The position numbers were made by a program, and so were the translations under genes. This document shows positions 1 to 64,000 of a stretch of DNA of 64,000 nucleotides, piece by piece. The notes under the pieces were generated by a model. That model searched no databases and was not told where the DNA came from. It worked only from the letters and a program-made list of their open reading frames with translations. The stretch comes from an uncultured Candidatus Saccharibacteria bacterium (lineage in GTDB: Bacteria; Patescibacteriota; Saccharimonadia; Saccharimonadales; Saccharimonadaceae): assembly GCA_946530965.1 (NCBI GenBank), contig CAMNAK010000001.1:186001-250000 (forward strand), given 5' to 3'. Numbering within the stretch: the stretch's first letter is position 1; each line of letters opens with the position of its first letter.

Positions 1-574
1 CTGCACCAGTTACATAAGCGTCACGCTGAACGGATTTCTTGCCGAACCTAACAAATGCGCCAGCAGCGTAAACATCGCGGCTTGTAGTGCCATCGATATT
101 TACATTTGCACCAGCCGCAGCTAGGGTTTCCTGCTTACCTTCGGCCCTGATTTCGCTAGCAGCGATAAAGCTGATGCCGCGAACTTCGTGTTGCTCTGTC
201 TCGGCTTTCAAACCGAAAATGAATAGATTATGCATGAATGCATCTTCGCTTGCAGTGGATGCTTCCTTTTCTGCAATGAAAGCAGGGGATTCATGGACAT
301 TCTCTTTTTTCGTGTCGATAAGAGATTCATCTAGGCTCTCATCTAGACTCTCGTCGAGCGTTGTGGTTGGATTTGGTGCGATTAGGCTATCGCTGCTAAG
401 AAGAGCTTCGCTTTCGCGTTCCAACTCTTTGTATTCTTTGACTGTCGTAGAACAATTGTTCCTTGGACAGTATTTTTCGCGCATCGCAGTCTTGCGTGCG
501 CCTAGGGCGATATCGGCACCAAAACCGATAAGCGCAATAATGATAAGTGATATGTAAAATGCTTTACGTTTCAT
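1..574 (-). CDS. bactofilin-like / polymer-forming surface protein, C-terminal part outside window
   Basis: Partial minus-strand reading frame, open to the window edge; about 191 residues are visible from the ATG at 574, which follows an AAGGA ribosome site. Residues 6-25 form one hydrophobic segment (signal anchor). A short CPRNNC motif and an acidic linker with three DESL repeats follow. From about residue 150 the sequence becomes a regular series (GANVNIDGT, RDVYAAGAFVRFG, RDAYVTGA) typical of right-handed beta-helix proteins of the bactofilin/polymer-forming family. These either self-assemble into filaments or, when exported, form a surface helix; the anchor favours an exported form. A TATAAT lies upstream near 605. 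The family call rests on the repeat pattern only. Confidence 0.6.
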   Translation of the reverse strand, partial: MKRKAFYISLIIIALIGFGADIALGARKTAMREKYCPRNNCSTTVKEYKELERESEALLSSDSLIAPNPTTTLDESLDESLDESLIDTKKENVHESPAFIAEKEASTASEDAFMHNLFIFGLKAETEQHEVRGISFIAASEIRAEGKQETLAAAGANVNIDGTTSRDVYAAGAFVRFGKKSVQRDAYVTGA

Positions 575-645
575 TATTATCCTTAAGTTAATATTAGTTA
601 AATTATAACAAAAAATAAGCGTAATCAGAGCCGCTTGTGCTTACA

Positions 646-674
646 TTGACAAACGTCTCAAAATCGTATATAAT
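646..674 (+). promoter_or_regulatory. consensus sigma-70-type promoter
   Basis: TTGACA at 646-651 and TATAAT at 669-674 are separated by 17 bases. Transcription would begin near 681, about 15 bases before the ATG at 696. Confidence 0.8.
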
Positions 675-695
675 ATATAAAATTTGGGATTTGAG

Positions 696-1277
696 ATGAG
701 ATATCTTATACTATTCGATCTTGGCCAGAAGCGTTACGCCAAGAAACTATCGTCAAGAAAAGCTGCAATCGACTACATTAATTTTTGCGCCCAAAAACAT
801 GACGACGTAATCCGAAGCATTGTAAATGAAGAAGATAATAGCTTCCGTGTTACTTTTGATGATGATACTCAGGCCAAATTCCGCATCATTAAGTCCGTAG
901 ATGGATGTCCGCTTGGCTATTACGAGGTTGATTTATACAAGATTTTCTCTAAAATCCGAAACAGGATTCTCGCCGAGAGGACTATAGAAGGTAATAAAAA
1001 CCGCGAACAAGAGAGAAGCAGAATCATCAAAAAGAGCTTTGCAAAGAAAGCCCGTTTGAACGCCCTCGGACTAGTTCTTATCGGTATTGCTTGTGTCCTT
1101 GGCGGCTTTGCTACGATGACTTTGCTTCTGACTCCTAATGACGGCGTTTGGATCTATGTCGTATATATGGCGGTAGTTGTGCTAGGTCTCGCTTTGACTC
1201 TTCGTGGTTCTTATCAGTTTATCTGGCCAAAGAAATCTATCGAGAAACGCGAAAAGCGCGCCTTAGATTTTGAGTAA
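696..1277 (+). CDS. hypothetical protein with two C-terminal membrane segments
   Basis: 193 residues from the ATG at 696; an in-frame TTG at 684 is less likely because it lies almost on the predicted transcription start. The first 80 residues look like a small alpha/beta domain and contain no motif I recognise. A charged helix (90-120) leads into two membrane helices at about 121-145 and 151-175, and the protein ends in a basic tail. The large soluble part is probably cytoplasmic. It stands alone, with its own consensus promoter, and converges on the gene at 1320-1781. Function unknown. Confidence 0.7.
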   Translation: MRYLILFDLGQKRYAKKLSSRKAAIDYINFCAQKHDDVIRSIVNEEDNSFRVTFDDDTQAKFRIIKSVDGCPLGYYEVDLYKIFSKIRNRILAERTIEGNKNREQERSRIIKKSFAKKARLNALGLVLIGIACVLGGFATMTLLLTPNDGVWIYVVYMAVVVLGLALTLRGSYQFIWPKKSIEKREKRALDFE

Positions 1278-1283
1278 AAATAA

Positions 1284-1305
1284 CACCCGCAAGAAACTGC
1301 GGGTG
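1284..1305 (-). terminator. intrinsic terminator for the gene at 1320-1781
   Basis: Stem CACCCGCA (1284-1291) with TGCGGGTG (1298-1305), loop AGAAAC. On the minus strand the stem is followed by TTATTTTTA, so it serves mainly the minus-strand gene. Confidence 0.8.
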
Positions 1306-1319
1306 ATAGTTGAAGTTAA

Positions 1320-1781
1320 TTAAAGTGAATCATAAAAACTCATTACGTCACTTCTGTCGCCTCTAATAAAGAACAGATAGTCATTGCCATCATATTTATA
1401 GTCAAGGCCAGATTCGTGCATGCGCTCTTTATTTTTCCACTCTTCGCCGCTCATATGGATAATGAAGTTGTTGCCGGGAAGGACAATAAGATAGCTATAG
1501 AATAAGCCAGTAAGCATATCTACGATGGAGAGATAACCTTTCTCGTGCTTGGGCTCGTATTCTAGTACAAGCTTGCTGCCGGGCGAATCTTCTGTATCGT
1601 TGATAACTTTGCAAACGAGCTTTCTTGCAACTTCGTCTTCCTCGACAGTTATACCAAGGTCTCTGCGTGCGCAAGAGCGTACGACATCAATCTCATCTAT
1701 TGCAGCGCCCTGCTTAACGAGACCACAGATACCACAATTCCTATTTACGATCTTAAAATGGAGAAATAAATAATTGCTCAT
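1320..1781 (-). CDS. hypothetical soluble protein
   Basis: 153 residues with no signal peptide or membrane helix. A CGIC pair (residues 16-19) near the N-terminus could bind a metal or form a disulphide; the rest shows no family I recognise. The start is well supported by GGGAGGTG about five bases upstream of the ATG. It is monocistronic, between a minus-strand terminator and a leader containing two dyads (1823-1858). Its strong ribosome site contrasts with the leaderless genes elsewhere in the window. Confidence 0.65.
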   Translation of the reverse strand: MSNYLFLHFKIVNRNCGICGLVKQGAAIDEIDVVRSCARRDLGITVEEDEVARKLVCKVINDTEDSPGSKLVLEYEPKHEKGYLSIVDMLTGLFYSYLIVLPGNNFIIHMSGEEWKNKERMHESGLDYKYDGNDYLFFIRGDRSDVMSFYDSL

Positions 1782-1822
1782 AATAGCACCTCCCTAGTTT
1801 TCCTGAGCAATAATTGGCCTAT

Positions 1823-1858
1823 ATGTAAAATACATTATCGGGAAGTAGTAACCGATAA
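1823..1858. promoter_or_regulatory. two adjacent dyads upstream of the gene at 1320-1781
   Basis: ATGTA-AAA-TACAT (1823-1835) is a 13-base palindrome. Immediately next to it, TTATCGG (1835-1841) pairs with CCGATAA (1852-1858). They lie 40-80 bases before the minus-strand start, where an operator or leader hairpin would sit. No regulator is identifiable. Confidence 0.3.
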
Positions 1859-1936
1859 ATATTTGGAGATTGTAACACGAAAAGGGCAAAAATTCAAGCG
1901 GCATGGTCGCTGTTGTTGCTCGCGAAAAGCTCATTC

Positions 1937-1965
1937 TTGATATATGTCGGCACTTATGCTAAGAT
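1937..1965 (+). promoter_or_regulatory. promoter of tRNA-Thr
   Basis: TTGATA (1937-1942), 17-base spacer, TAAGAT (1960-1965) preceded by TGC, an extended -10. Transcription would start a few bases before the tRNA at 1978. Confidence 0.6.
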
Positions 1966-1977
1966 ACAAGTATTGAC

Positions 1978-2053
1978 GCCGCGATAGCTCAGTAGGTAGA
2001 GCGCATCCATGGTAAGGATGAGGTCACCGGTTCAAACCCGGTTCGCGGCTCCA
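1978..2053 (+). tRNA. tRNA-Thr (anticodon GGT), CCA encoded
   Basis: Acceptor GCCGCGA (1978-1984) pairs with TCGCGGC (2043-2049); discriminator T at 2050, encoded CCA at 2051-2053. The D arm is GCTC/GAGC. Anticodon stem CATCC/GGATG closes the loop ATGGTAA, giving anticodon GGT, which reads ACC and ACU. The T arm is ACCGG-TTCAAAC-CCGGT. A run of eight T follows. Confidence 0.97.
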
Positions 2054-2084
2054 TTTTTTTTGGCTTCAAAATTGACTATAAATA

Positions 2085-2110
2085 AAAACCACCCCGATAA
2101 GGGTGGTTTT
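2085..2110. terminator. bidirectional terminator between tRNA-Thr and the DUF262 gene
   Basis: Stem AAAACCACCC (2085-2094) pairs with GGGTGGTTTT (2101-2110), loop CGATAA. A/T runs on both sides make it usable from either direction, fitting the convergent arrangement. Confidence 0.85.
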
Positions 2111-2114
2111 ATTA

Positions 2115-4205
2115 TTATTCGGCTTTAATGCTTCTTGCGCTGTAACTAAATTCTGTTAACTCGATTCCATAGTTTTCAAGTAACGATCTAATGACGCACA
2201 TAATATGAGCAGCGGAGAATTTTTCGGAAAAGTATATATCTGTGTCTTCAATTTTCTGGTCACCAGATGTTATTCCGGGCTCATAAGAAAACATGACATT
2301 TTTAGACCAACTAACAATGCGGCTATTAGATCTAGCCATTTCTTCGATAACGCTAGGATCTTCATCGTAAAGCTTTTTTACGATAATGCGGAGCATATCA
2401 ACGAAGCTATTTACGTAAATCTTTTCACCCTGAAGCATGAAGTATTCTATGCTCTTATTTGTAGCTTCGTCAGCATCTTCGCAGCCATATTCTTTATATC
2501 TAGGATCTTTGAATGAAATTTCAATTGAAGATTCTGGGTAGCTGAATATCTCTAGTACCTTATCGGACAATCTCTTCGCGCGGCTCTTGATATATTCTAC
2601 ATTCCAAGAATCCTTGTCCAGAACATCGATATTAAGAGTCTTGATTTTTGCTCCGTTTTCTTCTAGAAGCTTCTTCTTATCGCTGAAAGACCTATTGGAT
2701 AACTCGCTATTATATCCAGTTAGAGTTAGATTGCCTAATGTATGCAAATATTCTGCATGGTCATTCTGCCAGTTACTACCAAGCATTCTTTGCCAGTCCG
2801 AAGATAGCTTCTGAGGCATAATGTGCTCAATAGTAATACCGCTATTAATTTCAAGCTTTTCTTTGGAGTTGTAGTTTTCGATAGTTGATAATAGATATTT
2901 TCGAAGATCCAGCTTGTGATAGATATCTTTTTCTCTTAGGGCAATTGCGAATTCGGAGTCGGTCGGGAACTTATCTCCCGAGTTGAGCTGGGTAAAGAAG
3001 CAAACAATAGCGTCGTAGTAATATTCCTTATTCCCAGCGTTGCCAAAGATGCGCTTATAAAGAGTTTTATATAAGCCACGGAGGGAGTTAGATCCAATTT
3101 CGCATGCAATACGCCTGACGCTGTAATTTAGGAAGAATTCAAGTACCTTTTCTAGGATTTCGTCATTAATGACATCATTTAGCCTATCGTCGAAAACTCT
3201 AAATAGGAATACATAAATAGTTGTTTGCTTTAAATCTCGGAGGCCGCCAAGAAGCTCGTTCGTCTTATCGGAGAAATCGTTTTCGCCGCCTTGAAACACC
3301 TTGTATAGCTCTGAGTAGTGCTTTAGTTCTTCGAGCATCGACTGATTGGTATAATGATTTTCGTAATAGAAATCTTTAAAACAATCGTATGCGATATTAT
3401 CCTTAGCGAAAACGTCTAGTTGCATATTGAGAAAGTTAAGGAAGAAGTCTGACATTTTATTGCGTCTTACATTCTGCTCAATAGGTAACCAATAATTCTC
3501 GTATAAGCTTTCTTGGTCTACATCTGTCATTAGTACGAAGTTTCTGATTTTGTCGGATAGACTTAATGGAAGGCCAGTAGAGTTAATACGCTCAAAGATT
3601 TCTTGCGGAGCGTCTTCATCTTCGAGTCCAATTTTAGCGCAGGTTAGATGTTCTAGACCGTCATAAATTCCAGGAACGGTAAGTCTGGGGTCTTTTTCTA
3701 GGGCTTTGTTGATAAGATCGCGGAATAGCATGTAATTTCTGTAGATGTCGCTAGATTTATCTAATTCAGAAATCTTATTTTCCATGAGTAGCATCAGCTG
3801 ATTGTTATCCGATTTGATTGGTTTTAACTTAAGCTTACTGGCTTCGTCCCAGTCATATTTTTCGAATTTATCTTCGTTATATAATGCTGACATGAATTGG
3901 GCTTTTTCTGCATCTGAATCAGTAGAATCCATCAAAGCCTTGATTAGTAAATAGATAGTCGTGATGCGTTGCTGGCCGTCAATAATTACAAAATAATCGA
4001 TATTGTGCTCGTCTTTAAGTCTTGCGTAGACGATCGAGCCGCAGAAATGAGACCTGTCTTTGTTGTGTGCGTCGATAATATCTGCAAATAACTTTTTGCA
4101 TTGCTCGTCTGACCATTCGTAATTGCGCTGATAAACAGGAATGGAATACTGGCGCTTGTTTGGTTCGATAAAATCGTTGATTATTCTGCCTCTCTCAATC
4201 TTCAT
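2115..4205 (-). CDS. DUF262-DUF1524 GmrSD-type nuclease (modification-dependent restriction)
   Basis: 696 residues. The N-terminal DUF262 domain shows PVYQRNYEW (about 23-31) and the nucleotide-binding ParB-like DGQQR (76-80). The central DUF1524 HNH domain shows IEHIMPQ (459-465, with H461 the likely general base), LGNLTL (490-495) and the NRSFSDKK stretch. This is the order in GmrSD fused type IV enzymes, which cut phage DNA carrying modified bases in a nucleotide-dependent way. The last 140 residues are unassigned. The ATG shares its A with the upstream gene's TAA (TAATG), so it is translationally coupled to the FtsK-gamma-like gene. Family call strong; substrate unknown. Confidence 0.85.
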   Translation of the reverse strand: MKIERGRIINDFIEPNKRQYSIPVYQRNYEWSDEQCKKLFADIIDAHNKDRSHFCGSIVYARLKDEHNIDYFVIIDGQQRITTIYLLIKALMDSTDSDAEKAQFMSALYNEDKFEKYDWDEASKLKLKPIKSDNNQLMLLMENKISELDKSSDIYRNYMLFRDLINKALEKDPRLTVPGIYDGLEHLTCAKIGLEDEDAPQEIFERINSTGLPLSLSDKIRNFVLMTDVDQESLYENYWLPIEQNVRRNKMSDFFLNFLNMQLDVFAKDNIAYDCFKDFYYENHYTNQSMLEELKHYSELYKVFQGGENDFSDKTNELLGGLRDLKQTTIYVFLFRVFDDRLNDVINDEILEKVLEFFLNYSVRRIACEIGSNSLRGLYKTLYKRIFGNAGNKEYYYDAIVCFFTQLNSGDKFPTDSEFAIALREKDIYHKLDLRKYLLSTIENYNSKEKLEINSGITIEHIMPQKLSSDWQRMLGSNWQNDHAEYLHTLGNLTLTGYNSELSNRSFSDKKKLLEENGAKIKTLNIDVLDKDSWNVEYIKSRAKRLSDKVLEIFSYPESSIEISFKDPRYKEYGCEDADEATNKSIEYFMLQGEKIYVNSFVDMLRIIVKKLYDEDPSVIEEMARSNSRIVSWSKNVMFSYEPGITSGDQKIEDTDIYFSEKFSAAHIMCVIRSLLENYGIELTEFSYSARSIKAE

Positions 4206-4573
4206 TATGAATTCTTCTCCTGGTTACTCTTCTTGTTGTCAAACTCATTAATATCTTTAATCAAAACTTCCCTCGGCTCATTTCCATGCTTATTTGGCCC
4301 AATTACGCCAATCTCTTCAAGCTTATCAATAATAGAAGCTGCGCGTCCGTAACCGACAAGAAGTCTGCGCTGTAATAGATTTGTGCTAATTTTTCCTACT
4401 TCGATTGCGATTTGAGCTGCTTCGCGCACTATATTTTCTGCATGAGCAAACTCGTAGGCTTGTCGGTATTCTATTAACTGCGAATATAGCTCATCTAGGT
4501 CGGCAGGATTAATCGAGAGTTCAGCTTCTTTGCCGTTAATTTTAGCTTTTAGCTTAAAATCTGGTTCGTTCAT
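4205..4573 (-). CDS. stand-alone FtsK-gamma-type winged-helix protein
   Basis: 122 residues. Residues 52-108 resemble the C-terminal gamma winged helix of FtsK/SpoIIIE: ISTNLLQRRLLVGYGRAAS, then IIDKLEEIGVIGP and EPREVLI. In FtsK this domain reads the octamer KOPS; here there is no motor domain, only about 50 N-terminal residues that could be a dimerisation or adaptor helix pair. It sits 11 bases downstream of an ADP-ribosylglycohydrolase and overlaps the GmrSD-like nuclease start by one base. Likely a DNA-binding partner or regulator of that nuclease (inference). It is not a broken ftsK: the ATG and tight spacing look functional. Confidence 0.75.
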   Translation of the reverse strand: MNEPDFKLKAKINGKEAELSINPADLDELYSQLIEYRQAYEFAHAENIVREAAQIAIEVGKISTNLLQRRLLVGYGRAASIIDKLEEIGVIGPNKHGNEPREVLIKDINEFDNKKSNQEKNS

Positions 4574-4584
4574 TATATTTACTC

Positions 4585-5595
4585 CTATCCAATTTCCTTA
4601 AAATATTCATCGTCTTCAAAGCGAGTGCGAATAATAGGGCAACCGCGAATGCCGAACAGCTTATCGGCTATTTCTACTAATTCGTCTGCCTTATAAACGC
4701 CATTGCGCCATTCTTCTGGAATCGATTCGTGACCGTAATATGCGCCAGTTAACTGGCCATAAATCGCCCCATTGGTATCTGTATCGCCGCCAAGGCGAAG
4801 GACGGCAAGCATACCATCTTCAAAGCTATCAAAATTTAGCAGCCCCCAAAGTGCAATTGCGAAAGCGTCGACAATATATCCGCCAAGGTTACAAAGTTTT
4901 TCGCCAGTCGAATCTAAACTGCGCTCAAACAAGATATCGTGGTTTGTGGCAATAAACTTACTGTATTTCTCGTCAGTAACTAACTCGGCGCAATGCGCAA
5001 CAATAGAATCCTTATCATTATCTTGTAAAGCTAGATAAACGGAGCTAGCAAACAATTCTGTAACTGCGCAGGCGGCTATCGAATCATGTGTCTCGCGGCA
5101 AGACAATTCCGCCATCTTGAGTAGTTGCTCGATATTTGAATTCGCAATAATGATTGGCGCAAGCCGCATAATTGCCCCATTGCCAGCAGAATCGGTCTTT
5201 ATGCTTCCTTTTGGAATAACAGGATATTCTGCGAAATCTTGAATCGCATTCATTGTTTGAGCGCCGACGTCGGCAGCAGGTCTACCGTCATAAGTCCTAT
5301 AGCCCTCATAAGCCCAAGCACAGAATCTACGCATAATGTCATAAGAATCGTAACCGCTCTTCTCAATTAAGCTATCTGCAATACAAAGAGCCATCTCGGT
5401 ATCATCAGTCCAAACACCTTCAGGCACGCGGTAATTTTTATGAAAATGCGCAATCTTATCTCCCATCTCTTTAATATGTACGTCTGACGGAGCAGGGATA
5501 AATTCAACGGGAGCACCTAGCGAATCGCCAATAGCTAAGCCAACAAGAATACCGCGAGTACGATCTTTCAAAGATAAACCCTCCGCAGTTTTCAT
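4585..5595 (-). CDS. ADP-ribosylglycohydrolase (ARH/DraG family)
   Basis: 336 residues with the two di-metal signatures of the family: GDSLGAPVEF (23-32) plus WTDDTEMAL (62-70), and GGDTDTNGAIYGQLTGAYYG (269-288). These enzymes remove ADP-ribose from proteins or nucleic acids using two Mg ions. It heads the cassette ending in the DUF262 nuclease. Two starts are possible. The ATG at 5595 lies seven bases after a TATTAT -10 (leaderless). An in-frame TTG at 5571 has an ideal GGAGGG site seven bases upstream (5579-5584), and starting there matches the usual ARH N-terminus (KDR.RG.L.GLA.GD). Both may be used. Confidence 0.9.
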   Translation of the reverse strand: MKTAEGLSLKDRTRGILVGLAIGDSLGAPVEFIPAPSDVHIKEMGDKIAHFHKNYRVPEGVWTDDTEMALCIADSLIEKSGYDSYDIMRRFCAWAYEGYRTYDGRPAADVGAQTMNAIQDFAEYPVIPKGSIKTDSAGNGAIMRLAPIIIANSNIEQLLKMAELSCRETHDSIAACAVTELFASSVYLALQDNDKDSIVAHCAELVTDEKYSKFIATNHDILFERSLDSTGEKLCNLGGYIVDAFAIALWGLLNFDSFEDGMLAVLRLGGDTDTNGAIYGQLTGAYYGHESIPEEWRNGVYKADELVEIADKLFGIRGCPIIRTRFEDDEYFKEIG

Positions 5596-5671
5596 ACTTT
5601 ATATAATAGCACTTTTGAGTTTTAATAATTGACTTCATAGACCAAGTTGCTAATGGTTTCATTGCAGTACA

Positions 5672-5700
5672 TTGCCAAAACTGCCAAAATATGATATAAT
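5672..5700 (+). promoter_or_regulatory. promoter of the MBL-fold gene
   Basis: TTGCCA (5672-5677), 17-base spacer, TATAAT (5695-5700). The leader would be about 55 bases and contains the GGAGG site before 5761. Confidence 0.8.
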
Positions 5701-5760
5701 ATACAAAGGCGAGCGTAAGACTACATACGCTTGTACTTTTATATTTTTCGGAGGTTTACT

Positions 5761-6486
5761 ATGAATGAGCTGAAATTTTTAGGTGTCGGCAGTGGCTTCA
5801 ATACCGCTCTCGGCAGCACGGCAGCATATTTTATCGAAGGCAAGACTCTGTTCCTGATCGACTGCGGCGAAAGTGCCTATGCACGTATCAACGAACTCGG
5901 CCTGCTTAAAGATATCAACTGCATCAATTTCTTCTGTACGCATACACATTCCGACCATATCGGCTCTGCTGGCAATCTTCTTCTGGATTGCAAGTGGCGC
6001 AGCCATATCACTTTCAATCTCATCTGTCCGACAAACGCAGATCACTTCAACGATATCGTGAATATCCTCAACGGCTTTGGCGGCAAAAATGCCTACAGTG
6101 TCATCGACCCGGCATTACTGGACCATACCTACAAGAGCTTCACGAGCGTTCGCTATAAGCCTACGAGGCACGGCGAATGCAAAGCTGCCTATAGTCTCGT
6201 CTTTTATACTGACGAAGGCGCAGTCTTCTATTCTGGAGACAGTGAGACAATGGGCTTTGCCGAAGAGCTTATCATGGGCGGCGCAAAGATTAAGCATATG
6301 TATTTCGATGTATCAAGCAACGTTAACAGCGACTGTCATCTTCCGCTCCCGAATCTCTATCGTCTTATGCCAGAACAGTTCCGCACCAGAACGACATGCA
6401 TGCATTTCGACAGCGAAAAAGCTATCGTCATGGCAAAGAGCATGGGCTTCAATGTTGCGGAGGCAGAAAGAGGCAAACATGAGTAA
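5761..6486 (+). CDS. metallo-beta-lactamase-fold hydrolase (RNase Z/phosphodiesterase-like)
   Basis: 241 residues from the ATG at 5761, chosen because CGGAGG lies just upstream; an in-frame ATG at 5731 has no ribosome site. THTHSDH (60-66) is the zinc-binding HxHxDH motif and GDS (159-161) supplies the bridging aspartate. A HxD near residue 218 (MHFD) may complete the site. The fold order matches RNase Z-like and phosphodiesterase MBL enzymes, but the length (RNase Z is about 300) and the missing exosite argue against a housekeeping RNase Z. Codons are richer in C/G-ending forms than in neighbouring genes. Substrate not predictable. Confidence 0.8.
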   Translation: MNELKFLGVGSGFNTALGSTAAYFIEGKTLFLIDCGESAYARINELGLLKDINCINFFCTHTHSDHIGSAGNLLLDCKWRSHITFNLICPTNADHFNDIVNILNGFGGKNAYSVIDPALLDHTYKSFTSVRYKPTRHGECKAAYSLVFYTDEGAVFYSGDSETMGFAEELIMGGAKIKHMYFDVSSNVNSDCHLPLPNLYRLMPEQFRTRTTCMHFDSEKAIVMAKSMGFNVAEAERGKHE

Positions 6487-6490
6487 ACCC

Positions 6491-6517
6491 AAATCCCCGC
6501 CGAGTAAGCGGGGATTT
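6491..6517. terminator. bidirectional terminator
   Basis: Stem AAATCCCCGC (6491-6500) / GCGGGGATTT (6508-6517), loop CGAGTAA, with A and T runs outside. It separates two convergent genes. Confidence 0.85.
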
Positions 6518-6524
6518 TTGTTGC

Positions 6525-6905
6525 CTAAATTCTACCGGTATAAGGTCGAATAATTTTGTATAGAAGTTCGGCGAGCAGCTCAAAATAGTCTAGACCATAG
6601 ATGTATCCGGAGCGGCGGTAATAAATCTTTTTGCCGTCCTTATACTGTGTAAACTCCCAGCCGTCGCCATCGAGTGCAAAAATCTTGCTATCCTGCTGTT
6701 TTGCTTTTTCTAGTAACTCAAAAATCTGTTCGAACTTATCTTCAGCAATCTTTAGATCAATATCTTTATCTTTAGCACTATTGTTATCATAGCGAACATT
6801 CACGATCGCGCTCTGGTCATCGCGAATTGTCCATGAAGTATTAACCCATTTGCCAGGATTTAAGACGAAATTTTCATTAACAACTTTTAAGACTATTTCT
6901 GACAT
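6525..6905 (-). CDS. hypothetical protein
   Basis: 126 residues, soluble and acidic, with alternating strand-like stretches and a C-terminal aromatic segment; no recognised motif. Its -10 box TATAAT (6912-6917 on the minus strand) ends six bases before the ATG, so the mRNA should be leaderless. It is divergent from the histidine phosphatase gene, and the two starts are only 41 bases apart. Function unknown. Confidence 0.65.
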   Translation of the reverse strand: MSEIVLKVVNENFVLNPGKWVNTSWTIRDDQSAIVNVRYDNNSAKDKDIDLKIAEDKFEQIFELLEKAKQQDSKIFALDGDGWEFTQYKDGKKIYYRRSGYIYGLDYFELLAELLYKIIRPYTGRI

Positions 6906-6911
6906 ATCTAA

Positions 6912-6939
6912 ATTATATAACAGATTAAAATGGTATAAT
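6912..6939. promoter_or_regulatory. back-to-back leaderless promoters
   Basis: Minus strand: TATAAT at 6912-6917, six bases before the ATG at 6905. Plus strand: TGG-TATAAT with the box at 6934-6939, seven bases before the ATG at 6947. Neither gene has room for a ribosome site, so both transcripts should begin at or next to the start codon. Confidence 0.75.
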
Positions 6940-6946
6940 TCACTAT

Positions 6947-7717
6947 ATGAAATTATACTTTACGCGCCATGGCAGGACGCAGTGGAATGAAGAACATCGC
7001 TTTCAGGGGCAAACAGATATCGAGCTTAACGCTCTGGGTAGAGAGCAGGCCGAGCTTATTTCTGAAAACCTAAAAGACACTAATATTTCCGCTATTTTTG
7101 CATCGCCACTTTCGCGCGCAATGGATACAGCAAGAGAGATTGCGAAATATCATGACATTGAAGTAGTCTCAGACAAACGACTTATTGAGCGTGGCTACGG
7201 GAACTTTGAAGGCAAAAACTACGAGACAATTACTCCGTATGATCCAGACGAATTCTGGTCCTTCAACTTCGATAAAGAAAATATCGAGCGTATGGATAGT
7301 GTATATGACCGTATTGAGAACTTCTTGGACGAAATCATAGATAACTATCAGGACAAAGATGTTTTGGTTGTTGCGCATGGCGGCATCTATCGCCCAATTT
7401 CTTGCTTCTTTGATGGCTTTCCAGAAAGTGGCTCACTCGAGCATCGCACGATTCATAACTGTGAGCTAAAGGAATATACGATTCATAGCATGAACTTGCA
7501 GGAAAAATATTTCGACTTTATCAAAAACGGCACGAAACGCATCGAACTAAGCCTAAACGACGAAAAGCGTCAAAAAATCAAAGTTAACGATACGATCCGC
7601 TTCAGAAAGAATGATAAAAGCGAAGCTATGACCGCGAAAGTTATCGGCCTGCATCATAATCAAATCGGCGTTGTTGGAATCGAAATTGAACCAATTAGTT
7701 ACAGGCCAGCAAACTAA
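6947..7717 (+). CDS. histidine phosphatase fused to an ASCH/PUA-like domain
   Basis: 256 residues in two parts. Residues 1-175 are a phosphoglycerate-mutase-type phosphatase: RHG at 7-9 (H8 phospho-acceptor), R57, acidic E81 and H144 in VVAHGG. Residues about 180-250 resemble small ASCH domains (YFDFIKNGTKRIELSLND, then KVNDTIRF), a PUA-related fold that binds RNA or modified nucleosides. The halves are joined in frame without a stop. The pairing suggests a nucleotide or RNA-derived phosphate substrate rather than a glycolytic one (inference). Transcript probably leaderless. Confidence 0.85.
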   Translation: MKLYFTRHGRTQWNEEHRFQGQTDIELNALGREQAELISENLKDTNISAIFASPLSRAMDTAREIAKYHDIEVVSDKRLIERGYGNFEGKNYETITPYDPDEFWSFNFDKENIERMDSVYDRIENFLDEIIDNYQDKDVLVVAHGGIYRPISCFFDGFPESGSLEHRTIHNCELKEYTIHSMNLQEKYFDFIKNGTKRIELSLNDEKRQKIKVNDTIRFRKNDKSEAMTAKVIGLHHNQIGVVGIEIEPISYRPAN

Positions 7718-7722
7718 GCATA

Positions 7723-7754
7723 AAAAATCCCGCTAGTAAAACAGCGGGATTTTT
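7723..7754. terminator. bidirectional terminator
   Basis: AAAAATCCCGCT (7723-7734) pairs with AGCGGGATTTTT (7743-7754), loop AGTAAAAC. It lies between two convergent genes. Confidence 0.9.
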
Positions 7755-7762
7755 GTTGGGGT

Positions 7763-8425
7763 TTATGCTCTTGCTTTGCGGTATTCCGGATGATTGTTCA
7801 GGAAGTCCTGGCAGCCATCGAACTCTTCATCTGCTTTGTGAACCAGGTAGTTCGCTGTAAAGTATCCACCAAGGATAGCTAATACGACGACAATCAGGGC
7901 GAGCAGAATCAGAGCAGCCTGACCATCGTTCTTGCTTCTAGAACGCCTCTTTTTGCCTCCGCCAAGGAGACTACCGATGCTTTTGATGGCACTCGGAGCG
8001 TTTCTGGCAAGAGAGATAGTATTGTGGATTTGTGCGAAGCTGTTGTAGCCTGCGACCGCAATTGTGCTGAGGCTGCGCTGCTCCCAAGCGGTCCTAAGTG
8101 ATCTGAACCAGATCAGGAAGCCGGAGCCAACAATCGGAATTGCGACGAGCAGATAAACCAGGTTGCCTGCAAGCACTTCGAAGTCTGCAATGAGTTCGGG
8201 ATCGGCGTTTGCTGCCTGCATTACGAAGGGCGCAATGAGGAGCAATATATAGCTATAAACCATGGTAAAGCCTGCGATAGCCTGAATGTATCCGCATACG
8301 ATTTCGGCACGAAACATCCCTCCGACCTGTTTAGATTCGCTCCAGTAGGCGCCAACTGTCTTTGCATTTCTCCAGGAAATAAAGAAATTGAAGCCAAGAA
8401 GAGCGAGCAGTAAAAGATAATACAT
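7763..8425 (-). CDS. hypothetical membrane protein (about four helices)
   Basis: 220 residues. Hydrophobic segments are at about 1-17, 45-70, 88-107 and 170-192. A strongly basic GGGKKRRSRSK patch near 155 should be cytoplasmic, before the last helix. The short C-terminal tail has one cysteine. The start is supported by AAAGGAGAGG before the ATG. No family recognised. It uses more CTG and CTC leucine codons than its neighbours, which use CTA. Monocistronic. Confidence 0.65.
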   Translation of the reverse strand: MYYLLLLALLGFNFFISWRNAKTVGAYWSESKQVGGMFRAEIVCGYIQAIAGFTMVYSYILLLIAPFVMQAANADPELIADFEVLAGNLVYLLVAIPIVGSGFLIWFRSLRTAWEQRSLSTIAVAGYNSFAQIHNTISLARNAPSAIKSIGSLLGGGKKRRSRSKNDGQAALILLALIVVVLAILGGYFTANYLVHKADEEFDGCQDFLNNHPEYRKARA

Positions 8426-8500
8426 AAAACCTCTCCTTTCGAGAATGTAATGTGCGCTCGTTTGAGCTAAGATATATTATACAATATTTTGCTAAAAATG

Positions 8501-9451
8501 CTAGAAGTCTCTTTTCAGGACAAGTTCTTTAGAGTTGCTATCTCTATAGTATCTATAGACCACTAGATTGTCTGCTTCATCTCTAAGCTCGAACTGGTAA
8601 TTACAGTTGCCCCTGCCATTGAAAATGTAGTTATAACTGCCGTTGTCCTCGGTAACCTCGACGCTGCCGGTACAGCCGCTTTCTGTGGCGCTCCAGTACG
8701 AAACATATGGCTCGCCCTCAAAAACGATACCTTCCTTGTCTAAAAAGCTAGAATCGAGCGTAATGGTGTATTCTTCGCCTTTGTTACTAATAATAAAGCA
8801 TGCGGCTAATAAAGCGGCCGTAATGGCAAAACAGATAATCTTCGCAATATTATCCTTCAAAATAAAGACAATACTTACAATTATCATAAGAACGCAATAA
8901 ATTGCGGAAAGTAGGTGGTTTGGGAAGTTAGACTGTAGGCCGTTATAATAAGAAGCAAACATGAGCACGAGCAAAGCGTTAGAGCAGGCCATAATTAGAC
9001 CAGCCCACCAAGCTTTCTTCTTTGTAAACCATGCCAAGAAGGCTGCCGGGAATGTAAGTAGAGTTAGTTTGAACCAAAAATCATAATAGCCCATCAGGCT
9101 CCAGGGTGCCTTGAAAAAGAGAATTTGAAACAAATAGACTAGCGGCTGAGAAATTAGAAAGAAAACAAAGGTTTTTAGGGCCGCCTCGAGCGGCTTCTTG
9201 CAGTTTAGGACTACAATTAGAGCAAGAAGTATCCAAGCTTCAAAAGTAACGGCTATGTCGTGAAACGAGTTACCGTCTGGCACTAACGCGGCAACAACTG
9301 CAGTGTATAAACCAATTAGGACTGAATAGACAATCACTACTGGCCAAGACATATTGAGTCCGCCAAATAATTTATCGAAGATACGAGCTAAAAAGAACTT
9401 GCTCTCTTTGGTGTCTTTAATATTTGTTGCTTTCGTTACCTTAGTCGCCAT
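8501..9451 (-). CDS. hypothetical multi-pass membrane protein with exported C-terminal domain
   Basis: 316 residues. After a charged N-terminus (1-32) there are seven or eight hydrophobic segments between about 34 and 222. An exported domain of roughly 90 residues follows, with two cysteines (in SGCTG and NCNY) that could form a disulphide. No catalytic motif found. Its start overlaps the end of the upstream gene by 11 bases, so it is the last member of a PAP2 / acidic protein / membrane protein operon. Confidence 0.65.
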   Translation of the reverse strand: MATKVTKATNIKDTKESKFFLARIFDKLFGGLNMSWPVVIVYSVLIGLYTAVVAALVPDGNSFHDIAVTFEAWILLALIVVLNCKKPLEAALKTFVFFLISQPLVYLFQILFFKAPWSLMGYYDFWFKLTLLTFPAAFLAWFTKKKAWWAGLIMACSNALLVLMFASYYNGLQSNFPNHLLSAIYCVLMIIVSIVFILKDNIAKIICFAITAALLAACFIISNKGEEYTITLDSSFLDKEGIVFEGEPYVSYWSATESGCTGSVEVTEDNGSYNYIFNGRGNCNYQFELRDEADNLVVYRYYRDSNSKELVLKRDF

Positions 9452-10370
9452 TTTCCTTGTCTCTGTTTATGATATATTCTTCGAAATATTTTGCCACTAC
9501 GCGCCCTTTATCTTCCTTCGAGATGAAACTATGCATGTAATCTAGGAACTCCTGCGCATTTTCGTCGAAATCAAAGAGATCGTAATACCAATCAAGTTGA
9601 GTATAGTCATTGCTTTCATCAAGTGCATTTTGCTTCAAAATGTTCGCAAAGCCGCTATATGCGCATTTACGTGTATCTTCGTCTGTATTGCTTAAACCCA
9701 TGCTTTCTATATAATCCTGGGCTCTATCTGGCTCGTTGAAAATATTCAAAGCATAGAATCGCTCTAATTCCTCGCCATCAAGATCTTTGACTACCTTGAC
9801 GCCACGAGATAATGCAAGAATCAAGGCTTTGTCTTGGAGTGAATTCAGCCAATCTCGGGCATCTTTTGTGCTTTCAAAAATCGCGCCAGGCTCAAGACAG
9901 GCGGTTGCGCTATCATTAATGATTCTAACAACGCGCTCATTGTTAGCCTCAGTGCCAAGATGCGAAAAGATAGCATCTTCAAGACGAGGCCCAAGCATGC
10001 GCGAAATGCCATTTTTAAGGGTATTCTGCGCGACATTTACAAAAGCGCCACGTTCTAGCTCTTCGATACGCTCAGAAAGATAGCAATACTCTAAAATCTT
10101 GCGATTACCAGCGAAAAAGAATACAATCTCGCCGATAATCTCGGAGTTGTCTTCCTTCTTTGTCTTCTTTTGAGGTTCTTCGACTTGAGTATTTTCGAGC
10201 TTAACTAGTGAGCTCAGGCTTGCGCCGCGGTTCTTGTTTCTAAACTCCTTGGCTTCTTCCTTGCCAAAAATCGCCTCGATAATATCTTCGTTTGCGGCTT
10301 CTTCTTCGAAGTCTACAATATTATCGCTTGTTGTCGTGCTTAGAATTGCGTGGTCTTGATTGTCGTCCAT
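9441..10370 (-). CDS. hypothetical acidic cytoplasmic protein
   Basis: 309 residues, with no signal or membrane helix. The first 75 residues are acidic and low-complexity; the rest is predicted helical, with hydrophobic repeats but no recognised domain. It lies three bases below the PAP2 gene and overlaps the next membrane protein by 11 bases, so the three are co-translated. It may be a cytoplasmic partner of the membrane proteins on either side (inference from context). Confidence 0.6.
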   Translation of the reverse strand: MDDNQDHAILSTTTSDNIVDFEEEAANEDIIEAIFGKEEAKEFRNKNRGASLSSLVKLENTQVEEPQKKTKKEDNSEIIGEIVFFFAGNRKILEYCYLSERIEELERGAFVNVAQNTLKNGISRMLGPRLEDAIFSHLGTEANNERVVRIINDSATACLEPGAIFESTKDARDWLNSLQDKALILALSRGVKVVKDLDGEELERFYALNIFNEPDRAQDYIESMGLSNTDEDTRKCAYSGFANILKQNALDESNDYTQLDWYYDLFDFDENAQEFLDYMHSFISKEDKGRVVAKYFEEYIINRDKENGD

Positions 10371-10372
10371 AG

Positions 10373-11050
10373 CTATTTATTCGTTAATCTACGTAGCTTT
10401 AGTAATGCAAATTCAAATGCGTAAACTAAAGTCATAGCAATCAAAACACCGCCAAAGATATCTGTTAGCCAGTGAACGCCAGAGAATAGGCGGCCAATAG
10501 GGATGGCTATTGCAAGAATAATTGCGCAGATATTCATAGGCTTTGCCCAAGAGTATTTCTTGTAGGCCAGAGTATTTAGAAGAACTGTGCTTAGGCAGAA
10601 AGTGATTGTAAGGAAAGTATGAGAGCTAGGATAAGAAGGCTCGATAATGTTATCAATAATAACAGGGCGGCAGTTAATTGCGAGTTTTTCGAATAGTTCG
10701 TAGACGATAATCAATACTACATAGAATACGCCGGCGGCATAGATGCAACTATCGACTTTCTTGATGCTTTTGCGCTTGAAGAGCTGGTAAATACCCATGC
10801 AGAAGAAGAAAAGTGGGAAAATAGCACCAACGTAGCCAAGATACTCGGTTGTATTGTGAAGGAGGCTATTATAGCCAAAGGCATCATGAAAGGCGGCATT
10901 AAGCTTCGAAAAGCCGACGTATCCATTCTCTGGGCCTACGGGCTCAACGTCAACAAACTTCAAAGAAAGCGTAAAAACAATAGACAACGCTAAAAATATT
11001 AAGAATAATGCCAAACTTTTTTCTTTTGTGCGCATTTTCATCATAAGCAT
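10373..11050 (-). CDS. PAP2-family membrane phosphatase
   Basis: 225 residues with five or six membrane helices and the three lipid-phosphatase motifs: K122 with RP (128-129), PSSHT (141-145) and GRLFSGVHWLTD (186-197), where the two histidines do the phospho-transfer. Such enzymes recycle undecaprenyl pyrophosphate or dephosphorylate phosphatidic acid at the outer face. First gene of a three-gene minus-strand operon. The AGGAGG at 11072-11076 lies 21 bases before the ATG, unusually far. No closer in-frame start upstream exists, so initiation may use one of the downstream ATGs (11044, 11041 or 11035). Confidence 0.85.
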   Translation of the reverse strand: MLMMKMRTKEKSLALFLIFLALSIVFTLSLKFVDVEPVGPENGYVGFSKLNAAFHDAFGYNSLLHNTTEYLGYVGAIFPLFFFCMGIYQLFKRKSIKKVDSCIYAAGVFYVVLIIVYELFEKLAINCRPVIIDNIIEPSYPSSHTFLTITFCLSTVLLNTLAYKKYSWAKPMNICAIILAIAIPIGRLFSGVHWLTDIFGGVLIAMTLVYAFEFALLKLRRLTNK

Positions 11051-11164
11051 TGAATCAAGAAAAACTCGAAACCTCCTTTAAATCTATATTTATTATAACA
11101 AAAGCAATTTGGCATAGCAAAATCGACCTTGATTTTTAAATGCAGCAAATCTTTCGCTTATATA

Positions 11165-11285
11165 GGATTTAGCTTGCGATTTTTGCAAGTAATTACACCT
11201 TAGCAGGAACGGCTCACCTGACATTACTTGCGGATTTTGCAAGCTAATTACTATATTGCTAGTTAAAGACTCCCTTATATAAAAC
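11165..11285. other. nested inverted repeat, candidate structured RNA (gap 11051-11353)
   Basis: This 300-base gap has no convincing gene. TTAGCTTGC (11169-11177) pairs with GCAAGCTAA (11239-11247). Inside it, GCAAGTAAT (11185-11193) pairs with ATTACTTGC (11223-11231), and inside that CAGG (11205-11208) with CCTG (11217-11220). The internal loop (GATTTTT / GGATTTT) separates two 9-bp helices. Farther out, TTATATA near 11160 can pair with TATATAA near 11280. The layout (long hairpin with central bubble) recalls 6S RNA, but strand, ends and identity are not proven; a small palindromic mobile relic is an alternative. Confidence 0.4.
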
Positions 11286-11338
11286 GTCGTAGGCGAGCTG
11301 ATCACCATGTAACTCTTGCTACAGAGTAGTAAATATGC

Positions 11339-11344
11339 TAAAAT
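11339..11344 (+). promoter_or_regulatory. extended -10 of rpmG
   Basis: TATGC-TAAAAT, with TAAAAT at 11339-11344. It abuts an ATG at 11345 but is nine bases before the second ATG at 11354, which decides the start in favour of 11354 as a leaderless message. Confidence 0.6.
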
Positions 11345-11353
11345 ATGGCTAAT

Positions 11354-11563
11354 ATGGCAAAGAAAAATAACACTAAGCGCAAGCTCGTTGGTCTCGTATC
11401 CGAAGAATCTGGTATTCGCCAGTATTACACCAAGAAGAATACGATGAACACTCCAGATAAGCTAAGCCTACGCAAGTACGATCCTGTTCTTCGCAAGCAT
11501 GTCGTCTTTACGGAAACCAAGAAGAACCTTGGCCGCAACGAAGTAAAGGAAAAGAAGCGCTAA
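11354..11563 (+). CDS. rpmG: 50S ribosomal protein bL33
   Basis: 69 residues from the ATG at 11354 ([20 protein letters not shown]). The upstream in-frame ATG at 11345 would put the start inside the promoter spacing. The zinc-binding cysteine pairs of classical bL33 are replaced (VSEESG for [14 protein letters not shown] for YCPxCRKH), so this is the zinc-independent form. It stands alone with its own promoter and terminator, away from the other ribosomal genes in the window. Confidence 0.93.
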
Positions 11564-11574
11564 TAAAGCAAAAA

Positions 11575-11597
11575 CCCTCCGATTTGGAGGGCTTTTT
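11575..11597 (+). terminator. intrinsic terminator of rpmG
   Basis: CCCTCC (11575-11580), loop GATTT, GGAGGG (11586-11591), then CTTTTT. Confidence 0.9.
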
Positions 11598-11625
11598 GTT
11601 GGAGTAAAATATAACTAGCTTATGT

Positions 11626-11631
11626 TAAAAT
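11626..11631 (+). promoter_or_regulatory. extended -10, leaderless start
   Basis: TATGT-TAAAAT with TAAAAT at 11626-11631, six bases before the ATG at 11638. Confidence 0.65.
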
Positions 11632-11637
11632 AAAAAT

Positions 11638-12258
11638 ATGGATGACAATGGGGTTGAGGATTTAAAGCTCAAAGAAGAGATCAGGCGAGAAATTAAACGT
11701 GCCAAAGGTTTTGGCTGGAAACTCGTCACGATTGTTCTTAGTATTTTACTAATAATTACTATCATTCTTAGCGTACTTTTTGCGACTGGGATGCTGTCTG
11801 TAAAAGAAAGTTCTGACGGCTCGCTTCGTCTAGAATATACATCGCCTTTCAAAGAAGCTAAAGAAGATGAAGACAAGAAGGCAAACCAGGGCAATAATAA
11901 TGAAAGCAAATCAAAAGAAAGTGAATCGCCAAAACTAGCCGACTTCGACTTTAAACTAGATAACCTCAAAGAAACCGCCGAAAAGGAATTCGAAGGCTAC
12001 AATATATATATTTCGGATTTCAAAGTCAGTAGTAACGGAAAGTATATTATTGCGGTCGTTTCTCCTCGCAGCAAAGAAGATAATCGCGGTTCAGATCTAA
12101 GATATTATATCAGGACCACGGAGAGTGATGCTTCCTGGAAGATTATAAACAAAGCTACGGTCTGTATCGAAGTAAATGATGACGAATATGACGCAGTAGT
12201 GGAAACATACCCAGATCTGCAATTTAGTCGCTGTATGAACACGGAAACTAATCAATAA
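11638..12258 (+). CDS. tail-TM-surface protein
   Basis: 206 residues. A short charged cytoplasmic tail with the sequence KGFGWK just before a membrane helix (28-52) is followed by an exported acidic linker (about 65-100) and a globular domain of roughly 100 residues with two cysteines. There is no catalytic motif. The next gene has the same plan, including KGTGWK before its helix, so the two are probably distant paralogues. They are 11 bases apart, in one operon driven by a leaderless promoter. Probably exposed on the cell surface. Confidence 0.65.
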   Translation: MDDNGVEDLKLKEEIRREIKRAKGFGWKLVTIVLSILLIITIILSVLFATGMLSVKESSDGSLRLEYTSPFKEAKEDEDKKANQGNNNESKSKESESPKLADFDFKLDNLKETAEKEFEGYNIYISDFKVSSNGKYIIAVVSPRSKEDNRGSDLRYYIRTTESDASWKIINKATVCIEVNDDEYDAVVETYPDLQFSRCMNTETNQ

Positions 12259-12269
12259 CAAGGAATAAT

Positions 12270-13136
12270 ATGTCGGAAGAAGAAAAAGAGATGCCATTAA
12301 GTGCCGGGCAGGCAGCGGCAGAAATCGTAAACGATAACGAAAACGCAGATCCAAGCAAGGAGGAGGCAAAGGAAATGCCAGAAGAAGCAAAACCAGTAAG
12401 TAGCTTTCAATCGACAGAAGGTTTACCTGTAGCAAAGAAATCTAAGGGTACTGGCTGGAAAGTAGCGACGTTCATCTTCTTGATTCTAACTCTTTGCGGC
12501 GCAGGCTTTAGTGCATATTTGATTCTTGTAAAAGATAATCCAATTACATCTTCGAACAATACTGCCGAAAATGGCACGAAGTGCAAGGCTCCAGAAGAGA
12601 CAAAACCCGAAGAAGGCACAACTCCAACTCCATGCGAAGGAGCCGTTGTTGATAGTGGGACTATTTCGTTTAAGAAATCTGGCTTGAAGCTGAGACTAAG
12701 CGATAATTATGAGTTTATAAATTATTCATACTCATCAAGTTCACCATATGATCAAAACTGGATTGAAAGGGTTGCAATCGGTGGTTTGTCAAAGAATACA
12801 AATGGCGCACAGAATATCCCAGATTTCTCAAGAGGTGCATATGAATTCAATGGCGGAACAGAGGATGATTTTAGAAAAGAATGGTCGGCGCTCGCTATCA
12901 TAACGGTACTTCCTAGGAGCTATTGGGATACAAATGTTCAGCCAATGGTTGACGAAGCGCAAGCAAATGGTGTTGCGGTGGCCAACATAGCAGTTTATAA
13001 AGATGATAATTATGTAGTTCAATATACTCATCCTCAAAACGTCGTATCCAAAACCGACTGGGAGCAAGAATGGGAAATGACTACGATTGAGACCCTCGAA
13101 AACGACATCAAGAACACAAATAACTGGTCTAAATAA
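12270..13136 (+). CDS. tail-TM-surface protein with Pro/Thr-rich stalk
   Basis: 288 residues: a 60-residue acidic cytoplasmic region, a membrane helix at about 63-86, an exported Asn/Thr/Pro-rich stalk with two cysteines, and a C-terminal domain from about 125. That domain resembles extracytoplasmic ligand or lipoprotein-like folds (GTISFKKSGLKLRLSDNYEF) also seen in the surface protein at 53718. Second gene of the operon starting at 11638. Ribosome site AAGGAATAAT. Family unassigned. Confidence 0.65.
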   Translation: MSEEEKEMPLSAGQAAAEIVNDNENADPSKEEAKEMPEEAKPVSSFQSTEGLPVAKKSKGTGWKVATFIFLILTLCGAGFSAYLILVKDNPITSSNNTAENGTKCKAPEETKPEEGTTPTPCEGAVVDSGTISFKKSGLKLRLSDNYEFINYSYSSSSPYDQNWIERVAIGGLSKNTNGAQNIPDFSRGAYEFNGGTEDDFRKEWSALAIITVLPRSYWDTNVQPMVDEAQANGVAVANIAVYKDDNYVVQYTHPQNVVSKTDWEQEWEMTTIETLENDIKNTNNWSK

Positions 13137-13150
13137 TTAAAAGCCAACAA

Positions 13151-13174
13151 AAATATCCCCAAACGGGGATATTT
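13151..13174. terminator. bidirectional terminator
   Basis: AAATATCCCC (13151-13160), loop AAAC, GGGGATATTT (13165-13174), with TTTT on the plus side and A-runs on the other. Shared by the convergent surface-protein operon and rplA. Confidence 0.9.
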
Positions 13175-13188
13175 TTTAGTGCATCGAA

Positions 13189-14091
13189 TTAGTTGTAGAT
13201 ATTTTCAACCTGGATGCTTGGACCCATAGTTGTAGTAATAAATACAGACTTGATGTACTGACCCTTTAGAGAAGCTGGCTTCTGAGCCTTTAGGCTGTCG
13301 GTGAAAGCGACAATGTTCTGTTTGAGCTTGTCAGCACCGAAGCTAATCTTGCCTAGGCCAACGTGAACGATAGCCTGCTTGTCGACGCGATATTCAATCT
13401 TACCAGCCTTAGCTTCCTTGATAGCCTTCTCGATATCAGTCGTAACGGTACCAGCCTTTGGATTTGGCATAAGACCTTTAGGACCAAGCATGCGAGCATA
13501 GCGACCAAGCTTTGGCATGTACTGAGGAGTGCTGATAAGGACATCGAAGTTGATTTCTTCTTTGTCTAGCATCTTCAAGAACTCTTCGTCTTCTGCGATA
13601 TCTGCACCTGCAGCCTTTGCAGCTTTGCAAAGATCTAGTGGGGCAAATACAGCTACGTGAACAGTTTTACCGGTACCAGCTGGTAGGCTAACTGTGCTAC
13701 GAATGTTCTGGTCTGCCTGGCGTGGATCAACACCTAGGCGGAAATGCATTTCTAGGGTTGCGTCAAACTTAACTGGGCTTGTTTCGATAGCAAGCTTGAT
13801 AGCTTCGTCAAGATTGTAAACTTTACCTTTCTCGATCTTTTCTGCGGCTTTTTTGTAGTTCTTGCCACGGCGTTCAAGACGAGTACGGGTAACTGGCTTT
13901 GGGCCAACCTTTTTCTCTGGAGCTGCAGCAGCTTCGAGTTTGCGAGCTTGGCGTTCTTCTTCTGCCTTTACCTCTTCGACGTGCTTCTTGGACTTTTTGC
14001 CAGCCTTAGCGAATTTTTCTTCAGCTGGAGCTTCTGTAGTTTCTTCTGCTACTACAGGAGTTTCAAGTTCTTTGGCTTCTTTTTCTGCCAT
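13189..14091 (-). CDS. rplA: 50S ribosomal protein uL1 with long N-terminal extension
   Basis: 300 residues against about 230 in most bacteria. The first 70 or so are a Glu/Lys/Ala-rich extension, after which the canonical protein begins ([23 protein letters not shown]). It carries the L1 core signature [20 protein letters not shown] and binds the 23S L1 stalk. GAAAGGAATT precedes the ATG. Unusually it is not co-transcribed with rplK: a plus-strand gene lies between them, and rplA has its own extended -10 (TGTTAGAAT) and a folded leader at 14106-14132 that may be an L1 autoregulation site. Confidence 0.97.
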
Positions 14092-14105
14092 TTTGAATTC
14101 CTTTC

Positions 14106-14132
14106 GCGGTGCAAACGGTTTTAACCTCCCGC
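14106..14132 (-). promoter_or_regulatory. candidate L1-binding leader hairpin of rplA
   Basis: On the minus strand GCGG (14132-14129) pairs with CCGC (14109-14106) and GGT with ACC inside, separated by a strongly asymmetric internal loop (GA on one side, GTTTGCA on the other). Helix, asymmetric loop, helix is the general plan of known L1 mRNA targets. It lies between the extended -10 and the ribosome site of rplA. Confidence 0.4.
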
Positions 14133-14200
14133 AAATTAATAATAACCCCTATATTCTAACAGAATATCGACGAATTATCAAGTTTTTGCTTGGACTGTGT

Positions 14201-14206
14201 TAAAAT
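14201..14206 (+). promoter_or_regulatory. extended -10 for the gene at 14250
   Basis: TGT-TAAAAT, box at 14201-14206, about 44 bases before the GTG start; no clear -35. Confidence 0.5.
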
Positions 14207-14249
14207 AGCCTTAAGTGTCTAACATCTGTTACTAAGGGAGGGATGAAAA

Positions 14250-14975
14250 GTGTTAGAACTTGTAATTTATCCAGAGATGAGAGAATCGAGCATGATGTCT
14301 TTCGGATCAAGGCATAATTCTGTGTTGCGTGCGCAGGAGAATGAATGGAACAAGAAATATTCCAAGCGATACGACCCAGAAAAGAGAATTTTTAGCTATT
14401 GTCCTAATATATATAAATTCAGTGGCATGGATTTCTATACTCATGCAAACATCTATGACGCAATCGACGGGAGCAAGATTAATCTTTGCGAACTATTTGA
14501 ATACTACGACCTACAATATGAAGATCCTATCACTTGGAACGGTAAAGATCGCGAAGGGAAAGATTATAAGCTTCAGCTTCACCGCGAGGCAACCGTTTTC
14601 GGGATGATTAGTGCGACAGTACGCATATCTTGGAATAATCCGGATATTTCCGATTCGGAGTATGCAATAGATATTCCAAGTAGTCTTAAATATGTTGGGA
14701 TTATAATTCCGAAAACTATAGTTCCTACGACTGGGCTCCTCCGTATAAGCCAGGCGAATACCGCAAGAGATATTAAAAAACTCGTGGACTACGGTATTGA
14801 AGTGTTTGATCTAAACGATAATCTGACGGCTTTTACTAGTTCGCAGCTTATAGTTTTATGTGACACGCTTGAGACGATTAGTTTCTATGGGTTGCCAAAG
14901 TATGCGCAAGATAAGCACTTCAAAAGAACCGCAAAAGGTCTTTGGCTGCTCGAAAACGATGCTCGAATTCTCTAA
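14250..14975 (+). CDS. hypothetical protein inserted between rplK and rplA
   Basis: 241 residues, soluble, with no signal peptide. Start is GTG at 14250, supported by GGGAGGG eight bases upstream; the ATG at 14243 is in another frame. Composition is rich in Tyr and Asp. One region reads like a leucine-rich or repeat fold (TARDIKKLVDYGIEVFDLND) but I recognise no family. It is transcribed against the flanking ribosomal genes, with its own promoter and terminator, so it has split the usually contiguous rplK-rplA pair. Likely an insertion. Confidence 0.65.
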   Translation: MLELVIYPEMRESSMMSFGSRHNSVLRAQENEWNKKYSKRYDPEKRIFSYCPNIYKFSGMDFYTHANIYDAIDGSKINLCELFEYYDLQYEDPITWNGKDREGKDYKLQLHREATVFGMISATVRISWNNPDISDSEYAIDIPSSLKYVGIIIPKTIVPTTGLLRISQANTARDIKKLVDYGIEVFDLNDNLTAFTSSQLIVLCDTLETISFYGLPKYAQDKHFKRTAKGLWLLENDARIL

Positions 14976-14981
14976 TTCTAA

Positions 14982-15012
14982 TCCTCGGCTCTTATGACCG
15001 GGGATATTTTTT
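14982..15012 (+). terminator. terminator of the gene at 14250
   Basis: TCCTCGG (14982-14988) pairs with CCGGGGA (14998-15004) with one G-U, followed by TATTTTTT. Confidence 0.8.
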
Positions 15013-15021
15013 GCACCAAAA

Positions 15022-15044
15022 AAGAGACCCTTTTGAGGTCTCTT
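15022..15044 (-). terminator. terminator of rplK
   Basis: AAGAGACC (15022-15029) / GGTCTCTT (15037-15044). On the minus strand it is followed by a TTTTTT run. Confidence 0.85.
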
Positions 15045-15053
15045 CTTAAAGAA

Positions 15054-15479
15054 TTACTCTACGACTTCAACGCCCATAGAACGTGCAGTACCAGCAATCT
15101 GCTTGCAAGCACCTTCTTCGTCAATAGCGTTAAGCTGTGCCATCTTTACGGCTGCGATTTCTTTAATCTGAGCCATAGTGATTTTACCAACTTTGTCGGT
15201 ATTTGGCTTGCCAGAACCCTTATCTAGCTTGATTTTCTCACGGATAAGATCATCGACTGGCTGACCTAGACACTTGAAATCGAAAGTACGATCATCGTAA
15301 ACACGGATATGAACGATAACGTTCTTGCCCATGAATTCTTTTGTTTGCTCGTTGAATGGGTTGATGAAGTCCATCATGTTTAGACCCCACTGACCGAGCG
15401 TGCTTCCTACTGGAGGTCCAGCTGTTGCCTTACCACCAGGGATGCGGAGTTTAAGATTACCAATAACCTTTTTTGCCAT
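15054..15479 (-). CDS. rplK: 50S ribosomal protein uL11
   Basis: 141 residues, normal length. The N-terminal domain has LRIPGGKATAGPPVGSTLGQWGLNMMDF, the RNA-proximal proline-rich segment; the C-terminal domain binds the GTPase-associated centre. AAAGGGATATT precedes the ATG and TGG-TATAAT lies about 45 bases upstream. It is monocistronic here because of the insertion before rplA and its own terminator. Confidence 0.97.
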   Translation of the reverse strand: MAKKVIGNLKLRIPGGKATAGPPVGSTLGQWGLNMMDFINPFNEQTKEFMGKNVIVHIRVYDDRTFDFKCLGQPVDDLIREKIKLDKGSGKPNTDKVGKITMAQIKEIAAVKMAQLNAIDEEGACKQIAGTARSMGVEVVE

Positions 15480-15547
15480 AATATCCCTTTAAAAGTTAAC
15501 GAATGCGTAACGCCTTCTATTATACCAAAAAATTCTTAAAAAGTCAA

Positions 15548-15577
15548 AAAAGCCACCAGCTTTAACTGATGGCTTTT
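15548..15577 (-). terminator. terminator of the gene at 15587
   Basis: AAAAGCCA (15548-15555) pairs with TGGCTTTT (15570-15577), extended inside by CAG/CTG. The minus-strand tail is TTTTTTGAC. Confidence 0.85.
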
Positions 15578-15586
15578 CGAGAATGA

Positions 15587-16480
15587 TTAGTTATTCTTCT
15601 TATATTCGCTGCGGATTGTGTTGTATAGATCCTCAGCAGTGTCGTCTAGGCTACCCAACTTGTCAGTAACTTCGCTCATGTCCATATCTAGATCTGCATC
15701 ATAGTATGCATCGCGAGCTTCATAGTACTCGTCACGAACAGTATTGTAGTTAGGATCAGAGTATGGAGTGTCGTACCATTTCTTGTAAGCCTTCTGATAC
15801 TTAACGACAATCTTTAGATATCCTTCAACCTTGTCAGCCATTGTGTTTGCGATATCTTTTACGCCATCGTTAGAAACATTGCGTAGAGGCTTGACTAGAT
15901 CTTCAAAATAACTGTCGTCCAAGCTAGAGACATCATCCATATCGCTGATTTCATCTGCGCCTAGGACAACTTCGTGTTCGGCAGATAGAAGTTCGCCAAT
16001 GCCGCTAATAATTGGCTTAGCTTCGTCGTAATCCTTCTTGAAAGCTTCGTACTTCTTCTTAATAGCGTCGTTGCGCTTAACGCCAGAAGATTCACCAATC
16101 TTGTCAGCTGCCTTGATGTAGTCATTCATAGCATCGCTACACTGAGAAACATACTTGTCATAATCGGACTTAGAAGTATAAGTGCTACTTACATAACTCA
16201 TAGCGCTCGAACATTCGCTAGAAATTGAGTTGTTTGCCTTATAGAAGTCTTCAGCCGCTTCCTTTGTCTCTTTCCAGTCTACGCCGAAGAGCATTGGAAG
16301 GAAGATGATTAGACATACTACAATAGCTGCTACGACTACGCCGACAATGCTAAAGATGATAATCATCTTCTTTGTTTTTGGGCTCATTGGTTTAGCTGCG
16401 ACTACTGGAGCGACAACTGGGGCCGCTGGAGTCGGAGCTGGTGTTGGTGTTGGGGTTGCTGCAGGTGCTGCACCGTCCAT
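15587..16480 (-). CDS. surface protein with Ala/Pro/Thr-rich tail, one TM and helical exported domain
   Basis: 297 residues. The first 30 are an Ala/Pro/Thr/Val low-complexity tail, then a basic KTKK stop and a membrane helix at about 38-64. The remaining 230 residues are highly charged, helical and Tyr/Lys/Asp-rich, with two cysteines (SECSS, SQCSD), and could form a long coiled or three-helix domain outside the cell. AAGGAGA precedes the ATG. It belongs to a set of such proteins placed beside housekeeping genes in this window. No enzymatic motif. Confidence 0.65.
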   Translation of the reverse strand: MDGAAPAATPTPTPAPTPAAPVVAPVVAAKPMSPKTKKMIIIFSIVGVVVAAIVVCLIIFLPMLFGVDWKETKEAAEDFYKANNSISSECSSAMSYVSSTYTSKSDYDKYVSQCSDAMNDYIKAADKIGESSGVKRNDAIKKKYEAFKKDYDEAKPIISGIGELLSAEHEVVLGADEISDMDDVSSLDDSYFEDLVKPLRNVSNDGVKDIANTMADKVEGYLKIVVKYQKAYKKWYDTPYSDPNYNTVRDEYYEARDAYYDADLDMDMSEVTDKLGSLDDTAEDLYNTIRSEYKKNN

Positions 16481-16542
16481 GGATATATATTCTCCTTAGT
16501 AAGATTTATTTATACATCTATTTTAGCATAGTCGTAATAAAA

Positions 16543-16562
16543 AAGCCGCATTACTGCGGCTT
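16543..16562 (-). terminator. terminator overlapping the cdsA stop
   Basis: AAGCCGCA (16543-16550), loop TTAC, TGCGGCTT (16555-16562), with an A-run (T on the minus strand) before it. The TAA of cdsA lies in the hairpin. Confidence 0.8.
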
Positions 16563-17240
16563 AAAAAATGATTTGATAATCATGAAAGCTACTGACACGA
16601 AGATAAATGAATCGATTCGATCAAGGTATCCTCCATGGCTTCGAATAGGTCTTTCGAGGGCTCTAATTATTTTTGCCCCGGACTTTCCGGCTACGTCTCC
16701 GGAGTCTTTGATGCTTAAGAGCCGCTTGATATATGATTCGTAAAGATCGCCTATGATTGCAGGAATCCAGGCGACGAACGCGAACCAAAGCGCGAGCTCG
16801 GGTAACAAATCCTTCATCAGATAGTAGAATCCGATGCCACCGACAATCGAGAATACGATGCCACCAATATAGCCTTCCCAGGATTTATTTGGTGAAATTT
16901 TCTTGAGCATAGAGACTTTGTGAGCCTTTTTACCAAGAGCTTTTCCGACCGTAAATCCTGCCGTGTCTACAAGCGCACATAGAATGATAAGATAACCTAT
17001 GGTGTAATTGTCAAAGACAATCACAACGCTCGCCGTCGAGAAGCAAATGAAGATAAACTCCGTAATGCAATGATCGCAGTTAAACTGCGAATAGCATTTT
17101 GCTAAGGCTGCCAGCATTTCAAAAAGCGCAAGACCACAAATGATCAGGTAAAATACACTGACCGCGACATGAGGAAGGAAAAGAAGCGCCAAGAGTACTA
17201 CGAGAGCGATGGAGAAACCAGTGAGGATGCGGATTTTCAT
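16551..17240 (-). CDS. cdsA: phosphatidate cytidylyltransferase (CDP-diglyceride synthase)
   Basis: 229 residues with six or seven membrane helices. SPNKSWEGYIGG (116-127) and the C-terminal GDLYESYIKRLLSIKDSG followed by HGGYLDRIDS are the CdsA signature, carrying the acidic residues that bind Mg-CTP. It makes CDP-diacylglycerol for phosphatidylglycerol-type lipids. AAAGGGGGA precedes the ATG. It lies between nusG and a surface protein on the same strand, each with its own terminator. Codon use resembles the strong-ribosome-site genes rather than the ribosomal ones. Confidence 0.93.
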   Translation of the reverse strand: MKIRILTGFSIALVVLLALLFLPHVAVSVFYLIICGLALFEMLAALAKCYSQFNCDHCITEFIFICFSTASVVIVFDNYTIGYLIILCALVDTAGFTVGKALGKKAHKVSMLKKISPNKSWEGYIGGIVFSIVGGIGFYYLMKDLLPELALWFAFVAWIPAIIGDLYESYIKRLLSIKDSGDVAGKSGAKIIRALERPIRSHGGYLDRIDSFIFVSVAFMIIKSFFKPQ

Positions 17241-17316
17241 GAAAATCCCCCTTTCTAAAAAATCTAAGGGCAGATGCCCTTCAAGCTAAGAGTACAACAA
17301 TTATATCAATCCGTCA

Positions 17317-17342
17317 AAAAACTCCCCTTGCGGAGAGTTTTT
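17317..17342 (-). terminator. terminator of secE-nusG
   Basis: AAAACTC (from 17318) pairs with GAGTTTT (to about 17341), with CC/GG inside after one mismatch and a TTGC loop. T-run on the minus strand. Confidence 0.75.
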
Positions 17343-17350
17343 CTAGAAAG

Positions 17351-17902
17351 TTAGTTATCAATCTTCTTGACCTGAAGAGCATCAAGCTCGACTGCGGTTT
17401 CGCGACCAAACATGCTGACCATAACCTTGAGCTTGCCCTTAGCAGAGTCGATTTCGGCAATTGTGCCTTCAAAGCCCTTGAATGGACCATCGACAACGGA
17501 AACGACCTCATTAACTTCATAGTTAACAGTAAACTTAGGTTCTTCAACGCCCATGCGCTTCTTGATTTTCTCGATTTCGCGTTCAGAAACTGGAGTTGGC
17601 TGAGTACCAGTACCAACGAAACCAGTAACACCAGGAGTGTTGCGGATAATATACCAGGTAGCATCGGACATCTTCATATCTACAAAGACGTAGCCCTGGA
17701 AGATCTTCTTATCAGAGATGCGGCGCTTGCCATTCTTGATTTCGATTTGCTTTTCCTTTGGAACGATAGCTTCGAAGATGTTGTTTGCGAAATCTGCGGT
17801 ATCAACACGTTGGTTGATAGAATCAGCAACCTTATCTTCATAGCCAGCGTAGGTGCTTACAGCATACCAAGAACGATCGCCATTATAACGGTTAACTGCC
17901 AT
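17351..17902 (-). CDS. nusG: transcription termination/antitermination protein NusG
   Basis: 183 residues. The N-terminal NGN domain begins RSWYAVSTYAGYEDKVADSI and includes the GYVFV strand (IFQGYVFVDMKM) and NTPGVTGFVG; the C-terminal KOW domain is VDGPFKGFEGTIAEID (about 137-152). It binds RNA polymerase and, through KOW, Rho or S10. It lies three bases after secE in the classical secE-nusG pair; rplK is not directly downstream because cdsA and a surface-protein gene intervene. CCTCCT-type ribosome site in the secE tail. Confidence 0.97.
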   Translation of the reverse strand: MAVNRYNGDRSWYAVSTYAGYEDKVADSINQRVDTADFANNIFEAIVPKEKQIEIKNGKRRISDKKIFQGYVFVDMKMSDATWYIIRNTPGVTGFVGTGTQPTPVSEREIEKIKKRMGVEEPKFTVNYEVNEVVSVVDGPFKGFEGTIAEIDSAKGKLKVMVSMFGRETAVELDALQVKKIDN

Positions 17903-17905
17903 TTA

Positions 17906-18343
17906 TTATTTTCCTCCTAGTAGGTTATCAAATATTAATTTAAGAAGAATATCTAGAAGCATAATGAAAGCTCCGATGATTACCACATAGATAATGACAG
18001 AAAGTGTAATCTTCCAAGTTGTTTTGCGATTCGGCCAACGTACCTGGCGAAGTTCGCGGAAAGAATCGCGAATATAGCGACCAATAGCACGAAATGGCGC
18101 AGAAATGAACCAAAGTGGTTTAAGGATAGCAGGAATTTCTTTCTTTTCGGCTGCTTTCTTTTCTTTGCGGATTTCTTTAGCCTTGTTTTTGATAGCTTCT
18201 TTTTTGGCTGCCTGAGCCTTTTTGTTCTCGCTATTCTTAGCTTTAATACTTACTTTGCGAGAGATTTCGGCATCAGAATTATCTGCCGACGATTTGTCGG
18301 AGCGATTACTGTCTTTAGCCTTAATTCGAGTTACGTTTGCCAT
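17906..18343 (-). CDS. secE: preprotein translocase subunit SecE with basic N-terminal extension
   Basis: 145 residues from the ATG at 18343, which has GGGAG at the right distance; another in-frame ATG at 18355 lies within that ribosome site. Residues 1-75 are Lys/Ala/Glu-rich and disordered. The SecE core is at the C-terminus: FRELRQVRWPNRKTTWKIT, then a single membrane helix. The protein clamps SecY. First gene of the secE-nusG operon. Confidence 0.93.
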   Translation of the reverse strand: MANVTRIKAKDSNRSDKSSADNSDAEISRKVSIKAKNSENKKAQAAKKEAIKNKAKEIRKEKKAAEKKEIPAILKPLWFISAPFRAIGRYIRDSFRELRQVRWPNRKTTWKITLSVIIYVVIIGAFIMLLDILLKLIFDNLLGGK

Positions 18344-18378
18344 ATTTGCTCCCATTAAAAATAGTCCTATCCGGACTC

Positions 18379-18437
18379 TGTCAAGAGTTTAGCATAAATC
18401 CGTATTTTATTCAAATAGGCTACGCTAAACCCTGACA
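18379..18437. promoter_or_regulatory. inverted repeat between glgP and secE
   Basis: TGTCAAGAGTTTAGC (18379-18393) is nearly the reverse complement of GCTAAACCCTGACA (18424-18437), spacer about 30 bases. The proximal arm overlaps a TATGCTAAAC -10-like sequence reading toward secE, and no T-run follows, so an operator or leader structure is more likely than a terminator. Confidence 0.35.
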
Positions 18438-18446
18438 GAAATAATC

Positions 18447-20189
18447 CTAGAATAGGTAGTTAAGATAATCGCGCATCATGCGTGTGCCTGAGCAGATATC
18501 AAGATAAGCTTTGAGCTGGGTATGTACCCAATATTCAAGATCGAAATCGTTATTCCAAGCCTTAATAGCAAGTTCCATCTGCTCGTAAAGGCTCTTAACT
18601 TCATCCTCCTCAGTTTTGCCTTCGACATGAAGATAATTATCCGAAGAACAATCTGCGACGCCGCCATCATGAGTAGAAATAAGTAAGCCAAGGTTGGCGA
18701 TATCTTTCTCCCAGCTAGTACCACAAGCTTCAAGGCCGACAATAGGCGTGTTGATGCTCGAGTTAGCGCCAAGCGATAAAGCAAGACCAAGCTCTTCGTC
18801 GTAATCTGGAAGATAGTGAACACGCTCTTTGAGAATTGGATTCTCGTCAATCTTTTTGAGAAGATCCATAAGCTTACCGAACATTACATCATCGCCAGAG
18901 TGAACGCGACCGGAAAGGATATAATGCGCATTGTTTTCTTCGAGAATCTTTGCGATTCTGTCCGTATCCGTGAATGGTAGCCATGGACGCTTGTAATCTA
19001 CGAAACGGCGCTTAAAGTCGAATAAGAAAGCATCTTCAGGAATCTGAATGACATTGCCGTATTGATCGGTGCGATGCTTTAGGGTTTCGTTAAGTTTGAC
19101 GCGACAAATGCGCTTGAGATTTCGGATTTCTTCAGCGGTAATCTTGTCGATGTTTTCTTCATATTCGCGTTCGACTGGAAGGTCGAAACGGGTCAAGATG
19201 TTGTGCTCATGATAGTAATCCATAATTTCAGGAAGCACCCAGGTGCGAAGATGAACGCCATTAGTTACAGACTTAAACTTAATCTTATTGCCATTGATGT
19301 CATGATAGTTTGCAACGCGAGCATGAAGCTTACTTACACCACTGCGAAGCTCGGCAATCTCGATAGTAGGAGTGCTGAGGCGTATCTCGCCGTTATTAAA
19401 CTGATTAGATAGCCAGCGACGAACCGCCGACGACTTTATGTTAGGGAAGACATACTGCTCAAACTGGTCGTAGCGGAAGTTAGCTTCAGCAGCCTGAACG
19501 AGCGTGTGATTAGTATAAAGAGTGTGCTTGCGAGTGTAAACTAGAGCCTCATAAAGATCCATGCCCGAGCTTGCTAGCTCATCAAGACGAGCAATAGCAG
19601 CAAAGAATGTAGCTACTTCGTTAAGCTGAATAATAGCTGGCTTGCAGCCAATGCGTTTCAAGGCTTTGTAGCCACCAAAACCAAGAGCTACTTCCTGGTA
19701 TAGGCGGTGATCCGAGCCAGATTCGCCAGAATAAAGCTCACCAAAATTAGGCTCAGTAATACATAGGAAACGAGAAGTGCCTAAACGCTTTTCAATAACG
19801 TCAAGTTCGACACCTGCAGTAGCCGTACGGATGCTGACTTTGTCCACATAATTAAAGCCATAATCCTTATAATTACGCTCTTCGTGATAATCCGTTTGTT
19901 GAAGATTCTCCATCTTTTGATGAGATTCCCAAGGATAAAACGGAGTGACAAGCACGAATGGTACGGAAAGCTGTTCGGCTACACGACGCATATCCGCGGC
20001 CAAAACACCGAGGCCACCGCCACCGCGAATACCATTAGATTTGTCGTAAGTTTCGATTGTCCAGTAACAATATGGCCTCTCTGGAGAAAGCTTGTGGGTT
20101 AGGTTCTCGCGACGAATCGCCGAGTAAAATTCCTCAACATCCTCAATGCTTTCAAGCGGCTGATACTGATTTAAATTTTGGTCTTCCAC
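18447..20189 (-). CDS. glgP: alpha-glucan (glycogen/maltodextrin) phosphorylase, short GT35 type
   Basis: 580 residues, the short form of GT35. PLP-site sequence EACGTSWEK carries the lysine that holds pyridoxal phosphate; the N-terminal half has GGLGVLAADMRR and the middle VTNGVHLRTW. It releases glucose-1-phosphate from alpha-1,4-glucans and would let a cell with reduced metabolism use host-derived glycogen or maltodextrin (inference). Start is GTG at 20189, with GAGGT seven bases upstream; the nearby ATG hits a stop at once. It is the only central-carbon enzyme in the window and has no pathway partners beside it. Confidence 0.88.
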   Translation of the reverse strand: MEDQNLNQYQPLESIEDVEEFYSAIRRENLTHKLSPERPYCYWTIETYDKSNGIRGGGGLGVLAADMRRVAEQLSVPFVLVTPFYPWESHQKMENLQQTDYHEERNYKDYGFNYVDKVSIRTATAGVELDVIEKRLGTSRFLCITEPNFGELYSGESGSDHRLYQEVALGFGGYKALKRIGCKPAIIQLNEVATFFAAIARLDELASSGMDLYEALVYTRKHTLYTNHTLVQAAEANFRYDQFEQYVFPNIKSSAVRRWLSNQFNNGEIRLSTPTIEIAELRSGVSKLHARVANYHDINGNKIKFKSVTNGVHLRTWVLPEIMDYYHEHNILTRFDLPVEREYEENIDKITAEEIRNLKRICRVKLNETLKHRTDQYGNVIQIPEDAFLFDFKRRFVDYKRPWLPFTDTDRIAKILEENNAHYILSGRVHSGDDVMFGKLMDLLKKIDENPILKERVHYLPDYDEELGLALSLGANSSINTPIVGLEACGTSWEKDIANLGLLISTHDGGVADCSSDNYLHVEGKTEEDEVKSLYEQMELAIKAWNNDFDLEYWVHTQLKAYLDICSGTRMMRDYLNYLF

Positions 20190-20256
20190 CCTTTACCTCA
20201 TTTTAAGCACTAATTTATATCATTATACCACAGCGCTAATGCTTAAAGAAACGCTA

Positions 20257-22017
20257 TTAGAAATCAAAATCGTAGTAAAAAACTTCGTCCTCAGTTACGT
20301 CGGGCTCGTCTTCGACCTTTTCGGGCTTTGCTTCAAGATATTCTGGATCGTCTGGAGACAGAAGAATTCCAGTAGATAAGTAGACAGAAATATAGTTAGG
20401 GAACACATATAATTCCTCGGCTTCCATCGCTCTAGTATCCAAAGGCAAGTAATATGTATCGAGATAAGAAAACCTGCTCAAGACATAATCTCTAAACTGA
20501 GACAATTTAAGGTTCGCATCTCCATGATTAGTATTTGGCCAACGATTCAAATCACGAAGGAAAGCACCAGAATTGTAGATTTTAGACTCGGCAGTATCGA
20601 TAATTTTATTTACATGATCGTCATCCCAAACGCCTTGGCGAAGCTCACGATAACGAGTTGCGAGTGACCTACAAATCTCAGTATCACCAATTCTGCGTTT
20701 TGCGGCGATATAATCACTTGTTAGTAAAACATTTTCTTCGGCAGAAGAGTTGTATTGCAAACCATCCAAAGAATAGGAACCGAAAGCATTATCGAAATCC
20801 CACGGAGTTAAGACAGCACGATAATGATCACCATCCCACATAAAAGTAATATAGGCATTCTTGAGCATACCCTGCAAATGGCGCGGAGCATCAATATTCT
20901 GAGTTACGTTAAGAATTATATTAAAATCGATAGCGTTCTTGAAATCAGTATACTTATCCATTTCATTAGGATCAGAGCCATAAAGACTTTTAATATAATC
21001 CCTCAAGACGTTATATGCCATATCTCTATCAATGTCATCGGTCTCTAACGAGTAGTATTCCAAATAATTAATTTTTCCAATAATAAAATCATAGAAGTTA
21101 TCATCTTCGTCAGCTTTAAACAGAATGTCTGGATGCTCGGCATTCGCGTCATAGTTAATCATGTCTTTGTCTGGCTTATGCCCCAGCAAATAAAGTCCCG
21201 AGTATGTGCCGTTTTCAATAACCTCAACAAATTCCCACTCAGAACTATTATTAAAATCAAAAGAATGCCTATCGGCCGAACTAGAGCTCCAAAGCTTAGT
21301 CGCGAAATAGTCACGAACCTTTTCAAAATCATAGGAAACATTATTTAGAACCCATTTATCGCTTTCTCTCATACCAAGTAAACTCTTTGGGTTAGAACGA
21401 ACATTATCGCCTAAAGACTTCTGAGCTAAATCAACCGAATAGCTACCCTTTTTACTAATAAATGACGAACCGCCACGCTTATGCAGCTTGCCATAACTAT
21501 TAATCATGCGACTTAAAATGCCTTTACGATTATCATAAAGAGACATATTAAACCCAACATCTTCCCTAGAAGTAGGAAGATCAGATTCGTAATCAATGCT
21601 AAGTAATGGCAGATTTGTGGTAACAAGATCAAAAACCTTATAAAACTTATTACTATAAACAAGTAATTGCTGCATTGTATTCTGCGCAATACTTTCGTCG
21701 CTCATTTTCTCACCCTTGATAGCAAGCTTCAAACCGCTACCAATCTGAATTGTAGGATTCAAACGATTCGCATCGCCGTCAATCATTGAATAATAGATTG
21801 TATTGCCATCAGAAACAAAAGGCTTCTCGTGATTAATCTTGAGCGCACTAATATCTAGAGTAATATCTTCGTTGCGAGTTTCAGTGATTTTACTCCATTC
21901 ATCTTCGGAAACATAAAACTTATCTAGCCTATCATTAAAGCTTGTCGAATATAACAAAAAACCAAAAAGCGAGAGACTAAGAATAAGAACAATAATTGAA
22001 ACGATTCTTCGATTCAT
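20257..22017 (-). CDS. CotH-like secreted protein kinase
   Basis: 586 residues. A membrane anchor at about 5-25 is followed by the CotH kinase domain: KRGGSSF.KKGSYSVDL, the GMRESDKWVLNN stretch, VIENGTYSGLYLL and the metal-binding LTPWDFDNAFG. CotH proteins are atypical kinases that phosphorylate secreted or surface proteins in spore formers and other bacteria; nothing here suggests sporulation. It ends a four-gene operon with GtrA, VTC and DUF4956 proteins; only 11 bases separate it from DUF4956. It probably acts outside the membrane. The acidic Tyr/Asp-rich C-terminus is unusual. Confidence 0.85.
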   Translation of the reverse strand: MNRRIVSIIVLILSLSLFGFLLYSTSFNDRLDKFYVSEDEWSKITETRNEDITLDISALKINHEKPFVSDGNTIYYSMIDGDANRLNPTIQIGSGLKLAIKGEKMSDESIAQNTMQQLLVYSNKFYKVFDLVTTNLPLLSIDYESDLPTSREDVGFNMSLYDNRKGILSRMINSYGKLHKRGGSSFISKKGSYSVDLAQKSLGDNVRSNPKSLLGMRESDKWVLNNVSYDFEKVRDYFATKLWSSSSADRHSFDFNNSSEWEFVEVIENGTYSGLYLLGHKPDKDMINYDANAEHPDILFKADEDDNFYDFIIGKINYLEYYSLETDDIDRDMAYNVLRDYIKSLYGSDPNEMDKYTDFKNAIDFNIILNVTQNIDAPRHLQGMLKNAYITFMWDGDHYRAVLTPWDFDNAFGSYSLDGLQYNSSAEENVLLTSDYIAAKRRIGDTEICRSLATRYRELRQGVWDDDHVNKIIDTAESKIYNSGAFLRDLNRWPNTNHGDANLKLSQFRDYVLSRFSYLDTYYLPLDTRAMEAEELYVFPNYISVYLSTGILLSPDDPEYLEAKPEKVEDEPDVTEDEVFYYDFDF

Positions 22018-22028
22018 TAAATCACACC

Positions 22029-22694
22029 CTACACTAAATCATCTGCGTCGTATTCGATAACAGAGAAACGAACAACCTTTTTGGTGTTACGAAGACGCTG
22101 AGTAAGAAGTTCTGGCTTCTTGATAGAGGCTTCAATAGCATAATCTACGCCGTCAGAAGTAAAGTTACGACTCTTGATACGGAAGCTCTTTGTATGTTTC
22201 TTGAAAATTAAACCAAGTTTCTTATCGATCTGCTCATGGCTATGAATAATGATAATAAATGGCTTGCGGCCAAAATGAACATGCTCTAAGACGAGCAACA
22301 AAACCGTAACAGCAATAGACGTAATAATTGCTACAGGGAAAAGCTGGCAGCCACAAATGATACCCGTATGAATTGACCAGAGAAGATAAATCATATCAAC
22401 TGGATCTTTAACGGCGGTACGGAAGCGAATGATGGCCAAAGCGCCAATTGTGCCAAGCGTGATCACGACATTGGATTGCAAGCAAAGAATAATTGTCGAA
22501 ATAAAATACGGCAAAATCGTAATCGCGATATTAAACGACTTGTTATAGAAAGAGCGATGTGAAATAAGCCTATAGACCGCAAACTCATAGATAGCAAGCA
22601 CAGTCACGATCGCCAAGATAGAGCAAATCGTAAGAATTGAAATAGGTGAATTATTGTAAATTTGTCCGATATTATCAAATATTTGTGAAATCAT
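22029..22694 (-). CDS. DUF4956 membrane protein
   Basis: 221 residues with four hydrophobic segments (about 18-40, 54-72, 75-90, 107-137) and a cytoplasmic C-terminal domain of about 80 residues (FIIIIHSHEQIDKKL, then a ferredoxin-like pattern). LGTIGALAIIRFRTAVKDPVD is the typical conserved segment of the DUF4956 family. This family is known mainly from gene neighbourhoods with VTC and CotH proteins, as here. Suggested role: membrane partner of the VTC polymerase. Not biochemically established. Confidence 0.8.
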   Translation of the reverse strand: MISQIFDNIGQIYNNSPISILTICSILAIVTVLAIYEFAVYRLISHRSFYNKSFNIAITILPYFISTIILCLQSNVVITLGTIGALAIIRFRTAVKDPVDMIYLLWSIHTGIICGCQLFPVAIITSIAVTVLLLVLEHVHFGRKPFIIIIHSHEQIDKKLGLIFKKHTKSFRIKSRNFTSDGVDYAIEASIKKPELLTQRLRNTKKVVRFSVIEYDADDLV

Positions 22695-22703
22695 ATTGTT
22701 CCT

Positions 22704-23498
22704 TTAAATTAATCCTTCTAGTTTCTTTCTTCCAAAGTAATATTTCGAGAATGAAGCTTGTTGCATTCCGTACGAATCGATAATGTTTCTAATGTATCCA
22801 GGCAAGATATTATCAAACTTTACCTCAAGAATATGATTGTCTGCATCCTGAAGCGGGAACTTTAGGTAATCTCCAGTTAAGAACTTATTGAATTCGTAAG
22901 ATGCAGATATATTTTTGTCTAAAGTGATGCGAATGTTCGCGATCGGTTCCGTATAGGCGATCCTGTCGTAGTCGATTATGACCTTTGGCCTAAAATCTCG
23001 AGTCATTATTTCGTAGCAGAATCTTCTAAGGAGCGTTTCGTCGGTATTCCATAATACTTTTTCGGGCTCACCGTTCAGAATATACTGAAACTCTTCTTCG
23101 GTAATCTTGCAGGATTTTTTAATTCCACGCCCATCGCGTTTTCTTTTAAATTCCAAGTGCATATGTTTACTAGTGCCGCCGCCATAATACCTCACGCGCC
23201 ACTTGAACCTGTCTGGTATGCCTGCCTGATTCTGATGCGCTGAAGTATTTATATAATCATCGAAGTACAAGCTTCTCACGCTATATCCACCGTTTGTACC
23301 TGAGTGTTTATCGGTCGAAAGAATCGAATTAAGACGAGCTTCAAGAAGGCCCAGTTCTTGGTTATTGCATCTATATTTCCATTCATTGCGATATTGGCGA
23401 CTAGTTTCCTCACGATTAAAAAAAGATAGCTTCTGCAAGACTGTATTGTCTCGCTCAGAAGAGTATATAGCCCTAGAAACCCGGTTCTCACTCGCCAT
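22704..23498 (-). CDS. VTC-domain protein (polyphosphate-polymerase type)
   Basis: 264 residues from the ATG at 23498 (MASENRVS); the upstream in-frame TTG at 23519 sits inside the -10 box and is discarded. The tunnel-fold motifs of VTC domains are visible: YRNEWKY at the start, SLYFDD, the basic pair in RFKWRVRYY, LEFKRKRDGRG with GIKKSC, PKVIIDYDRIAY and a terminal HILEVKF. VTC domains polymerise the gamma-phosphate of ATP into polyphosphate. It lies between GtrA and DUF4956 genes; a TATAAT (23511-23516) 12 bases before the ATG may give it a second transcript. Confidence 0.85.
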   Translation of the reverse strand: MASENRVSRAIYSSERDNTVLQKLSFFNREETSRQYRNEWKYRCNNQELGLLEARLNSILSTDKHSGTNGGYSVRSLYFDDYINTSAHQNQAGIPDRFKWRVRYYGGGTSKHMHLEFKRKRDGRGIKKSCKITEEEFQYILNGEPEKVLWNTDETLLRRFCYEIMTRDFRPKVIIDYDRIAYTEPIANIRITLDKNISASYEFNKFLTGDYLKFPLQDADNHILEVKFDNILPGYIRNIIDSYGMQQASFSKYYFGRKKLEGLI

Positions 23499-23529
23499 AG
23501 CAATATAACTATTATACAACGAATGCAGT

Positions 23530-24093
23530 TTAGGCGCTTTCTGGGCGCTCTGTCTTATCGTTCTTCTTAAAGATAAATAGTTTACTAAAGACGAAATTTA
23601 GAATAATAACAACGATGTTAGCAATAATCTTCATAAGGATTGCGTTCCAATGCAAGATATCAACAAAGAACCACATCATAACAGATTCAATCCCCAGGGT
23701 AACGAGCCTTGCGATAACAAAGCTACTAGCTTCTCGAGCGCCATCTTTTTTATTCTTTGTCTCGCTATTAAAGACACAGTATTTGTTTGTTATGTAGGCG
23801 AAAATTACACCAACAATCCACGCTATAGAATTGCTTATGAGAGTAGGAAAAGAAAGTGCGTTAAATAATGCAAAAGTAATAACATTAACGACGGTAGTTA
23901 AACCGCCAAAAACGAGATAACGCATCGTTTCGATATTTTTTAGATACCATTTTACAAATGCTTTAAGACCAATGGCATTAAAAATATTCAAGAAAAAGCC
24001 TTCAGTTGTATCAGTTGCTTTTTGTAAAAAATTTCGGTTATCAACTTTAATCTTATGGACTGTCTTGCCAGATACCTTCTTGGAACTCTTCAT
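23530..24093 (-). CDS. GtrA-family membrane protein
   Basis: 187 residues. After a 55-residue basic tail come four helices with GtrA features (RYLVFGGLTTVVNVITFALFN, then NKYCVFNSE, and FVFSKLFIFKK at the end). GtrA proteins are thought to flip lipid-linked sugars or act with glycosyltransferases in envelope polymer synthesis. It heads the operon with VTC, DUF4956 and CotH. The -10 TATAAT (24101-24106) is seven bases before the ATG, so the operon mRNA is probably leaderless. Confidence 0.85.
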   Translation of the reverse strand: MKSSKKVSGKTVHKIKVDNRNFLQKATDTTEGFFLNIFNAIGLKAFVKWYLKNIETMRYLVFGGLTTVVNVITFALFNALSFPTLISNSIAWIVGVIFAYITNKYCVFNSETKNKKDGAREASSFVIARLVTLGIESVMMWFFVDILHWNAILMKIIANIVVIILNFVFSKLFIFKKNDKTERPESA

Positions 24094-24116
24094 TATAGAA
24101 ATTATAACAAAAAATA

Positions 24117-24136
24117 CCCCAGTTCACGGACTGGGG
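24117..24136 (-). terminator. terminator of the gene at 24124
   Basis: CCCCAGT (24117-24123) / ACTGGGG (24130-24136), loop TCACGG. The minus-strand tail TATTTTTTGTT also runs into the gtrA promoter. Confidence 0.8.
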
Positions 24137-24696
24137 AAAGAAGGATAAGTACGGCGATCGTAGTCGGAAAGCTTCTCGATATATTTGCCGCTTTTATCAC
24201 AGCGCCACATTCTCGTAAAACTGTCCTCGCATCTTCCGATAGCCGAAACAATAGGAGTTACATATCTGCCATCAAGATCAATATCGCGAATCCAGTAATC
24301 GCCGATGTTTACGACAATGCGCAACCTGCATGTATCCAAGTGCCAAGCCTTTCCATCGAAACTAACTTTAATATCGGACATGAAATCGGGCAGATCGTAA
24401 TCGACAAGAGTAGCCATATAAATCGGGTTTTTCTCGTATATAATCCCGTCTTCGATATGGCAATTACGAGGATTAAGAACAGACAGATAATGCGAGTCAT
24501 GACGACAGTGATCAAAATAGACGATATCGTCAGCTTTGCAAGTAAGAGATTCCTTTTCATGACATGCAAAGTGATAGGTTCCGTCATCGAGGACACTGCG
24601 GCAATCTCTTGCGAAATCTGGCAACTTATCGCTATTAGCAACAAAAGCCGGCAACTCAAGCCTCTCTCTTGTGACATAAATTACGTCTTTAAACAT
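24124..24696 (-). CDS. hypothetical cysteine-rich soluble protein
   Basis: 190 residues with seven cysteines (for example FARDCRS, FACHEK, LTCKAD, DHCRHDSHY) and many Asp/Tyr; no signal peptide, helix or known motif. The cysteine and histidine pattern could bind metal, but spacing matches no standard finger. GGGAGG just before the ATG gives a firm start. It is monocistronic, with its terminator overlapping the TGA stop. The gene reads like the other strong-ribosome-site unknowns of the window. Confidence 0.6.
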   Translation of the reverse strand: MFKDVIYVTRERLELPAFVANSDKLPDFARDCRSVLDDGTYHFACHEKESLTCKADDIVYFDHCRHDSHYLSVLNPRNCHIEDGIIYEKNPIYMATLVDYDLPDFMSDIKVSFDGKAWHLDTCRLRIVVNIGDYWIRDIDLDGRYVTPIVSAIGRCEDSFTRMWRCDKSGKYIEKLSDYDRRTYPSFPSP

Positions 24697-24834
24697 AGAC
24701 GCCTCCCTTCTTGGAAAAGAACGAATACTATTACCAATATTATAGCATAAAACGCCATAAAAAGCAATAGCGCTATATCTTGCTCATAAAAATTAGACAT
24801 TCTTCAGAAAAAGTGATAATATGGTATCAACCGT

Positions 24835-24909
24835 TGGGGATTCGCCAAGTGGTAAGGCATCGGGTTCTGGTCCCGACATTCGGGGGTTCGAATCCCTCAT
24901 CCCCAGCCA
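24835..24909 (+). tRNA. tRNA-Gln (anticodon CTG), CCA encoded
   Basis: Acceptor TGGGGAT (24835-24841) pairs with ATCCCCA (24899-24905); discriminator G 24906, CCA 24907-24909. Anticodon stem TCGGG/CCCGA encloses TTCTGGT, giving anticodon CTG for CAG codons. The T loop is GGGGG-TTCGAAT-CCCTC-like. A GATAAT box at 24815-24820 lies about 15 bases upstream. Confidence 0.97.
24892..24903 (+). repeat. tRNA-Gln 3' end segment, copy 1 of a 12-bp direct repeat
   Basis: ATCCCTCATCCC within the T arm and acceptor stem; the same 12 bases recur at 25037-25048. Confidence 0.7.
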
Positions 24910-24923
24910 TGAAGAATTAAAAC

Positions 24924-24946
24924 ATACCCGCAAGGGTATATTTTTT
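24924..24946 (+). terminator. terminator of tRNA-Gln
   Basis: ATACCC (24924-24929), GCAA loop, GGGTAT (24934-24939), A, six T. Flanking ATGAAGAAT / ATTCTTCAT can extend the stem. Confidence 0.85.
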
Positions 24947-25036
24947 ATTCTTCATATTTGAGAATGGGTTCGCCCCACTTTAGGGTTCGTCCAAAACCCG
25001 GTTCGAGCAAAACGAGAACGACGGCGTTTTGTTTAT

Positions 25037-25048
25037 ATCCCTCATCCC
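25037..25048 (+). repeat. copy 2 of the tRNA-Gln 3' end repeat (att-like)
   Basis: ATCCCTCATCCC repeats the 3' end of tRNA-Gln 145 bases downstream, directly before an AT-rich nuclease gene. Duplication of a tRNA 3' end is what site-specific integration leaves, but 12 bases is short and no integrase is visible. Confidence 0.45.
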
Positions 25049-25119
25049 AAAATATAAAAATAGATAAAACCAATCAAATAGACTAAAATAAATACAAGAT
25101 ACTAGAAAAAACACAAAAA

Positions 25120-26001
25120 ATGAAGAAAAGTGAAATACTAAAAGACTTATTAAATATACCACCAGAGATATGGATGGTATTAGCAATTCTGGCAGGAATA
25201 GCCCTAATACCAATAATTCTTAAAATCTCTACAATTATCTATATCAGAGCAAATAGAGAAAAACTCAGAAACTCCGAAAAACAAAAAGTAGCCTCAATTG
25301 AAAATGAGTCAGATTCGCTTGTTAATAAATATAAAAAATGCCTCGAAGTAATATCAGATCTAGAACTCAACCAGACAATAGATTGTTCGAGTGCAGTAGT
25401 AGCAAACATAAATAGAGACCCGATGTCCTATTTAGTTAAATACTCTAATGTAGACTACAGCCATAAAAGCTTAGACTATATGAAAGGACTTCTGGTTTTT
25501 TACAATTCGTATGCCGAATTTTATGACAAGCTTCAAAAACTGAACATAAGACTATTTAATAAAATACCAGTAATATTTAGACCATTCATAAAGCTAGATA
25601 AGATAGAAGAAGTAATATATGACTTCGACGATAACCTATATGAAATAGACTACCCTTATCTAAAGTTCTCGTATGTAAGTTCAGCTGGAAGATCAAAAAG
25701 AAACAGCGAAATCGAGCTAAACGAAGAACAGCTAGAAGCAATTATTGAAAACATTAAAGATAGAATTGGAAAAGAAGGGCATACAAAGCACCAAAGAAGC
25801 AGAATGACGAAGGAATTAAGGGAAGCCATCAAGAAACGCGATGGTTATACCTGTCAAATATGCGGTAATAGCATAGAAGAGGAACCGAATTTATTACTTG
25901 AAGTAGATCATATCGTTCCAGTCTCAAAAGGAGGCAAAACAGAACCAGATAATCTTCAGACACTTTGCTGGAAATGCAATAGAGAAAAAGGAGGAAAATG
26001 A
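25120..26001 (+). CDS. membrane-anchored HNH endonuclease
   Basis: 293 residues. One membrane helix at about 17-41 anchors a 190-residue helical region of unknown fold. The C-terminus is an HNH/McrA-type nuclease: RDGYTCQIC (C245, C248), VDHIVPVSKGG (D263, H264), NLQTLCWKC (C283, C286), where the four cysteines bind structural zinc. The gene is clearly more AT-rich than its surroundings. It follows tRNA-Gln and the att-like repeat and overlaps the DUF998 gene by four bases (ATGA). A membrane-bound DNA-degrading effector or competence nuclease is possible; a defence role is inference. Confidence 0.8.
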   Translation: MKKSEILKDLLNIPPEIWMVLAILAGIALIPIILKISTIIYIRANREKLRNSEKQKVASIENESDSLVNKYKKCLEVISDLELNQTIDCSSAVVANINRDPMSYLVKYSNVDYSHKSLDYMKGLLVFYNSYAEFYDKLQKLNIRLFNKIPVIFRPFIKLDKIEEVIYDFDDNLYEIDYPYLKFSYVSSAGRSKRNSEIELNEEQLEAIIENIKDRIGKEGHTKHQRSRMTKELREAIKKRDGYTCQICGNSIEEEPNLLLEVDHIVPVSKGGKTEPDNLQTLCWKCNREKGGK

Positions 26002-26630
26002 AAAATAAAAAACTAATCAATTGGCTATGCCTAACAGGAGTTCTAAGCGCTATCTTTTATCTACTTCACGACGTAATCGGTTCCGCAAATTACCCTGGTT
26101 ACGATTGGAAATCTCAAGCGGTAAGTGATCTAACGGCAACAGACGCGCCGTCATTTGTTATAGCTAGCGGCTATGTGACTGTCTACAAAATATTCAGCTG
26201 TATCGCTTCAGCGCTTTTATGCATCTTGGTTAAAAACGAAAAGAGTAAAGCCTTTAAATCCGGGATTTATTTATTCTCAATCATGAACTTCGTATCAGCG
26301 ATTGGTTATACATTGTTCCCGCTATCGAGTGCCGGATACGACGGTAGCACCCAATCATTTATACACGTCTATATACTCACAACTCTAGTTGTCCTATTAT
26401 CAATCGTCTCATTAATCCTTATAGCGATCGGGTCATTCAAGGGAAAGAATAAACATGTCATCCTAGGAATTTGCGCAATCGCGGCATTTATTCTAATGTT
26501 TGTAGGCGCAGCAGGAAGCGCAAATGTACCAAAAGAAATATTTGGGCTAGTCGAAAGATTTAGCACATACAGTGCAGTATTATTCACTGCAGCACTAAGC
26601 CTATACGGATTCAAGCAAAAATCTAATTAA
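25998..26630 (+). CDS. DUF998-family membrane protein
   Basis: 210 residues with six membrane helices. The N-terminal WLCLTGVLSAIFYLLHDVIG...YPGYDWKSQAVSDLTA is the conserved start of DUF998 proteins, whose function is unknown. It begins inside the stop of the HNH gene (ATGA overlap), with AAAGGAGG just upstream in that gene's tail, so the two are translationally coupled. The pairing of a membrane nuclease with a polytopic membrane protein is notable. Confidence 0.8.
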   Translation: MKNKKLINWLCLTGVLSAIFYLLHDVIGSANYPGYDWKSQAVSDLTATDAPSFVIASGYVTVYKIFSCIASALLCILVKNEKSKAFKSGIYLFSIMNFVSAIGYTLFPLSSAGYDGSTQSFIHVYILTTLVVLLSIVSLILIAIGSFKGKNKHVILGICAIAAFILMFVGAAGSANVPKEIFGLVERFSTYSAVLFTAALSLYGFKQKSN

Positions 26631-26634
26631 CAGC

Positions 26635-26664
26635 AAAAAGCCCCGCTACGGCAGGGCTCTTTTT
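26635..26664. terminator. bidirectional terminator
   Basis: AAAAAGCCC pairs with GGGCT-CTTTT across CGCTACGGCA; A-run before and T-run after. It serves the convergent DUF998 gene and the gene at 26663. Confidence 0.8.
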
Positions 26665-27340
26665 ATACGATTTCGAGACTCGGTTCGGCAAATTTCTGAA
26701 GATCCGGAAAATCCTTCTTTGCGCGGTCGTTAACCATCTTGATATAAAGCTCCACGCCTTCATCATAATTAAAACCGCTCGCTCTTGCGAACAGCGAAAG
26801 ATAATTGCTATTCGAAGCCAGATATTTTAGATCATCAACCTTAAGAATTAGCGGGCTATAATGACTTACCCTAATACTCGTGCCTTCATATTCTCCCGTG
26901 AGTGCAACGTAATCATCGCGAATATCCTGACGAATGAACTTGCCAGGCAAGAGAATGCCTTCCATGCCAAGAGTAGAATAAACATCCTCGTCAGGCGAGA
27001 AATAACCGACTATCGGACGATGCGTCGTAATAATCGGCTTCGAAAGAGCAGTCGGCAAGACTTTATTGATCTCCGAAATAGCGTAAGTCGCATTCTTTCT
27101 AAGCCCAACAAGATAATCATAGCGGGCCTTGTAAGATTTGCGGTAACCGCCTTCATCGACACGGCGAATATAACATTCAGCGCCCCTCAGAAGGCAAGTC
27201 CACTCTTCAAGAATCAGCTCAAGATTTTCTTTTCCGAGAAAAAGAAGTGAATTTCTATTCGGGATCAGGATACTGCGCCAAGTCGGCGGCATTACCTTTT
27301 TGCCATAAGCCTCAAAACCTTCATGCGTACTTCTAGACAT
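26663..27340 (-). CDS. hypothetical soluble protein
   Basis: 225 residues from the ATG at 27340, which has GAAGGGGGTG upstream; the reading frame extends 23 codons further without a better start. There is no signal or membrane helix and no recognised domain; several Arg/Tyr-rich helices lie in the first half. It is monocistronic between a divergent CYTH gene and a shared terminator. Function unknown. Confidence 0.6.
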   Translation of the reverse strand: MSRSTHEGFEAYGKKVMPPTWRSILIPNRNSLLFLGKENLELILEEWTCLLRGAECYIRRVDEGGYRKSYKARYDYLVGLRKNATYAISEINKVLPTALSKPIITTHRPIVGYFSPDEDVYSTLGMEGILLPGKFIRQDIRDDYVALTGEYEGTSIRVSHYSPLILKVDDLKYLASNSNYLSLFARASGFNYDEGVELYIKMVNDRAKKDFPDLQKFAEPSLEIV

Positions 27341-27453
27341 AGATACACCCCCTTCATAATGCAAGCCTAGATTAACGAAATAATAACTTATAAGTATTAT
27401 AATTATCAATAAGACAAACCAAAAACAAAAAAGAACTTAATCAGGAGAGAGAA

Positions 27454-27984
27454 ATGCTTAGAACAGAAGACATAGAACTAGAACGAACCTTTTTAGCAAA
27501 TCAAATTCCAAAAGAAATAGCAGGCTCGACCCCAGAAACCATCAAGGACATTTATATCCCAGTAAATGCTAAGCATCCACAAATTCGCATCCGTTCCCGT
27601 GGTGACAAAATGGAAATCACCAAAAAGTTACCACTCGTCGAAGGTGACGCTTCCGAACAAATCGAACGCACGATTCCTTTGTCTGATGCAGAATATGTAG
27701 CATTGTCTCAAATCGATGGTAAAGTTATAGAAAAAGATCGCTATAAAGTTGAAATCGACGGCCACCATGCCGAAGTAGACGTATTCAAGGGTGACCTCGA
27801 AGGTCTAGTTTTGATTGATTTCGAATTCCAGAGTCGCGAAGAAATGGAACAATTTACAATGCCAGCATGCGCCCTAGCAGACGTAACTCAGGCTGGTTTT
27901 ATTGCGGGCGGACTACTAGCCGGTAAGTCTATTGACGATATCCTCACTCAGCTTCAAGAATACGGCTATAAACTACTAGCCTAA
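27454..27984 (+). CDS. CYTH-domain triphosphatase-like protein
   Basis: 176 residues matching the triphosphate tunnel metalloenzyme plan: ELERTFL near the start (8-14, variant of ExExK), IRIRSRG (basic tunnel), MEITKKLP, ERTIPLSDAEY, KDRYKVEIDGHHAEVDVF and VLIDFEF with the metal-binding acids. CYTH enzymes hydrolyse inorganic triphosphate, thiamine triphosphate or related compounds. AGGAGAGA precedes the ATG. VTC domains share the tunnel fold, and one lies 4 kb away, so polyphosphate metabolism is a possible link. The stop overlaps that of the convergent CapA gene by four bases. Confidence 0.85.
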   Translation: MLRTEDIELERTFLANQIPKEIAGSTPETIKDIYIPVNAKHPQIRIRSRGDKMEITKKLPLVEGDASEQIERTIPLSDAEYVALSQIDGKVIEKDRYKVEIDGHHAEVDVFKGDLEGLVLIDFEFQSREEMEQFTMPACALADVTQAGFIAGGLLAGKSIDDILTQLQEYGYKLLA

Positions 27985-29105
27985 TTCTTCAAAACAATCT
28001 CGTCATCTTCTGTAATTGTAATGTTTGGCGACCAAGATTCTACTTGGTTTACAAGATTTTGACGCTCTTCGCCAGAAAGAATCCTGGTGTACATATTTTC
28101 CTGCCAACCAACAATAAAGTAATACTTCAATTCGCCTTCAGGGCTAAGCTTAAACTGAAATATAGCCGTCGGCTCGCTCATATCATTAAAGATATAATCG
28201 CCAAGGTTATAAATAATTGGCTTTCCATTGTAAAAATCTATACCTTGCAAAGTATGCGCATGGCCACCGACAATCATGTCAGCGCCAGCATCAATATATT
28301 CTTTTGCGGTATCAATCTGAACCTGTTCTAGGACATGCGAAGATTCAGTACCCCAGTGAATAATCGCTACGACTATATCACTATTCACCTTAGCAGCCTT
28401 AATTGCATCTACAAAATCCGCCGTATCATAACAGAGAAGAATGCCGCCGGAAGTATCGGTCGCTCCAGGCGTATCAATACCCCACTTTTCCGCACGAGAC
28501 GCATTCACGAAAGCAATCGTCTGACCGCTCGGCGCTTTGTAATAATAAGCCTTCTTTGCTTCTTCAAGGTTATGCCCGGCACCAATATGTGGCATATTGC
28601 GCTGCTCAAAAGCATCAAGCATATCGTTAAAGGCATCACCCTGAAAATCATAAACATGATTATTCGCAAGCGTAACCAAATCTACACCCATGTCATTATA
28701 AATACTTAGACGATCTGGATTTGCACGAAAAGTATAGGCCTTGCCCGGAATGGCCGAGCCGCGATTACTTACCGTAAACTCACTATTTGCGACCATCAAA
28801 TCGCTACTACGCATAATACCAAGCGCCTCGGCAGACAAAATCCCATCAACGCCTTGACCACGCGCATCATAAGCTGGCATTACCGACCAGTTGTCTGCTA
28901 GAGAAATATCCCCGACGATACTAACTGTAGTATCAGGCAGACGATCGGGCGCCGCCTCTTGCGAACTCTTATCTACCTTATTCTCGGAAACGTTTGGCTG
29001 CAAAAGAGTTTTGACAAAGTAAACGATAAAAATAGAACCAAGAAGAACGAAAAATATCGTCAGAGGTTTAGCAAGACTATAGCGATGCCAAAAAGAATGA
29101 ATCAT
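27981..29105 (-). CDS. CapA-family poly-gamma-glutamate-type surface protein
   Basis: 374 residues. A signal anchor lies at about 15-33, followed by a linker, then the CapA metallophosphoesterase-like domain: GDISLAD, NSEFTVS, LANNHVYDFQ, IHWGTE, GGHAHTLQG and NLGDYIFN. CapA proteins help make or export poly-gamma-glutamate capsules and related anionic polymers. No capB/capC-type ligase is adjacent, so the substrate is open. Its promoter is perfect consensus (TTGACA, 17, TATAAT) and ends nine bases before the ATG, giving almost no leader. Confidence 0.88.
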   Translation of the reverse strand: MIHSFWHRYSLAKPLTIFFVLLGSIFIVYFVKTLLQPNVSENKVDKSSQEAAPDRLPDTTVSIVGDISLADNWSVMPAYDARGQGVDGILSAEALGIMRSSDLMVANSEFTVSNRGSAIPGKAYTFRANPDRLSIYNDMGVDLVTLANNHVYDFQGDAFNDMLDAFEQRNMPHIGAGHNLEEAKKAYYYKAPSGQTIAFVNASRAEKWGIDTPGATDTSGGILLCYDTADFVDAIKAAKVNSDIVVAIIHWGTESSHVLEQVQIDTAKEYIDAGADMIVGGHAHTLQGIDFYNGKPIIYNLGDYIFNDMSEPTAIFQFKLSPEGELKYYFIVGWQENMYTRILSGEERQNLVNQVESWSPNITITEDDEIVLKN

Positions 29106-29114
29106 GCTTATATT

Positions 29115-29143
29115 ATTATAAAAATTCAGAAAAATACTGTCAA
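29115..29143 (-). promoter_or_regulatory. consensus promoter of the CapA gene
   Basis: On the minus strand TTGACA (29143-29138), 17 bases, TATAAT (29120-29115); the ATG at 29105 is nine bases farther on. Confidence 0.85.
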
Positions 29144-29151
29144 AATAAAGA

Positions 29152-29178
29152 AACCCGCACTGGATATGCGGGTTCTTT
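29152..29178 (-). terminator. terminator of the gene at 29206
   Basis: AACCCGCA (29152-29159) / TGCGGGTT (29167-29174), loop CTGGATA, followed on the minus strand by TCTTTATTTTG. Confidence 0.8.
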
Positions 29179-29205
29179 CGTGAGTATGTTTTGGTGTTTT
29201 TTGAA

Positions 29206-30072
29206 TTAGGATTTGCGAAGCTCTTCGAAAACGTTTTTCATCTCGTCGAGACCGTTATCGAAATTGACAACGCAATCCTTGCGACCAGTCGCTCTTACGG
29301 CCGCGAGCAGAGTTGCAACAGGGCGGATTTCACGCTTACGCAGATCAAAACGTCCGGTGCGATCATTCTTGCAGAGACCCTTGACCAAAATAGCTTCGGA
29401 ATCAATCATTGTGTCTGTTACGGTAGACATATCGAAATTCTCGGCATTGATCTCGCCGGTATCGAAGACCAGAAAAACGGGCTGACTCAGAGAAAGAATC
29501 TCCTTGTCGATGTCGCTGATCTTCTTGCCAATTTCCTCAGACTGAGCAACAAGCTCAGCAGAACGAGCCTTGAGAGCATCGTGAGCCTCGATAGCGTTTG
29601 TGAGATTCTTGTTAACCTCGTCAAGCGCCTTCTGAGCGGCAGTCTTCTTCTTTCTGAGCTCAGTGATGTACTTGGACTGTTCACCGAGCTTAGCGGAAAT
29701 CGGAGCAAGTTCGCCATGGATAGAGTCGAGCTGAGCGGAGAACTGACTGCGATAATACTCCTTCTTTTCAAGGGGAGTCATTGCGTCGAGCTTTTCCTGC
29801 TCAGCCTTCTTCTGTTCCTCGGCCTTCTTCTGCTGCTTTGCTGCGTTCTTCTGGCGAGTCTTAGCACGCTTCTTTGACTCTTTCTCATTGGCCTCGTCAA
29901 TGCCTCTGAGAGTCTCGAGTGCCTCGCGGCCTCTAGCCTCGTTACCGCCAAAACAGCTTGTGAGCTGCTTGAGCAGTTCTTCCTCGCTGCAGTTGAAATC
30001 TGCAAGGACGTTATTGAGTCCAGAGTTTCTCTTGATGTACATGTTCAAATCGTGAGTAGAAATAATTTTCAT
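29206..30072 (-). CDS. hypothetical coiled-coil protein
   Basis: 288 residues from the ATG at 30072, preceded by AGGAGGT; the frame runs 20 codons upstream without a ribosome site. Residues about 50-115 are an Lys/Gln/Ala/Glu-rich charged helix and 125-205 a heptad-type coiled coil. The last 80 residues form an alpha/beta-looking region (VFLVFDTGEINAENF, then VVNFDNGLDEM). No membrane segment. Family unknown; could be a scaffold. Richer in GC and CTC/CTG codons than its neighbours. Confidence 0.6.
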   Translation of the reverse strand: MKIISTHDLNMYIKRNSGLNNVLADFNCSEEELLKQLTSCFGGNEARGREALETLRGIDEANEKESKKRAKTRQKNAAKQQKKAEEQKKAEQEKLDAMTPLEKKEYYRSQFSAQLDSIHGELAPISAKLGEQSKYITELRKKKTAAQKALDEVNKNLTNAIEAHDALKARSAELVAQSEEIGKKISDIDKEILSLSQPVFLVFDTGEINAENFDMSTVTDTMIDSEAILVKGLCKNDRTGRFDLRKREIRPVATLLAAVRATGRKDCVVNFDNGLDEMKNVFEELRKS

Positions 30073-30176
30073 AGCAGTACCTCCTGTGCTATGGATAGGG
30101 TGGATAGACGGATAAAAATTACACCAAAACAATACTTTTAAAGAGCATTGCTATATTATACCTTATTTTGGCATAA

Positions 30177-30205
30177 TTGTCAAGGCAAAGCCCAAGTGGT
30201 AAAAT
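30177..30205 (+). promoter_or_regulatory. promoter of the ABC-F gene
   Basis: TTGTCA (30177-30182), 17 bases, TAAAAT (30200-30205) preceded by TGG. The ATG at 30213 follows after seven bases: leaderless. Confidence 0.75.
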
Positions 30206-30212
30206 AGTATCT

Positions 30213-31856
30213 ATGAAAGCCGAACATCTAAGCCTACATTTCGGAGCGCAACAAATCTACGACGATTGTGGATTTATTTTGGAGCCAAGAGATAAAGTTG
30301 GCATCGTAGGTGTAAATGGCGCCGGCAAATCTACCCTTTTTAAAGTATTGCTCGGCATCGAAAAGCTAGACGAAGGTACAATAGAGCTGCCAGAGCTAAG
30401 AATCGGTTTCTTACCCCAAGAAATCAAAATCGAAAAAGAGCACGAAGACATGACCGTCTGGGAATATGTCTCAAAAGCAAGGCCAATTGACGAGCTTCAA
30501 GAAAAGATCGGCAAAGAATACGAAAAGCTAGCTAAATATCCAGACAGTCAGAAGATCCTCGAGAGAATCAATCAGATTCAAGAAGATATAGACGCTTGCG
30601 ATATCGGTAATATGGACAACGAGCTCCTAAAAATCATGGAGCGCATGAACCTACAAGATCTTGTAGATAGACGCATGGTCGACCTTTCTGGTGGTCAAAA
30701 GTCCAAAGTCGCTTTCGCAAGAGTTCTATTCGAAAACGCAGGTCTACTACTTCTTGACGAGCCAACCAACCACCTTGATGCTGAGACCAAAAAGTTCGTT
30801 GCGAACTACCTTAGGAACTATCGCGGTATGGTACTCGTCATTTCGCACGACCAAGAATTTCTAGATATTGTCACCAACAAAACCCTATTCTTAAACAAAG
30901 TCACCCACAAAACCAAGGTATATCGCGGCAACTACACCTTCTTCCGCAAAGCCCGTGCTAACGAGCTATCCGAACAAGAGAAACGAATCTCCGAACAAGA
31001 GCGCGAAATCCGCCGCATGGAAGAGTTTATTATGCGCACAAAAGCCGCAAAGAGATCTAATACTGCCTTTATTAGGCAAGGGCAGATTCGCGAAAAACAG
31101 CTAGAGAAGAAGCTCGACAGCCTAGAAGTTCGCGAAGAAGTCTACCAAAAAGTAGAGATGAATATCAACCCAAGTAAGCAAAGCGGCAAAACTCCATTAG
31201 AGCTGCAAAACATCAGCTTCCATTATCCTGATGGCCCAATGCTCCACGATAAGCTATCGTTCTCGCTTACTCGCGGCGAAAAGTTCCTAATCGTCGGCGA
31301 AAACGGCGTTGGCAAATCTACGCTTCTAAAACTTATCATTGGCCAGCTCCAACCAGACAGCGGCTCGGTTATTATGAGCCAAAATACAACCGTCGCATAC
31401 TATGCCCAGGAGTTCGAGATCTTAAACGAAAATGAAACAATCCTAGACAACGTCAAATCTTATGATTTTACCGAATCCGAGACCCGTTCCATGCTCGCAA
31501 ACTTCCTATTCCATGACGAAGACGTCTTCAAGCAAGTTAAAGTTTTGTCTCCAGGCGAAAAGGCCAGAGTAGCGCTATGCAAAATTCTAATGAAAAAAGC
31601 AAACCTAATAATTCTCGACGAGCCAACCAACCACTTTGATCCAGAAACGCAGAAGATTATCGGCGAAAACTTCCACGACTATAACGGAACACTCGTCATG
31701 GTTAGCCACAACCCAAGCTTCGTAGAGCAAATCGGCATTACTCGCATGCTTGTTCTTCCGCCACGCGAAGCGCCTGAGCCAAGACTAGCGCTAATCAAGA
31801 ACTACTCAAGAGAATTACTAGATTATTATTACTATCTAAACTCGGATCTAATCTAA
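30213..31856 (+). CDS. ABC-F ribosome-associated ATPase
   Basis: 547 residues with two ATPase domains and no membrane part. Domain 1: GVNGAGKST (33-41), LSGGQKSK and LLLLDEPTNHLD. Domain 2: GENGVGKST, LSPGEKAR (a changed signature) and LIILDEPTNHFD. The charged linker between them contains the antenna-like helix pair (RTKAAKRSNTAFIRQGQ). ABC-F factors enter the ribosomal E site to rescue or gate translation, and some confer antibiotic resistance. It cannot be placed confidently in EttA, Uup or resistance classes. The start at 30213, not the upstream frame, is set by the promoter. Confidence 0.92.
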   Translation: MKAEHLSLHFGAQQIYDDCGFILEPRDKVGIVGVNGAGKSTLFKVLLGIEKLDEGTIELPELRIGFLPQEIKIEKEHEDMTVWEYVSKARPIDELQEKIGKEYEKLAKYPDSQKILERINQIQEDIDACDIGNMDNELLKIMERMNLQDLVDRRMVDLSGGQKSKVAFARVLFENAGLLLLDEPTNHLDAETKKFVANYLRNYRGMVLVISHDQEFLDIVTNKTLFLNKVTHKTKVYRGNYTFFRKARANELSEQEKRISEQEREIRRMEEFIMRTKAAKRSNTAFIRQGQIREKQLEKKLDSLEVREEVYQKVEMNINPSKQSGKTPLELQNISFHYPDGPMLHDKLSFSLTRGEKFLIVGENGVGKSTLLKLIIGQLQPDSGSVIMSQNTTVAYYAQEFEILNENETILDNVKSYDFTESETRSMLANFLFHDEDVFKQVKVLSPGEKARVALCKILMKKANLIILDEPTNHFDPETQKIIGENFHDYNGTLVMVSHNPSFVEQIGITRMLVLPPREAPEPRLALIKNYSRELLDYYYYLNSDLI

Positions 31857-31868
31857 CATTTTGCGACA

Positions 31869-31897
31869 TTAAAATAACTCATTCAGGATGATATAAT
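31869..31897 (+). promoter_or_regulatory. promoter of the small exporter-like gene
   Basis: TTAAAA (31869-31874), 17 bases, TATAAT (31892-31897), six bases before the ATG at 31904: leaderless. Confidence 0.65.
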
Positions 31898-31903
31898 ATA
31901 CTT

Positions 31904-32374
31904 ATGTTTTGGAAAATTTTACTTACTTTTCTAATCTCTATGGTACCAATCGTAGAGCTTCGTGGCGCAGTACCTATCGGTGTTGGCATGGGTGTAAATC
32001 CTTTTGTCGCACTCGCAGTTAGTATCGTAGGCAACATGCTTCCGGTTCCATTCATCTACTTTTTTGCCCGCAAATTCCTAACCTGGGGCAAAGACAAAAA
32101 GCTCATCGGCAAATTCTGTAAATGGGTCCTCAAAAAAGGCGAAAAAGGCGGCAAAAAGCTCACCGAAAAAGCCGGTCGCTCGACTTATGTCGCATTACTA
32201 CTATTTGTAGGCATTCCAGTCCCAGGCACTGGCGCTTGGACCGGAACCCTCGCAGCAAGCCTTCTAGATCTAGACTTCAAAAAGAGCTCAATCGCCGTAA
32301 TCTGCGGCGTTGTTCTAGCAGGCATAATCATGCTTTCACTCAGCATGCTTGGCCTAAAAGCACTTGGCGCCTAA
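31904..32374 (+). CDS. small multidrug-export-type membrane protein (COG2426-like)
   Basis: 156 residues with four membrane stretches and the conserved SMVPIVELRGAVPIG near the start and LLLFVGIPVPGTGAWTGTLAA in the third segment, the hallmarks of the putative small multidrug export family. It may be related to DedA-type transporters. The proposed drug role is only by family name. It is monocistronic and leaderless, immediately before the str operon promoter. Confidence 0.8.
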   Translation: MFWKILLTFLISMVPIVELRGAVPIGVGMGVNPFVALAVSIVGNMLPVPFIYFFARKFLTWGKDKKLIGKFCKWVLKKGEKGGKKLTEKAGRSTYVALLLFVGIPVPGTGAWTGTLAASLLDLDFKKSSIAVICGVVLAGIIMLSLSMLGLKALGA

Positions 32375-32380
32375 AAATAC

Positions 32381-32409
32381 TAGACAAAACAGATATAATT
32401 TGCTAGAAT
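32381..32409 (+). promoter_or_regulatory. promoter of the rpsL-rpsG operon
   Basis: TAGACA (32381-32386), 17 bases, TAGAAT (32404-32409) preceded by TGC. A leader of about 80 bases follows. Confidence 0.65.
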
Positions 32410-32426
32410 ACTAGTCAGAGTTTCGC

Positions 32427-32460
32427 AAACTTCGGTGGCAGATGCTGAGCCCTGAAGTTT
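32427..32460 (+). promoter_or_regulatory. leader hairpin of rpsL
   Basis: AAACTTCGG (32427-32435) pairs with CC-T-GAAGTTT (32451-32460), one bulged T; loop of 15 bases. It lies in the untranslated leader and may be a ribosomal-protein feedback site. Confidence 0.45.
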
Positions 32461-32496
32461 ATTTCAGCAAAATATTAATTAAGAAAAGGATTTTTT

Positions 32497-32910
32497 GTGC
32501 CAACAATCAATCAGTTAGTACGTAAACCACGTGCAAAGGCTGCAAAGAAAAGCAAGTCCCCAGCTCTTGGTTCCATCGTCAATACGCTTAAAACGCGTTA
32601 CTACAAGCAGGCCGCTCCTCTAAAGCGTGGTGTTTGTATCAAAGTTACAACTAAGACTCCAAAGAAACCTAACTCCGCTCTACGTAAGGTCGCTCGTGTC
32701 CGCCTAACCAACGGTCAGGAAGTTTGGGCTTACATTGGTGGTGAAGGTCACAACCTTCAGGAGCACGCAGTTGTTCTAGTTCGCGGTGGCCGCGTTCCAG
32801 ATCTTCCAGGTGTTCGCTATCACATCGTCCGTGGTACCCTCGATCTTCAGGGTGTTAATGGTCGCAAGCAGGGTCGTTCTAAGTACGGCGCAAAGAAGGA
32901 GGATAAGTAG
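32497..32910 (+). CDS. rpsL: 30S ribosomal protein uS12
   Basis: 137 residues against 124 in E. coli; the extra length is an internal insertion near 22-36 plus a C-terminal tail. Start is GTG, six bases after AAAAGGA. Decoding-centre loop KPNSALRKV is intact, but the other loop reads [13 protein letters not shown]: the lysine universal in most bacteria (E. coli K87/88) is proline (P101, codon 32797-32799). Changes at that lysine alter accuracy and streptomycin response. First gene of the short rpsL-rpsG unit. Confidence 0.97.
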
Positions 32911-32912
32911 TT

Positions 32913-33392
32913 ATGCCACGTAAAGTAACCAGCAGCCTTCAGCGCAAAGTTATGCCAGATCGCAAATATCAGAGCGTTTTGGTATCCCGCCTAATCAACC
33001 GTTCTATGCTTGACGGCAAGAAACCTTCCGCAGAGCGCGCAGTCTATGCCGCAATCGAAGGTGCAGCCAAGAAGCTAAAGAGCGAAAATCCTGTCGAAGT
33101 TCTCGAACAGGCAATCAAGAATATTAGCCCAGATTTCGAGGTTAAGAGCCGCCGCGTTGGTGGTGCTAACTACCAGATTCCATTCCCAATCAATGGTCAT
33201 CGCCAGCTTCACTTCGCTATGATGTGGCTAGTCGCTGCCGCTCGTGGCCGCAATGGTATGCCATATGCAAAGCGTCTCGAAGCAGAAATCGTTGATGCTT
33301 ACAACGAAACCGGTACAGCCTTCAAGAAGAAAGAAGACTGCCACCGTATGGCAGAAGCAAACCGTGCATTCGCACACTTTGCTCGCGGATAA
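32913..33392 (+). CDS. rpsG: 30S ribosomal protein uS7
   Basis: 159 residues, ordinary length. MPRK start two bases after the rpsL stop, with AAGGAGGATA upstream. It contains the S7 signature near the N-terminus (DRKYQSVLVSRLINRSMLDGKK) and the E-site arm (RRVGGANYQIP). It nucleates 16S 3' domain assembly. A strong terminator follows, so fusA is not co-transcribed, unlike the textbook str operon. Confidence 0.97.
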   Translation: MPRKVTSSLQRKVMPDRKYQSVLVSRLINRSMLDGKKPSAERAVYAAIEGAAKKLKSENPVEVLEQAIKNISPDFEVKSRRVGGANYQIPFPINGHRQLHFAMMWLVAAARGRNGMPYAKRLEAEIVDAYNETGTAFKKKEDCHRMAEANRAFAHFARG

Positions 33393-33413
33393 TTCACGAA
33401 AGAATTTCAAAAG

Positions 33414-33436
33414 CTCCCAGCAATGGGAGTTTTTTG
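33414..33436 (+). terminator. terminator of rpsL-rpsG
   Basis: CTCCCA (33414-33419), GCAA tetraloop, TGGGAG (33424-33429), then TTTTTT. Confidence 0.92.
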
Positions 33437-33489
33437 GTATTCTAAAATACTTGGCGCTTATGTTAAAATTAAGAAAAAGAGGTGAGGTA

Positions 33490-34200
33490 ATGCGGTATTT
33501 TAAGCTACCGCAAAAAATAACAATGAGGTCAAATTCTAAGAGAATAATATTCATAGCGTGCGGCGCCATAATTTTGCTGGGTCTAGTTGCGCTAGTATTT
33601 TTTATAATAAATTCTGCAAAAAGCACAACTTTGTCTATTCTTGTCGCGCCAACCGATTCTACTATTAAAGTAAACGGCAAAGAATACAAGAATGGCAATT
33701 ATAAGATTTTTCCAAGCGGCAAATATGAAGTAACCATCAAACGCGAAGGATTTGAAACAAAAGAGCTAACCCTAAGCGGCAACAAGGTTGTAAATATTCA
33801 TGAATATCTCGAAACAAGCGACATGAGCAAATATCGCGACTCCGCCGAAGATTACAAAGCTCTGAGACTAATCGCAGATTATAACGACAGCAAGATTTCG
33901 AGCTTCATTGAAGAGTCCAACAAAATCGAATCAATAAAATACAAGCTGCCAGTCTGGACCTCAGCACCTTATGACAACTACGACATCACGTCATCTCCTG
34001 GGATCAAACTAGCCGATGGCAACAGCGACCTAGAATGCAAAAAAATGTCCTGTATTATGGCTCTCATTGGAGGAAAAAGATCAAGCAGGGAAGATAAAGC
34101 CATAGAAGACAAAATCAAAGCTCTAGGATACGATCCAAAAGATTATCAAATTATTTACGTAGAAAACCACAATGTCAAGAACTATGATGCCGAAGAATAA
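33490..34200 (+). CDS. PEGA-domain surface protein
   Basis: 236 residues from the ATG at 33490; AGAGGTGAGG precedes it and TATGT-TAAAAT lies about 25 bases upstream, so the longer open frame running back into rpsG is not used. A membrane helix (about 20-44) is followed by a PEGA-like beta domain (about 48-110: LSILVAPTDSTIKVNGKEY, FPSGKYEVTIKREGF) and a 120-residue exported region with a CKKMSC pair. PEGA domains are surface-layer or cell-wall associated. First of three exported proteins placed between rpsG and fusA. Confidence 0.75.
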   Translation: MRYFKLPQKITMRSNSKRIIFIACGAIILLGLVALVFFIINSAKSTTLSILVAPTDSTIKVNGKEYKNGNYKIFPSGKYEVTIKREGFETKELTLSGNKVVNIHEYLETSDMSKYRDSAEDYKALRLIADYNDSKISSFIEESNKIESIKYKLPVWTSAPYDNYDITSSPGIKLADGNSDLECKKMSCIMALIGGKRSSREDKAIEDKIKALGYDPKDYQIIYVENHNVKNYDAEE

Positions 34201-36412
34201 AATTAGAATAGCAACAGCGACAGTGCTAGGGATAATAGGCCTTGTCGGTGTATTTGAAACAGTCCAAAACAATACTACAAAAGCAATCAATCCTCGCGAA
34301 AAATCCGAGCTAGACATCAGATTCTACGACGATCAAGCATGTGGCTCAACAGCAGCAGCTGACTGCGGCGAAGTAACAGGCATATCGGAAGACGACAGGC
34401 TTTACTCCTTGCTCGACCACTACGCAGGCTTGGCCCAAGAGCTCCAAAGGCAGACCGGCATACCGTGGGAGCTACCATTCATGCATGCGCGCGGCGAATC
34501 GGGTTTCTGCAATACTACCTTTGGCGACCTTAAAATGCTCTGGGACAATTATCAGAGTTTCAACTGTTTCGGTCTCCTAGAATCTGCAAACGGCTCGTAT
34601 CATATGGGAGCTACATTCAATAATGAGCACTCCGACCACATTAATCAGTTGGGCGGCGACCCTTCCCACTATGTTCAGGCATACTCCAGTATTGCAGATA
34701 ATTTTGCATCCTTCTTCTATGACTACATGCGCACTGGCGAGGATGATAGATTAGTTTTTGATGAAAGCAAGGTCAAAGACGTAAAATCCTACTACGATGG
34801 TTACTTCCGTCGTTATACAGGCCTAAGCTTCTCTAGCGATTACTACGCTAAATCTATAGGCGTACTCGAAAAAGTAAAGCAATACTCCATGGATAAAGGT
34901 TGGTCAAGCTCTGCAGAACTAGCAGAATCTATCCCTCTAGGAGGCCTTTTCACAGATCATGGTTTTACGACAAGACAGCAGGGCTGGCAAGAACAATCTA
35001 TGCATATTGCTTGCGATGGTACAGTTACAGACAAGGACGGCAAAGTCTATGTTCAGGGCGGTGGCGACATAGTCGCAAAGACTAAAGAAAAGAGCGAAAA
35101 TAAGGTCGCGAATAATCCAAAGATCGAAACCGCAAAAGAAGACGAAAAAGAGAAAAATAGAGACCAACAAACCGTTACGACGCCACAAGTCATAAGGGCT
35201 AATTTCCTAGATTCTCATCTTTCGACAAAATTCTACCTAACTACAAGCACGTCTGGCGGAAGCGAAGATGGTCTAACCGAAGAGCAAGCGCAATCACTCG
35301 TAGATTGGTATACAGACACAGCACACAATAACGAGCTAGATTTATCCTTATCTCTAGGCACGCACTGCAACTGTGTTAGTATGTCAAACTACTTTATTCA
35401 GAAGTTTACGAATCTTACGTTTGGCTCGAACGATGGCTACTTTGTCGTAGATAGTACATACTCCGCAAACCCAGACAAAACACTAGAAATCGAACACGCC
35501 AGCAGCATTTCAAAGATTACAATCCCATCTATCTTTAGCGATAAAGAAGGTAGCGGCCACACGGGCGTAATCGTCGGCTACGACAGCGCAACTCAGGAAT
35601 ACATATCTATCGAAGCAAACTGGACCGGCAGTTCAGTCAAAAACGATATGATGCAGATCGAAGGCTGCGGCAAAATGGGAAACGGAAAACTAAATGCAGG
35701 CTACACTAGTCGCAAAACATTGGCATTTTACCAGTCAAAAGACGCAAAATTCTTGCCAATCCCACTAGAATACATCAATCAGGAAGCATTACAGAAAATC
35801 GCCAACGGTCAATTCGGCGGAAGCCAAAAATGCGGAACCAACAAAGCATTTACCGGCGACTTCCCATTCATGAGCCAAGGTGACACAAGATGGGGCCAAT
35901 TACCATACCCACCAGGGAACGACAAAAATAACACGTATAAAAACTCCGGCTGCGGCATTACGTCATTTGCTATGATCGCAACCTATCTAGAAGGAGAAGA
36001 GATTACACCGCCAGACGTGTACGATAGAACAGGTGCAGTAACTTATAGTGGCAATCCTATCGGTGAAATGGCACAGCATTATAACATGGAAGCCATCGAC
36101 GTCACCGAAACCGATCTAGGCAACGGTTCCACAGACGAACAAATCGTGGCAGCTATTAATAAATACTTAAACGACGGATACCTAATCGAGCTTTCGGGCA
36201 GAATATCTTCCGGCAGTAATGGCGTCTTTTCAGACCAAGGACATTACATAGTTCTTTATGGTCGAGACTCTAAAGGCGAATGGCTAATGGCTGACCCAGG
36301 ACACAAAGACAATAACGGCAAAGCCTGGGATCCATTAAAGCTAGTAGGCATGGGTATTAATCGTGGTAATGGCGAAACTAAAATTTGGGCAATAAAGACG
36401 GCAGGTGAATAA
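34172..36412 (+). CDS. three-domain cell-wall lytic enzyme: glucosaminidase, CHAP and C39-like peptidase
   Basis: 746 residues. A signal peptide or anchor at about 10-30 is followed by a lysozyme-like glucosaminidase domain (about 75-250: GIPWELPFMHARGESGF with the catalytic-type Glu, then SIADNFASFFYDY). A charged linker precedes a CHAP-like amidase (HCNCVSMSNYF nucleophile Cys, GHTGVIVGYD His, IEANW Asn) and a C-terminal C39-family-like cysteine peptidase (NSGCGITSFAMIATYL, GHYIVLYG, ADPGH). It should cut both glycan and peptide bonds. The start overlaps the PEGA gene by 29 bases; ATGs at 34184 and 34187 are alternatives. Confidence 0.85.
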   Translation: MSRTMMPKNKIRIATATVLGIIGLVGVFETVQNNTTKAINPREKSELDIRFYDDQACGSTAAADCGEVTGISEDDRLYSLLDHYAGLAQELQRQTGIPWELPFMHARGESGFCNTTFGDLKMLWDNYQSFNCFGLLESANGSYHMGATFNNEHSDHINQLGGDPSHYVQAYSSIADNFASFFYDYMRTGEDDRLVFDESKVKDVKSYYDGYFRRYTGLSFSSDYYAKSIGVLEKVKQYSMDKGWSSSAELAESIPLGGLFTDHGFTTRQQGWQEQSMHIACDGTVTDKDGKVYVQGGGDIVAKTKEKSENKVANNPKIETAKEDEKEKNRDQQTVTTPQVIRANFLDSHLSTKFYLTTSTSGGSEDGLTEEQAQSLVDWYTDTAHNNELDLSLSLGTHCNCVSMSNYFIQKFTNLTFGSNDGYFVVDSTYSANPDKTLEIEHASSISKITIPSIFSDKEGSGHTGVIVGYDSATQEYISIEANWTGSSVKNDMMQIEGCGKMGNGKLNAGYTSRKTLAFYQSKDAKFLPIPLEYINQEALQKIANGQFGGSQKCGTNKAFTGDFPFMSQGDTRWGQLPYPPGNDKNNTYKNSGCGITSFAMIATYLEGEEITPPDVYDRTGAVTYSGNPIGEMAQHYNMEAIDVTETDLGNGSTDEQIVAAINKYLNDGYLIELSGRISSGSNGVFSDQGHYIVLYGRDSKGEWLMADPGHKDNNGKAWDPLKLVGMGINRGNGETKIWAIKTAGE

Positions 36413-36413
36413 T

Positions 36414-37100
36414 ATGGACGAGGAATATCAGAAAAAGCAAGACAGACAAAAGAAAATCCTTATTGCAATCGCCGTATTAGCCGCAATCGCATTATGTACG
36501 GCCGCAATAATCGTTGTATTGAAAAATATTGACGAATCCATTGTAGATAAAGAGCCAGAAGACACGGATATCAAAACAGCAGGCGGCCAAGCTCTTCAAG
36601 TTTGCCTAAACGAAGCAAATATTGGCGGAAAGAGAGCGCTTCTTACGACCAATATTCTAACGGACTATATAGCTAGTGTAGGCGAAGATACAAAGACCGC
36701 GCAGTGCGAACAAACCAAGCAAGGCGATGTCTTCAAAATCAAAACCGACAAGACAGAATACAAGCTCAAGATCGAAAAAGAAGGCTATATTGAAGCTAAG
36801 CTCACTTTATCGATAGGCGATAACGAGACATTCAGCTTTGACACTAAGAATTATCCACGCAAATACATCGAAAACGAGAAGCTAAGAGATTATCTACCAG
36901 GCTACGTCGATCACGACAATAAGCGTGACTCGTATTATTATTTCGACACAAATACCATTTATATCCACTCCGACGAGTGCAACAAAGACGAAATGAGCTA
37001 CGTCAAAAACCAAGTCAAACAGCAAATTTTCGACCTTGGCGCAGACGCAGAAACGCTCGAATACCACTTCGTCAACCAAATGGGACTTTGTAGCGAGTAA
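36414..37100 (+). CDS. PEGA-like surface protein
   Basis: 228 residues from the ATG at 36414, one base after the lysin stop. Charged N-terminus, membrane helix at about 16-37, then an exported region with a PEGA-like beta stretch (KTDKTEYKLKIEKEGYIEAKLTLSI, about 115-145). The C-terminal part (NQVKQQIFDLGADAETLEYHFV) resembles that of the PEGA protein at 33490, so the two flank the lysin as distant paralogues. Four cysteines outside the membrane. Third gene of the operon. Confidence 0.7.
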   Translation: MDEEYQKKQDRQKKILIAIAVLAAIALCTAAIIVVLKNIDESIVDKEPEDTDIKTAGGQALQVCLNEANIGGKRALLTTNILTDYIASVGEDTKTAQCEQTKQGDVFKIKTDKTEYKLKIEKEGYIEAKLTLSIGDNETFSFDTKNYPRKYIENEKLRDYLPGYVDHDNKRDSYYYFDTNTIYIHSDECNKDEMSYVKNQVKQQIFDLGADAETLEYHFVNQMGLCSE

Positions 37101-37102
37101 TA

Positions 37103-37144
37103 ACACTTTTCACCCGTTGAAAAAAGTGTAAAAAGTATGATAAT
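37103..37144 (+). promoter_or_regulatory. fusA promoter with overlapping inverted repeat
   Basis: TTGAAA (37117-37122), 16 bases, GATAAT (37139-37144). ACACTTTT (37103-37110) pairs with AAAAGTGT (37122-37129) across the -35 box, so it could be an operator or a weak terminator without a T-run for the preceding gene. Leader of about 55 bases with CAGC/GCTG pairing. Confidence 0.6.
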
Positions 37145-37206
37145 ATACTAAACAGCACGCAGTGGCATTATATGCTGTTGCCTAAAATAATTATTAAAGG
37201 AAATAC

Positions 37207-39300
37207 ATGGCTACAAAAGAAGAAGACCTATCTATGTATAGGAACATTGGTATTATCGCGCACATCGATGCTGGTAAAACCACTACTTCCGAGGCGATTC
37301 TTTATCGTACCGGTCTTAAGCACAAAATCGATCTCGTCAAAGGCGATACCGGTGGTGCTACAACCGACTGGATGGAGCAGGAAAAGGAGCGCGGTATTAC
37401 AATTACTTCCGCAGCTGTCACTGCCCACTGGAAGGGTCACAAAATTAACATTATCGATACCCCAGGACACATCGACTTTACCGCTGAGGTCGAACGCTCT
37501 CTACGCGTTCTCGACGGTGCAGTCGTAGTCTTCGATGGTAAGATGGGCGTTGAAGCTCAGTCTGAAACCGTTTGGCGCCAGGCAGACAAGTACGGCGTTC
37601 CTCGCATCTGCTTCGTCAACAAAATCAACCAGATCGGTGGTGATTTCTACAAATCCCTAGAATCTATCCGTAAGCGCCTAAGCAAGAACGCTTTCGCAAT
37701 CCACCTACCAATCGGCTTCGAAAAGGATATCTGCGGCGTTGTCGACCTTCTAGATATGAAGGCTTACACCTACAAGGATTATGCCGATCACGAGCTTACC
37801 GTTGGTGAAATCCCAGCAGACATGGTAGAAAAGGCAAAGCAGTACCGTTCTATGCTTGTCGAGGAAGCTGTTCAGGCTGACGAAGAACTCATGAACAAGT
37901 TCTTTGAAGAAGGCGAAGAAGCTATCTCTGTCGATGAACTTAAGCGTGCTTTGCGTAAGCGTGTTATCGATGGTCAGTTCTATCTAGTCACTGGTGGTGA
38001 TGGCCGTGGCGTTATCGTCGAGAAGGTTCTTGACCTTGTTGCTGACTTCTTGCCAGCTCCAACAGACATCCCAGCAATTCTTGGTAAAAACCCTAAGACT
38101 GGCGAAGATATCGTACGCCACAGCGACACTAAAGAGCCTCTAACCGCTCTAGCATTCAAGATTGCAACCGACCCATTCGTAGGTAAGCTAATCTTCGTCC
38201 GTGTTTACTCTGGTAAGCTTGCTGCTGGTAGCTACATTCTTAACGCTACAACTGGCAACAAGGAACGCGTTGGCCGTCTAGTCCGCATGTTCGCAGATAA
38301 GCGCGAAGATATTCAGGAAATCGGCGCAGGTGATATCGCAGCCGTCGTAGGTCTAAAAGACACTACAACTGGTACAACACTTTGCGACCCAGCACACCCA
38401 ATTCACCTAGAATCTATCGAATTCCCAGATCCACCAGTATCCATCGCCGTAGAGCCAAAATCTAAGGCAGATCAGGAAAAGATGGGCATCGGTCTTGGTA
38501 AGCTAGCAGAAGAAGACCCAACCTTCAAGGTTCACACCGACGAAGAAACTGGCCAGACAATCATTTCTGGTATGGGTGAGCTTCACCTAGATATTATTAT
38601 CGACCGCCTAAAGCGCGAATTTAACGTCGAATGTAACACTGGTGAGCCTCAGGTTGCTTACCGCGAAACTATTCGTGGCACAGCCGAAGGTCACGGCTTC
38701 CACAAGAAGCAGTCCGGTGGTCGCGGTCAGTATGGTGACGTTTGGGTTAAGTTTGAGCCAAACGAGCCAGGCAAGGGCTTCGAATTCATCGATCAGATTA
38801 AAGGCGGTGTCGTTCCTCAGGAATACCGCAAGCCAACCATGGAAGGTATCGAAGAAACCCTCAACGGCGGTGTTATTGCTGGTTATCCAGTACTCGACGT
38901 TAAGGCAACCCTCTATGATGGTAGCTACCACGATGTCGACTCTAGCGAACTAGCCTTCCACCTTGCAGGTGTCCTCGCTACTCGCGAAGGTATCAAGAAA
39001 GCAAATCCAGTTCTTCTTGAGCCAGTCATGAAGATCGAAATCACAACTCCAGAAGACTTCATGGGTGACGTTATCGGCGATTTGAACTCTCGCCGTGGCC
39101 GCATCGATGAGATGGAAGATCGTGAAAACGGTATCAAGATCATCAAGGGCTTCGTCCCACTAGCAAACATGTTTGGTTACACTTCCGACCTACGCGGTAT
39201 GTCCCAGGGTCGCGCAGCTTCTACAATGGAGCTACACGGCTATGAAGAGGTTCCACCGAACATCGCTAACGAAATTATCGAGAAACGCAATTCTAAGTAG
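37207..39300 (+). CDS. fusA: translation elongation factor G with an altered G4 motif
   Basis: 697 residues, full length with all five domains. The P-loop is AHIDAGKTT (18-26), switch II DTPGHIDF (84-91). The guanine-specificity motif, NKxD in nearly all GTPases, reads NKIN at 138-141 (codon 141 AAC, 37627-37629). Domain IV is intact (HGFHKKQSGGRGQYG and GYPVLDVKATLYDGSYHDVDSSE). It catalyses tRNA-mRNA translocation. AAAGGAAATAC precedes the ATG. It has its own promoter and terminator and is separated from rpsG by three exported proteins and from tuf by two unknowns. Confidence 0.97.
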   Translation: MATKEEDLSMYRNIGIIAHIDAGKTTTSEAILYRTGLKHKIDLVKGDTGGATTDWMEQEKERGITITSAAVTAHWKGHKINIIDTPGHIDFTAEVERSLRVLDGAVVVFDGKMGVEAQSETVWRQADKYGVPRICFVNKINQIGGDFYKSLESIRKRLSKNAFAIHLPIGFEKDICGVVDLLDMKAYTYKDYADHELTVGEIPADMVEKAKQYRSMLVEEAVQADEELMNKFFEEGEEAISVDELKRALRKRVIDGQFYLVTGGDGRGVIVEKVLDLVADFLPAPTDIPAILGKNPKTGEDIVRHSDTKEPLTALAFKIATDPFVGKLIFVRVYSGKLAAGSYILNATTGNKERVGRLVRMFADKREDIQEIGAGDIAAVVGLKDTTTGTTLCDPAHPIHLESIEFPDPPVSIAVEPKSKADQEKMGIGLGKLAEEDPTFKVHTDEETGQTIISGMGELHLDIIIDRLKREFNVECNTGEPQVAYRETIRGTAEGHGFHKKQSGGRGQYGDVWVKFEPNEPGKGFEFIDQIKGGVVPQEYRKPTMEGIEETLNGGVIAGYPVLDVKATLYDGSYHDVDSSELAFHLAGVLATREGIKKANPVLLEPVMKIEITTPEDFMGDVIGDLNSRRGRIDEMEDRENGIKIIKGFVPLANMFGYTSDLRGMSQGRAASTMELHGYEEVPPNIANEIIEKRNSK

Positions 39301-39313
39301 TTTCCCATTAAAG

Positions 39314-39338
39314 TCCGCTCCGAAAGGGGCGGATTTTT
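39314..39338 (+). terminator. terminator of fusA
   Basis: TCCGCTCC (39314-39321), GAAA loop, GGGGCGGA (39326-39333) with one mismatch, then TTTTT. Confidence 0.9.
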
Positions 39339-39345
39339 GTTTCGT

Positions 39346-39373
39346 TTGACAACTCTTTATAATGTCATATAAT
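39346..39373 (+). promoter_or_regulatory. promoter of the gene at 39421
   Basis: TTGACA (39346-39351), 16 bases, TATAAT (39368-39373). Confidence 0.8.
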
Positions 39374-39420
39374 AAATTTATCCTTTTTCATCAAAGAAGC
39401 TTATGAAAGGAGTGATTTAA

Positions 39421-39735
39421 TTGAAAAAGGTATTGCACTTTATCTTTGACGTCTTTAAGATCTATGCAGCAGGCTTTATCGCACTAACGCTCATAATTAT
39501 TGCAGCCACAGTACTAAGGCTTATCTGCACCAACCAAGACACGGCAGAGCAGTGGAGCAAAGCGATGAATCTTATTGCCTGGTTCCAACTCTCATTTGCT
39601 CCGTTCGGAATCATTTTCGCATTCGTTACGGTCATCGCCGACCGCAACAAAATCAAAGACGACAAGAAGTACGCAAAATTCGGATTTATGCGCAGAATTA
39701 TATCCATATACTGCGACGAAAACGAAACAAGCTAG
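39421..39735 (+). CDS. hypothetical small membrane protein
   Basis: 104 residues, two membrane helices (about 14-36 and 47-70) and a basic C-terminal tail with one cysteine. Start is TTG at 39421, supported by AAAGGAGTG at the correct distance; no ATG is available nearby. It sits between fusA and tuf with a promoter and terminator of its own. No family recognised. Confidence 0.6.
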   Translation: MKKVLHFIFDVFKIYAAGFIALTLIIIAATVLRLICTNQDTAEQWSKAMNLIAWFQLSFAPFGIIFAFVTVIADRNKIKDDKKYAKFGFMRRIISIYCDENETS

Positions 39736-39748
39736 CACAATTCAATAT

Positions 39749-39779
39749 ACGCTCCCGAGAAATTGGGGGCGTTCTTTTT
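39749..39779 (+). terminator. terminator of the gene at 39421
   Basis: ACGCTCCC (39749-39756) / GGGGGCGT (39765-39772) with one mismatch, then TCTTTTT. Confidence 0.8.
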
Positions 39780-39781
39780 AT

Positions 39782-39810
39782 TTGCAAAACTACAGATATT
39801 ATTTTAAAAT
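39782..39810 (+). promoter_or_regulatory. promoter of the gene at 39868
   Basis: TTGCAA (39782-39787), 17 bases, TAAAAT (39805-39810). Confidence 0.75.
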
Positions 39811-39867
39811 ATCTTGCATAGCTCACCACAGTGAGCTCGATTTTTACTACTAAGGAGAGTGATCAAA

Positions 39868-40923
39868 GTGAAAAAGCTCAAGATGTGGCTTAACCCGGGC
39901 CAGACAACAAGCTTTATCCACAACGGCAATACTTACGATATTGACGTTCTGCCCCATGATGGAGTACCGGTCCTCCAAGGCTGGAATCTTCCCACCGAAT
40001 ACATCATTCGCATCCGCAAAAAGACCAAGTATATGGGTCTCGAAACCGTCACGGATTACTTTGTATTCCATATGTACGGCAAGCGCGGCTCGGACTACTT
40101 CCAGATCGGCAAAGACGAATTCCTTCGTTTTAAGCGCAGCTACGACAAGGAAGGCGTAGTTCAGCTCACGATCTTTACCTCGAAAATTAACGAAGCCAAC
40201 GGCTATGCACTGTTCATTCAGAGACAGAAGTTCGGTATCAAGGCCATCAACGACCGTAAATACGAAGGCGCAGTTGATTGCGGCGAGCTCTTCTACTTTG
40301 ATGGCGAAAACTTCCAGCTGAAACTCGACAGTATCACAAACCAGATCTACTTCGAATATTTCGAAAGAAACGTAGATACAATCATCGAAATTAATACCAA
40401 CGGCAGAGGTTCTGGAGGTATTAGCTCAAAAGTACTTCCGCACAAAACCACAGGCTGCACCGCAAACGCATTTGAAAAACGTTCAAGGAGCGAGCACAAG
40501 TTCTTCAACGGCAATAACGTATGCGAGTTTATAGACAACCCCAGCTTCGTTAAAAGCTTACTCAAAGAATACGACGGCAAATATTACGCCATGACCATGG
40601 AGAGCAGAATTATCGGCGAACTCAAGCTCCGTCGCATCGACAGCTATATCTTCAAGACAGATGAGTATGTCGACAAAATTCATCCGATTCGCTATCAGGA
40701 AGGCTTTCAGTTCTTGCACTTTACTGACTATGCATACCATATTAGATACGAATCTGAGCCGATGAGCAACCACGCAACGGTCAAGGTTTTCGTTAATAGC
40801 GAGATCATCATGCAGACAGAAATCGAGTACGAAGCAAGCACCATCAATAAGCTCGAAAAACTTCCGCAGAAGGTTAAAAACGAGATTTCAGAAGCCATCA
40901 AAGCTCACGAATCCGCTAACTAA
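39868..40923 (+). CDS. hypothetical soluble protein between fusA and tuf
   Basis: 351 residues from the GTG at 39868, which is ten bases after TAAGGAG; the in-frame GTG at 39859 almost touches that site. No signal peptide or membrane helix; beta-rich, with Tyr/Phe/Lys-rich strands, ending in a short helix (LPQKVKNEISEAIKAHE). No domain recognised. GC-ending codons and the strong ribosome site set it apart from fusA and tuf. Own promoter and terminator, so it is an independent insertion in the str region. Confidence 0.6.
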   Translation: MKKLKMWLNPGQTTSFIHNGNTYDIDVLPHDGVPVLQGWNLPTEYIIRIRKKTKYMGLETVTDYFVFHMYGKRGSDYFQIGKDEFLRFKRSYDKEGVVQLTIFTSKINEANGYALFIQRQKFGIKAINDRKYEGAVDCGELFYFDGENFQLKLDSITNQIYFEYFERNVDTIIEINTNGRGSGGISSKVLPHKTTGCTANAFEKRSRSEHKFFNGNNVCEFIDNPSFVKSLLKEYDGKYYAMTMESRIIGELKLRRIDSYIFKTDEYVDKIHPIRYQEGFQFLHFTDYAYHIRYESEPMSNHATVKVFVNSEIIMQTEIEYEASTINKLEKLPQKVKNEISEAIKAHESAN

Positions 40924-40938
40924 AATCACTCAAATTAA

Positions 40939-40960
40939 GCCCCGCAAACGCGGGGCCTTT
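40939..40960 (+). terminator. terminator of the gene at 39868
   Basis: GCCCCGC (40939-40945), loop AAAC, GCGGGGC (40950-40956), then CTTTT. Confidence 0.9.
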
Positions 40961-40975
40961 TCTTGCAAATTTGGC

Positions 40976-41004
40976 TTTACATAACAGATAAAATCTTATA
41001 AAAT
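40976..41004 (+). promoter_or_regulatory. promoter of tuf
   Basis: TTTACA (40976-40981), 17 bases, TAAAAT (40999-41004). The 70-base leader can pair TTGGGC with GCCCAA. Confidence 0.7.
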
Positions 41005-41079
41005 AAATCCATATATAGCTTTGGGCTGGTTTAATATTAGCGCCCAAAATTATTAAATAACAAAGGAGAAAAAACTAAT

Positions 41080-42261
41080 ATGGCAAATTTCGACCGTAGC
41101 AAGCCACATGTCAACGTCGGTACCATGGGTCACGTCGACCACGGTAAAACAACTTTGACTGCTGCTATTACTACTGTTCTCGCAAAGAAGCTTCCTTCCG
41201 AGATCAACAAGCAGGTCGCTTACGATCAGATCGATAACGCTCCAGAAGAGAAAGCTCGTGGTATCACCATCGCAACTTCTCACCAGGAATACGAATCCGA
41301 GAAGCGTCACTACGCTCACGTGGACATGCCAGGCCACGCTGACTACATTAAGAACATGATTACAGGTGCTGCACAGATCGATGGTGCTATCCTCGTAGTT
41401 GCTGCTAACGATGGTCCACTTCCACAGACTCGTGAGCACGTTCTCTTGGCACACCAGGTCAACGTTCCAAAGATCATTGTTTTCTTGAACAAGATGGATC
41501 TTGCTGACCCAGATCTAGTCGAGCTCGTCGAAGAAGACGTTCGTGACCTTCTTGAAAAGAACGGTTTCGATCGTAACTGCCCAATCATCAAGGGTTCCGC
41601 TCTTGGTGCTATCGAAGGCAAAGAAGCTGACGAACAGGCTGTTATGGATCTCGTCAAGGCTATGGACGAATACTTCGAAGTTCCACAGCGCGATCTTGAT
41701 AAGGACTTCCTAATGCCAATCGAAGACGTCTTCTCCATCAAGGGTCGTGGTACAGTCGCTACTGGTCGTATCGAACAGGGTGTTGTCCACCTAAACGATG
41801 AAGTTGAAATCGTTGGTCTTAAGGAAACTCAGAAGTCTGTCGTTACCGGTATCGAAGCCTTCCACAAGACTCTTGACGAAGGTGAAGCTGGTGATAACGC
41901 TGGTCTTCTTCTCCGCGGTATTGAACGCGATCAGATCGAACGTGGTCAGGTTATCTGCAAGCCAGGTAGCATCACACCACACACCGAATTCGAAGGTCAG
42001 GTCTACATCCTTAAGAAGGAAGAAGGTGGCCGCCATACACCATTCCAGAATGGTTACAAGCCACAGTTCTACTTCCGTACCACCGATGTTACTGGCGAAG
42101 TCGAACTTCCAAAGGACAAGGAAATCGTTATGCCTGGCGATACTGTTACCTTCAGCGTCAAGCTTAACGCTCCAATCGCTATGAACAACAATGACCGCTT
42201 CGCTATCCGCGAAGGTGGCCGCACAGTTGGTTCTGGTGTTGTCACAAAGATTGTTAAATAA
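41080..42261 (+). CDS. tuf: translation elongation factor Tu
   Basis: 393 residues, canonical length. GHVDHGKT (17-24), the switch II motif DMPGH (Met where most bacteria have Cys), NKMD intact (in contrast to EF-G), and the GSAL motif as GSALGAIEG. It delivers aminoacyl-tRNA to the A site. CAAAGGAGAAAAAAC precedes the ATG. Monocistronic with its own promoter and terminator. Confidence 0.98.
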
Positions 42262-42277
42262 TAATCTTTAGACCTAA

Positions 42278-42308
42278 ATATCCCTCAAGCAATTGGGGGA
42301 TATTTTTT
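42278..42308 (+). terminator. terminator of tuf
   Basis: ATATCCC (42278-42284) / GGGATAT (42297-42303), then TTTTT. Confidence 0.85.
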
Positions 42309-42312
42309 GTGC

Positions 42313-42318
42313 TAAAAT
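42313..42318 (+). promoter_or_regulatory. extended -10 for the gene at 42352
   Basis: TGC-TAAAAT with the box at 42313-42318; no convincing -35. The leader of about 27 bases includes AGAAGGAATT. Confidence 0.55.
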
Positions 42319-42351
42319 ATTATTAACATAAGCAAGAAGGAATTATTTTTA

Positions 42352-44097
42352 ATGGAACCGCAAAACAGCGGAAGAATAGATATCGAGATATCACCAAGCA
42401 ATGTCCCGAATCCTACACCAGAGCCAACAACTGTAGCTCCAGCTCCAGCCAACGAACCACCAAAAATCACAGGACTCAGCAGTTCAATCTCTAAAAACAA
42501 TGAAATCGGCGGCAAAGCACTTCCGCCTAGCACCGTAATCAATAGACAGCCAGAGCCAAGCAAACAACCCGTAAAGAAAAGAGTCCAGCTTCCGCCACCA
42601 ACCGAGGAAGAAATCAATAACTACATCAAAAGAAAAAGAACAAGAAAAGCCATAATCCTTGCTGTTATTTTTGTGCTCTTAGCCGCCGCGGCAATTACGG
42701 CTGCATATTTTATCCTTGAATACTTAAGAAAACAAGACTCGAAACATTCAGACGGTTACAGTGTCGATTATCCATACATCATCGAGAACTCTGACGGAAC
42801 CGAATACCTAGCAGATAAAAATGGCAAGAAAATCAGCGGCGATTATGCCAGTATCGAAGAATACTACGAAGGCTTTACGGTAGCCTGCAAGAACCCAAAC
42901 TGCGATATCCTAGACACAAATGGGAACATAAAGTATTCTGGCCAGCAAATCACGAAAATCAAAAACAGCTCTTACTTCCTCGAGAAAAAGGACAGCAATC
43001 AGTTTAGCACAATCATTAAAACCGATGGCAAAGCTTTGAACAATGAAAAAGTTACAAGCCTAGAGGCCCAGAACGGACATAGCTTCATGCTAACAAAAGA
43101 CCCAAGCGCAAAATCTTATAAGCTATTAAACTCCGAAGGCAAATCGGTCGCTACTGGCGAAACCGAGGACACAATCGTATCTCAAAAACTAGAAATCTCG
43201 TACAGCAAATACGAAGATAAATACTATTGCGCCGCAAGCACACAGACGCGCGGCAGCGAATATAAAACCAGATTCGATATATATAACTGCGAAAGCGGCA
43301 AAAGCATCCTCTCTCTAGACAACGTAGGAAACTCATGGGAAGACAAACAATTAAGCGATAATATCTTCAAGGCCGCCGACACGAGCTATGTAATTTATAA
43401 TGACGAACTAGTTTTAAAAACCGATTTGGCCATCTTGCAATCAGATAATGGCCTGGTCTATGGACAAAACCCAGAAGAAGGCTTCGAACTATTTAACCCA
43501 CGCACCAAGAATAATGTAGACGAAAACTCGAATGGCCTAATCGACGAGGGGAAATACGATATAACTCCAAAATTTGGCCTCAATGACTATTTTGACTATG
43601 CAAATTACCGCGAAAGTGGATATGAATTCTTCAAAAAAAATGATGAGCTTCTAATATACAAAGACGGCAAGAAAAAAGACATAAGAAATGCCAAAATGTT
43701 CTTTAGCGAAGAACTATTCAACTATCTGCACTTCAAAAATAAGGATTATGTAATAGTCGAAGAAAACGGCAACACCAAACTCTACGACATGAATAAATCA
43801 CAAACCATAGACCTAGGCGGAAACATCGAAAGTCCAATAGAATATAGCTGTCTCGTTGTCGTGTCCACAGACGACATTCATAAAAAGAAAATATACAACC
43901 TAATAACCGGCGAAAGCTTCGAAATAAGCCTGCAAGACGGCGAGCGCATCGTTCTTTCTAGGCGCGGGCTAATAATAGAATCAATAATTAGACCAAGCGA
44001 GGCAGACAACTCGAGTAATAGCGCCCGAAAGATGAAATACTATAGCCAATCTGGCAAACTCCTTGCAGAAATATCATATAATATAGTTGGAGAGTAA
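42352..44097 (+). CDS. large tail-TM-surface protein, WG-repeat/propeller-like
   Basis: 581 residues. A 95-residue Pro/Ser-rich cytoplasmic tail and basic KRKRTRK stop precede a membrane helix at about 101-123. The exported 450 residues contain recurring units of about 40 residues (DYPYIIENSDGTEYLADKNGKKISGDY; ILDTNGNIKYSG; LLNSEGKSVATGE), the look of WG-type repeat or beta-propeller proteins. There is no enzymatic motif; adhesion or sensing is plausible. It is followed after two bases by a small TM protein, in the same unit between tuf and rpsJ. Confidence 0.65.
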   Translation: MEPQNSGRIDIEISPSNVPNPTPEPTTVAPAPANEPPKITGLSSSISKNNEIGGKALPPSTVINRQPEPSKQPVKKRVQLPPPTEEEINNYIKRKRTRKAIILAVIFVLLAAAAITAAYFILEYLRKQDSKHSDGYSVDYPYIIENSDGTEYLADKNGKKISGDYASIEEYYEGFTVACKNPNCDILDTNGNIKYSGQQITKIKNSSYFLEKKDSNQFSTIIKTDGKALNNEKVTSLEAQNGHSFMLTKDPSAKSYKLLNSEGKSVATGETEDTIVSQKLEISYSKYEDKYYCAASTQTRGSEYKTRFDIYNCESGKSILSLDNVGNSWEDKQLSDNIFKAADTSYVIYNDELVLKTDLAILQSDNGLVYGQNPEEGFELFNPRTKNNVDENSNGLIDEGKYDITPKFGLNDYFDYANYRESGYEFFKKNDELLIYKDGKKKDIRNAKMFFSEELFNYLHFKNKDYVIVEENGNTKLYDMNKSQTIDLGGNIESPIEYSCLVVVSTDDIHKKKIYNLITGESFEISLQDGERIVLSRRGLIIESIIRPSEADNSSNSARKMKYYSQSGKLLAEISYNIVGE

Positions 44098-44099
44098 TT

Positions 44100-44429
44100 A
44101 TGACAACAGATGCAACTAACGGAATTATCTGGTCAATGGTGCCAATATTCCTACTACTTATTGGCTTAATCGCCTATTCAATAATCACTAGGTCTAAAAG
44201 AAATAACGAAAAGCACGACACTAGAGAGAAAGATGCCTTGATTCAAGCTCAGGCCATGCTTGCGAAATATCAGCAAGAAAATAAGAATAAGGAAGAAAAG
44301 ACCGAAGAACCCGAAAAGCCAAAAGAAGAGTCAAAGAGCAAATCCGAAAAGAAACCAAAGAAGCTCGAAATTAGTCCTGAAAAGAAAGAAGCCGATCTTG
44401 AACCAGACATCGACACCAAGATTGACTAA
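44100..44429 (+). CDS. small membrane protein with charged cytoplasmic tail
   Basis: 109 residues: a membrane helix at about 9-30 followed by a long Lys/Glu/Pro-rich low-complexity tail with coiled-coil tendency. The tail is probably cytoplasmic because of the basic residues after the helix. ATG two bases beyond the stop of the large surface protein (stop TAA, then TTATG). Its last codons contain the -35 box of the rpsJ promoter. Function unknown. Confidence 0.6.
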   Translation: MTTDATNGIIWSMVPIFLLLIGLIAYSIITRSKRNNEKHDTREKDALIQAQAMLAKYQQENKNKEEKTEEPEKPKEESKSKSEKKPKKLEISPEKKEADLEPDIDTKID

Positions 44430-44450
44430 GTTTGCAAAAACAGTTATAAT
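44422..44450 (+). promoter_or_regulatory. promoter of rpsJ
   Basis: TTGACT (44422-44427), 17 bases, TATAAT (44445-44450). The leader of about 85 bases has an ACGC/GCGT hairpin near 44491-44505. Confidence 0.8.
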
Positions 44451-44542
44451 ATATTCACAAATTAAAAATGTGCTATAAACACTCATCGACACGCTGTCTT
44501 GGCGTATCTGAGATTATATAGCAAGCAGAAAGGAATTAATAA

Positions 44543-44863
44543 ATGGCAGACAAAGCAGAAGGCCCACGCATTCGCATTCGCCTTAAGGCTTACGATCATC
44601 GCGTCATCGATCAGAGCGCAAAGCAGATCGTCGAAACAGCAATCCGCACTGGTGCAAAGGTTAGCGGTCCAGTACCTCTTCCAACCAAGCGCAGCAGCTT
44701 CACGGTCGTAAAGAGCCCGCACGTCTACAAGACTGGTGGTGAAGCTTTCGAAATGAAGGTTCACAAGCGCCTTATCGACGTTATCGATGCTACTCCAAAG
44801 ACCATCGATGCATTGCAGAATCTATCCCTCCCAGCAGGCGTAGACGCAGAAATCAAGATGTAA
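44543..44863 (+). CDS. rpsJ: 30S ribosomal protein uS10
   Basis: 106 residues, standard. [21 protein letters not shown] at the start and the long loop [22 protein letters not shown] are diagnostic. It also partners NusG/NusB in antitermination. AGAAAGGAATT precedes the ATG. Normally it opens the S10 operon; here a terminator closes the unit right after it, and rplC follows only 1.7 kb later. Confidence 0.97.
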
Positions 44864-44876
44864 TAATCTTCAAAAA

Positions 44877-44897
44877 CCGCTCGAAAGAGCGGCTTTT
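44877..44897 (+). terminator. terminator after rpsJ
   Basis: CCGCTC (44877-44882), GAAA loop, GAGCGG (44887-44892), CTTTTT. Confidence 0.92.
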
Positions 44898-44921
44898 TGT
44901 TCGTCTAGGCCCACCCATCTC

Positions 44922-44950
44922 TTGACATAAACGGATTTTTATGATAAAAT
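44922..44950 (+). promoter_or_regulatory. strong promoter of the nucleotidyltransferase gene
   Basis: TTGACA (44922-44927), 17 bases, TAAAAT (44945-44950) preceded by TGA. Confidence 0.85.
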
Positions 44951-45017
44951 GGGCAACATGTTTCGGACTCTACTTCGGAGGCACGAAGCAAATTTTGTAC
45001 TTTAGGAGGTATCCACA

Positions 45018-46301
45018 ATGAGACAGGATACAACAAAGAAAATCGTGAAGAATGATGAGCACTGGTGTGGCATGGAGCTTGCAGGCGGACTTGGAAGCCG
45101 TCTTAGAATCGGAGGAGCAACTCCTAAGCAGTTCGCTCCAAAATTCCCCGGAGTAACCTTCATACAGGACATTACCCGTATGAACACGAAGGTTATTAAG
45201 CCTGCAAGAATTTTCCCGGTCGTAACCACCGACAAGATGGTAAGCCTTGCATCCAAGCAGCTCACAAGTCTGGACGTTCCTACAACAAATATCCTTAACA
45301 AGCACAAGCAGTTAGGATACGTACTCGTACAGGCAAAGTCCGCATGGGATATCTGCAGAATTGACCCCGAAGCAGTTGTTTTCATAACTCCGACCGATCA
45401 GCATATCATTGGCGAGGAAGAATACGCCGAAGATATCAAGCAGGTTATGGAGTATGCAGCTAAGGGGCATTTCGTACTTATCGGTGTCAAGGTGAGCGAC
45501 GCCAACATCGTTGGCGGCTGCGGAAACGTCGTTTACGACAACGCTCAGGAAGGTCCGTTCTATAAAATCGAAAAATTTGTAGAAAAGCCTCTCAAAAAGG
45601 CAAAGACCCCCGAAGAAGGCATGGAAGCCGTAAAAAAGCTTCTCCTTGCAGACAACAGCGTTGTTAATACAGGACTTTACGCAGCACCTGTAAAAATGAT
45701 CTGTGAGGCATTTCCCGAAGAAGAGATCGATGAAGCACTCAAAAAGCTCCTGGAGGAAAATCCGGAAAAAACTGATTGCGGAATTGACCCCGAAGAGATG
45801 ATGAGAAGACTCAATGCAGAGCTTTACGTCGGCCACTTCAAGTGGGCAGACTGCGGCACATTAGCTGCATATTTCGAAATTCAGAAGCACACCCCCAATC
45901 ACGGGAACGCTTCAATTGGCGAAATCACACGCTATAACTGCCGTGACTCCCTGTTCGTCTCTTCGACGAAGGGTCTCCATATGTATGCCAGCAATATCAG
46001 AGGCGGAATTGCATGCATTGCTTATGCAAGCGAATCCGGTGGCATTGATGTCGCTGTCATCAACATGGAGGAATCTCAGGAAGCAGGAAAGGTCGCAAAC
46101 TTCTTCGACAATAGCGAAAGAGCTTCCTACAGCTACAACAGCGAGAATTGCATGGTAATGCCTAGCAATATCTCCGACAGCTGCAAAGTGGCATTTCTTG
46201 GTGTCAAAAACATCTTTGTCTTCATCAATAGACTCGACAACGGAGATATCAACGTAAATATCTCCGCTAACGGTGAGTGCATCAACAAGGTTACCGAATA
46301 A
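45018..46301 (+). CDS. mannose-1-phosphate guanylyltransferase-like sugar nucleotidyltransferase
   Basis: 427 residues. The N-terminal nucleotidyltransferase domain shows ELAGGLGSRLR (variant of AGGxGxRL), the ManC-type TPKQFAPKF, FVEKPLKKAKTPEEG, NTGLYAAP and ADCGTLAAYFEI. Residues about 300-427 look like a left-handed beta-helix or cupin-like tail (IGEITRYNCRDSLFVSSTKGLHMYA). It would make a GDP- or other NDP-sugar for glycans. AGGAGGTATCCACA precedes the ATG. AGA arginine codons and C-ending codons differ from the CGC/CTA pattern of its ribosomal neighbours. It has its own promoter and terminator between rpsJ and rplC: likely acquired. Confidence 0.8.
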   Translation: MRQDTTKKIVKNDEHWCGMELAGGLGSRLRIGGATPKQFAPKFPGVTFIQDITRMNTKVIKPARIFPVVTTDKMVSLASKQLTSLDVPTTNILNKHKQLGYVLVQAKSAWDICRIDPEAVVFITPTDQHIIGEEEYAEDIKQVMEYAAKGHFVLIGVKVSDANIVGGCGNVVYDNAQEGPFYKIEKFVEKPLKKAKTPEEGMEAVKKLLLADNSVVNTGLYAAPVKMICEAFPEEEIDEALKKLLEENPEKTDCGIDPEEMMRRLNAELYVGHFKWADCGTLAAYFEIQKHTPNHGNASIGEITRYNCRDSLFVSSTKGLHMYASNIRGGIACIAYASESGGIDVAVINMEESQEAGKVANFFDNSERASYSYNSENCMVMPSNISDSCKVAFLGVKNIFVFINRLDNGDINVNISANGECINKVTE

Positions 46302-46339
46302 TCATCATTCATATCGATAAAACACCTCCAACCCAACAA

Positions 46340-46368
46340 ACCGTCCTCTATCACAGAGGGCGGTTTTT
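46340..46368 (+). terminator. terminator of the nucleotidyltransferase gene
   Basis: ACCGTCCTC (46340-46348) / GAGGGCGGT (46356-46364), one mismatch, then TTTT. Confidence 0.88.
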
Positions 46369-46382
46369 CACTCTTAAAAAGC

Positions 46383-46412
46383 TTGACTTTATGGGGTATT
46401 TTGTGATAAAAT
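46383..46412 (+). promoter_or_regulatory. promoter of the rplC-rpsH operon
   Basis: TTGACT (46383-46388), 18 bases, TAAAAT (46407-46412) preceded by TGA. Drives the long ribosomal unit after the split from rpsJ. Confidence 0.75.
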
Positions 46413-46437
46413 AGAGCTCGTATATTAAACACGTCAC

Positions 46438-46483
46438 AGTGGCGCAAGAGGTACGGTCCGTAGATGAGAGAACGGAGACCACT
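46438..46483 (+). promoter_or_regulatory. folded leader upstream of rplC
   Basis: AGTGG (46438-46442) pairs with CCACT (46479-46483), and CCGT (46458-46461) with ACGG (46472-46475) inside. It lies in a leader of about 105 bases, where L4-type feedback acts in the classical S10 operon. Confidence 0.4.
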
Positions 46484-46523
46484 CAGAAGCCATGTGATTT
46501 TAATGGGAAAGGACGCCCAAACG

Positions 46524-47144
46524 ATGAAAATCATCCTCGGCACCAAGATTGGTATGACCCAGATCATCGGCGAAGATGGTGTAGTTACTCCTGTAACTAT
46601 CCTTCAAGCAGGCCCTTGCACCGTGACTCAGACTAAGTCATCTGAAACTGATGGCTATAGCGCGGTACAAGTTGCATATGGTCAGGGTAAGAATCTGAGC
46701 AAGGCCGTGTCCGGACACGTCAAAAAATCCGGAGCAGATATCAAACCTAAATATATCCGTGAATTTCGCGTTGATAACATCCCAGAAGATGTAACGCTCG
46801 GTTCTGAGCTAACTGTCGCTGAGTTTACTCTAGGCGATAAGGTTCAGGTTACCGGTACAAGCAAAGGTAAAGGTTTTGCTGGTACAGTTAAGCGCCACAA
46901 CTTCCAGGAATCTCGCAATACGCACGGTTTCAAGGGTGACATCCGCAAGGTTGGTTCTATCGGTTCTATGTATCCACAGAAAGTCTTCAAGGGCAAGAAG
47001 ATGGCTGGACGCATGGGTCATGACCGTGTAACCGTCAAAAACCTTGTTGTCGCTTATATCGACACCGATCACAACCTTATTGGTCTCAAAGGCGCTGTGC
47101 CTGGTCCAAACAAGGGTCTCGTAATGGTGGAGGGAAAGGACTAA
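46524..47144 (+). CDS. rplC: 50S ribosomal protein uL3
   Basis: 206 residues from the ATG at 46524 (MKIILGTKIGMTQII), with GGAAAGGA ten bases upstream; earlier in-frame ATGs fall in the folded leader. The peptidyl-transferase arm is recognisable in HGFKGDIRKVGSIGSMYPQKVFKGKKMAGRMG. Leads the operon rplC-rplD-rplW-rplB-rpsS-rplV-rpsC-rplP-rpmC-rpsQ-rplN-rplX-rplE-rpsN-rpsH. Confidence 0.96.
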   Translation: MKIILGTKIGMTQIIGEDGVVTPVTILQAGPCTVTQTKSSETDGYSAVQVAYGQGKNLSKAVSGHVKKSGADIKPKYIREFRVDNIPEDVTLGSELTVAEFTLGDKVQVTGTSKGKGFAGTVKRHNFQESRNTHGFKGDIRKVGSIGSMYPQKVFKGKKMAGRMGHDRVTVKNLVVAYIDTDHNLIGLKGAVPGPNKGLVMVEGKD

Positions 47145-47145
47145 T

Positions 47146-47751
47146 ATGGCTACATTAAACAAAGACGTATTCGGCCTTTCAGTCGAAAATCATGAGCTCG
47201 TGAAATTGGCTTATGATACTTACCTAGCTAACTCTCGTAGTTCACATGCGAAAACTCTCAAGCGCGGTGAAGTTCGTGGTGGTGGTAAGAAACCTTGGAA
47301 GCAGAAAGGTACTGGTCGCGCACGCTTTGGCTCGACACGTAACCCTATCTGGCGACACGGTGGTGTAGCTTTCGGCCGTACTGGCAATGAAAACTTCACC
47401 AAGAAAATCAGCAAGAACGCAAAGCTTCAGGCAGTTCGCCAAGCTCTCTCTATGCAGAATGCTGACAAGAACATTGTTGTTATCGATACTTTCGAATGCC
47501 CAACTGGCAAGGTAAAAGAAACGATGGCAATGTTCGAAAAGAACAAGCTCGACAAGACTCAGAACATTCTTCTCGTTGTTAGCGAAAAGGATGAACTAGT
47601 ACTTCGCGCTACTAACAACGTTGCTAATGTTAAGGTGGTCCGCCCAACTTATCTAAACGTTTTCGACATTCTTAATGCCGACAAGATCGTTATCACTGAG
47701 AAATCAATGCCAATGATCGAAAACTGGCTACTCGGAAAGGAGAACGCTTAA
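47146..47751 (+). CDS. rplD: 50S ribosomal protein uL4
   Basis: 201 residues. The tunnel loop is present (RGGGKKPWKQKGTGRARFGSTRNPIWRHGGVAFG), the arm that lines the exit tunnel near macrolide sites. ATG one base after the rplC stop, with GGAGGGAAAGG upstream. As an L4 protein it could bind the operon leader. Confidence 0.97.
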   Translation: MATLNKDVFGLSVENHELVKLAYDTYLANSRSSHAKTLKRGEVRGGGKKPWKQKGTGRARFGSTRNPIWRHGGVAFGRTGNENFTKKISKNAKLQAVRQALSMQNADKNIVVIDTFECPTGKVKETMAMFEKNKLDKTQNILLVVSEKDELVLRATNNVANVKVVRPTYLNVFDILNADKIVITEKSMPMIENWLLGKENA

Positions 47752-48101
47752 TGATTGTTCGTCCTATGGTAAGCGAAAAAGCTTACGCCGAAGAAGCAAA
47801 ACGTATTTACATGTTTGTCGCTGAAAACGGTGCTAGCAAGCAGGAAATCGCTAAGACTGTTGAAAAACAGTATGGCGTAACCGTTACTGATGTTCGCACT
47901 GCAGTTCGCAAAGGCAAAAAGACTAAGTTCAGCCGTGGTAAGCATGCCTATCCTGGCACAACCTTCCGCGCAGACAAACTTATTGCTTATGTAACTCTAA
48001 AAGAAGGCGATAAAATCAAGATCTTCGAAGAAGAACAGGTCGAAGAACCTGCTAAAGAAGATAAAAAATCCAAGAAATCCGACAAGAAGGGAGATAAATA
48101 A
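47751..48101 (+). CDS. rplW: 50S ribosomal protein uL23
   Basis: 116 residues; the core (MIVRPMVSEKAYAEEAKRIYMF...) is followed by a 20-residue Glu/Lys tail. It forms the tunnel-exit docking site for trigger factor and SRP. The ATG shares a base with the rplD stop (TAATG), and GGAAAGGAG is upstream. Confidence 0.96.
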   Translation: MIVRPMVSEKAYAEEAKRIYMFVAENGASKQEIAKTVEKQYGVTVTDVRTAVRKGKKTKFSRGKHAYPGTTFRADKLIAYVTLKEGDKIKIFEEEQVEEPAKEDKKSKKSDKKGDK

Positions 48102-48937
48102 TGAGTATTAAAGCTTATCGCCCAACCACGCCGGCACAGCGTCAGAAGACCACTCAGGATTTCGATCAAATCACGACTCGTAAGCCAATGAAGAGCCTCC
48201 TTGCAAGCAAAAAGCAGCAAGCTGGCAAAAACAACTCTGGTCGTATTACAGTTCGCCATCGCGGCGGCGGCGTCAAACGCCACTATCGCTTGGTAAGCCA
48301 CAATCTTCCAGCAGGTCTTACACTTCGTATTGAAGAAATCGAATATGATCCAAACCGCAGCGCACGTATTGCACGTGTCAAGGATCAGAACGGTGTATAT
48401 TACTACATCATCGCTGATACTAATATGCGCAAGGGTGCTACGATTTCTACCGGCAAAGACGCAGCTATCGAAACAAGCAACCGTTTGCCACTAGAACTTA
48501 TTCCAGTTGGTACAAACGTTTATGCTATCGAACTTACCCCAGGTAAGGGCGCACAGATGGTTCGCTCCGCTGGTACAACCGCTCAGCTTATGGCAAAAGA
48601 AAATGGCTATGCCACACTTCGTATGCCATCTGGCGAAATGCGCAAAGTTCTTTGTGCATGTAGCGCAAACATTGGTACTGTTGGTAACATTCAGCACCAG
48701 AACGTAAAGATCGGTTCTGCTGGTCGTACTCGCCGCAAAGGCATTCGCCCAACAGTCCGTGGTGTCGTAATGAACGCTTGTGATCACCCACACGGTGGTG
48801 GTGACGGTGGTCGTCACGGTACGGGTAAGGCTCCACGCACACCTTGGGGTCAGCTCACTTTGGGTTATCGTACCCGTCACAATAAGAAAACTAACAAGAT
48901 GATTGTTCGCAGTCGTCATGAAGGGAAGAGGAAATAG
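48101..48937 (+). CDS. rplB: 50S ribosomal protein uL2
   Basis: 278 residues, standard length. SGRITVRHRGGGVKRHYR and the C-terminal DHPHGGGDGGRHGTG with the peptidyl-transferase-associated histidine are clear. TAATG overlap with rplW; AAGGGAG upstream. It bridges to the 30S subunit. Confidence 0.98.
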   Translation: MSIKAYRPTTPAQRQKTTQDFDQITTRKPMKSLLASKKQQAGKNNSGRITVRHRGGGVKRHYRLVSHNLPAGLTLRIEEIEYDPNRSARIARVKDQNGVYYYIIADTNMRKGATISTGKDAAIETSNRLPLELIPVGTNVYAIELTPGKGAQMVRSAGTTAQLMAKENGYATLRMPSGEMRKVLCACSANIGTVGNIQHQNVKIGSAGRTRRKGIRPTVRGVVMNACDHPHGGGDGGRHGTGKAPRTPWGQLTLGYRTRHNKKTNKMIVRSRHEGKRK

Positions 48938-48940
48938 TCT

Positions 48941-49228
48941 ATGTCACGTTCTCTAAAGAAAGGACCTTTCGTGGACTTCAAGCTTCAGAAGAAAATCGAA
49001 GCTCTCTCCATGGAAGATCGTACTATCGTCAAGACCTGGGCTCGCCAGTCGACGATTAGCCCAGAAATGGTAGGTCGCACAATCGCTGTTCATAACGGTC
49101 GTATGCACGTTCCAGTACTAGTTACTGAAAACATGGTTGGCCACAAGCTCGGCGAATTCGCACCAACCCGCAAATTCAAACGCCATGGCGGTAAAAAAGC
49201 CGCTGAAGCAGCAAAGGGAGGTAAGTAA
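48941..49228 (+). CDS. rpsS: 30S ribosomal protein uS19
   Basis: 95 residues. [15 protein letters not shown] start and the conserved [18 protein letters not shown] end identify it. It binds the 16S head together with S13. AGGGAAGAGGAAATAG lies before the ATG; three bases after rplB. Confidence 0.97.
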
Positions 49229-49230
49229 TC

Positions 49231-49650
49231 ATGGCTAGCAAAACCGCCCACGCATATATCAAAGGCGTAGATAGCCAGCCACGCAAAGTTAGCATCGTAG
49301 CTAGCCTTGTCCGTGACCGCTACGTCTCCGACGCTGTAGTTATTCTTGAGAATACTCCACGTCGCGCTGCAAAAGCAGTTCGCAAAGCTATCGAATCCGC
49401 AACCGCAAACCTACTACAGAGCGGTAGCATCGATACCAAGACAATTGCTATCAATCGCATTTCTGTTACTGCCGGCACACGTATGCGCCGCTATGTACCA
49501 GCAAGCCGCGGCCGCGCATTGCCTTTCGAAAAGATTTCTAGCAACATCTTCGTAGAAGTTTGTGGCGAAGAAAAGGTCAAGAAAGCTGAACCAAAAGCAG
49601 AAAAGACCACCAAGAAGGCAGACGCCAAAGCAGAAAAGGAGAATAAGTAA
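49231..49650 (+). CDS. rplV: 50S ribosomal protein uL22 with charged tail
   Basis: 139 residues; the core ends near 115, followed by a Lys/Ala/Glu tail. The tunnel hairpin is seen in ISVTAGTRMRRYVPASRGRALPF. AAGGGAGGTAA upstream. It lines the exit tunnel opposite L4. Confidence 0.95.
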   Translation: MASKTAHAYIKGVDSQPRKVSIVASLVRDRYVSDAVVILENTPRRAAKAVRKAIESATANLLQSGSIDTKTIAINRISVTAGTRMRRYVPASRGRALPFEKISSNIFVEVCGEEKVKKAEPKAEKTTKKADAKAEKENK

Positions 49651-50276
49651 TGGGTCAGAAAGTTAATCCCGTTAGCTATCGTCTCCAGGTCAACAAGAAC
49701 TGGAGCAGCAAGTGGTTCTCCCGCAAAGCAGATTATCGTAACTGGCTAATCGAAGATGTCAAAATCCGCGAAGTCATCGAAAATCGCTTCAAGAGCCGCC
49801 CAACAATCGATCGCATCAGCATCGAACGCAGCCCAAACCTAACTACCATTAACATCCGCACTGCTAAGGCTGGTGCTGTTATCGGTAAGCAGGGTGCAGG
49901 CATTAACGAACTAAAGAAGGATCTTGAAAAGGTTACCAAGAGCCCACTACGCATCAACGTAGAGGAAGTTAAGAAGCCAGAACTTAGCGCAAAGCTAGTT
50001 GCTGAAAACATCGGTTTCCAGCTTGGCAAACGTATGAACTTTCGCCGCGCAGTCAAGATGGCAAGCGCATCTACAATGAATGCAGGTGCTAAGGGTATCC
50101 GCATCGAGGTATCCGGTCGTCTAAACGGCGCAGAAATGAGCCGCCGCGAAAAGTTTATCGAAGGTTCCGTACCTCTACATACTCTTCGTGCAGATATCGA
50201 CTTCTACGTCGAGCATGCTCAGACGATTGCAGGTATCGTTGGTGTTAAAGTTTGGATCTACAAGGGGGAGAAATAA
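49650..50276 (+). CDS. rpsC: 30S ribosomal protein uS3
   Basis: 208 residues, shorter at the C-terminus than the E. coli protein (233). MGQKVNPVSYRLQ start; the KH motif is AGAVIGKQGAGINEL (GKQG loop); mRNA-entry helicase region LNGAEMSRREKFIEGSVPLHTLRADIDF. TAATG overlap with rplV. Confidence 0.97.
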   Translation: MGQKVNPVSYRLQVNKNWSSKWFSRKADYRNWLIEDVKIREVIENRFKSRPTIDRISIERSPNLTTINIRTAKAGAVIGKQGAGINELKKDLEKVTKSPLRINVEEVKKPELSAKLVAENIGFQLGKRMNFRRAVKMASASTMNAGAKGIRIEVSGRLNGAEMSRREKFIEGSVPLHTLRADIDFYVEHAQTIAGIVGVKVWIYKGEK

Positions 50277-50279
50277 ATT

Positions 50280-50699
50280 ATGGCACTTACACAACCTCGC
50301 AAAGAAGCCCATCGCAAGGTCCGCAAGGGCAAGAACGAAGGCATCGCAACCCGTTGTAACTATGTTGCATTCGGTGATTGGGGTCTACAAAGCCTAGATA
50401 ACGAACGCGTCAACGGTCGCCAGATCGAGGCCGCTCGTCAGGCTATCACCCGCTATGTTAAGCGTGGTGGTAAAGTCTGGATCCGCATCTTCCCGCACAC
50501 TCCAGTAACCAAGAAACCATTGGATGTTAAGATGGGTAGCGGTAAAGGTGAACCTCAGTATCACGTAGCAAAGGTTAAGGCTGGAACAGTTATGTTCGAA
50601 ATCGCCGATGTTACCGAAGAGCAGGCAAAAGAAGCTCTTCGCCTAGCAAGCCACAAGCTACCAGTACGCTGCAAGATCATTAAGAAAGAGGAGCTTTAA
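50280..50699 (+). CDS. rplP: 50S ribosomal protein uL16
   Basis: 139 residues. The N-terminus starts [19 protein letters not shown], and [33 protein letters not shown] is diagnostic. It positions the A-site tRNA elbow. The ATG lies two bases after the rpsC stop, with GGGGGAG upstream. Confidence 0.97.
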
Positions 50700-50702
50700 T
50701 TT

Positions 50703-50909
50703 ATGGCAGGAAAGAAAGAAGCCGCAAAAGAAGCTAAGCTCGTTAGCAAAGCACCGCTTGATGAACAGCTAAAAGCAAAGCGCGAAGAACTCTTGATTGC
50801 TCGTCAGGGTCTTGGTTCTACACTACAGAACCCACACCGCATCAAAGCCCTCAAGAAAGATATTGCACGTATCTTAACGCAAATTAACGCCACGAAGGGA
50901 GATAAATAA
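50703..50909 (+). CDS. rpmC: 50S ribosomal protein uL29
   Basis: 68 residues. About 20 Lys/Ala-rich residues precede the two-helix core ([35 protein letters not shown]). It sits beside L23 at the tunnel exit. AGGAGCT precedes the start. Confidence 0.95.
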
Positions 50910-51214
50910 TGGCACGCACCCTCACTGGAGTAGTCTCCTCCGACAAGCGTGACAAGACCATCACGGTCATGATCACCTCTCGTGAGACGCATCCACTATA
51001 TCGCAAGCAGTTTACTATTACGCGCAAGTACACTGCACATGACGAAAAGAACGAAGCCCATGAAGGCGACACCGTCATGATCGAAGAAACGCGCCCAATC
51101 AGCAAGACTAAGACCTGGAATCTTGTCAAAGTTCTTGAAAAGAGCCATGGTAAGGTCGAGCTAAAAGATGAAGTCACTCAGGTCGAGAGCGACGATAAAG
51201 AAGGAGAAAATTAA
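50909..51214 (+). CDS. rpsQ: 30S ribosomal protein uS17
   Basis: 101 residues: an OB-fold core ([30 protein letters not shown]...[27 protein letters not shown]) plus a short acidic tail. TAATG overlap with rpmC; AAGGGAG upstream. Confidence 0.96.
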
Positions 51215-51582
51215 TGATTCAGCAAGAAACCCGCTTGAAAGTTGCCGATAACAGCGGCGCCAAGGAACTTGGTGTTATCCGCGTACTCGGCGGCACTCGC
51301 GCTCGTTACGCTCACGTTGGTGATATCGTAACCTGCAGCGTCAAAGAAGCTTCCCCAACAGGAAACGTCAAGAAAAAAGCCGTAGTCAAAGCTGTTATCG
51401 TCCGCACTCGTCAGCAGATTCGCCGTCCAGATGGTTCTACCATCCGTTTCGACGACAATGCAGCAGTTATTGTCAACGACGACAAAACTCCAAAAGGCAC
51501 TCGTGTCTTTGGCCCAGTTCCACGCGAACTTCGCGACAAGGGCTTCATGAAAATTATCAGCCTAGCACCGGAGGTACTATAA
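51214..51582 (+). CDS. rplN: 50S ribosomal protein uL14
   Basis: 122 residues, canonical: [19 protein letters not shown] at the start, [22 protein letters not shown] at the end. It forms inter-subunit bridge contacts and is the target of RsfS. TAATG overlap with rpsQ; AAGGAG upstream. Confidence 0.98.
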
Positions 51583-51583
51583 T

Positions 51584-51904
51584 ATGGGAACTCGTATTAA
51601 AACTGGCGACCTCGTAAAGGTTATCTCTGGTTCTAACAAGGGCGCAACTGGTAAGGTTACCAAAGTTGCTCCAAAAGAGAACCTCGTATTCATCGAAGGT
51701 CTAGGCAACCGCACTCGCCACATGCACGCTAGCATGTATCGCCAGGGCGGCAAGAAAGATATTCAAGTCGGCATCAATGCAAGCAAAGTTGCTCTAGTTA
51801 TCGACGAAAAAGCTGGCAAGACCAGCCGCATCGGCTACGCTAAGAACGACGACGGCAAGACCGTACGCATCGCCCGCCAAGCAAACAACAGGGAGATTAA
51901 ATAA
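51584..51904 (+). CDS. rplX: 50S ribosomal protein uL24
   Basis: 106 residues. The KOW motif is [24 protein letters not shown]. An early-assembly protein. CCGGAGGTACTATA lies before the ATG, one base after rplN. Confidence 0.96.
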
Positions 51905-52476
51905 TGGCCGAAACTAAATATGAAGCACGTCTAAAGACTGCCTACAAAGAAAAGTTCAAAGCTGAGCTCCAGAAGGAACTTAAGCTCGAGAACATCAACC
52001 AGGTTCCAGAACTAGAGAAAATCATCGTTAGCTCTGGCGTTGGTAAAAAGCGTGAAGATAAGCGCTTCACCGAAACTGTAACTCTAACCCTCAGCAAGAT
52101 TACTGGCCAGGCAGTTACAAGCCGCCTAGCAAAGAAATCTATCGCACAGTTCAAGATCCGCAAAGGTATGGGCGCCCCAGTTGGTTACCTAACAACCCTA
52201 CGCGGTGATAAGATGTACGAATTTGCTGATCGCCTTATCAACGTTGCATTGCCACACGTTCGTGACTTCCACGGCGTTCCAGGCAAATCCTTCGATGCTA
52301 AGGGCAATTACAGTCTTGGCCTAAAAGAACAAACTGTATTCCCAGAAATTAGCTTCGAAGATGCAGCCGTACTTCATGGTATTGAAGTTACGTTCGTAAT
52401 CAAGAACGGCACACCAGAAGGTAGCCGCAAGCTCCTCGAAAAGTTCGGTATGCCATTTGAAAAGGAGTCTAAGTAA
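51904..52476 (+). CDS. rplE: 50S ribosomal protein uL5
   Basis: 190 residues. L5 signature region [19 protein letters not shown] and the P-site loop [21 protein letters not shown] are present. It binds 5S rRNA. TAATG overlap with rplX; AGGGAG upstream. Confidence 0.97.
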
Positions 52477-52745
52477 TGGCTAAGAAGAGTGCAGTTCTAC
52501 GCGACGAAAAACGCCGCAAGATGTATGAAAAATATAAAGCTAAACGCGATGAACTAAAGGCTGCCGGTGACCTAGAAGGTCTTCAGAAGCTTCCACGCAA
52601 CGCAAGTGTTACTCGCTTGAAGAACCGTGATATGCTTGACGGTCGCCCACGTGGCTACATGCGCCGTTTCGGCCTAAGCCGCATTAACTTCCGCGAAAAA
52701 GCAAGCAAGGGTGAAATCCCTGGCGTAACAAAGAGTAGCTGGTAA
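52476..52745 (+). CDS. rpsN: 30S ribosomal protein uS14, zinc-free form
   Basis: 89 residues: the long form without the two CxxC pairs ([36 protein letters not shown]). It assembles late in the 30S head. TAATG overlap with rplE; AAAGGAG upstream. Confidence 0.96.
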
Positions 52746-52763
52746 TAGGAGGAAAGGAAAGAT

Positions 52764-53165
52764 ATGTCTATTCAAACTAGCGATCCAGTAGCTGACCTCA
52801 TTACGCGCATTCGCAACGCAATCGCCGTTAACAAAAACGAAATTCGCGTTCCTACCAGCAAGCTCAAGCTTGCTGTAGCCGAGAAGCTACAGAAGATTCA
52901 CTACCTCGAAAAGGTAGAAATCGAAGAGGCTCAGCCTCGCAATATCTTGCACATCGTCATCAATAAAGAAGGCGAAAACGCAACGATCAATGAAATCTCC
53001 AAGGTTTCAACACCAGGTCGTCGTGTTTACGCTGGTGTAAGCGAAATTCCTAAGGTCAAGTCTGGCCGTGGTACCGTTCTTGTTTCTACAAGCAAGGGCA
53101 TCATGACTGGCCAAGAGGCCGTTAAGAACAAGCTCGGTGGCGAAGTTTTAGTCAAGGTTTGGTAA
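52764..53165 (+). CDS. rpsH: 30S ribosomal protein uS8
   Basis: 133 residues. SDPVADLITRIRNAIAVNK start and the C-terminal STSKGIMTGQEAVKNKLGGEVLVKVW are diagnostic. It is the classical spc-operon repressor in E. coli, binding its own mRNA. AGGAGGAAAGGAAAG is upstream. In this genome the unit ends here with a terminator instead of continuing into rplF. Confidence 0.97.
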   Translation: MSIQTSDPVADLITRIRNAIAVNKNEIRVPTSKLKLAVAEKLQKIHYLEKVEIEEAQPRNILHIVINKEGENATINEISKVSTPGRRVYAGVSEIPKVKSGRGTVLVSTSKGIMTGQEAVKNKLGGEVLVKVW

Positions 53166-53180
53166 TAACTACCACAAAAA

Positions 53181-53205
53181 ACATCCTCATTCGGGGATGT
53201 TTTTT
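53181..53205. terminator. bidirectional terminator after rpsH
   Basis: ACATCC (53181-53186) / GGATGT (53195-53200), loop TCATTCGG, with A-run before and T-run after. Shared with the convergent gene at 53217. Confidence 0.9.
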
Positions 53206-53216
53206 GTTGTCTAAAT

Positions 53217-53651
53217 CTATTTCATCTTATCAGGAATCGTCCAGGAGTTTTCTTTCATTTTCTTGATCTGATCCTCGCGGTCTTTTTGCATCTCCATGCG
53301 CTTCTTCCTGCCAAATACATATTCAACTTTAGCTGCATATCTGCTCTCGATGAAATTGAACGGAATATAGAAGACCGAGACGAAGAAATATAGCCTAATC
53401 ATAAGAATCAACGCAATCGGGATTAGCCACCAGAAGCCTAACCCAATGCCCCAAATTACACCAGAAACAAGAAGCGCAATCGAAAACAAACGCCAAAGCC
53501 TTGCTACGCCAATATCTATCACTTCAACAATATCAAACCTGCTACGTTTCATACTTTTTAGCGCGCTTTTGCAAAATCCTGCGCAAAATAGCCACCAAAC
53601 AAGCAGTAGCACAGCATAAATAACACAAAATATAATAATTACATCGAGCAT
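53217..53651 (-). CDS. hypothetical membrane protein inserted in the spc region
   Basis: 144 residues from the ATG at 53651; the longer frame upstream is rejected because TATAAT (53658-53663, minus strand) lies six bases before this ATG, indicating a leaderless message. Hydrophobic segments lie at about 2-26 and 53-97, followed by a basic/acidic amphipathic C-terminal tail with many Met and Lys. No family recognised. It is transcribed against the surrounding ribosomal genes. Confidence 0.65.
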   Translation of the reverse strand: MLDVIIIFCVIYAVLLLVWWLFCAGFCKSALKSMKRSRFDIVEVIDIGVARLWRLFSIALLVSGVIWGIGLGFWWLIPIALILMIRLYFFVSVFYIPFNFIESRYAAKVEYVFGRKKRMEMQKDREDQIKKMKENSWTIPDKMK

Positions 53652-53705
53652 AAGTAAATTATAGCCCACAGAGCGAGACATCTTGCTAAAAAGCACAAGC
53701 TAAAA

Positions 53706-53711
53706 TATAAT
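53706..53711 (+). promoter_or_regulatory. -10 box, leaderless start at 53718
   Basis: TATAAT (53706-53711) six bases before the ATG; an overlapping TAAAAT begins at 53701. Confidence 0.65.
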
Positions 53712-53717
53712 AAAATC

Positions 53718-54743
53718 ATGAATCCGAACGGGACAAACTTAAATAATGGCATGAATCCTAACGGCCCAATGCCAAATGGTCAGGCACCAAATGATCAGAT
53801 GCCACAATTCGAAGCACCGCAAAATCCAATGCTAGACAATTCTCCTAGAGCAGGTGCTTTTATGCCAAACCAAAATATTAACAATATTCCAACTACAGAC
53901 ACAGACCCAACTGCGCCTACTTTTTCTACACCAAAAGCCAGCTTCGCATCTATGCTAGAAGGCCAAAACCCATACCAGAATCCTAGTCCAAATCCTTATC
54001 AAAACCAGGCAATACCACAAGCTATGCCGGCTAACAATATCCAGAACACGCCACTAGCCATGGGCATGCAGTCACAAAGCATTGCAATTCCTCAGCCAAA
54101 GCAAAGCCATGGCCTAGAAATCTTTATTATTGTTATCATTTATATTATTAGTATTGCCGCAATCGGTGGCGCAATCTACTTCTTTATGCAGTATGATGGT
54201 AAGAACAAACAAGACACAAGCGCCCGCAACGCCCTAGTCCTAGACGCAAAGGAAGAACAAAAAGCCCTAGACGATCAGAACTATGCCAAGCGTAAAGCTC
54301 TAACATCCAAGGAGTTTACAGGTCCAACCCAATATGGCGCATTGACTTTCAAGTATCCAAAAGAATGGAATGTCTATATCGCAAACGATAGCGAAACTAG
54401 TGCAGAATACGAAGCATACTTCCATCCAGATCCAATTCCACCAATCAAGTCAAATAATTCAATATACGCCTTTAGTTTCAAGATTCTAAATCAAAGCTAC
54501 GAACAGGCTGCACAGAAATACAACAACGACAAGATTTCTAGCACACCATTCAGCTCCGGGCCAATTACCGGCATTATGGTCCAAGGCAAGCTTAAAAACA
54601 ACGAAAATGCTCCAGATGGACGCGCAATTATCATCAAAGTAAACGATAAATCCGCCATTCTATCAACCGACGATTATGCGACATACGGAAATTACTTCGA
54701 TAGCATCATCGCAAGCCTAAGAAATAGCAATATCGATAACTAA
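53718..54743 (+). CDS. tail-TM-surface protein with Asn/Pro/Met-rich tail
   Basis: 341 residues. The first 130 are a low-complexity Asn/Pro/Gln/Met tail, probably cytoplasmic. Then comes a membrane helix at about 133-156 and an exported domain of about 170 residues (TQYGALTFKYPKEWNVYI, then GIMVQGKLK) that resembles PsbP-like or lipoprotein-type folds. No catalytic motif. It is divergent from the gene at 53217 and ends in a terminator that overlaps the rplF promoter. Confidence 0.7.
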   Translation: MNPNGTNLNNGMNPNGPMPNGQAPNDQMPQFEAPQNPMLDNSPRAGAFMPNQNINNIPTTDTDPTAPTFSTPKASFASMLEGQNPYQNPSPNPYQNQAIPQAMPANNIQNTPLAMGMQSQSIAIPQPKQSHGLEIFIIVIIYIISIAAIGGAIYFFMQYDGKNKQDTSARNALVLDAKEEQKALDDQNYAKRKALTSKEFTGPTQYGALTFKYPKEWNVYIANDSETSAEYEAYFHPDPIPPIKSNNSIYAFSFKILNQSYEQAAQKYNNDKISSTPFSSGPITGIMVQGKLKNNENAPDGRAIIIKVNDKSAILSTDDYATYGNYFDSIIASLRNSNIDN

Positions 54744-54751
54744 AAACAGAG

Positions 54752-54781
54752 AATCTCAAGATTTACCTCTTGAGATTTTTT
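54752..54781 (+). terminator. terminator of the gene at 53718
   Basis: AATCTCAAGA (54752-54761) / TCTTGAGATT (54768-54777), loop TTTACC, then TTTT. Confidence 0.9.
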
Positions 54782-54798
54782 GAATTTTATGATAAAAT
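54770..54798 (+). promoter_or_regulatory. promoter of rplF, -35 inside the preceding terminator
   Basis: TTGAGA (54770-54775) is part of the 3' arm of the terminator hairpin; 17 bases on, TAAAAT (54793-54798) preceded by TGA. Confidence 0.7.
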
Positions 54799-54827
54799 AA
54801 GCGAGATATTATTAACAAAAGGAACGT

Positions 54828-55364
54828 ATGAGTCGTATCGGAAAACTACCTGTTGACATCCCAGCAGGCGTGACAATTACGGTCGGCGACACCGAAATCA
54901 CCGTCGCTGGTCCTAAAGGCACGCTAACTGTCCCTGTCCAGGAGAACACCCAGACTAAGGTCGAGGGTAATCAAATCATCGTAACACGCGTCGACGACGA
55001 GCCAAAGTCTCGTGCTTGGCATGGTTTGCAGCGCGCATTACTAAACAACGCCGTTACTGGCGTAACCAAAGGTTTTGAGAAGAAGCTCGAAATCAATGGT
55101 GTTGGTTTCCGCCTAAGTGGTGGTCCAAAAGAAATCGAAATGGCACTAGGCTTTAGCCATCCAGTAAAATATAAAGCCCCAGAAGGTATCGATCTAAAGA
55201 CTGACAAGATGACAATCACTGTCAGTGGTATCGACAAGCAGAAGGTCGGCCAGGTCGCTGCTGAAATCCGCGCACTTAAGAAGCCAGAACCATACAAAGG
55301 TAAGGGTATTAAGTATGCTGACGAAGTTATTATCCGTAAAGCCGGTAAGGCAGGGAAGAAATAG
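54828..55364 (+). CDS. rplF: 50S ribosomal protein uL6
   Basis: 178 residues, two-domain protein; MSRIGKLPVDIPAGVTI start and the C-terminal PEPYKGKGIKYADEVIIRKAGK signature. It supports the sarcin-ricin loop region. AAAAGGAACGT upstream. Opens the second spc segment, rplF-rplR-rpsE-rplO. Confidence 0.97.
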   Translation: MSRIGKLPVDIPAGVTITVGDTEITVAGPKGTLTVPVQENTQTKVEGNQIIVTRVDDEPKSRAWHGLQRALLNNAVTGVTKGFEKKLEINGVGFRLSGGPKEIEMALGFSHPVKYKAPEGIDLKTDKMTITVSGIDKQKVGQVAAEIRALKKPEPYKGKGIKYADEVIIRKAGKAGKK

Positions 55365-55366
55365 TC

Positions 55367-55696
55367 ATGAAAGCAGATTTTAGAAAGAATCGCACTCGTG
55401 CAAAGATTCATGGCACTGCTGAGCGCCCACGCCTTAGCGTAAATATCAGCAACAAGCACGTTACTGCACAGATCATCGATGATGACAAGCGCGTAACTCT
55501 AGCTTACGCTACAACCGTTGGCAGCAAAGAAACCGGTAACATGACCGAACTCGCAGCCAAGATCGGTAGCGAAATCGCCAAGAAGGCAAAGAAAGCTAAG
55601 ATTGAAAAGGTCGTCTTTGATCGTGGCGCACGTCTTTATGCAGGACGCCTAAGCGCACTCGCTGACGCAGCCCGCAAGGAAGGACTGGAGTTCTAA
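55367..55696 (+). CDS. rplR: 50S ribosomal protein uL18
   Basis: 109 residues. RPRLSVNISNKHVTAQIID and the end FDRGARLYAGRLSALADAARKEGLEF are typical. It binds 5S rRNA with L5. AGGGAAGAAATAGTC lies before the ATG, two bases after rplF. Confidence 0.96.
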   Translation: MKADFRKNRTRAKIHGTAERPRLSVNISNKHVTAQIIDDDKRVTLAYATTVGSKETGNMTELAAKIGSEIAKKAKKAKIEKVVFDRGARLYAGRLSALADAARKEGLEF

Positions 55697-55697
55697 T

Positions 55698-56357
55698 ATG
55701 GAAAGCAAAGCAAAAGTTATTAACGAATCCGGCACAACTCGCCTCAACAAAGAAGCTAGCGCTGCAAAGGAAGCTCGCGAAAACGGTAACTTCCGTGGTC
55801 GCCGCCGCGACAATCGCCGCAACCGCCGCGCAACCGACGAAGTTAAGAAAGAGTTTGATTCCGTAAACATTAGCATCAATCGTGTTAGCCGCACCGTTAA
55901 GGGTGGCCGCCGCATGCGTTTCCAGGCACTAGTTGCAGTTGGTAACCACAAGAACAAGATTGGTGTTGGTATGGCAAAAGGCGCAGACGTTACAAGTGCT
56001 GTTCAGAAGGCAGAACGCCGCGCAAAGAAAGATATGATCACCATCAACCTAAATGGTGATACTATCTGCCACGAAGTTGAAACCAAAGTTACTGGCGCTA
56101 ACGTTCTTATGAAGCCAGCAGCCCCAGGTACCGGTATTATCGCTGGTGGCGTTATTCGCTCCATCATCGGTCTTACAGGCGTTAAGAACCTTATCAGCAA
56201 GTCCCTCGGTTCTACAAACAAAGCAAACATCGCTTATGCAGTTATCGAAGGTCTTCGCCAGCAGGTTCCAAAGAGCGAATGGCTAGCCAACAAGGACAAG
56301 AAAGCCGAAGCAAAAGAAGCTCCAAAAGCAAAGAAAGCTGCTAAGGAGGAAAAATAA
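55698..56357 (+). CDS. rpsE: 30S ribosomal protein uS5 with basic extensions
   Basis: 219 residues. About 60 Lys/Arg-rich N-terminal residues (RGRRRDNRRNRRATDEV) precede the S5 core: VSRTVKGGRRMRFQALVAVGNHKNKIGVGMAKGADV. A Lys/Ala tail ends it. It is involved in decoding accuracy and mRNA entry. The stop is immediately followed by the rplO ATG, so no uL30 gene (rpmD) lies between. Confidence 0.97.
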   Translation: MESKAKVINESGTTRLNKEASAAKEARENGNFRGRRRDNRRNRRATDEVKKEFDSVNISINRVSRTVKGGRRMRFQALVAVGNHKNKIGVGMAKGADVTSAVQKAERRAKKDMITINLNGDTICHEVETKVTGANVLMKPAAPGTGIIAGGVIRSIIGLTGVKNLISKSLGSTNKANIAYAVIEGLRQQVPKSEWLANKDKKAEAKEAPKAKKAAKEEK

Positions 56358-56825
56358 ATGAAGTACAACGAACTTAACGTTATTGCAAACAAAGATCGCA
56401 AGCGTGTAGGTCGCGGTATCGCAGCTGGTCAGGGTAAAACCGCTGGTCGTGGTACAAAGGGTCAGAAGTCCCGTACCGGCCACAGCAAGATGCCAGCAGG
56501 CTTCATGGGCGGTCAGCGTGCAATCATGCAGGCAATTCCTAAGCTAAAAGGTTTCAAATCCCTTCATGCTAAGGCTCAGGTTGTTTACACCGACACTCTT
56601 GATACTCTTAAGGGCAAGGTCGACAACTTCAAGCTAGCAGAAGCAAACCTTATCGCTAATCCATACGCAAGCGTAAAGGTCATCACTCGCGGTGAGATCA
56701 AGAACAAGATTGAGCTTGAAACTCAGTTCGCAAGCAAGACTGCAATCGCTGCTATTGAAAAAGCTGGTGGTAGCTTTAAGAAAGTTACTGTTCCACAGCA
56801 TGTTAAGGCAAACAAAGAAGCCTAA
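56358..56825 (+). CDS. rplO: 50S ribosomal protein uL15
   Basis: 155 residues. KRVGRGIAAGQGKTAGRGTKGQKSR is the glycine-rich rRNA-binding start, followed by the C-terminal alpha/beta domain. AAGGAGGAAAAATAA precedes the ATG. Ends the rplF segment with a terminator. Confidence 0.97.
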   Translation: MKYNELNVIANKDRKRVGRGIAAGQGKTAGRGTKGQKSRTGHSKMPAGFMGGQRAIMQAIPKLKGFKSLHAKAQVVYTDTLDTLKGKVDNFKLAEANLIANPYASVKVITRGEIKNKIELETQFASKTAIAAIEKAGGSFKKVTVPQHVKANKEA

Positions 56826-56840
56826 CGAATAGAAAGCAAG

Positions 56841-56871
56841 AAAATATCTCCAAGTAATTGGAGATATTTTT
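56841..56871 (+). terminator. terminator of rplF-rplO
   Basis: AAAATATCTCC (56841-56851) / GGAGATATTTT (56860-56870), then TGTA. Confidence 0.88.
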
Positions 56872-56931
56872 GTATAATCTCGCAAGATACCGATAGATAT
56901 GATAATATAAAAGAAGTAAAAAAGAGGTATC

Positions 56932-58344
56932 ATGAATTTTAAGACGATTTTCAAGTCTTTGAAAAACAAAGACATGCGAAAAAGAATCCTTGCTGTAGTA
57001 GGCCTCCTAGTCGCCTACCGCATCTTGGCGCACATTCCTGTCCCACTAGGCGACGCACCAACATTCAAGACCGCTATCAATAACTTGATCAACGGTACAG
57101 ACTTCGGTGGCTTCATCAACCTTATTTCCGGTGGTGGTCTAACCTCTATGTCTATTATTATGGTTGGTATTTCACCGTACATCACATCGTCAATCGTTAT
57201 GCAGCTTCTATCCAAAGCTATTCCAAGCATGGAAGAGCTCAGCAAAGACGGTGAAGTCGGACGCCGCAAAATCAACCAGTGGACTCGTATCCTAACTGTC
57301 CCACTAGCAATTCTTCAGTCTATTGTCTATATCTTCATCTTATCCAAGGAAGCTCTATCTCTAGGCACGACATCTACGGTTGCCCTTGATGGACAGGGCT
57401 GGGCTCTAGCCGTAACAGCCATGACTGCAGGTTCTATGCTTCTCATGTGGCTCGGCGAACTTATTACGGAACAGGGTATCGGCAACGGTACTTCCATGAT
57501 CATCGTCGCAAGCATTATCGCAAACTTCCCATCTTTGGTTTCAAGCTTACTCACAAAGCTCTTCGACACAAGCGCTGGCACACTATCCATGTTTGGCTGG
57601 CTAAACCTACCAGTAAACCCAGTATATTTCTGGATCGTCCTATCAGTACTAATCGGTCTCATAATCGTTATTTACTTCCTCGTCAAGATCAACGAGGCAC
57701 AACGTATCGTCACGCTCAATACCGCAAAGCGCGTTCATGGTAACAGCGCTTATGGCGGCATCAAGAGCATCATGCCAATCAAGCTTATCTCTGCAGGCGT
57801 TATTCCAGTTATCTTTGCCGTTGCATTCCTAAGCGTTCCATCTTTCATTGGTCAGCTTATTATTCACAGCGACGAAAGTAGCGTCTTGGGCCAGAACCTC
57901 GTTAGCTGGTTCAGCGCTCCAAACGCAAGCAACTTCGACCAGACTGTCGGTCTACAAGCAAAAGATTTCATCTATCCTGCATGTTACTTCTTGCTAGTCG
58001 TTATGTTTACATACTTCTACACAAGCATCGTATTCAATACTCAAGACTATGCAGAAAACCTACAGAAGCAAGGCAGCTTCATTGAGGGCGTTCGCCCAGG
58101 CAAAGAAACCGAGAAATACCTCAGCAAGATCGTAAACCACCTAAACCTATTTGGTTCAATCGCTCTTGGTATCATCGCATTGCTTCCATACATTGTAGAT
58201 TTCATCGCAATTGGCGTAATCGGTAATCCAATCGGCCTATCTATCACTGGTACAAGTTTGCTCATTCTTGTAACTGTCGCAATCGAAAACATCCGCTCGC
58301 TCAATTCCCGTGCGTTAATGGTAACTTACGACGACTATAAGTAA
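56932..58344 (+). CDS. secY: preprotein translocase subunit SecY
   Basis: 470 residues with ten membrane helices. The N-terminal plug region, the motif ISPYITSSIVMQLL (helix 2) and the cytoplasmic loops including RIVTLNTAKRVHG and RPGKETEKYL are diagnostic. It forms the Sec channel with SecE (17906). AGAGGTATC precedes the ATG; TATGATAAT near 56898-56906 is a likely -10. It is followed with a one-base TAATG overlap by a sortase-fold gene, where adk or map are found in many bacteria. Confidence 0.97.
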   Translation: MNFKTIFKSLKNKDMRKRILAVVGLLVAYRILAHIPVPLGDAPTFKTAINNLINGTDFGGFINLISGGGLTSMSIIMVGISPYITSSIVMQLLSKAIPSMEELSKDGEVGRRKINQWTRILTVPLAILQSIVYIFILSKEALSLGTTSTVALDGQGWALAVTAMTAGSMLLMWLGELITEQGIGNGTSMIIVASIIANFPSLVSSLLTKLFDTSAGTLSMFGWLNLPVNPVYFWIVLSVLIGLIIVIYFLVKINEAQRIVTLNTAKRVHGNSAYGGIKSIMPIKLISAGVIPVIFAVAFLSVPSFIGQLIIHSDESSVLGQNLVSWFSAPNASNFDQTVGLQAKDFIYPACYFLLVVMFTYFYTSIVFNTQDYAENLQKQGSFIEGVRPGKETEKYLSKIVNHLNLFGSIALGIIALLPYIVDFIAIGVIGNPIGLSITGTSLLILVTVAIENIRSLNSRALMVTYDDYK

Positions 58345-59006
58345 TGGCACTAAAGATTAATCACACAATCACGAGGATCACTCGCATTGTGGGGTGGGGA
58401 TTATTAATCATAATCGTAGCCTGCACCCTCAAAGTATTCATCTGGGAACAGAATTACTACAAAAACGAGACCAAGTCAGCTCGCGCCACAGCACCTGCGG
58501 TACTAAGCGGGATTCAGTCTATTGGAGCCCTCGGCACAGATAAAACATCCGACGAAGCCTATAACAAACATACCGTCGAAAAAGATCAACCAAAATATAT
58601 CGAAATCGAAAGATTAAGCGTTAAGGCAATCGTAAATCCAAGCAAAACTGAAGTCGCAGGCAAACTGCCACTCCCAAGCAATATCTATCAGCTCAGCTGG
58701 TATGGCGGTTCCACGAAACCAGGAAACGTTGGCGCAATCGTAATTAGTGGCATTAGCCAATATGTCGACCAACCTGGAATCTTCAAGAACTTGGATAGCC
58801 TAGAAAAAGGCGACAAGATCAAGCTCACGCGTGGCGATAACGAAGTATTTGAATATACAATCGAATCTATCAGCATTACATCTTACAAAGATTCAACAAA
58901 AACCTTACCACTTGCACAGCAAGGCATTAATGGCAAAGAAACTTTGTCTCTAGTTTCGGTAGGGAACAGCGATACTTCCGTAGTTATAATTAAAGCTACA
59001 AGATAA
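58344..59006 (+). CDS. sortase-fold protein lacking catalytic residues
   Basis: 220 residues. A membrane helix at about 13-33 is followed by a sortase-like beta-barrel: IEIERLSVKAIV, KPGNVGAIVISGI (126-137), QPGIFKNLDSLEKGDKIKL and ETLSLVSVGNSD (199-210). In active class D/E sortases the corresponding sites are GH, TC and a distal Arg; here they read G-I (136-137), S-V (205-206) and no Arg follows. It is therefore probably inactive as a transpeptidase. Coupled to secY through TAATG, which may hint at a scaffold role at the translocon (inference). Confidence 0.75.
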   Translation: MALKINHTITRITRIVGWGLLIIIVACTLKVFIWEQNYYKNETKSARATAPAVLSGIQSIGALGTDKTSDEAYNKHTVEKDQPKYIEIERLSVKAIVNPSKTEVAGKLPLPSNIYQLSWYGGSTKPGNVGAIVISGISQYVDQPGIFKNLDSLEKGDKIKLTRGDNEVFEYTIESISITSYKDSTKTLPLAQQGINGKETLSLVSVGNSDTSVVIIKATR

Positions 59007-59010
59007 TAAC

Positions 59011-59040
59011 AAATAGCTGCCTCAAAAAGCAGCTATTTTT
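59011..59040 (+). terminator. terminator of secY unit
   Basis: AAATAGCTGC (59011-59020) / GCAGCTATTT (59029-59038), loop CTCAAAAA, then T-run. Confidence 0.9.
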
Positions 59041-59051
59041 GTATTTACATC

Positions 59052-59080
59052 TTGAAAAATTCTTGATTTTTTGATATAAT
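59052..59080 (+). promoter_or_regulatory. promoter of infA
   Basis: TTGAAA (59052-59057), 17 bases, TATAAT (59075-59080); the ATG at 59095 leaves a leader of about eight bases. Confidence 0.75.
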
Positions 59081-59094
59081 TGAGCTTGTAATTT

Positions 59095-59388
59095 ATGGCT
59101 AGTCAAAAGAAATCGGCACGCCCTAAAAAGGGCTCTGCTAACCGTTCCGCTGAAAATGCGTCGAACAGTAGCAAAAAAGAAGTTATTAAGCTCACGGGAA
59201 AAGTCATCGAGGCTCTACCGGGGACTAAATTTCATGTCGAGCTTGAGAATGGTCATGTTATAGTTGCTCACATGTCGGGTAAAATGCGAAAGAATTATAT
59301 CCGCCTCGTGCCGGGCGACAAGGTGGAAGTTGAGCTAACCCCTTATGATCTCACGAAGGGTCGCATCAGCTACCGCCAAAAAGATTAA
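59095..59388 (+). CDS. infA: translation initiation factor IF-1 with N-terminal extension
   Basis: 97 residues against about 72 in most bacteria. The first 25 or so are a Ser/Ala/Lys-rich extension; the OB-fold core follows ([63 protein letters not shown]). It blocks the A site during initiation. The leader is too short for a ribosome site, so the message is nearly leaderless. Confidence 0.96.
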
Positions 59389-59429
59389 ATTTAATCGAAA
59401 ACAAGAATGGCTTTAGTGGAGGTACTAAG

Positions 59430-59449
59430 CTAGCCTTTGGCTAGTTTTT
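59430..59449 (+). terminator. terminator or attenuator between infA and rpmJ
   Basis: CTAGCC (59430-59435), TTT loop, GGCTAG (59439-59444), TTTTT. The alpha operon must be transcribed through it or from a promoter after it. Confidence 0.75.
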
Positions 59450-59497
59450 ATCTGTATCTAAAGACCGTAAGTTTTCGGAAAGGAAATTTTCATTTAC

Positions 59498-59614
59498 ATG
59501 AAAGTACGTGCAAGTGTAAAGAAAATTAGCCCTGACGATATTATTGTGCGCCGTAAAGGTGTGCTTCGTATCATCAACAAGAAGAAACCTAAGAATAAAC
59601 AAAGGCAGGGTTAA
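59498..59614 (+). CDS. rpmJ: 50S ribosomal protein bL36, zinc-free form
   Basis: 38 residues, read by hand from the ATG at 59498 to TAA at 59612-59614: [20 protein letters not shown] and a terminal KPKNKQRQG. The first cysteine pair of classical bL36 (CDKC) is SPDD and the later Cys/His ligands are also gone, so it cannot bind zinc in the usual way. AAAGGAAATT lies upstream. It is followed two bases later by rpsM, the normal order of the alpha operon. Confidence 0.95.
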
Positions 59615-59616
59615 GC

Positions 59617-60003
59617 ATGGCAAGAATCGCCGGTGTCACAATTCCTAGCGAAAAGCAGGTCTGGATTGGACTTACTTACGTTTATGGTATTGGACGCACC
59701 ACAAGCAAAGCCATCCTTGCGGCGGCTAAAATTGAGCCGACCACTCGGGTGAAGGATCTCACCGAGGCTGAAGAGCAAAAGCTCAACGATATTATTTCTA
59801 GTAAATATTCCGTTGAAGGAGACTTGAAGCGCCTCGTGACGAACAATATTAAACGTATCAAGGATATTAATTCCTACAAGGGGCTCCGCCACAAAGCCGG
59901 TCTTCCAGTAAACGGTCAGCGCACCCGCACGAATGCGCGCACCCGCAAAGGTAAGGCTATCGCCGTTGGTGGCGCACAACCAAAAGCAGCAAGTAAAACT
60001 TAA
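59617..60003 (+). CDS. rpsM: 30S ribosomal protein uS13
   Basis: 128 residues. [34 protein letters not shown] start, helix-two-turn-helix region and [25 protein letters not shown]-type end ([20 protein letters not shown]). It contacts P-site tRNA. Two bases after rpmJ. Confidence 0.97.
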
Positions 60004-60021
60004 GGAGTATAGGAAGTTAGT

Positions 60022-60453
60022 ATGGCAGAAGATACAACTAAAGCTCCTGAAGTGGAGCAAGCAGTTAAAGCACCAAAAGCCAAAGGCAAAAAGGGCAAAC
60101 GTGTTGTCCAGTCTGGCGAGGTGCACATTCAAGCAACCTTTAATAACACCATTATCAGCGTAAGCGATAAGAGCGGTCAGGTCTTGGCTGCATCATCCGC
60201 TGGCGCAAATGGCTTCCGTGGTTCCAAGAAGGGTACCGCATACGCTGCACAGGTTGCTGCAGAAAAAGTTGCCGAAATCGCAAAACGCGATCATGGCATG
60301 AGCAGCGTCGATGTCTTCGTTAAGGGTATCGGTCTTGGTCGCGATAGCGCCATCCGCGCCTTTAGCACCCTAGGCATGACAATCAATAGCATTACGGACA
60401 AGACACCAATCAAGCACGGTGGCTGCCGTCCTAAAGGAGAAAGGAAACCATAA
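60022..60453 (+). CDS. rpsK: 30S ribosomal protein uS11
   Basis: 143 residues; about 28 extra Lys/Ala/Glu residues at the N-terminus, then GEVHIQATFNNTIISVSD and the end KTPIKHGGCRPKGERKP. It lines the E site. AAGGAGTATAGG upstream. Confidence 0.97.
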   Translation: MAEDTTKAPEVEQAVKAPKAKGKKGKRVVQSGEVHIQATFNNTIISVSDKSGQVLAASSAGANGFRGSKKGTAYAAQVAAEKVAEIAKRDHGMSSVDVFVKGIGLGRDSAIRAFSTLGMTINSITDKTPIKHGGCRPKGERKP

Positions 60454-61055
60454 TGGCACGTGATTTATCACCTATTGGAAAACAATCTCGCCGTGAAGGT
60501 TATGCACTTGCTCCAAAAGCGCAGAAAGTCATGGCAAAGAAGACCGGTATTCCAGGTCAACACGCCGATATGCGAATCCGTGGCGGTAGTCTTTACCTAA
60601 CCCAGCTTCGCGAAAAGCAGAAAGTTCGCCGCATTTACGGACTACTCGAAAAGCAGTTCGCAAAATTGATGCGCGAAGCACAGCGTGCAGAAGGTATGAC
60701 AGGTGAAAACCTTCTTAACTTCCTAGAACGCCGCGCAGACAACGTTGTCTACCGTGCAGGTCTAGCCAGCACTCGTCGTGCTGCACGTCAGCTCGTTTCT
60801 CATGGACACTTCACACTAAACGGCAAGCGTATCGATATTCCATCCATCCGCCTAAGTGCCGGCGATGTTCTTGAAGTACGTCCAAAATCCAAGAAGAACA
60901 GCTACTTCACCAATATTAATGGCGAAGCACAGCCGCTATCTTGGATGAAATCCGACCTCAAGAATCTTAAAATTGAGATTACAGGTACACCAAAGCGCGA
61001 AGAAGCAGAGGTGGGCATCAACGAACAGTTAATCGTCGAGTATTACTCACGCTAA
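60453..61055 (+). CDS. rpsD: 30S ribosomal protein uS4, zinc-free form
   Basis: 200 residues. No Cys cluster at the N-terminus; S4 RNA-binding domain NLLNFLERRADNVVYRAGLASTRRAARQLVSHGHFTLNGKRI is clear. It is a primary 16S binder and, in E. coli, represses the alpha operon. TAATG overlap with rpsK; AAAGGAGAAAGG upstream. Confidence 0.97.
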   Translation: MARDLSPIGKQSRREGYALAPKAQKVMAKKTGIPGQHADMRIRGGSLYLTQLREKQKVRRIYGLLEKQFAKLMREAQRAEGMTGENLLNFLERRADNVVYRAGLASTRRAARQLVSHGHFTLNGKRIDIPSIRLSAGDVLEVRPKSKKNSYFTNINGEAQPLSWMKSDLKNLKIEITGTPKREEAEVGINEQLIVEYYSR

Positions 61056-61064
61056 AGGAGAACT

Positions 61065-61988
61065 ATGACAAAAGTAATTCATGAAGCAGAACTAGCAGAG
61101 ATCAAAGACCTTGGTGAAAACAGTTCAAGCTTTATTATCAAGCCACTTTACTATGGCTATGGTAATACTCTTGGTAATTCACTACGTCGTGTTCTTCTAT
61201 CCAGCATTAAAGGTGCCGCAATCGTTGCTTTCCGCATCGAAGGTACCACCCACGAATTTTCCGCCATTCCAGGCATCAAGGAAGATACCGTGGACATCAT
61301 GCTCAATCTTAAAAACATTCACTTCAAGTCTCACTCTGACGAGCCAGTTGAAGTACACTTCGAAAAGAAGGGTGCTGGCATAGTCAAAGCTGGTGATATC
61401 AAACTCCCAGCAGAGCTTGAACTATCCAACCCACAGCAGCAAATCTGTACTATCGATGATCCAAACTTCACCCTAAAGATGGATTTTGTCGTCGATACTG
61501 GCCGTGGCTACCTAAGTATCGAACAGGCTGGTCAGGAACGCATCCACAGCGACATGATCGCTCTAGATGCTGTCTTTACCCCAGTTCTACGCGTACGCTA
61601 CAACGCAGAAAATACTCGTGTTGGACAGGATACTAACTTGCAGCAGCTCACTCTTACGATTGATACCGATGGTACTATTACACCACGCGAAGCTTTCGAA
61701 GAAGCAGCAGCAATTCTAGTAAACCAGTACAAGGCACTTGCCGGCAGCACAACTGTCGAATCCGCACCAGCTCCAACTGCTGGCAAAGATGAAGCAGAAG
61801 CAGGTTCTACAACTCCAATTGAAGAGCTTGGTCTTTCGGCTCGTACCGCAAACGCTTTGCTAAACAACGATATTCATACCGTTGCTCAGCTCAAAGCACT
61901 TTCGGACAGCGATTTAAAGGAGCTCAAGGGCTTCGGTGCTAAAGCGCTCGACGAAGTTAAAGATAAACTTACGGAGTTAAATATCTAA
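61065..61988 (+). CDS. rpoA: RNA polymerase alpha subunit
   Basis: 307 residues. The N-terminal dimerisation domain includes YGNTLGNSLRRVLLSSIKGAAI; the C-terminal domain ends IEELGLSARTANALLNNDIHTVAQLKALSDSDLKELKGFGAKALDEV, including the helix-hairpin-helix that binds UP elements. An Ala/Pro/Thr linker joins them (about 228-248). AAAGGAGAACT precedes the ATG, nine bases after rpsD. Confidence 0.98.
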   Translation: MTKVIHEAELAEIKDLGENSSSFIIKPLYYGYGNTLGNSLRRVLLSSIKGAAIVAFRIEGTTHEFSAIPGIKEDTVDIMLNLKNIHFKSHSDEPVEVHFEKKGAGIVKAGDIKLPAELELSNPQQQICTIDDPNFTLKMDFVVDTGRGYLSIEQAGQERIHSDMIALDAVFTPVLRVRYNAENTRVGQDTNLQQLTLTIDTDGTITPREAFEEAAAILVNQYKALAGSTTVESAPAPTAGKDEAEAGSTTPIEELGLSARTANALLNNDIHTVAQLKALSDSDLKELKGFGAKALDEVKDKLTELNI

Positions 61989-61989
61989 T

Positions 61990-62433
61990 ATGCATCGCCA
62001 TGGATATAAAGGGCGCAAGTTCGGTCGCGAAACCGACCAACGCACTGCACTAACTCGCGGTCTGATGCGCTCCTTGTTTAAATACCAGGCAATCAATACG
62101 ACTCTAGCAAAAGCTAAGGAAATTCGCCGCCCAGCCGAAAAGCTTATTACGCTTGCAAAGCGCGGCGACCTAGCTTCCCGCAGACTCGTGATTGCTCGTC
62201 TTGACGATACTGAAATGGGCAACTACCTCGTAGATGTTATCGCACCACAGGTCAAGCGCGACAGCGGTTATCTCCGCATCGAACGCAACGGCTTCCGTGT
62301 TGGCGACAACACCGAAATGGCAACCATTTCCTTCGTTGATGACATCAAAGACATGCCAAAGCCAGCAAAGAAAGCTGCTACAAAAGCTGCTCCAAAAGCT
62401 GAGAAAAAGGCAGATAAGAAGGAGGAGAAATAA
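61990..62433 (+). CDS. rplQ: 50S ribosomal protein bL17 with Lys/Ala tail
   Basis: 147 residues. MHRHGYKGRKFGRETDQRTALTRGLMRSLFKYQAI is the diagnostic start; about 30 Lys/Ala residues are added at the end. ATG one base after rpoA. It sits near the tunnel exit. Confidence 0.97.
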   Translation: MHRHGYKGRKFGRETDQRTALTRGLMRSLFKYQAINTTLAKAKEIRRPAEKLITLAKRGDLASRRLVIARLDDTEMGNYLVDVIAPQVKRDSGYLRIERNGFRVGDNTEMATISFVDDIKDMPKPAKKAATKAAPKAEKKADKKEEK

Positions 62434-62435
62434 GT

Positions 62436-62861
62436 ATGAAAACTTATAGCCAAAAGTCCTCCGAGATCGCACGTGAATGGTGGATTATCGACGCTTCCAC
62501 TTTGCCACTAGGTAAATTGGCCGTCGTAATCGCAGACAAGCTCATGGGCAAGTCTAAAGTTACCTACACGCCTCACACCGATAACGGTGACTATGTCGTC
62601 GTTGTTAACGCTAAGAACATCAAAGTTACTGGCGACAAGATGACAGACAAGCATTACTACCGCCACTCTGGCTTCCCAGGCGGCTTGACTGATCTTACTC
62701 TCGCTGAAATCATCGAGAAAGATCCAACTCTAGCTGTTAAAAGCGCAGTTGCCGGTATGCTCCCAAAGAACAAACTTCAAGCTGAACGCATGAAGCGTCT
62801 CCGCGTCTTCGCAGGTGCAGAGCACACTCATACCGCTCAGACCCCAAAGGAGATTAAGTAA
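62436..62861 (+). CDS. rplM: 50S ribosomal protein uL13
   Basis: 141 residues. REWWIIDASTLPLGKLAVVIADKLMGKSKVTYTPHTDNGDYVVVVNA is typical, and RHSGFPGGL in the middle. AAGGAGGAGAAATAAGT before the ATG. An early-assembling 23S binder; continues the alpha operon into rplM-rpsI. Confidence 0.97.
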   Translation: MKTYSQKSSEIAREWWIIDASTLPLGKLAVVIADKLMGKSKVTYTPHTDNGDYVVVVNAKNIKVTGDKMTDKHYYRHSGFPGGLTDLTLAEIIEKDPTLAVKSAVAGMLPKNKLQAERMKRLRVFAGAEHTHTAQTPKEIK

Positions 62862-63265
62862 TGCCAGCAAAGAATGCTAAATACACCTACGGCAACGGTA
62901 GCCGCAAGGCTGCTACTGCCTCTGCTCGTCTTTACAAGGGCAAGGGTGAACTTACTATCAACGGCAAGAGCGCTGCAGATTACTTCTGCAACAACAAGAG
63001 CCTTATCGCTGAAGTAACAGATCCACTAGCTCTAGTTCAGAAGCAGAAAGAGTTCGACGTTACTGTACTCGTAAAAGGCGGCGGTTCCGCCGGCCAGGTC
63101 GACGCAATCAAGCTAGCTATCTCTCGTGCATTGGTCCTCGAATTCCCAGAATTCCGCCCAGTACTCAAGAAGGCAGGCCTCATGAAGCGCGATCCACGCG
63201 AAAAGGAACGCAAGCACTACGGTCTTCGTGGCGCTCGCAAACGCGAACAGTTCAGCAAGCGTTAA
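62861..63265 (+). CDS. rpsI: 30S ribosomal protein uS9
   Basis: 134 residues. Core KAATASARLYKGKGELTINGKSAADYF, and the basic C-terminal tail ending QFSKR, whose last arginine touches P-site tRNA. TAATG overlap with rplM. Last gene of the run. Confidence 0.97.
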   Translation: MPAKNAKYTYGNGSRKAATASARLYKGKGELTINGKSAADYFCNNKSLIAEVTDPLALVQKQKEFDVTVLVKGGGSAGQVDAIKLAISRALVLEFPEFRPVLKKAGLMKRDPREKERKHYGLRGARKREQFSKR

Positions 63266-63285
63266 TCTTATTAACGAAGAGAACA

Positions 63286-63315
63286 CAAGAACCACTCCGA
63301 AAGGGGTGGTTCTTG
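63286..63315 (+). terminator. terminator of the alpha operon
   Basis: CAAGAACCACTCC (63286-63298), GAAA loop, GGGGTGGTTCTTG (63303-63315), one mismatch; the following T-run is weak. Confidence 0.8.
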
Positions 63316-63337
63316 GTTTGGATAAAAACAGCAATCA

Positions 63338-63365
63338 AAAAAGTTCCTCCGAAGAGGAACTTTTT
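63338..63365. terminator. terminator of the pseudopilin gene (bidirectional)
   Basis: AAAAAGTTCCTC (63338-63349), CGAA loop, GAGGAACTTTTT (63354-63365). Confidence 0.9.
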
Positions 63366-63371
63366 AGCTAG

Positions 63372-63965
63372 CTATTGATTATCCGTGCAGTAAACAGAAT
63401 TACCTTCAAGGAGATATCTCAAGGCAAAATCATTTACGCCAGCACTCGATAAAACGGACTCTTCATTATCCGGATTACACTTAGCATGAGTATATACATG
63501 GATGACATGCCTATTACCATCAGCAGAAAAAGCAATATCATAATTCCAAATCGTATTAGGCGTCTGCTTTACGTCGTACTGATAATATAAAATATACGGC
63601 GTGCCATCAGGATCGCTGAACTGATCACCGCAGGTTGAATAAGAAACGCTAGGTACATGAGTAGTGCTTCCAACCTTAACATCGCTCAGTGCACCAGAGC
63701 AATCATTATCAATATAGTGAGTAATAAAGTCGGAATCAATCTTTAGAGTAGAACCATCAACATATGTCGGCAAGTGATTATTCGCTGCTAAATAATCAGT
63801 GAAAGCACTATTGATCCTGGAAAGATCCTGCCTGCGGCGAGTATTTCTTTGGCTTCGCTGCAAGGCCGGAAGCGCAATGAATACCATCAAGAAAATAAGG
63901 CCAGCGATCGCAAGAACCAAGACAACCTCGATAATCGTGAAGCCTTTTTTGTTATTTTTAGTCAT
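63372..63965 (-). CDS. type IV pilin-like prepilin (pseudopilin)
   Basis: 197 residues. Class III signal KKG|FTIIEVVLVLAIAGLIFLM: cleavage after G8 and the Glu at mature position 5 are conserved, followed by the hydrophobic pilin helix (to about 32). The exported head has four cysteines (NDCSG, STCGD, AKCNP, VYCTD), probably two disulphides. It should be processed by a PilD-type peptidase and assembled in a type IV pilus or related machine, which in Saccharibacteria serves twitching and host contact. TATATA (63972-63977) is six bases before the ATG: leaderless. It converges on rpsI. Confidence 0.85.
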   Translation of the reverse strand: MTKNNKKGFTIIEVVLVLAIAGLIFLMVFIALPALQRSQRNTRRRQDLSRINSAFTDYLAANNHLPTYVDGSTLKIDSDFITHYIDNDCSGALSDVKVGSTTHVPSVSYSTCGDQFSDPDGTPYILYYQYDVKQTPNTIWNYDIAFSADGNRHVIHVYTHAKCNPDNEESVLSSAGVNDFALRYLLEGNSVYCTDNQ

Positions 63966-64000
63966 AGCTTTTATATAACTCCATTAAGCTTATGTTTATC

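Follow-up and report, generated by a model that had tools for sequence, protein, structure and literature searches.

A predicted three-domain lysin with PEGA-type membrane partners between rpsG and fusA belongs to a genus-wide cassette family related to T4SS-operon genes of Saccharibacteria

We analysed a window of 64,000 nucleotides from an uncultured Candidatus Saccharibacteria bacterium, a tiny epibiont of the gut, in which the interval between the core translation genes rpsG and fusA is filled by three open reading frames on the same strand, P0001, P0002 and P0003 (Table 1). A hairpin that resembles an intrinsic terminator was recognised after rpsG by reading the sequence; it was missing from the list of our pattern scan, probably because its stem is lengthened by the A/T flanks. 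This hairpin is kept in two related genomes (G035 and G011), in which the predicted promoter-like element and RBS that precede P0001 are the same and the 110 bases 3' of rpsG are near-identical. Because the trio is preceded by a terminator-like hairpin and by a promoter-like -10 and an RBS of its own, and because a separate promoter-like site lies ahead of fusA, it looks like an independent transcription unit rather than a target of read-through from the str operon. No T4SS genes lie beside the trio, and the virB4 gene of the same genome sits on a different contig (G000:C2:169362), so that the trio is not encoded in a T4SS gene cluster.

Table 1. Features of the rpsG-fusA interval, with positions given in the coordinates of the window.
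Feature	Position	Strand	Basis or remark
rpsG	32913-33392		core translation gene 5' of the trio
Intrinsic-terminator-like hairpin, CTCCCA-GCAA-TGGGAG-TTTTTT	33414..33435	+	sequence reading; kept in G035 and G011
Extended -10 promoter-like element, TGTTAAAAT	33461..33469	+	predicted; sequence reading; same in G035 and G011
RBS before P0001, AGGTGAGG	33480-33487	+	sequence reading; same in G035 and G011
P0001, TM-anchored PEGA protein with C-terminal alpha/beta domain	33490..34200	+	Pfam PEGA; family alignment A1; AlphaFold2
P0002, multidomain lysin, export predicted	34187..36412	+	ORF; Pfam; local profiles
Candidate N-terminal family tag ELDIRFYDDQACG, P0002 residues ~40-52	34304..34342	+	pattern; family profile; comparison with G119
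GH73 glucosaminidase-type domain, P0002 72-245; catalytic Glu104 (codon 34496)	34400..34921	+	Pfam; family profile; alignment A4
CHAP domain, P0002 372-526; Cys396 (35372), His458 (35558), Glu476	35300..35764	+	local family profile; alignment A5
Tract over the C39 region, replaced or fast-diverging in G011	35700..36410	+	site differences, sliding window
C39-like peptidase domain, P0002 554-708; Gln564, Cys589, His686, Asp703	35846..36310	+	Pfam C39_2; alignment A6
P0003, TM-anchored, third-gene family, weak PEGA match	36414..37100	+	Pfam; alignment A2; hhalign
Promoter-like site ahead of fusA, TTGAAA-16-GATAAT	37117..37144	+	pattern scan
fusA	37207-39300		core translation gene 3' of the trio

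The first-pass annotation of this DNA had described three exported proteins flanked by rpsG and fusA. The trio is indeed present, but P0001 and P0003 look membrane-anchored and only P0002 looks secreted. P0001 (236 aa) has a single N-terminal TM helix, a PEGA domain that exceeds the Pfam gathering cut-off (E = 3.9e-5), and a C-terminal alpha/beta domain in which two Cys residues are invariant across the family (alignment A1). It matches the profile of this PEGA family with 235 bits (E = 2.2e-70), P0001 itself being part of the seed. The AlphaFold2 model of P0001 is good (pLDDT 84.7), and its matches in the PDB were beta-sandwich domains only, for example the transthyretin-like domain of carboxypeptidase. 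P0003 (228 aa) also has one TM helix; its PEGA match falls under the Pfam cut-off (E = 0.008), and over 31 columns its C-terminal segment aligns to the corresponding segment of the P0001 family (hhalign 91.6%). The two flanking proteins, which had been taken for paralogues with a likely wall-binding or anchoring role, are related to one another and both look membrane-anchored; no recognised wall-binding domain was found. A PADLOC match of P0003 to REase_II amounted to 15 bits and was judged to be due to chance.

P0002 comprises 741 aa when translated from the ATG at 34187, or 746 aa from an alternative ATG at 34172, and carries a hydrophobic N-terminal segment at approximately residues 5-26. 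The earlier reading of this protein as a glucosaminidase-CHAP-C39 lysin held up. The C39_2 domain is the only one in P0002 that rises above its Pfam cut-off unaided (E = 2.1e-10, 41.8 bits against a cut-off of 24), and no sequence relative of the C39 profile was found in the PDB. The GH73 and CHAP domains, which are separated by a charged linker, were established through profiles of relatives and not from P0002 alone: the Pfam Glucosaminidase match of P0002 is under the cut-off (E = 0.0057) and CHAP gave no Pfam match with P0002 alone, whereas the family GH73 profile matches FlgJ structures (E = 1.3e-7) and the family CHAP profile matches the CHAP domain of PcsB (E = 2.2e-8). Loss of active-site residues had been named as the point on which this reading could fail, and these residues proved to be conserved on alignment. 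Glu104 is invariant in the GH73 alignment, the CHAP set Cys-His-Glu/Asn is represented in P0002 by C396, H458 and E476, and in the C39 alignment Q564, C589 and H686 are invariant while position 703 is always Asp or Asn. With a glycan cutter and peptidase domains in one polypeptide, P0002 has the predicted make-up of an exported peptidoglycan hydrolase. Structure prediction, which had likewise been proposed as a check, gave a good model of P0001, but the P0002 model, calculated from a 40-row fragment alignment, has a mean pLDDT of 42 and is of no use for GH73 and CHAP; only most of its C39 region reaches ~66-83. A Foldseek search with this model returned nothing significant, the best match being 9l5u_A, a papain-like toxin/immunity pair (E = 0.22).

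G035 and G011 have the intact trio at this rpsG/fusA site, with lysins that are 96% and 94% identical, respectively, and dN/dS values of 0.06-0.10 for all three genes indicate purifying selection. This excludes a chance set of open reading frames. Within the tract over the C39 region, 15% of the sites differ in G011, compared to 5-7% for the remainder of the lysin and to 4% for fusA (Fisher p = 8e-9 and 3e-13). Such a pattern is as expected for domain replacement by recombination, the alternative being a faster local divergence.

The first-pass annotation had considered the three-domain enzyme an unusual tool and had suggested a search for the trio in other Saccharibacteria. Three domains do occur in one polypeptide, but the protein is no lone oddity: with a threshold of at least 80 bits, the PEGA profile identified ~53 loci in 36 of the 45 genomes of the genus, and the trio recurs across the genus and is also present in one genome of a sister genus (G119). 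About one fifth of the genomes have no clear cassette, and the cassette is therefore not essential everywhere. At 42 of 54 inspected loci an N-terminally tagged lysin is adjacent to the PEGA gene, the other loci being located at contig ends, split, or devoid of a lysin; some thus retain PEGA genes alone. Usually the PEGA gene comes first, followed by the genes for the lysin and the second TM protein, and the sites vary, among them rpsG/fusA, upstream of rpsL, rpsI, ftsH/murJ and rplJ. Within the genus, rpsG and fusA are as close as 89 bases in G022 and elsewhere more than 7 kb apart, with varying cargo between them, and lysin cassettes occupy this site in the present genome (G000) and in G035, G011, G014, G031, G007 and G001, the copy in G001 being incomplete at a contig end.

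The catalytic domains of the cassette lysins are GH73, Phage_lysozyme2, GDSL, CHAP, NlpC-like, C39, Amidase_2 and VanY, and their combinations are shuffled into 22 architectures among 50 lysins; labels without Pfam confirmation rely on local profiles for which Pfam-labelled members served as seed, and among them NlpC-like is weak (Pfam 0.001-0.006). Across all these architectures the PEGA and third-gene families are constant. A further common element is a tag, [IV]x[FY]Y[DNK]P..C, which follows the export signal in 45 of the 50 lysins by strict pattern and occurs in only 2 of 313 other open reading frames, both of which are a lysin or lysin fragment. In P0002 the tag pattern is present as DIRFYDDQAC, with a marginal match (E = 0.44) to a family profile built without the window copy, and residues 40-144, across tag and GH73, match the tagged GH73 part of the T4SS-operon lysin of G119 at 1e-10.

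The T4SS operon of the same genome (L091) encodes a pilin-like array, PrgI, a TraG-type VirB4 and a virB6-like protein; at its end, ahead of recF and dnaN, are the genes for a tagged lysin (Phage_lysozyme2-GDSL-NlpC-like) and for a TM-PEGA protein. The same lysin and PEGA arrangement is found in G005, G018, G019 and G031; elsewhere in the order, other families have lysin and PEGA genes beside recF, and G188 has two tandem lysin-PEGA pairs within its T4SS operon. Homology between the PEGA proteins of the cassettes and those of the T4SS loci extends from end to end (probability 99.85, E = 1.3e-30), and the two groups separate in a tree that was rooted between them and whose deep nodes lack resolution. 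In the T4SS operon of G119, virB4 is immediately followed by a complete trio that includes GH73, C39 and CHAP. After virB4 (80% identical) come PEGA (126 bits), a GH73 part with the tag, a C39 and CHAP part, and a third TM protein, the lysin being divided over two open reading frames. This last protein is a match to the P0003 family (97%, E = 7e-11; 2e-14 against one family member), and no convincing match to that family was obtained for its counterparts at the T4SS loci of more distant families (23.5%). Judged by these comparisons, the putative lysin of the window is one member of a genus-wide modular cassette family that is homologous to the lysin/PEGA genes of T4SS operons. The simplest reading would be that a T4SS wall-breaching module is the source of the stand-alone cassettes or undergoes exchange with them.

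T4SS-associated peptidoglycan hydrolases are a known kind, of which the window cassette is a variant. Like the predicted lysin P0002, the VirB1/CwlT/TraG-type hydrolases of monoderm conjugation T4SSs are exported and combine a glycan cutter with a CHAP/NlpC-type peptidase in one protein, and like them the present family has homologous members in the T4SS operon near virB4/virB6. The cassettes differ in that most of them lie away from the T4SS operon, with several in a genome, and in having 3-5 shuffled catalytic domains, a common N-terminal tag and PEGA-type TM partners that do not vary. The lysin and PEGA pair of the Saccharibacteria T4SS locus resembles the window copy in its full-length homologous PEGA protein and in its tagged lysin, the tag of P0002 being a marginal one, and G119 has the very trio; in contrast, the copy in the window stands by itself between rpsG and fusA and has GH73-CHAP-C39 in place of Phage_lysozyme2-GDSL-NlpC-like. 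According to PMC12102498, which cites PMC10633639, Ca. Southlakia epibionticum requires peptidase and lysozyme homologues directly 3' of virB4 for its growth as an epibiont. We liken these genes to the cassettes by reported function and position. The role of the conserved, essential T4SS of Saccharibacteria has been termed completely unknown (PMC11665869).

In the view that we favour, the trio represents a free-standing and diversified version of the Saccharibacteria T4SS wall-breaching module, which would be held at the cell surface and probably directed against the host wall; we put the probability of this reading at roughly one half. P0002 would be exported via Sec, the family tag starting after the signal, and its GH73 glycan cutter together with the CHAP and C39-like cysteine-peptidase-type domains could break several kinds of bond to open peptidoglycan. 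The TM-anchored PEGA-type proteins P0001 and P0003 would most likely hold, position or gate the lysin at the cell surface, probably where the T4SS makes contact with the host. Retained there by the tag and the PEGA proteins, the lysin may open peptidoglycan locally, and swapping of catalytic domains may diversify the cassettes such that the epibiont keeps pace with host wall chemistry. We infer the lytic activity, the host wall as target, the PEGA proteins as physical partners and the coupling to the T4SS. The homology to T4SS-operon genes offers the best, albeit indirect, support for action on the host wall.

Maintenance of the epibiont's own wall, by a membrane-tethered autolysin that serves cell separation, growth or the assembly of a surface machine through that wall, would leave much the same sequence picture. 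GH73 and CHAP domains of the FlgJ and PcsB type are typical of autolysins, the TM-anchored neighbours are reminiscent of PcsB regulators such as FtsX, and VirB1-type enzymes make way for T4SS assembly through the wall of their own cell (PMC12102498). The fold families that PcsB and FlgJ have in common with P0002 are CHAP and GH73, respectively; neither protein combines GH73, CHAP and a C39-like domain, and neither has PEGA partners. Against an own-wall role, the cassettes are patchy, multiplied and shuffled among close relatives, unlike a core division function, and 3-5 catalytic domains per protein exceed the need of local trimming. We would argue that this diversity fits a host-variable target better than the own wall, and we regard an own-wall role as rather unlikely.

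A lysin deployed as a polymorphic antibacterial toxin against competing bacteria or rival epibionts, with one or both PEGA proteins acting as membrane immunity protein or chaperone, would account for the shuffled toxic-type domains after a constant N-terminal tag, for the small membrane genes on both sides of the lysin and for the accessory distribution. Immunity proteins usually change along with the toxin domain. The PEGA and third-gene families, in contrast, remain unchanged whatever the catalytic domains, PEGA genes persist without a lysin at some loci, and homologues reside within the T4SS operon itself, which together make a toxin unlikely. A phage lysis gene or tail-lysin relic that landed in the str region and is now decaying or idle is very improbable: Phage_lysozyme2 domains occur in related cassettes, and weak C39-only matches reach seven phage records (27-35% identity), but P0002 has no relatives in IMG/VR and no PHROG match, and dN/dS of 0.06-0.10, the conserved trio and the T4SS homology all speak against a relic. 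Modular phage endolysins and tail lysins also combine catalytic domains; the cassettes differ from them in being chromosomal, with a predicted exported lysin and membrane partner genes and without phage context.

Beyond this, the cassettes might be an exchangeable set of wall-breaching cartridges, in which tagged, shuffled lysins and PEGA adaptors dock on a shared T4SS/host-contact apparatus and host range partly tracks the cartridges held; we advance this idea tentatively, as possible but doubtful. For the question of how Saccharibacteria open the walls of their hosts, the cassette family, tied to the T4SS by homology and operon structure, supplies genes, a common tag and partner proteins that can be tested. 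The prediction that follows is that the domain content of the lysins would follow the wall chemistry of the host.

The junction between rpsG and fusA, where the window cassette (a PEGA protein, a multidomain lysin and a second TM protein) resides, is a cargo site in the genus: in a genus-wide comparison (L052-L087), the gap measured 89 bases in G022 and more than 7 kb in others. Its commonest cargo is a protein of 472-474 aa that starts with a ...LIYQIYP motif and is putatively GH13-like; this protein is absent from the gap in the window and in G035, G011 and G014, genomes with a cassette at the same site.

The organism's own genome holds a second cassette, the lysin of which has a strong GH73 domain (Pfam 6e-19). 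Its CHAP domain lacks the cysteine, with NNDTS in the place where NCV is expected, and thus this one domain looks inactivated as judged from its sequence. In four other loci at the ftsH-murJ site (L121, L123, L126 and L128) the PEGA genes are retained with no adjoining lysin; these are cassettes whose enzyme was lost or never present.

Lysin architecture varied considerably. The lysins of L043, L041, L044, L045, L040 and L096 have in common an N-terminal domain (residues ~60-265), which takes the position of the glycan cutter in other cassettes. Pfam scans of two of these lysins did not match this domain to any family. Local profiles indicated two or three consecutive NlpC-like domains plus CHAP in the lysins of G184.

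Coordinates of the cassette, lysins and virB6-like proteins
Feature	Location	Context	Domains
Second cassette, own genome	L050:6945-10502 (G000:C2)	between ftsH and murJ	GH73-Amidase_2-CHAP
G184 lysin	L166:6069-9170		
G184 lysin	L167:5770-8277		
virB6-like, G019	L047:7191-10487	T4SS	CHAP
virB6-like, own genome	L091:11235-14060	T4SS operon	no Pfam match
G119 lysin	L164:3955-6032	T4SS operon	
G188 lysin-PEGA pairs	L165:8152-12208	T4SS operon	GH73-NlpC-like (both lysins)

Lytic domains were also found among T4SS genes, to which the cassette genes are homologous. The virB6-like protein of G019 has a CHAP domain of its own, besides a separate lysin. The lysin of the sister-genus genome G119 is in two ORFs, one bearing the N-terminal family tag and GH73 and the other C39 and CHAP, which may reflect a true split or else a frameshift or assembly error. 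In G188, two lysins that bear this tag lie in tandem with a PEGA protein after each, possibly a snapshot of cassette birth.
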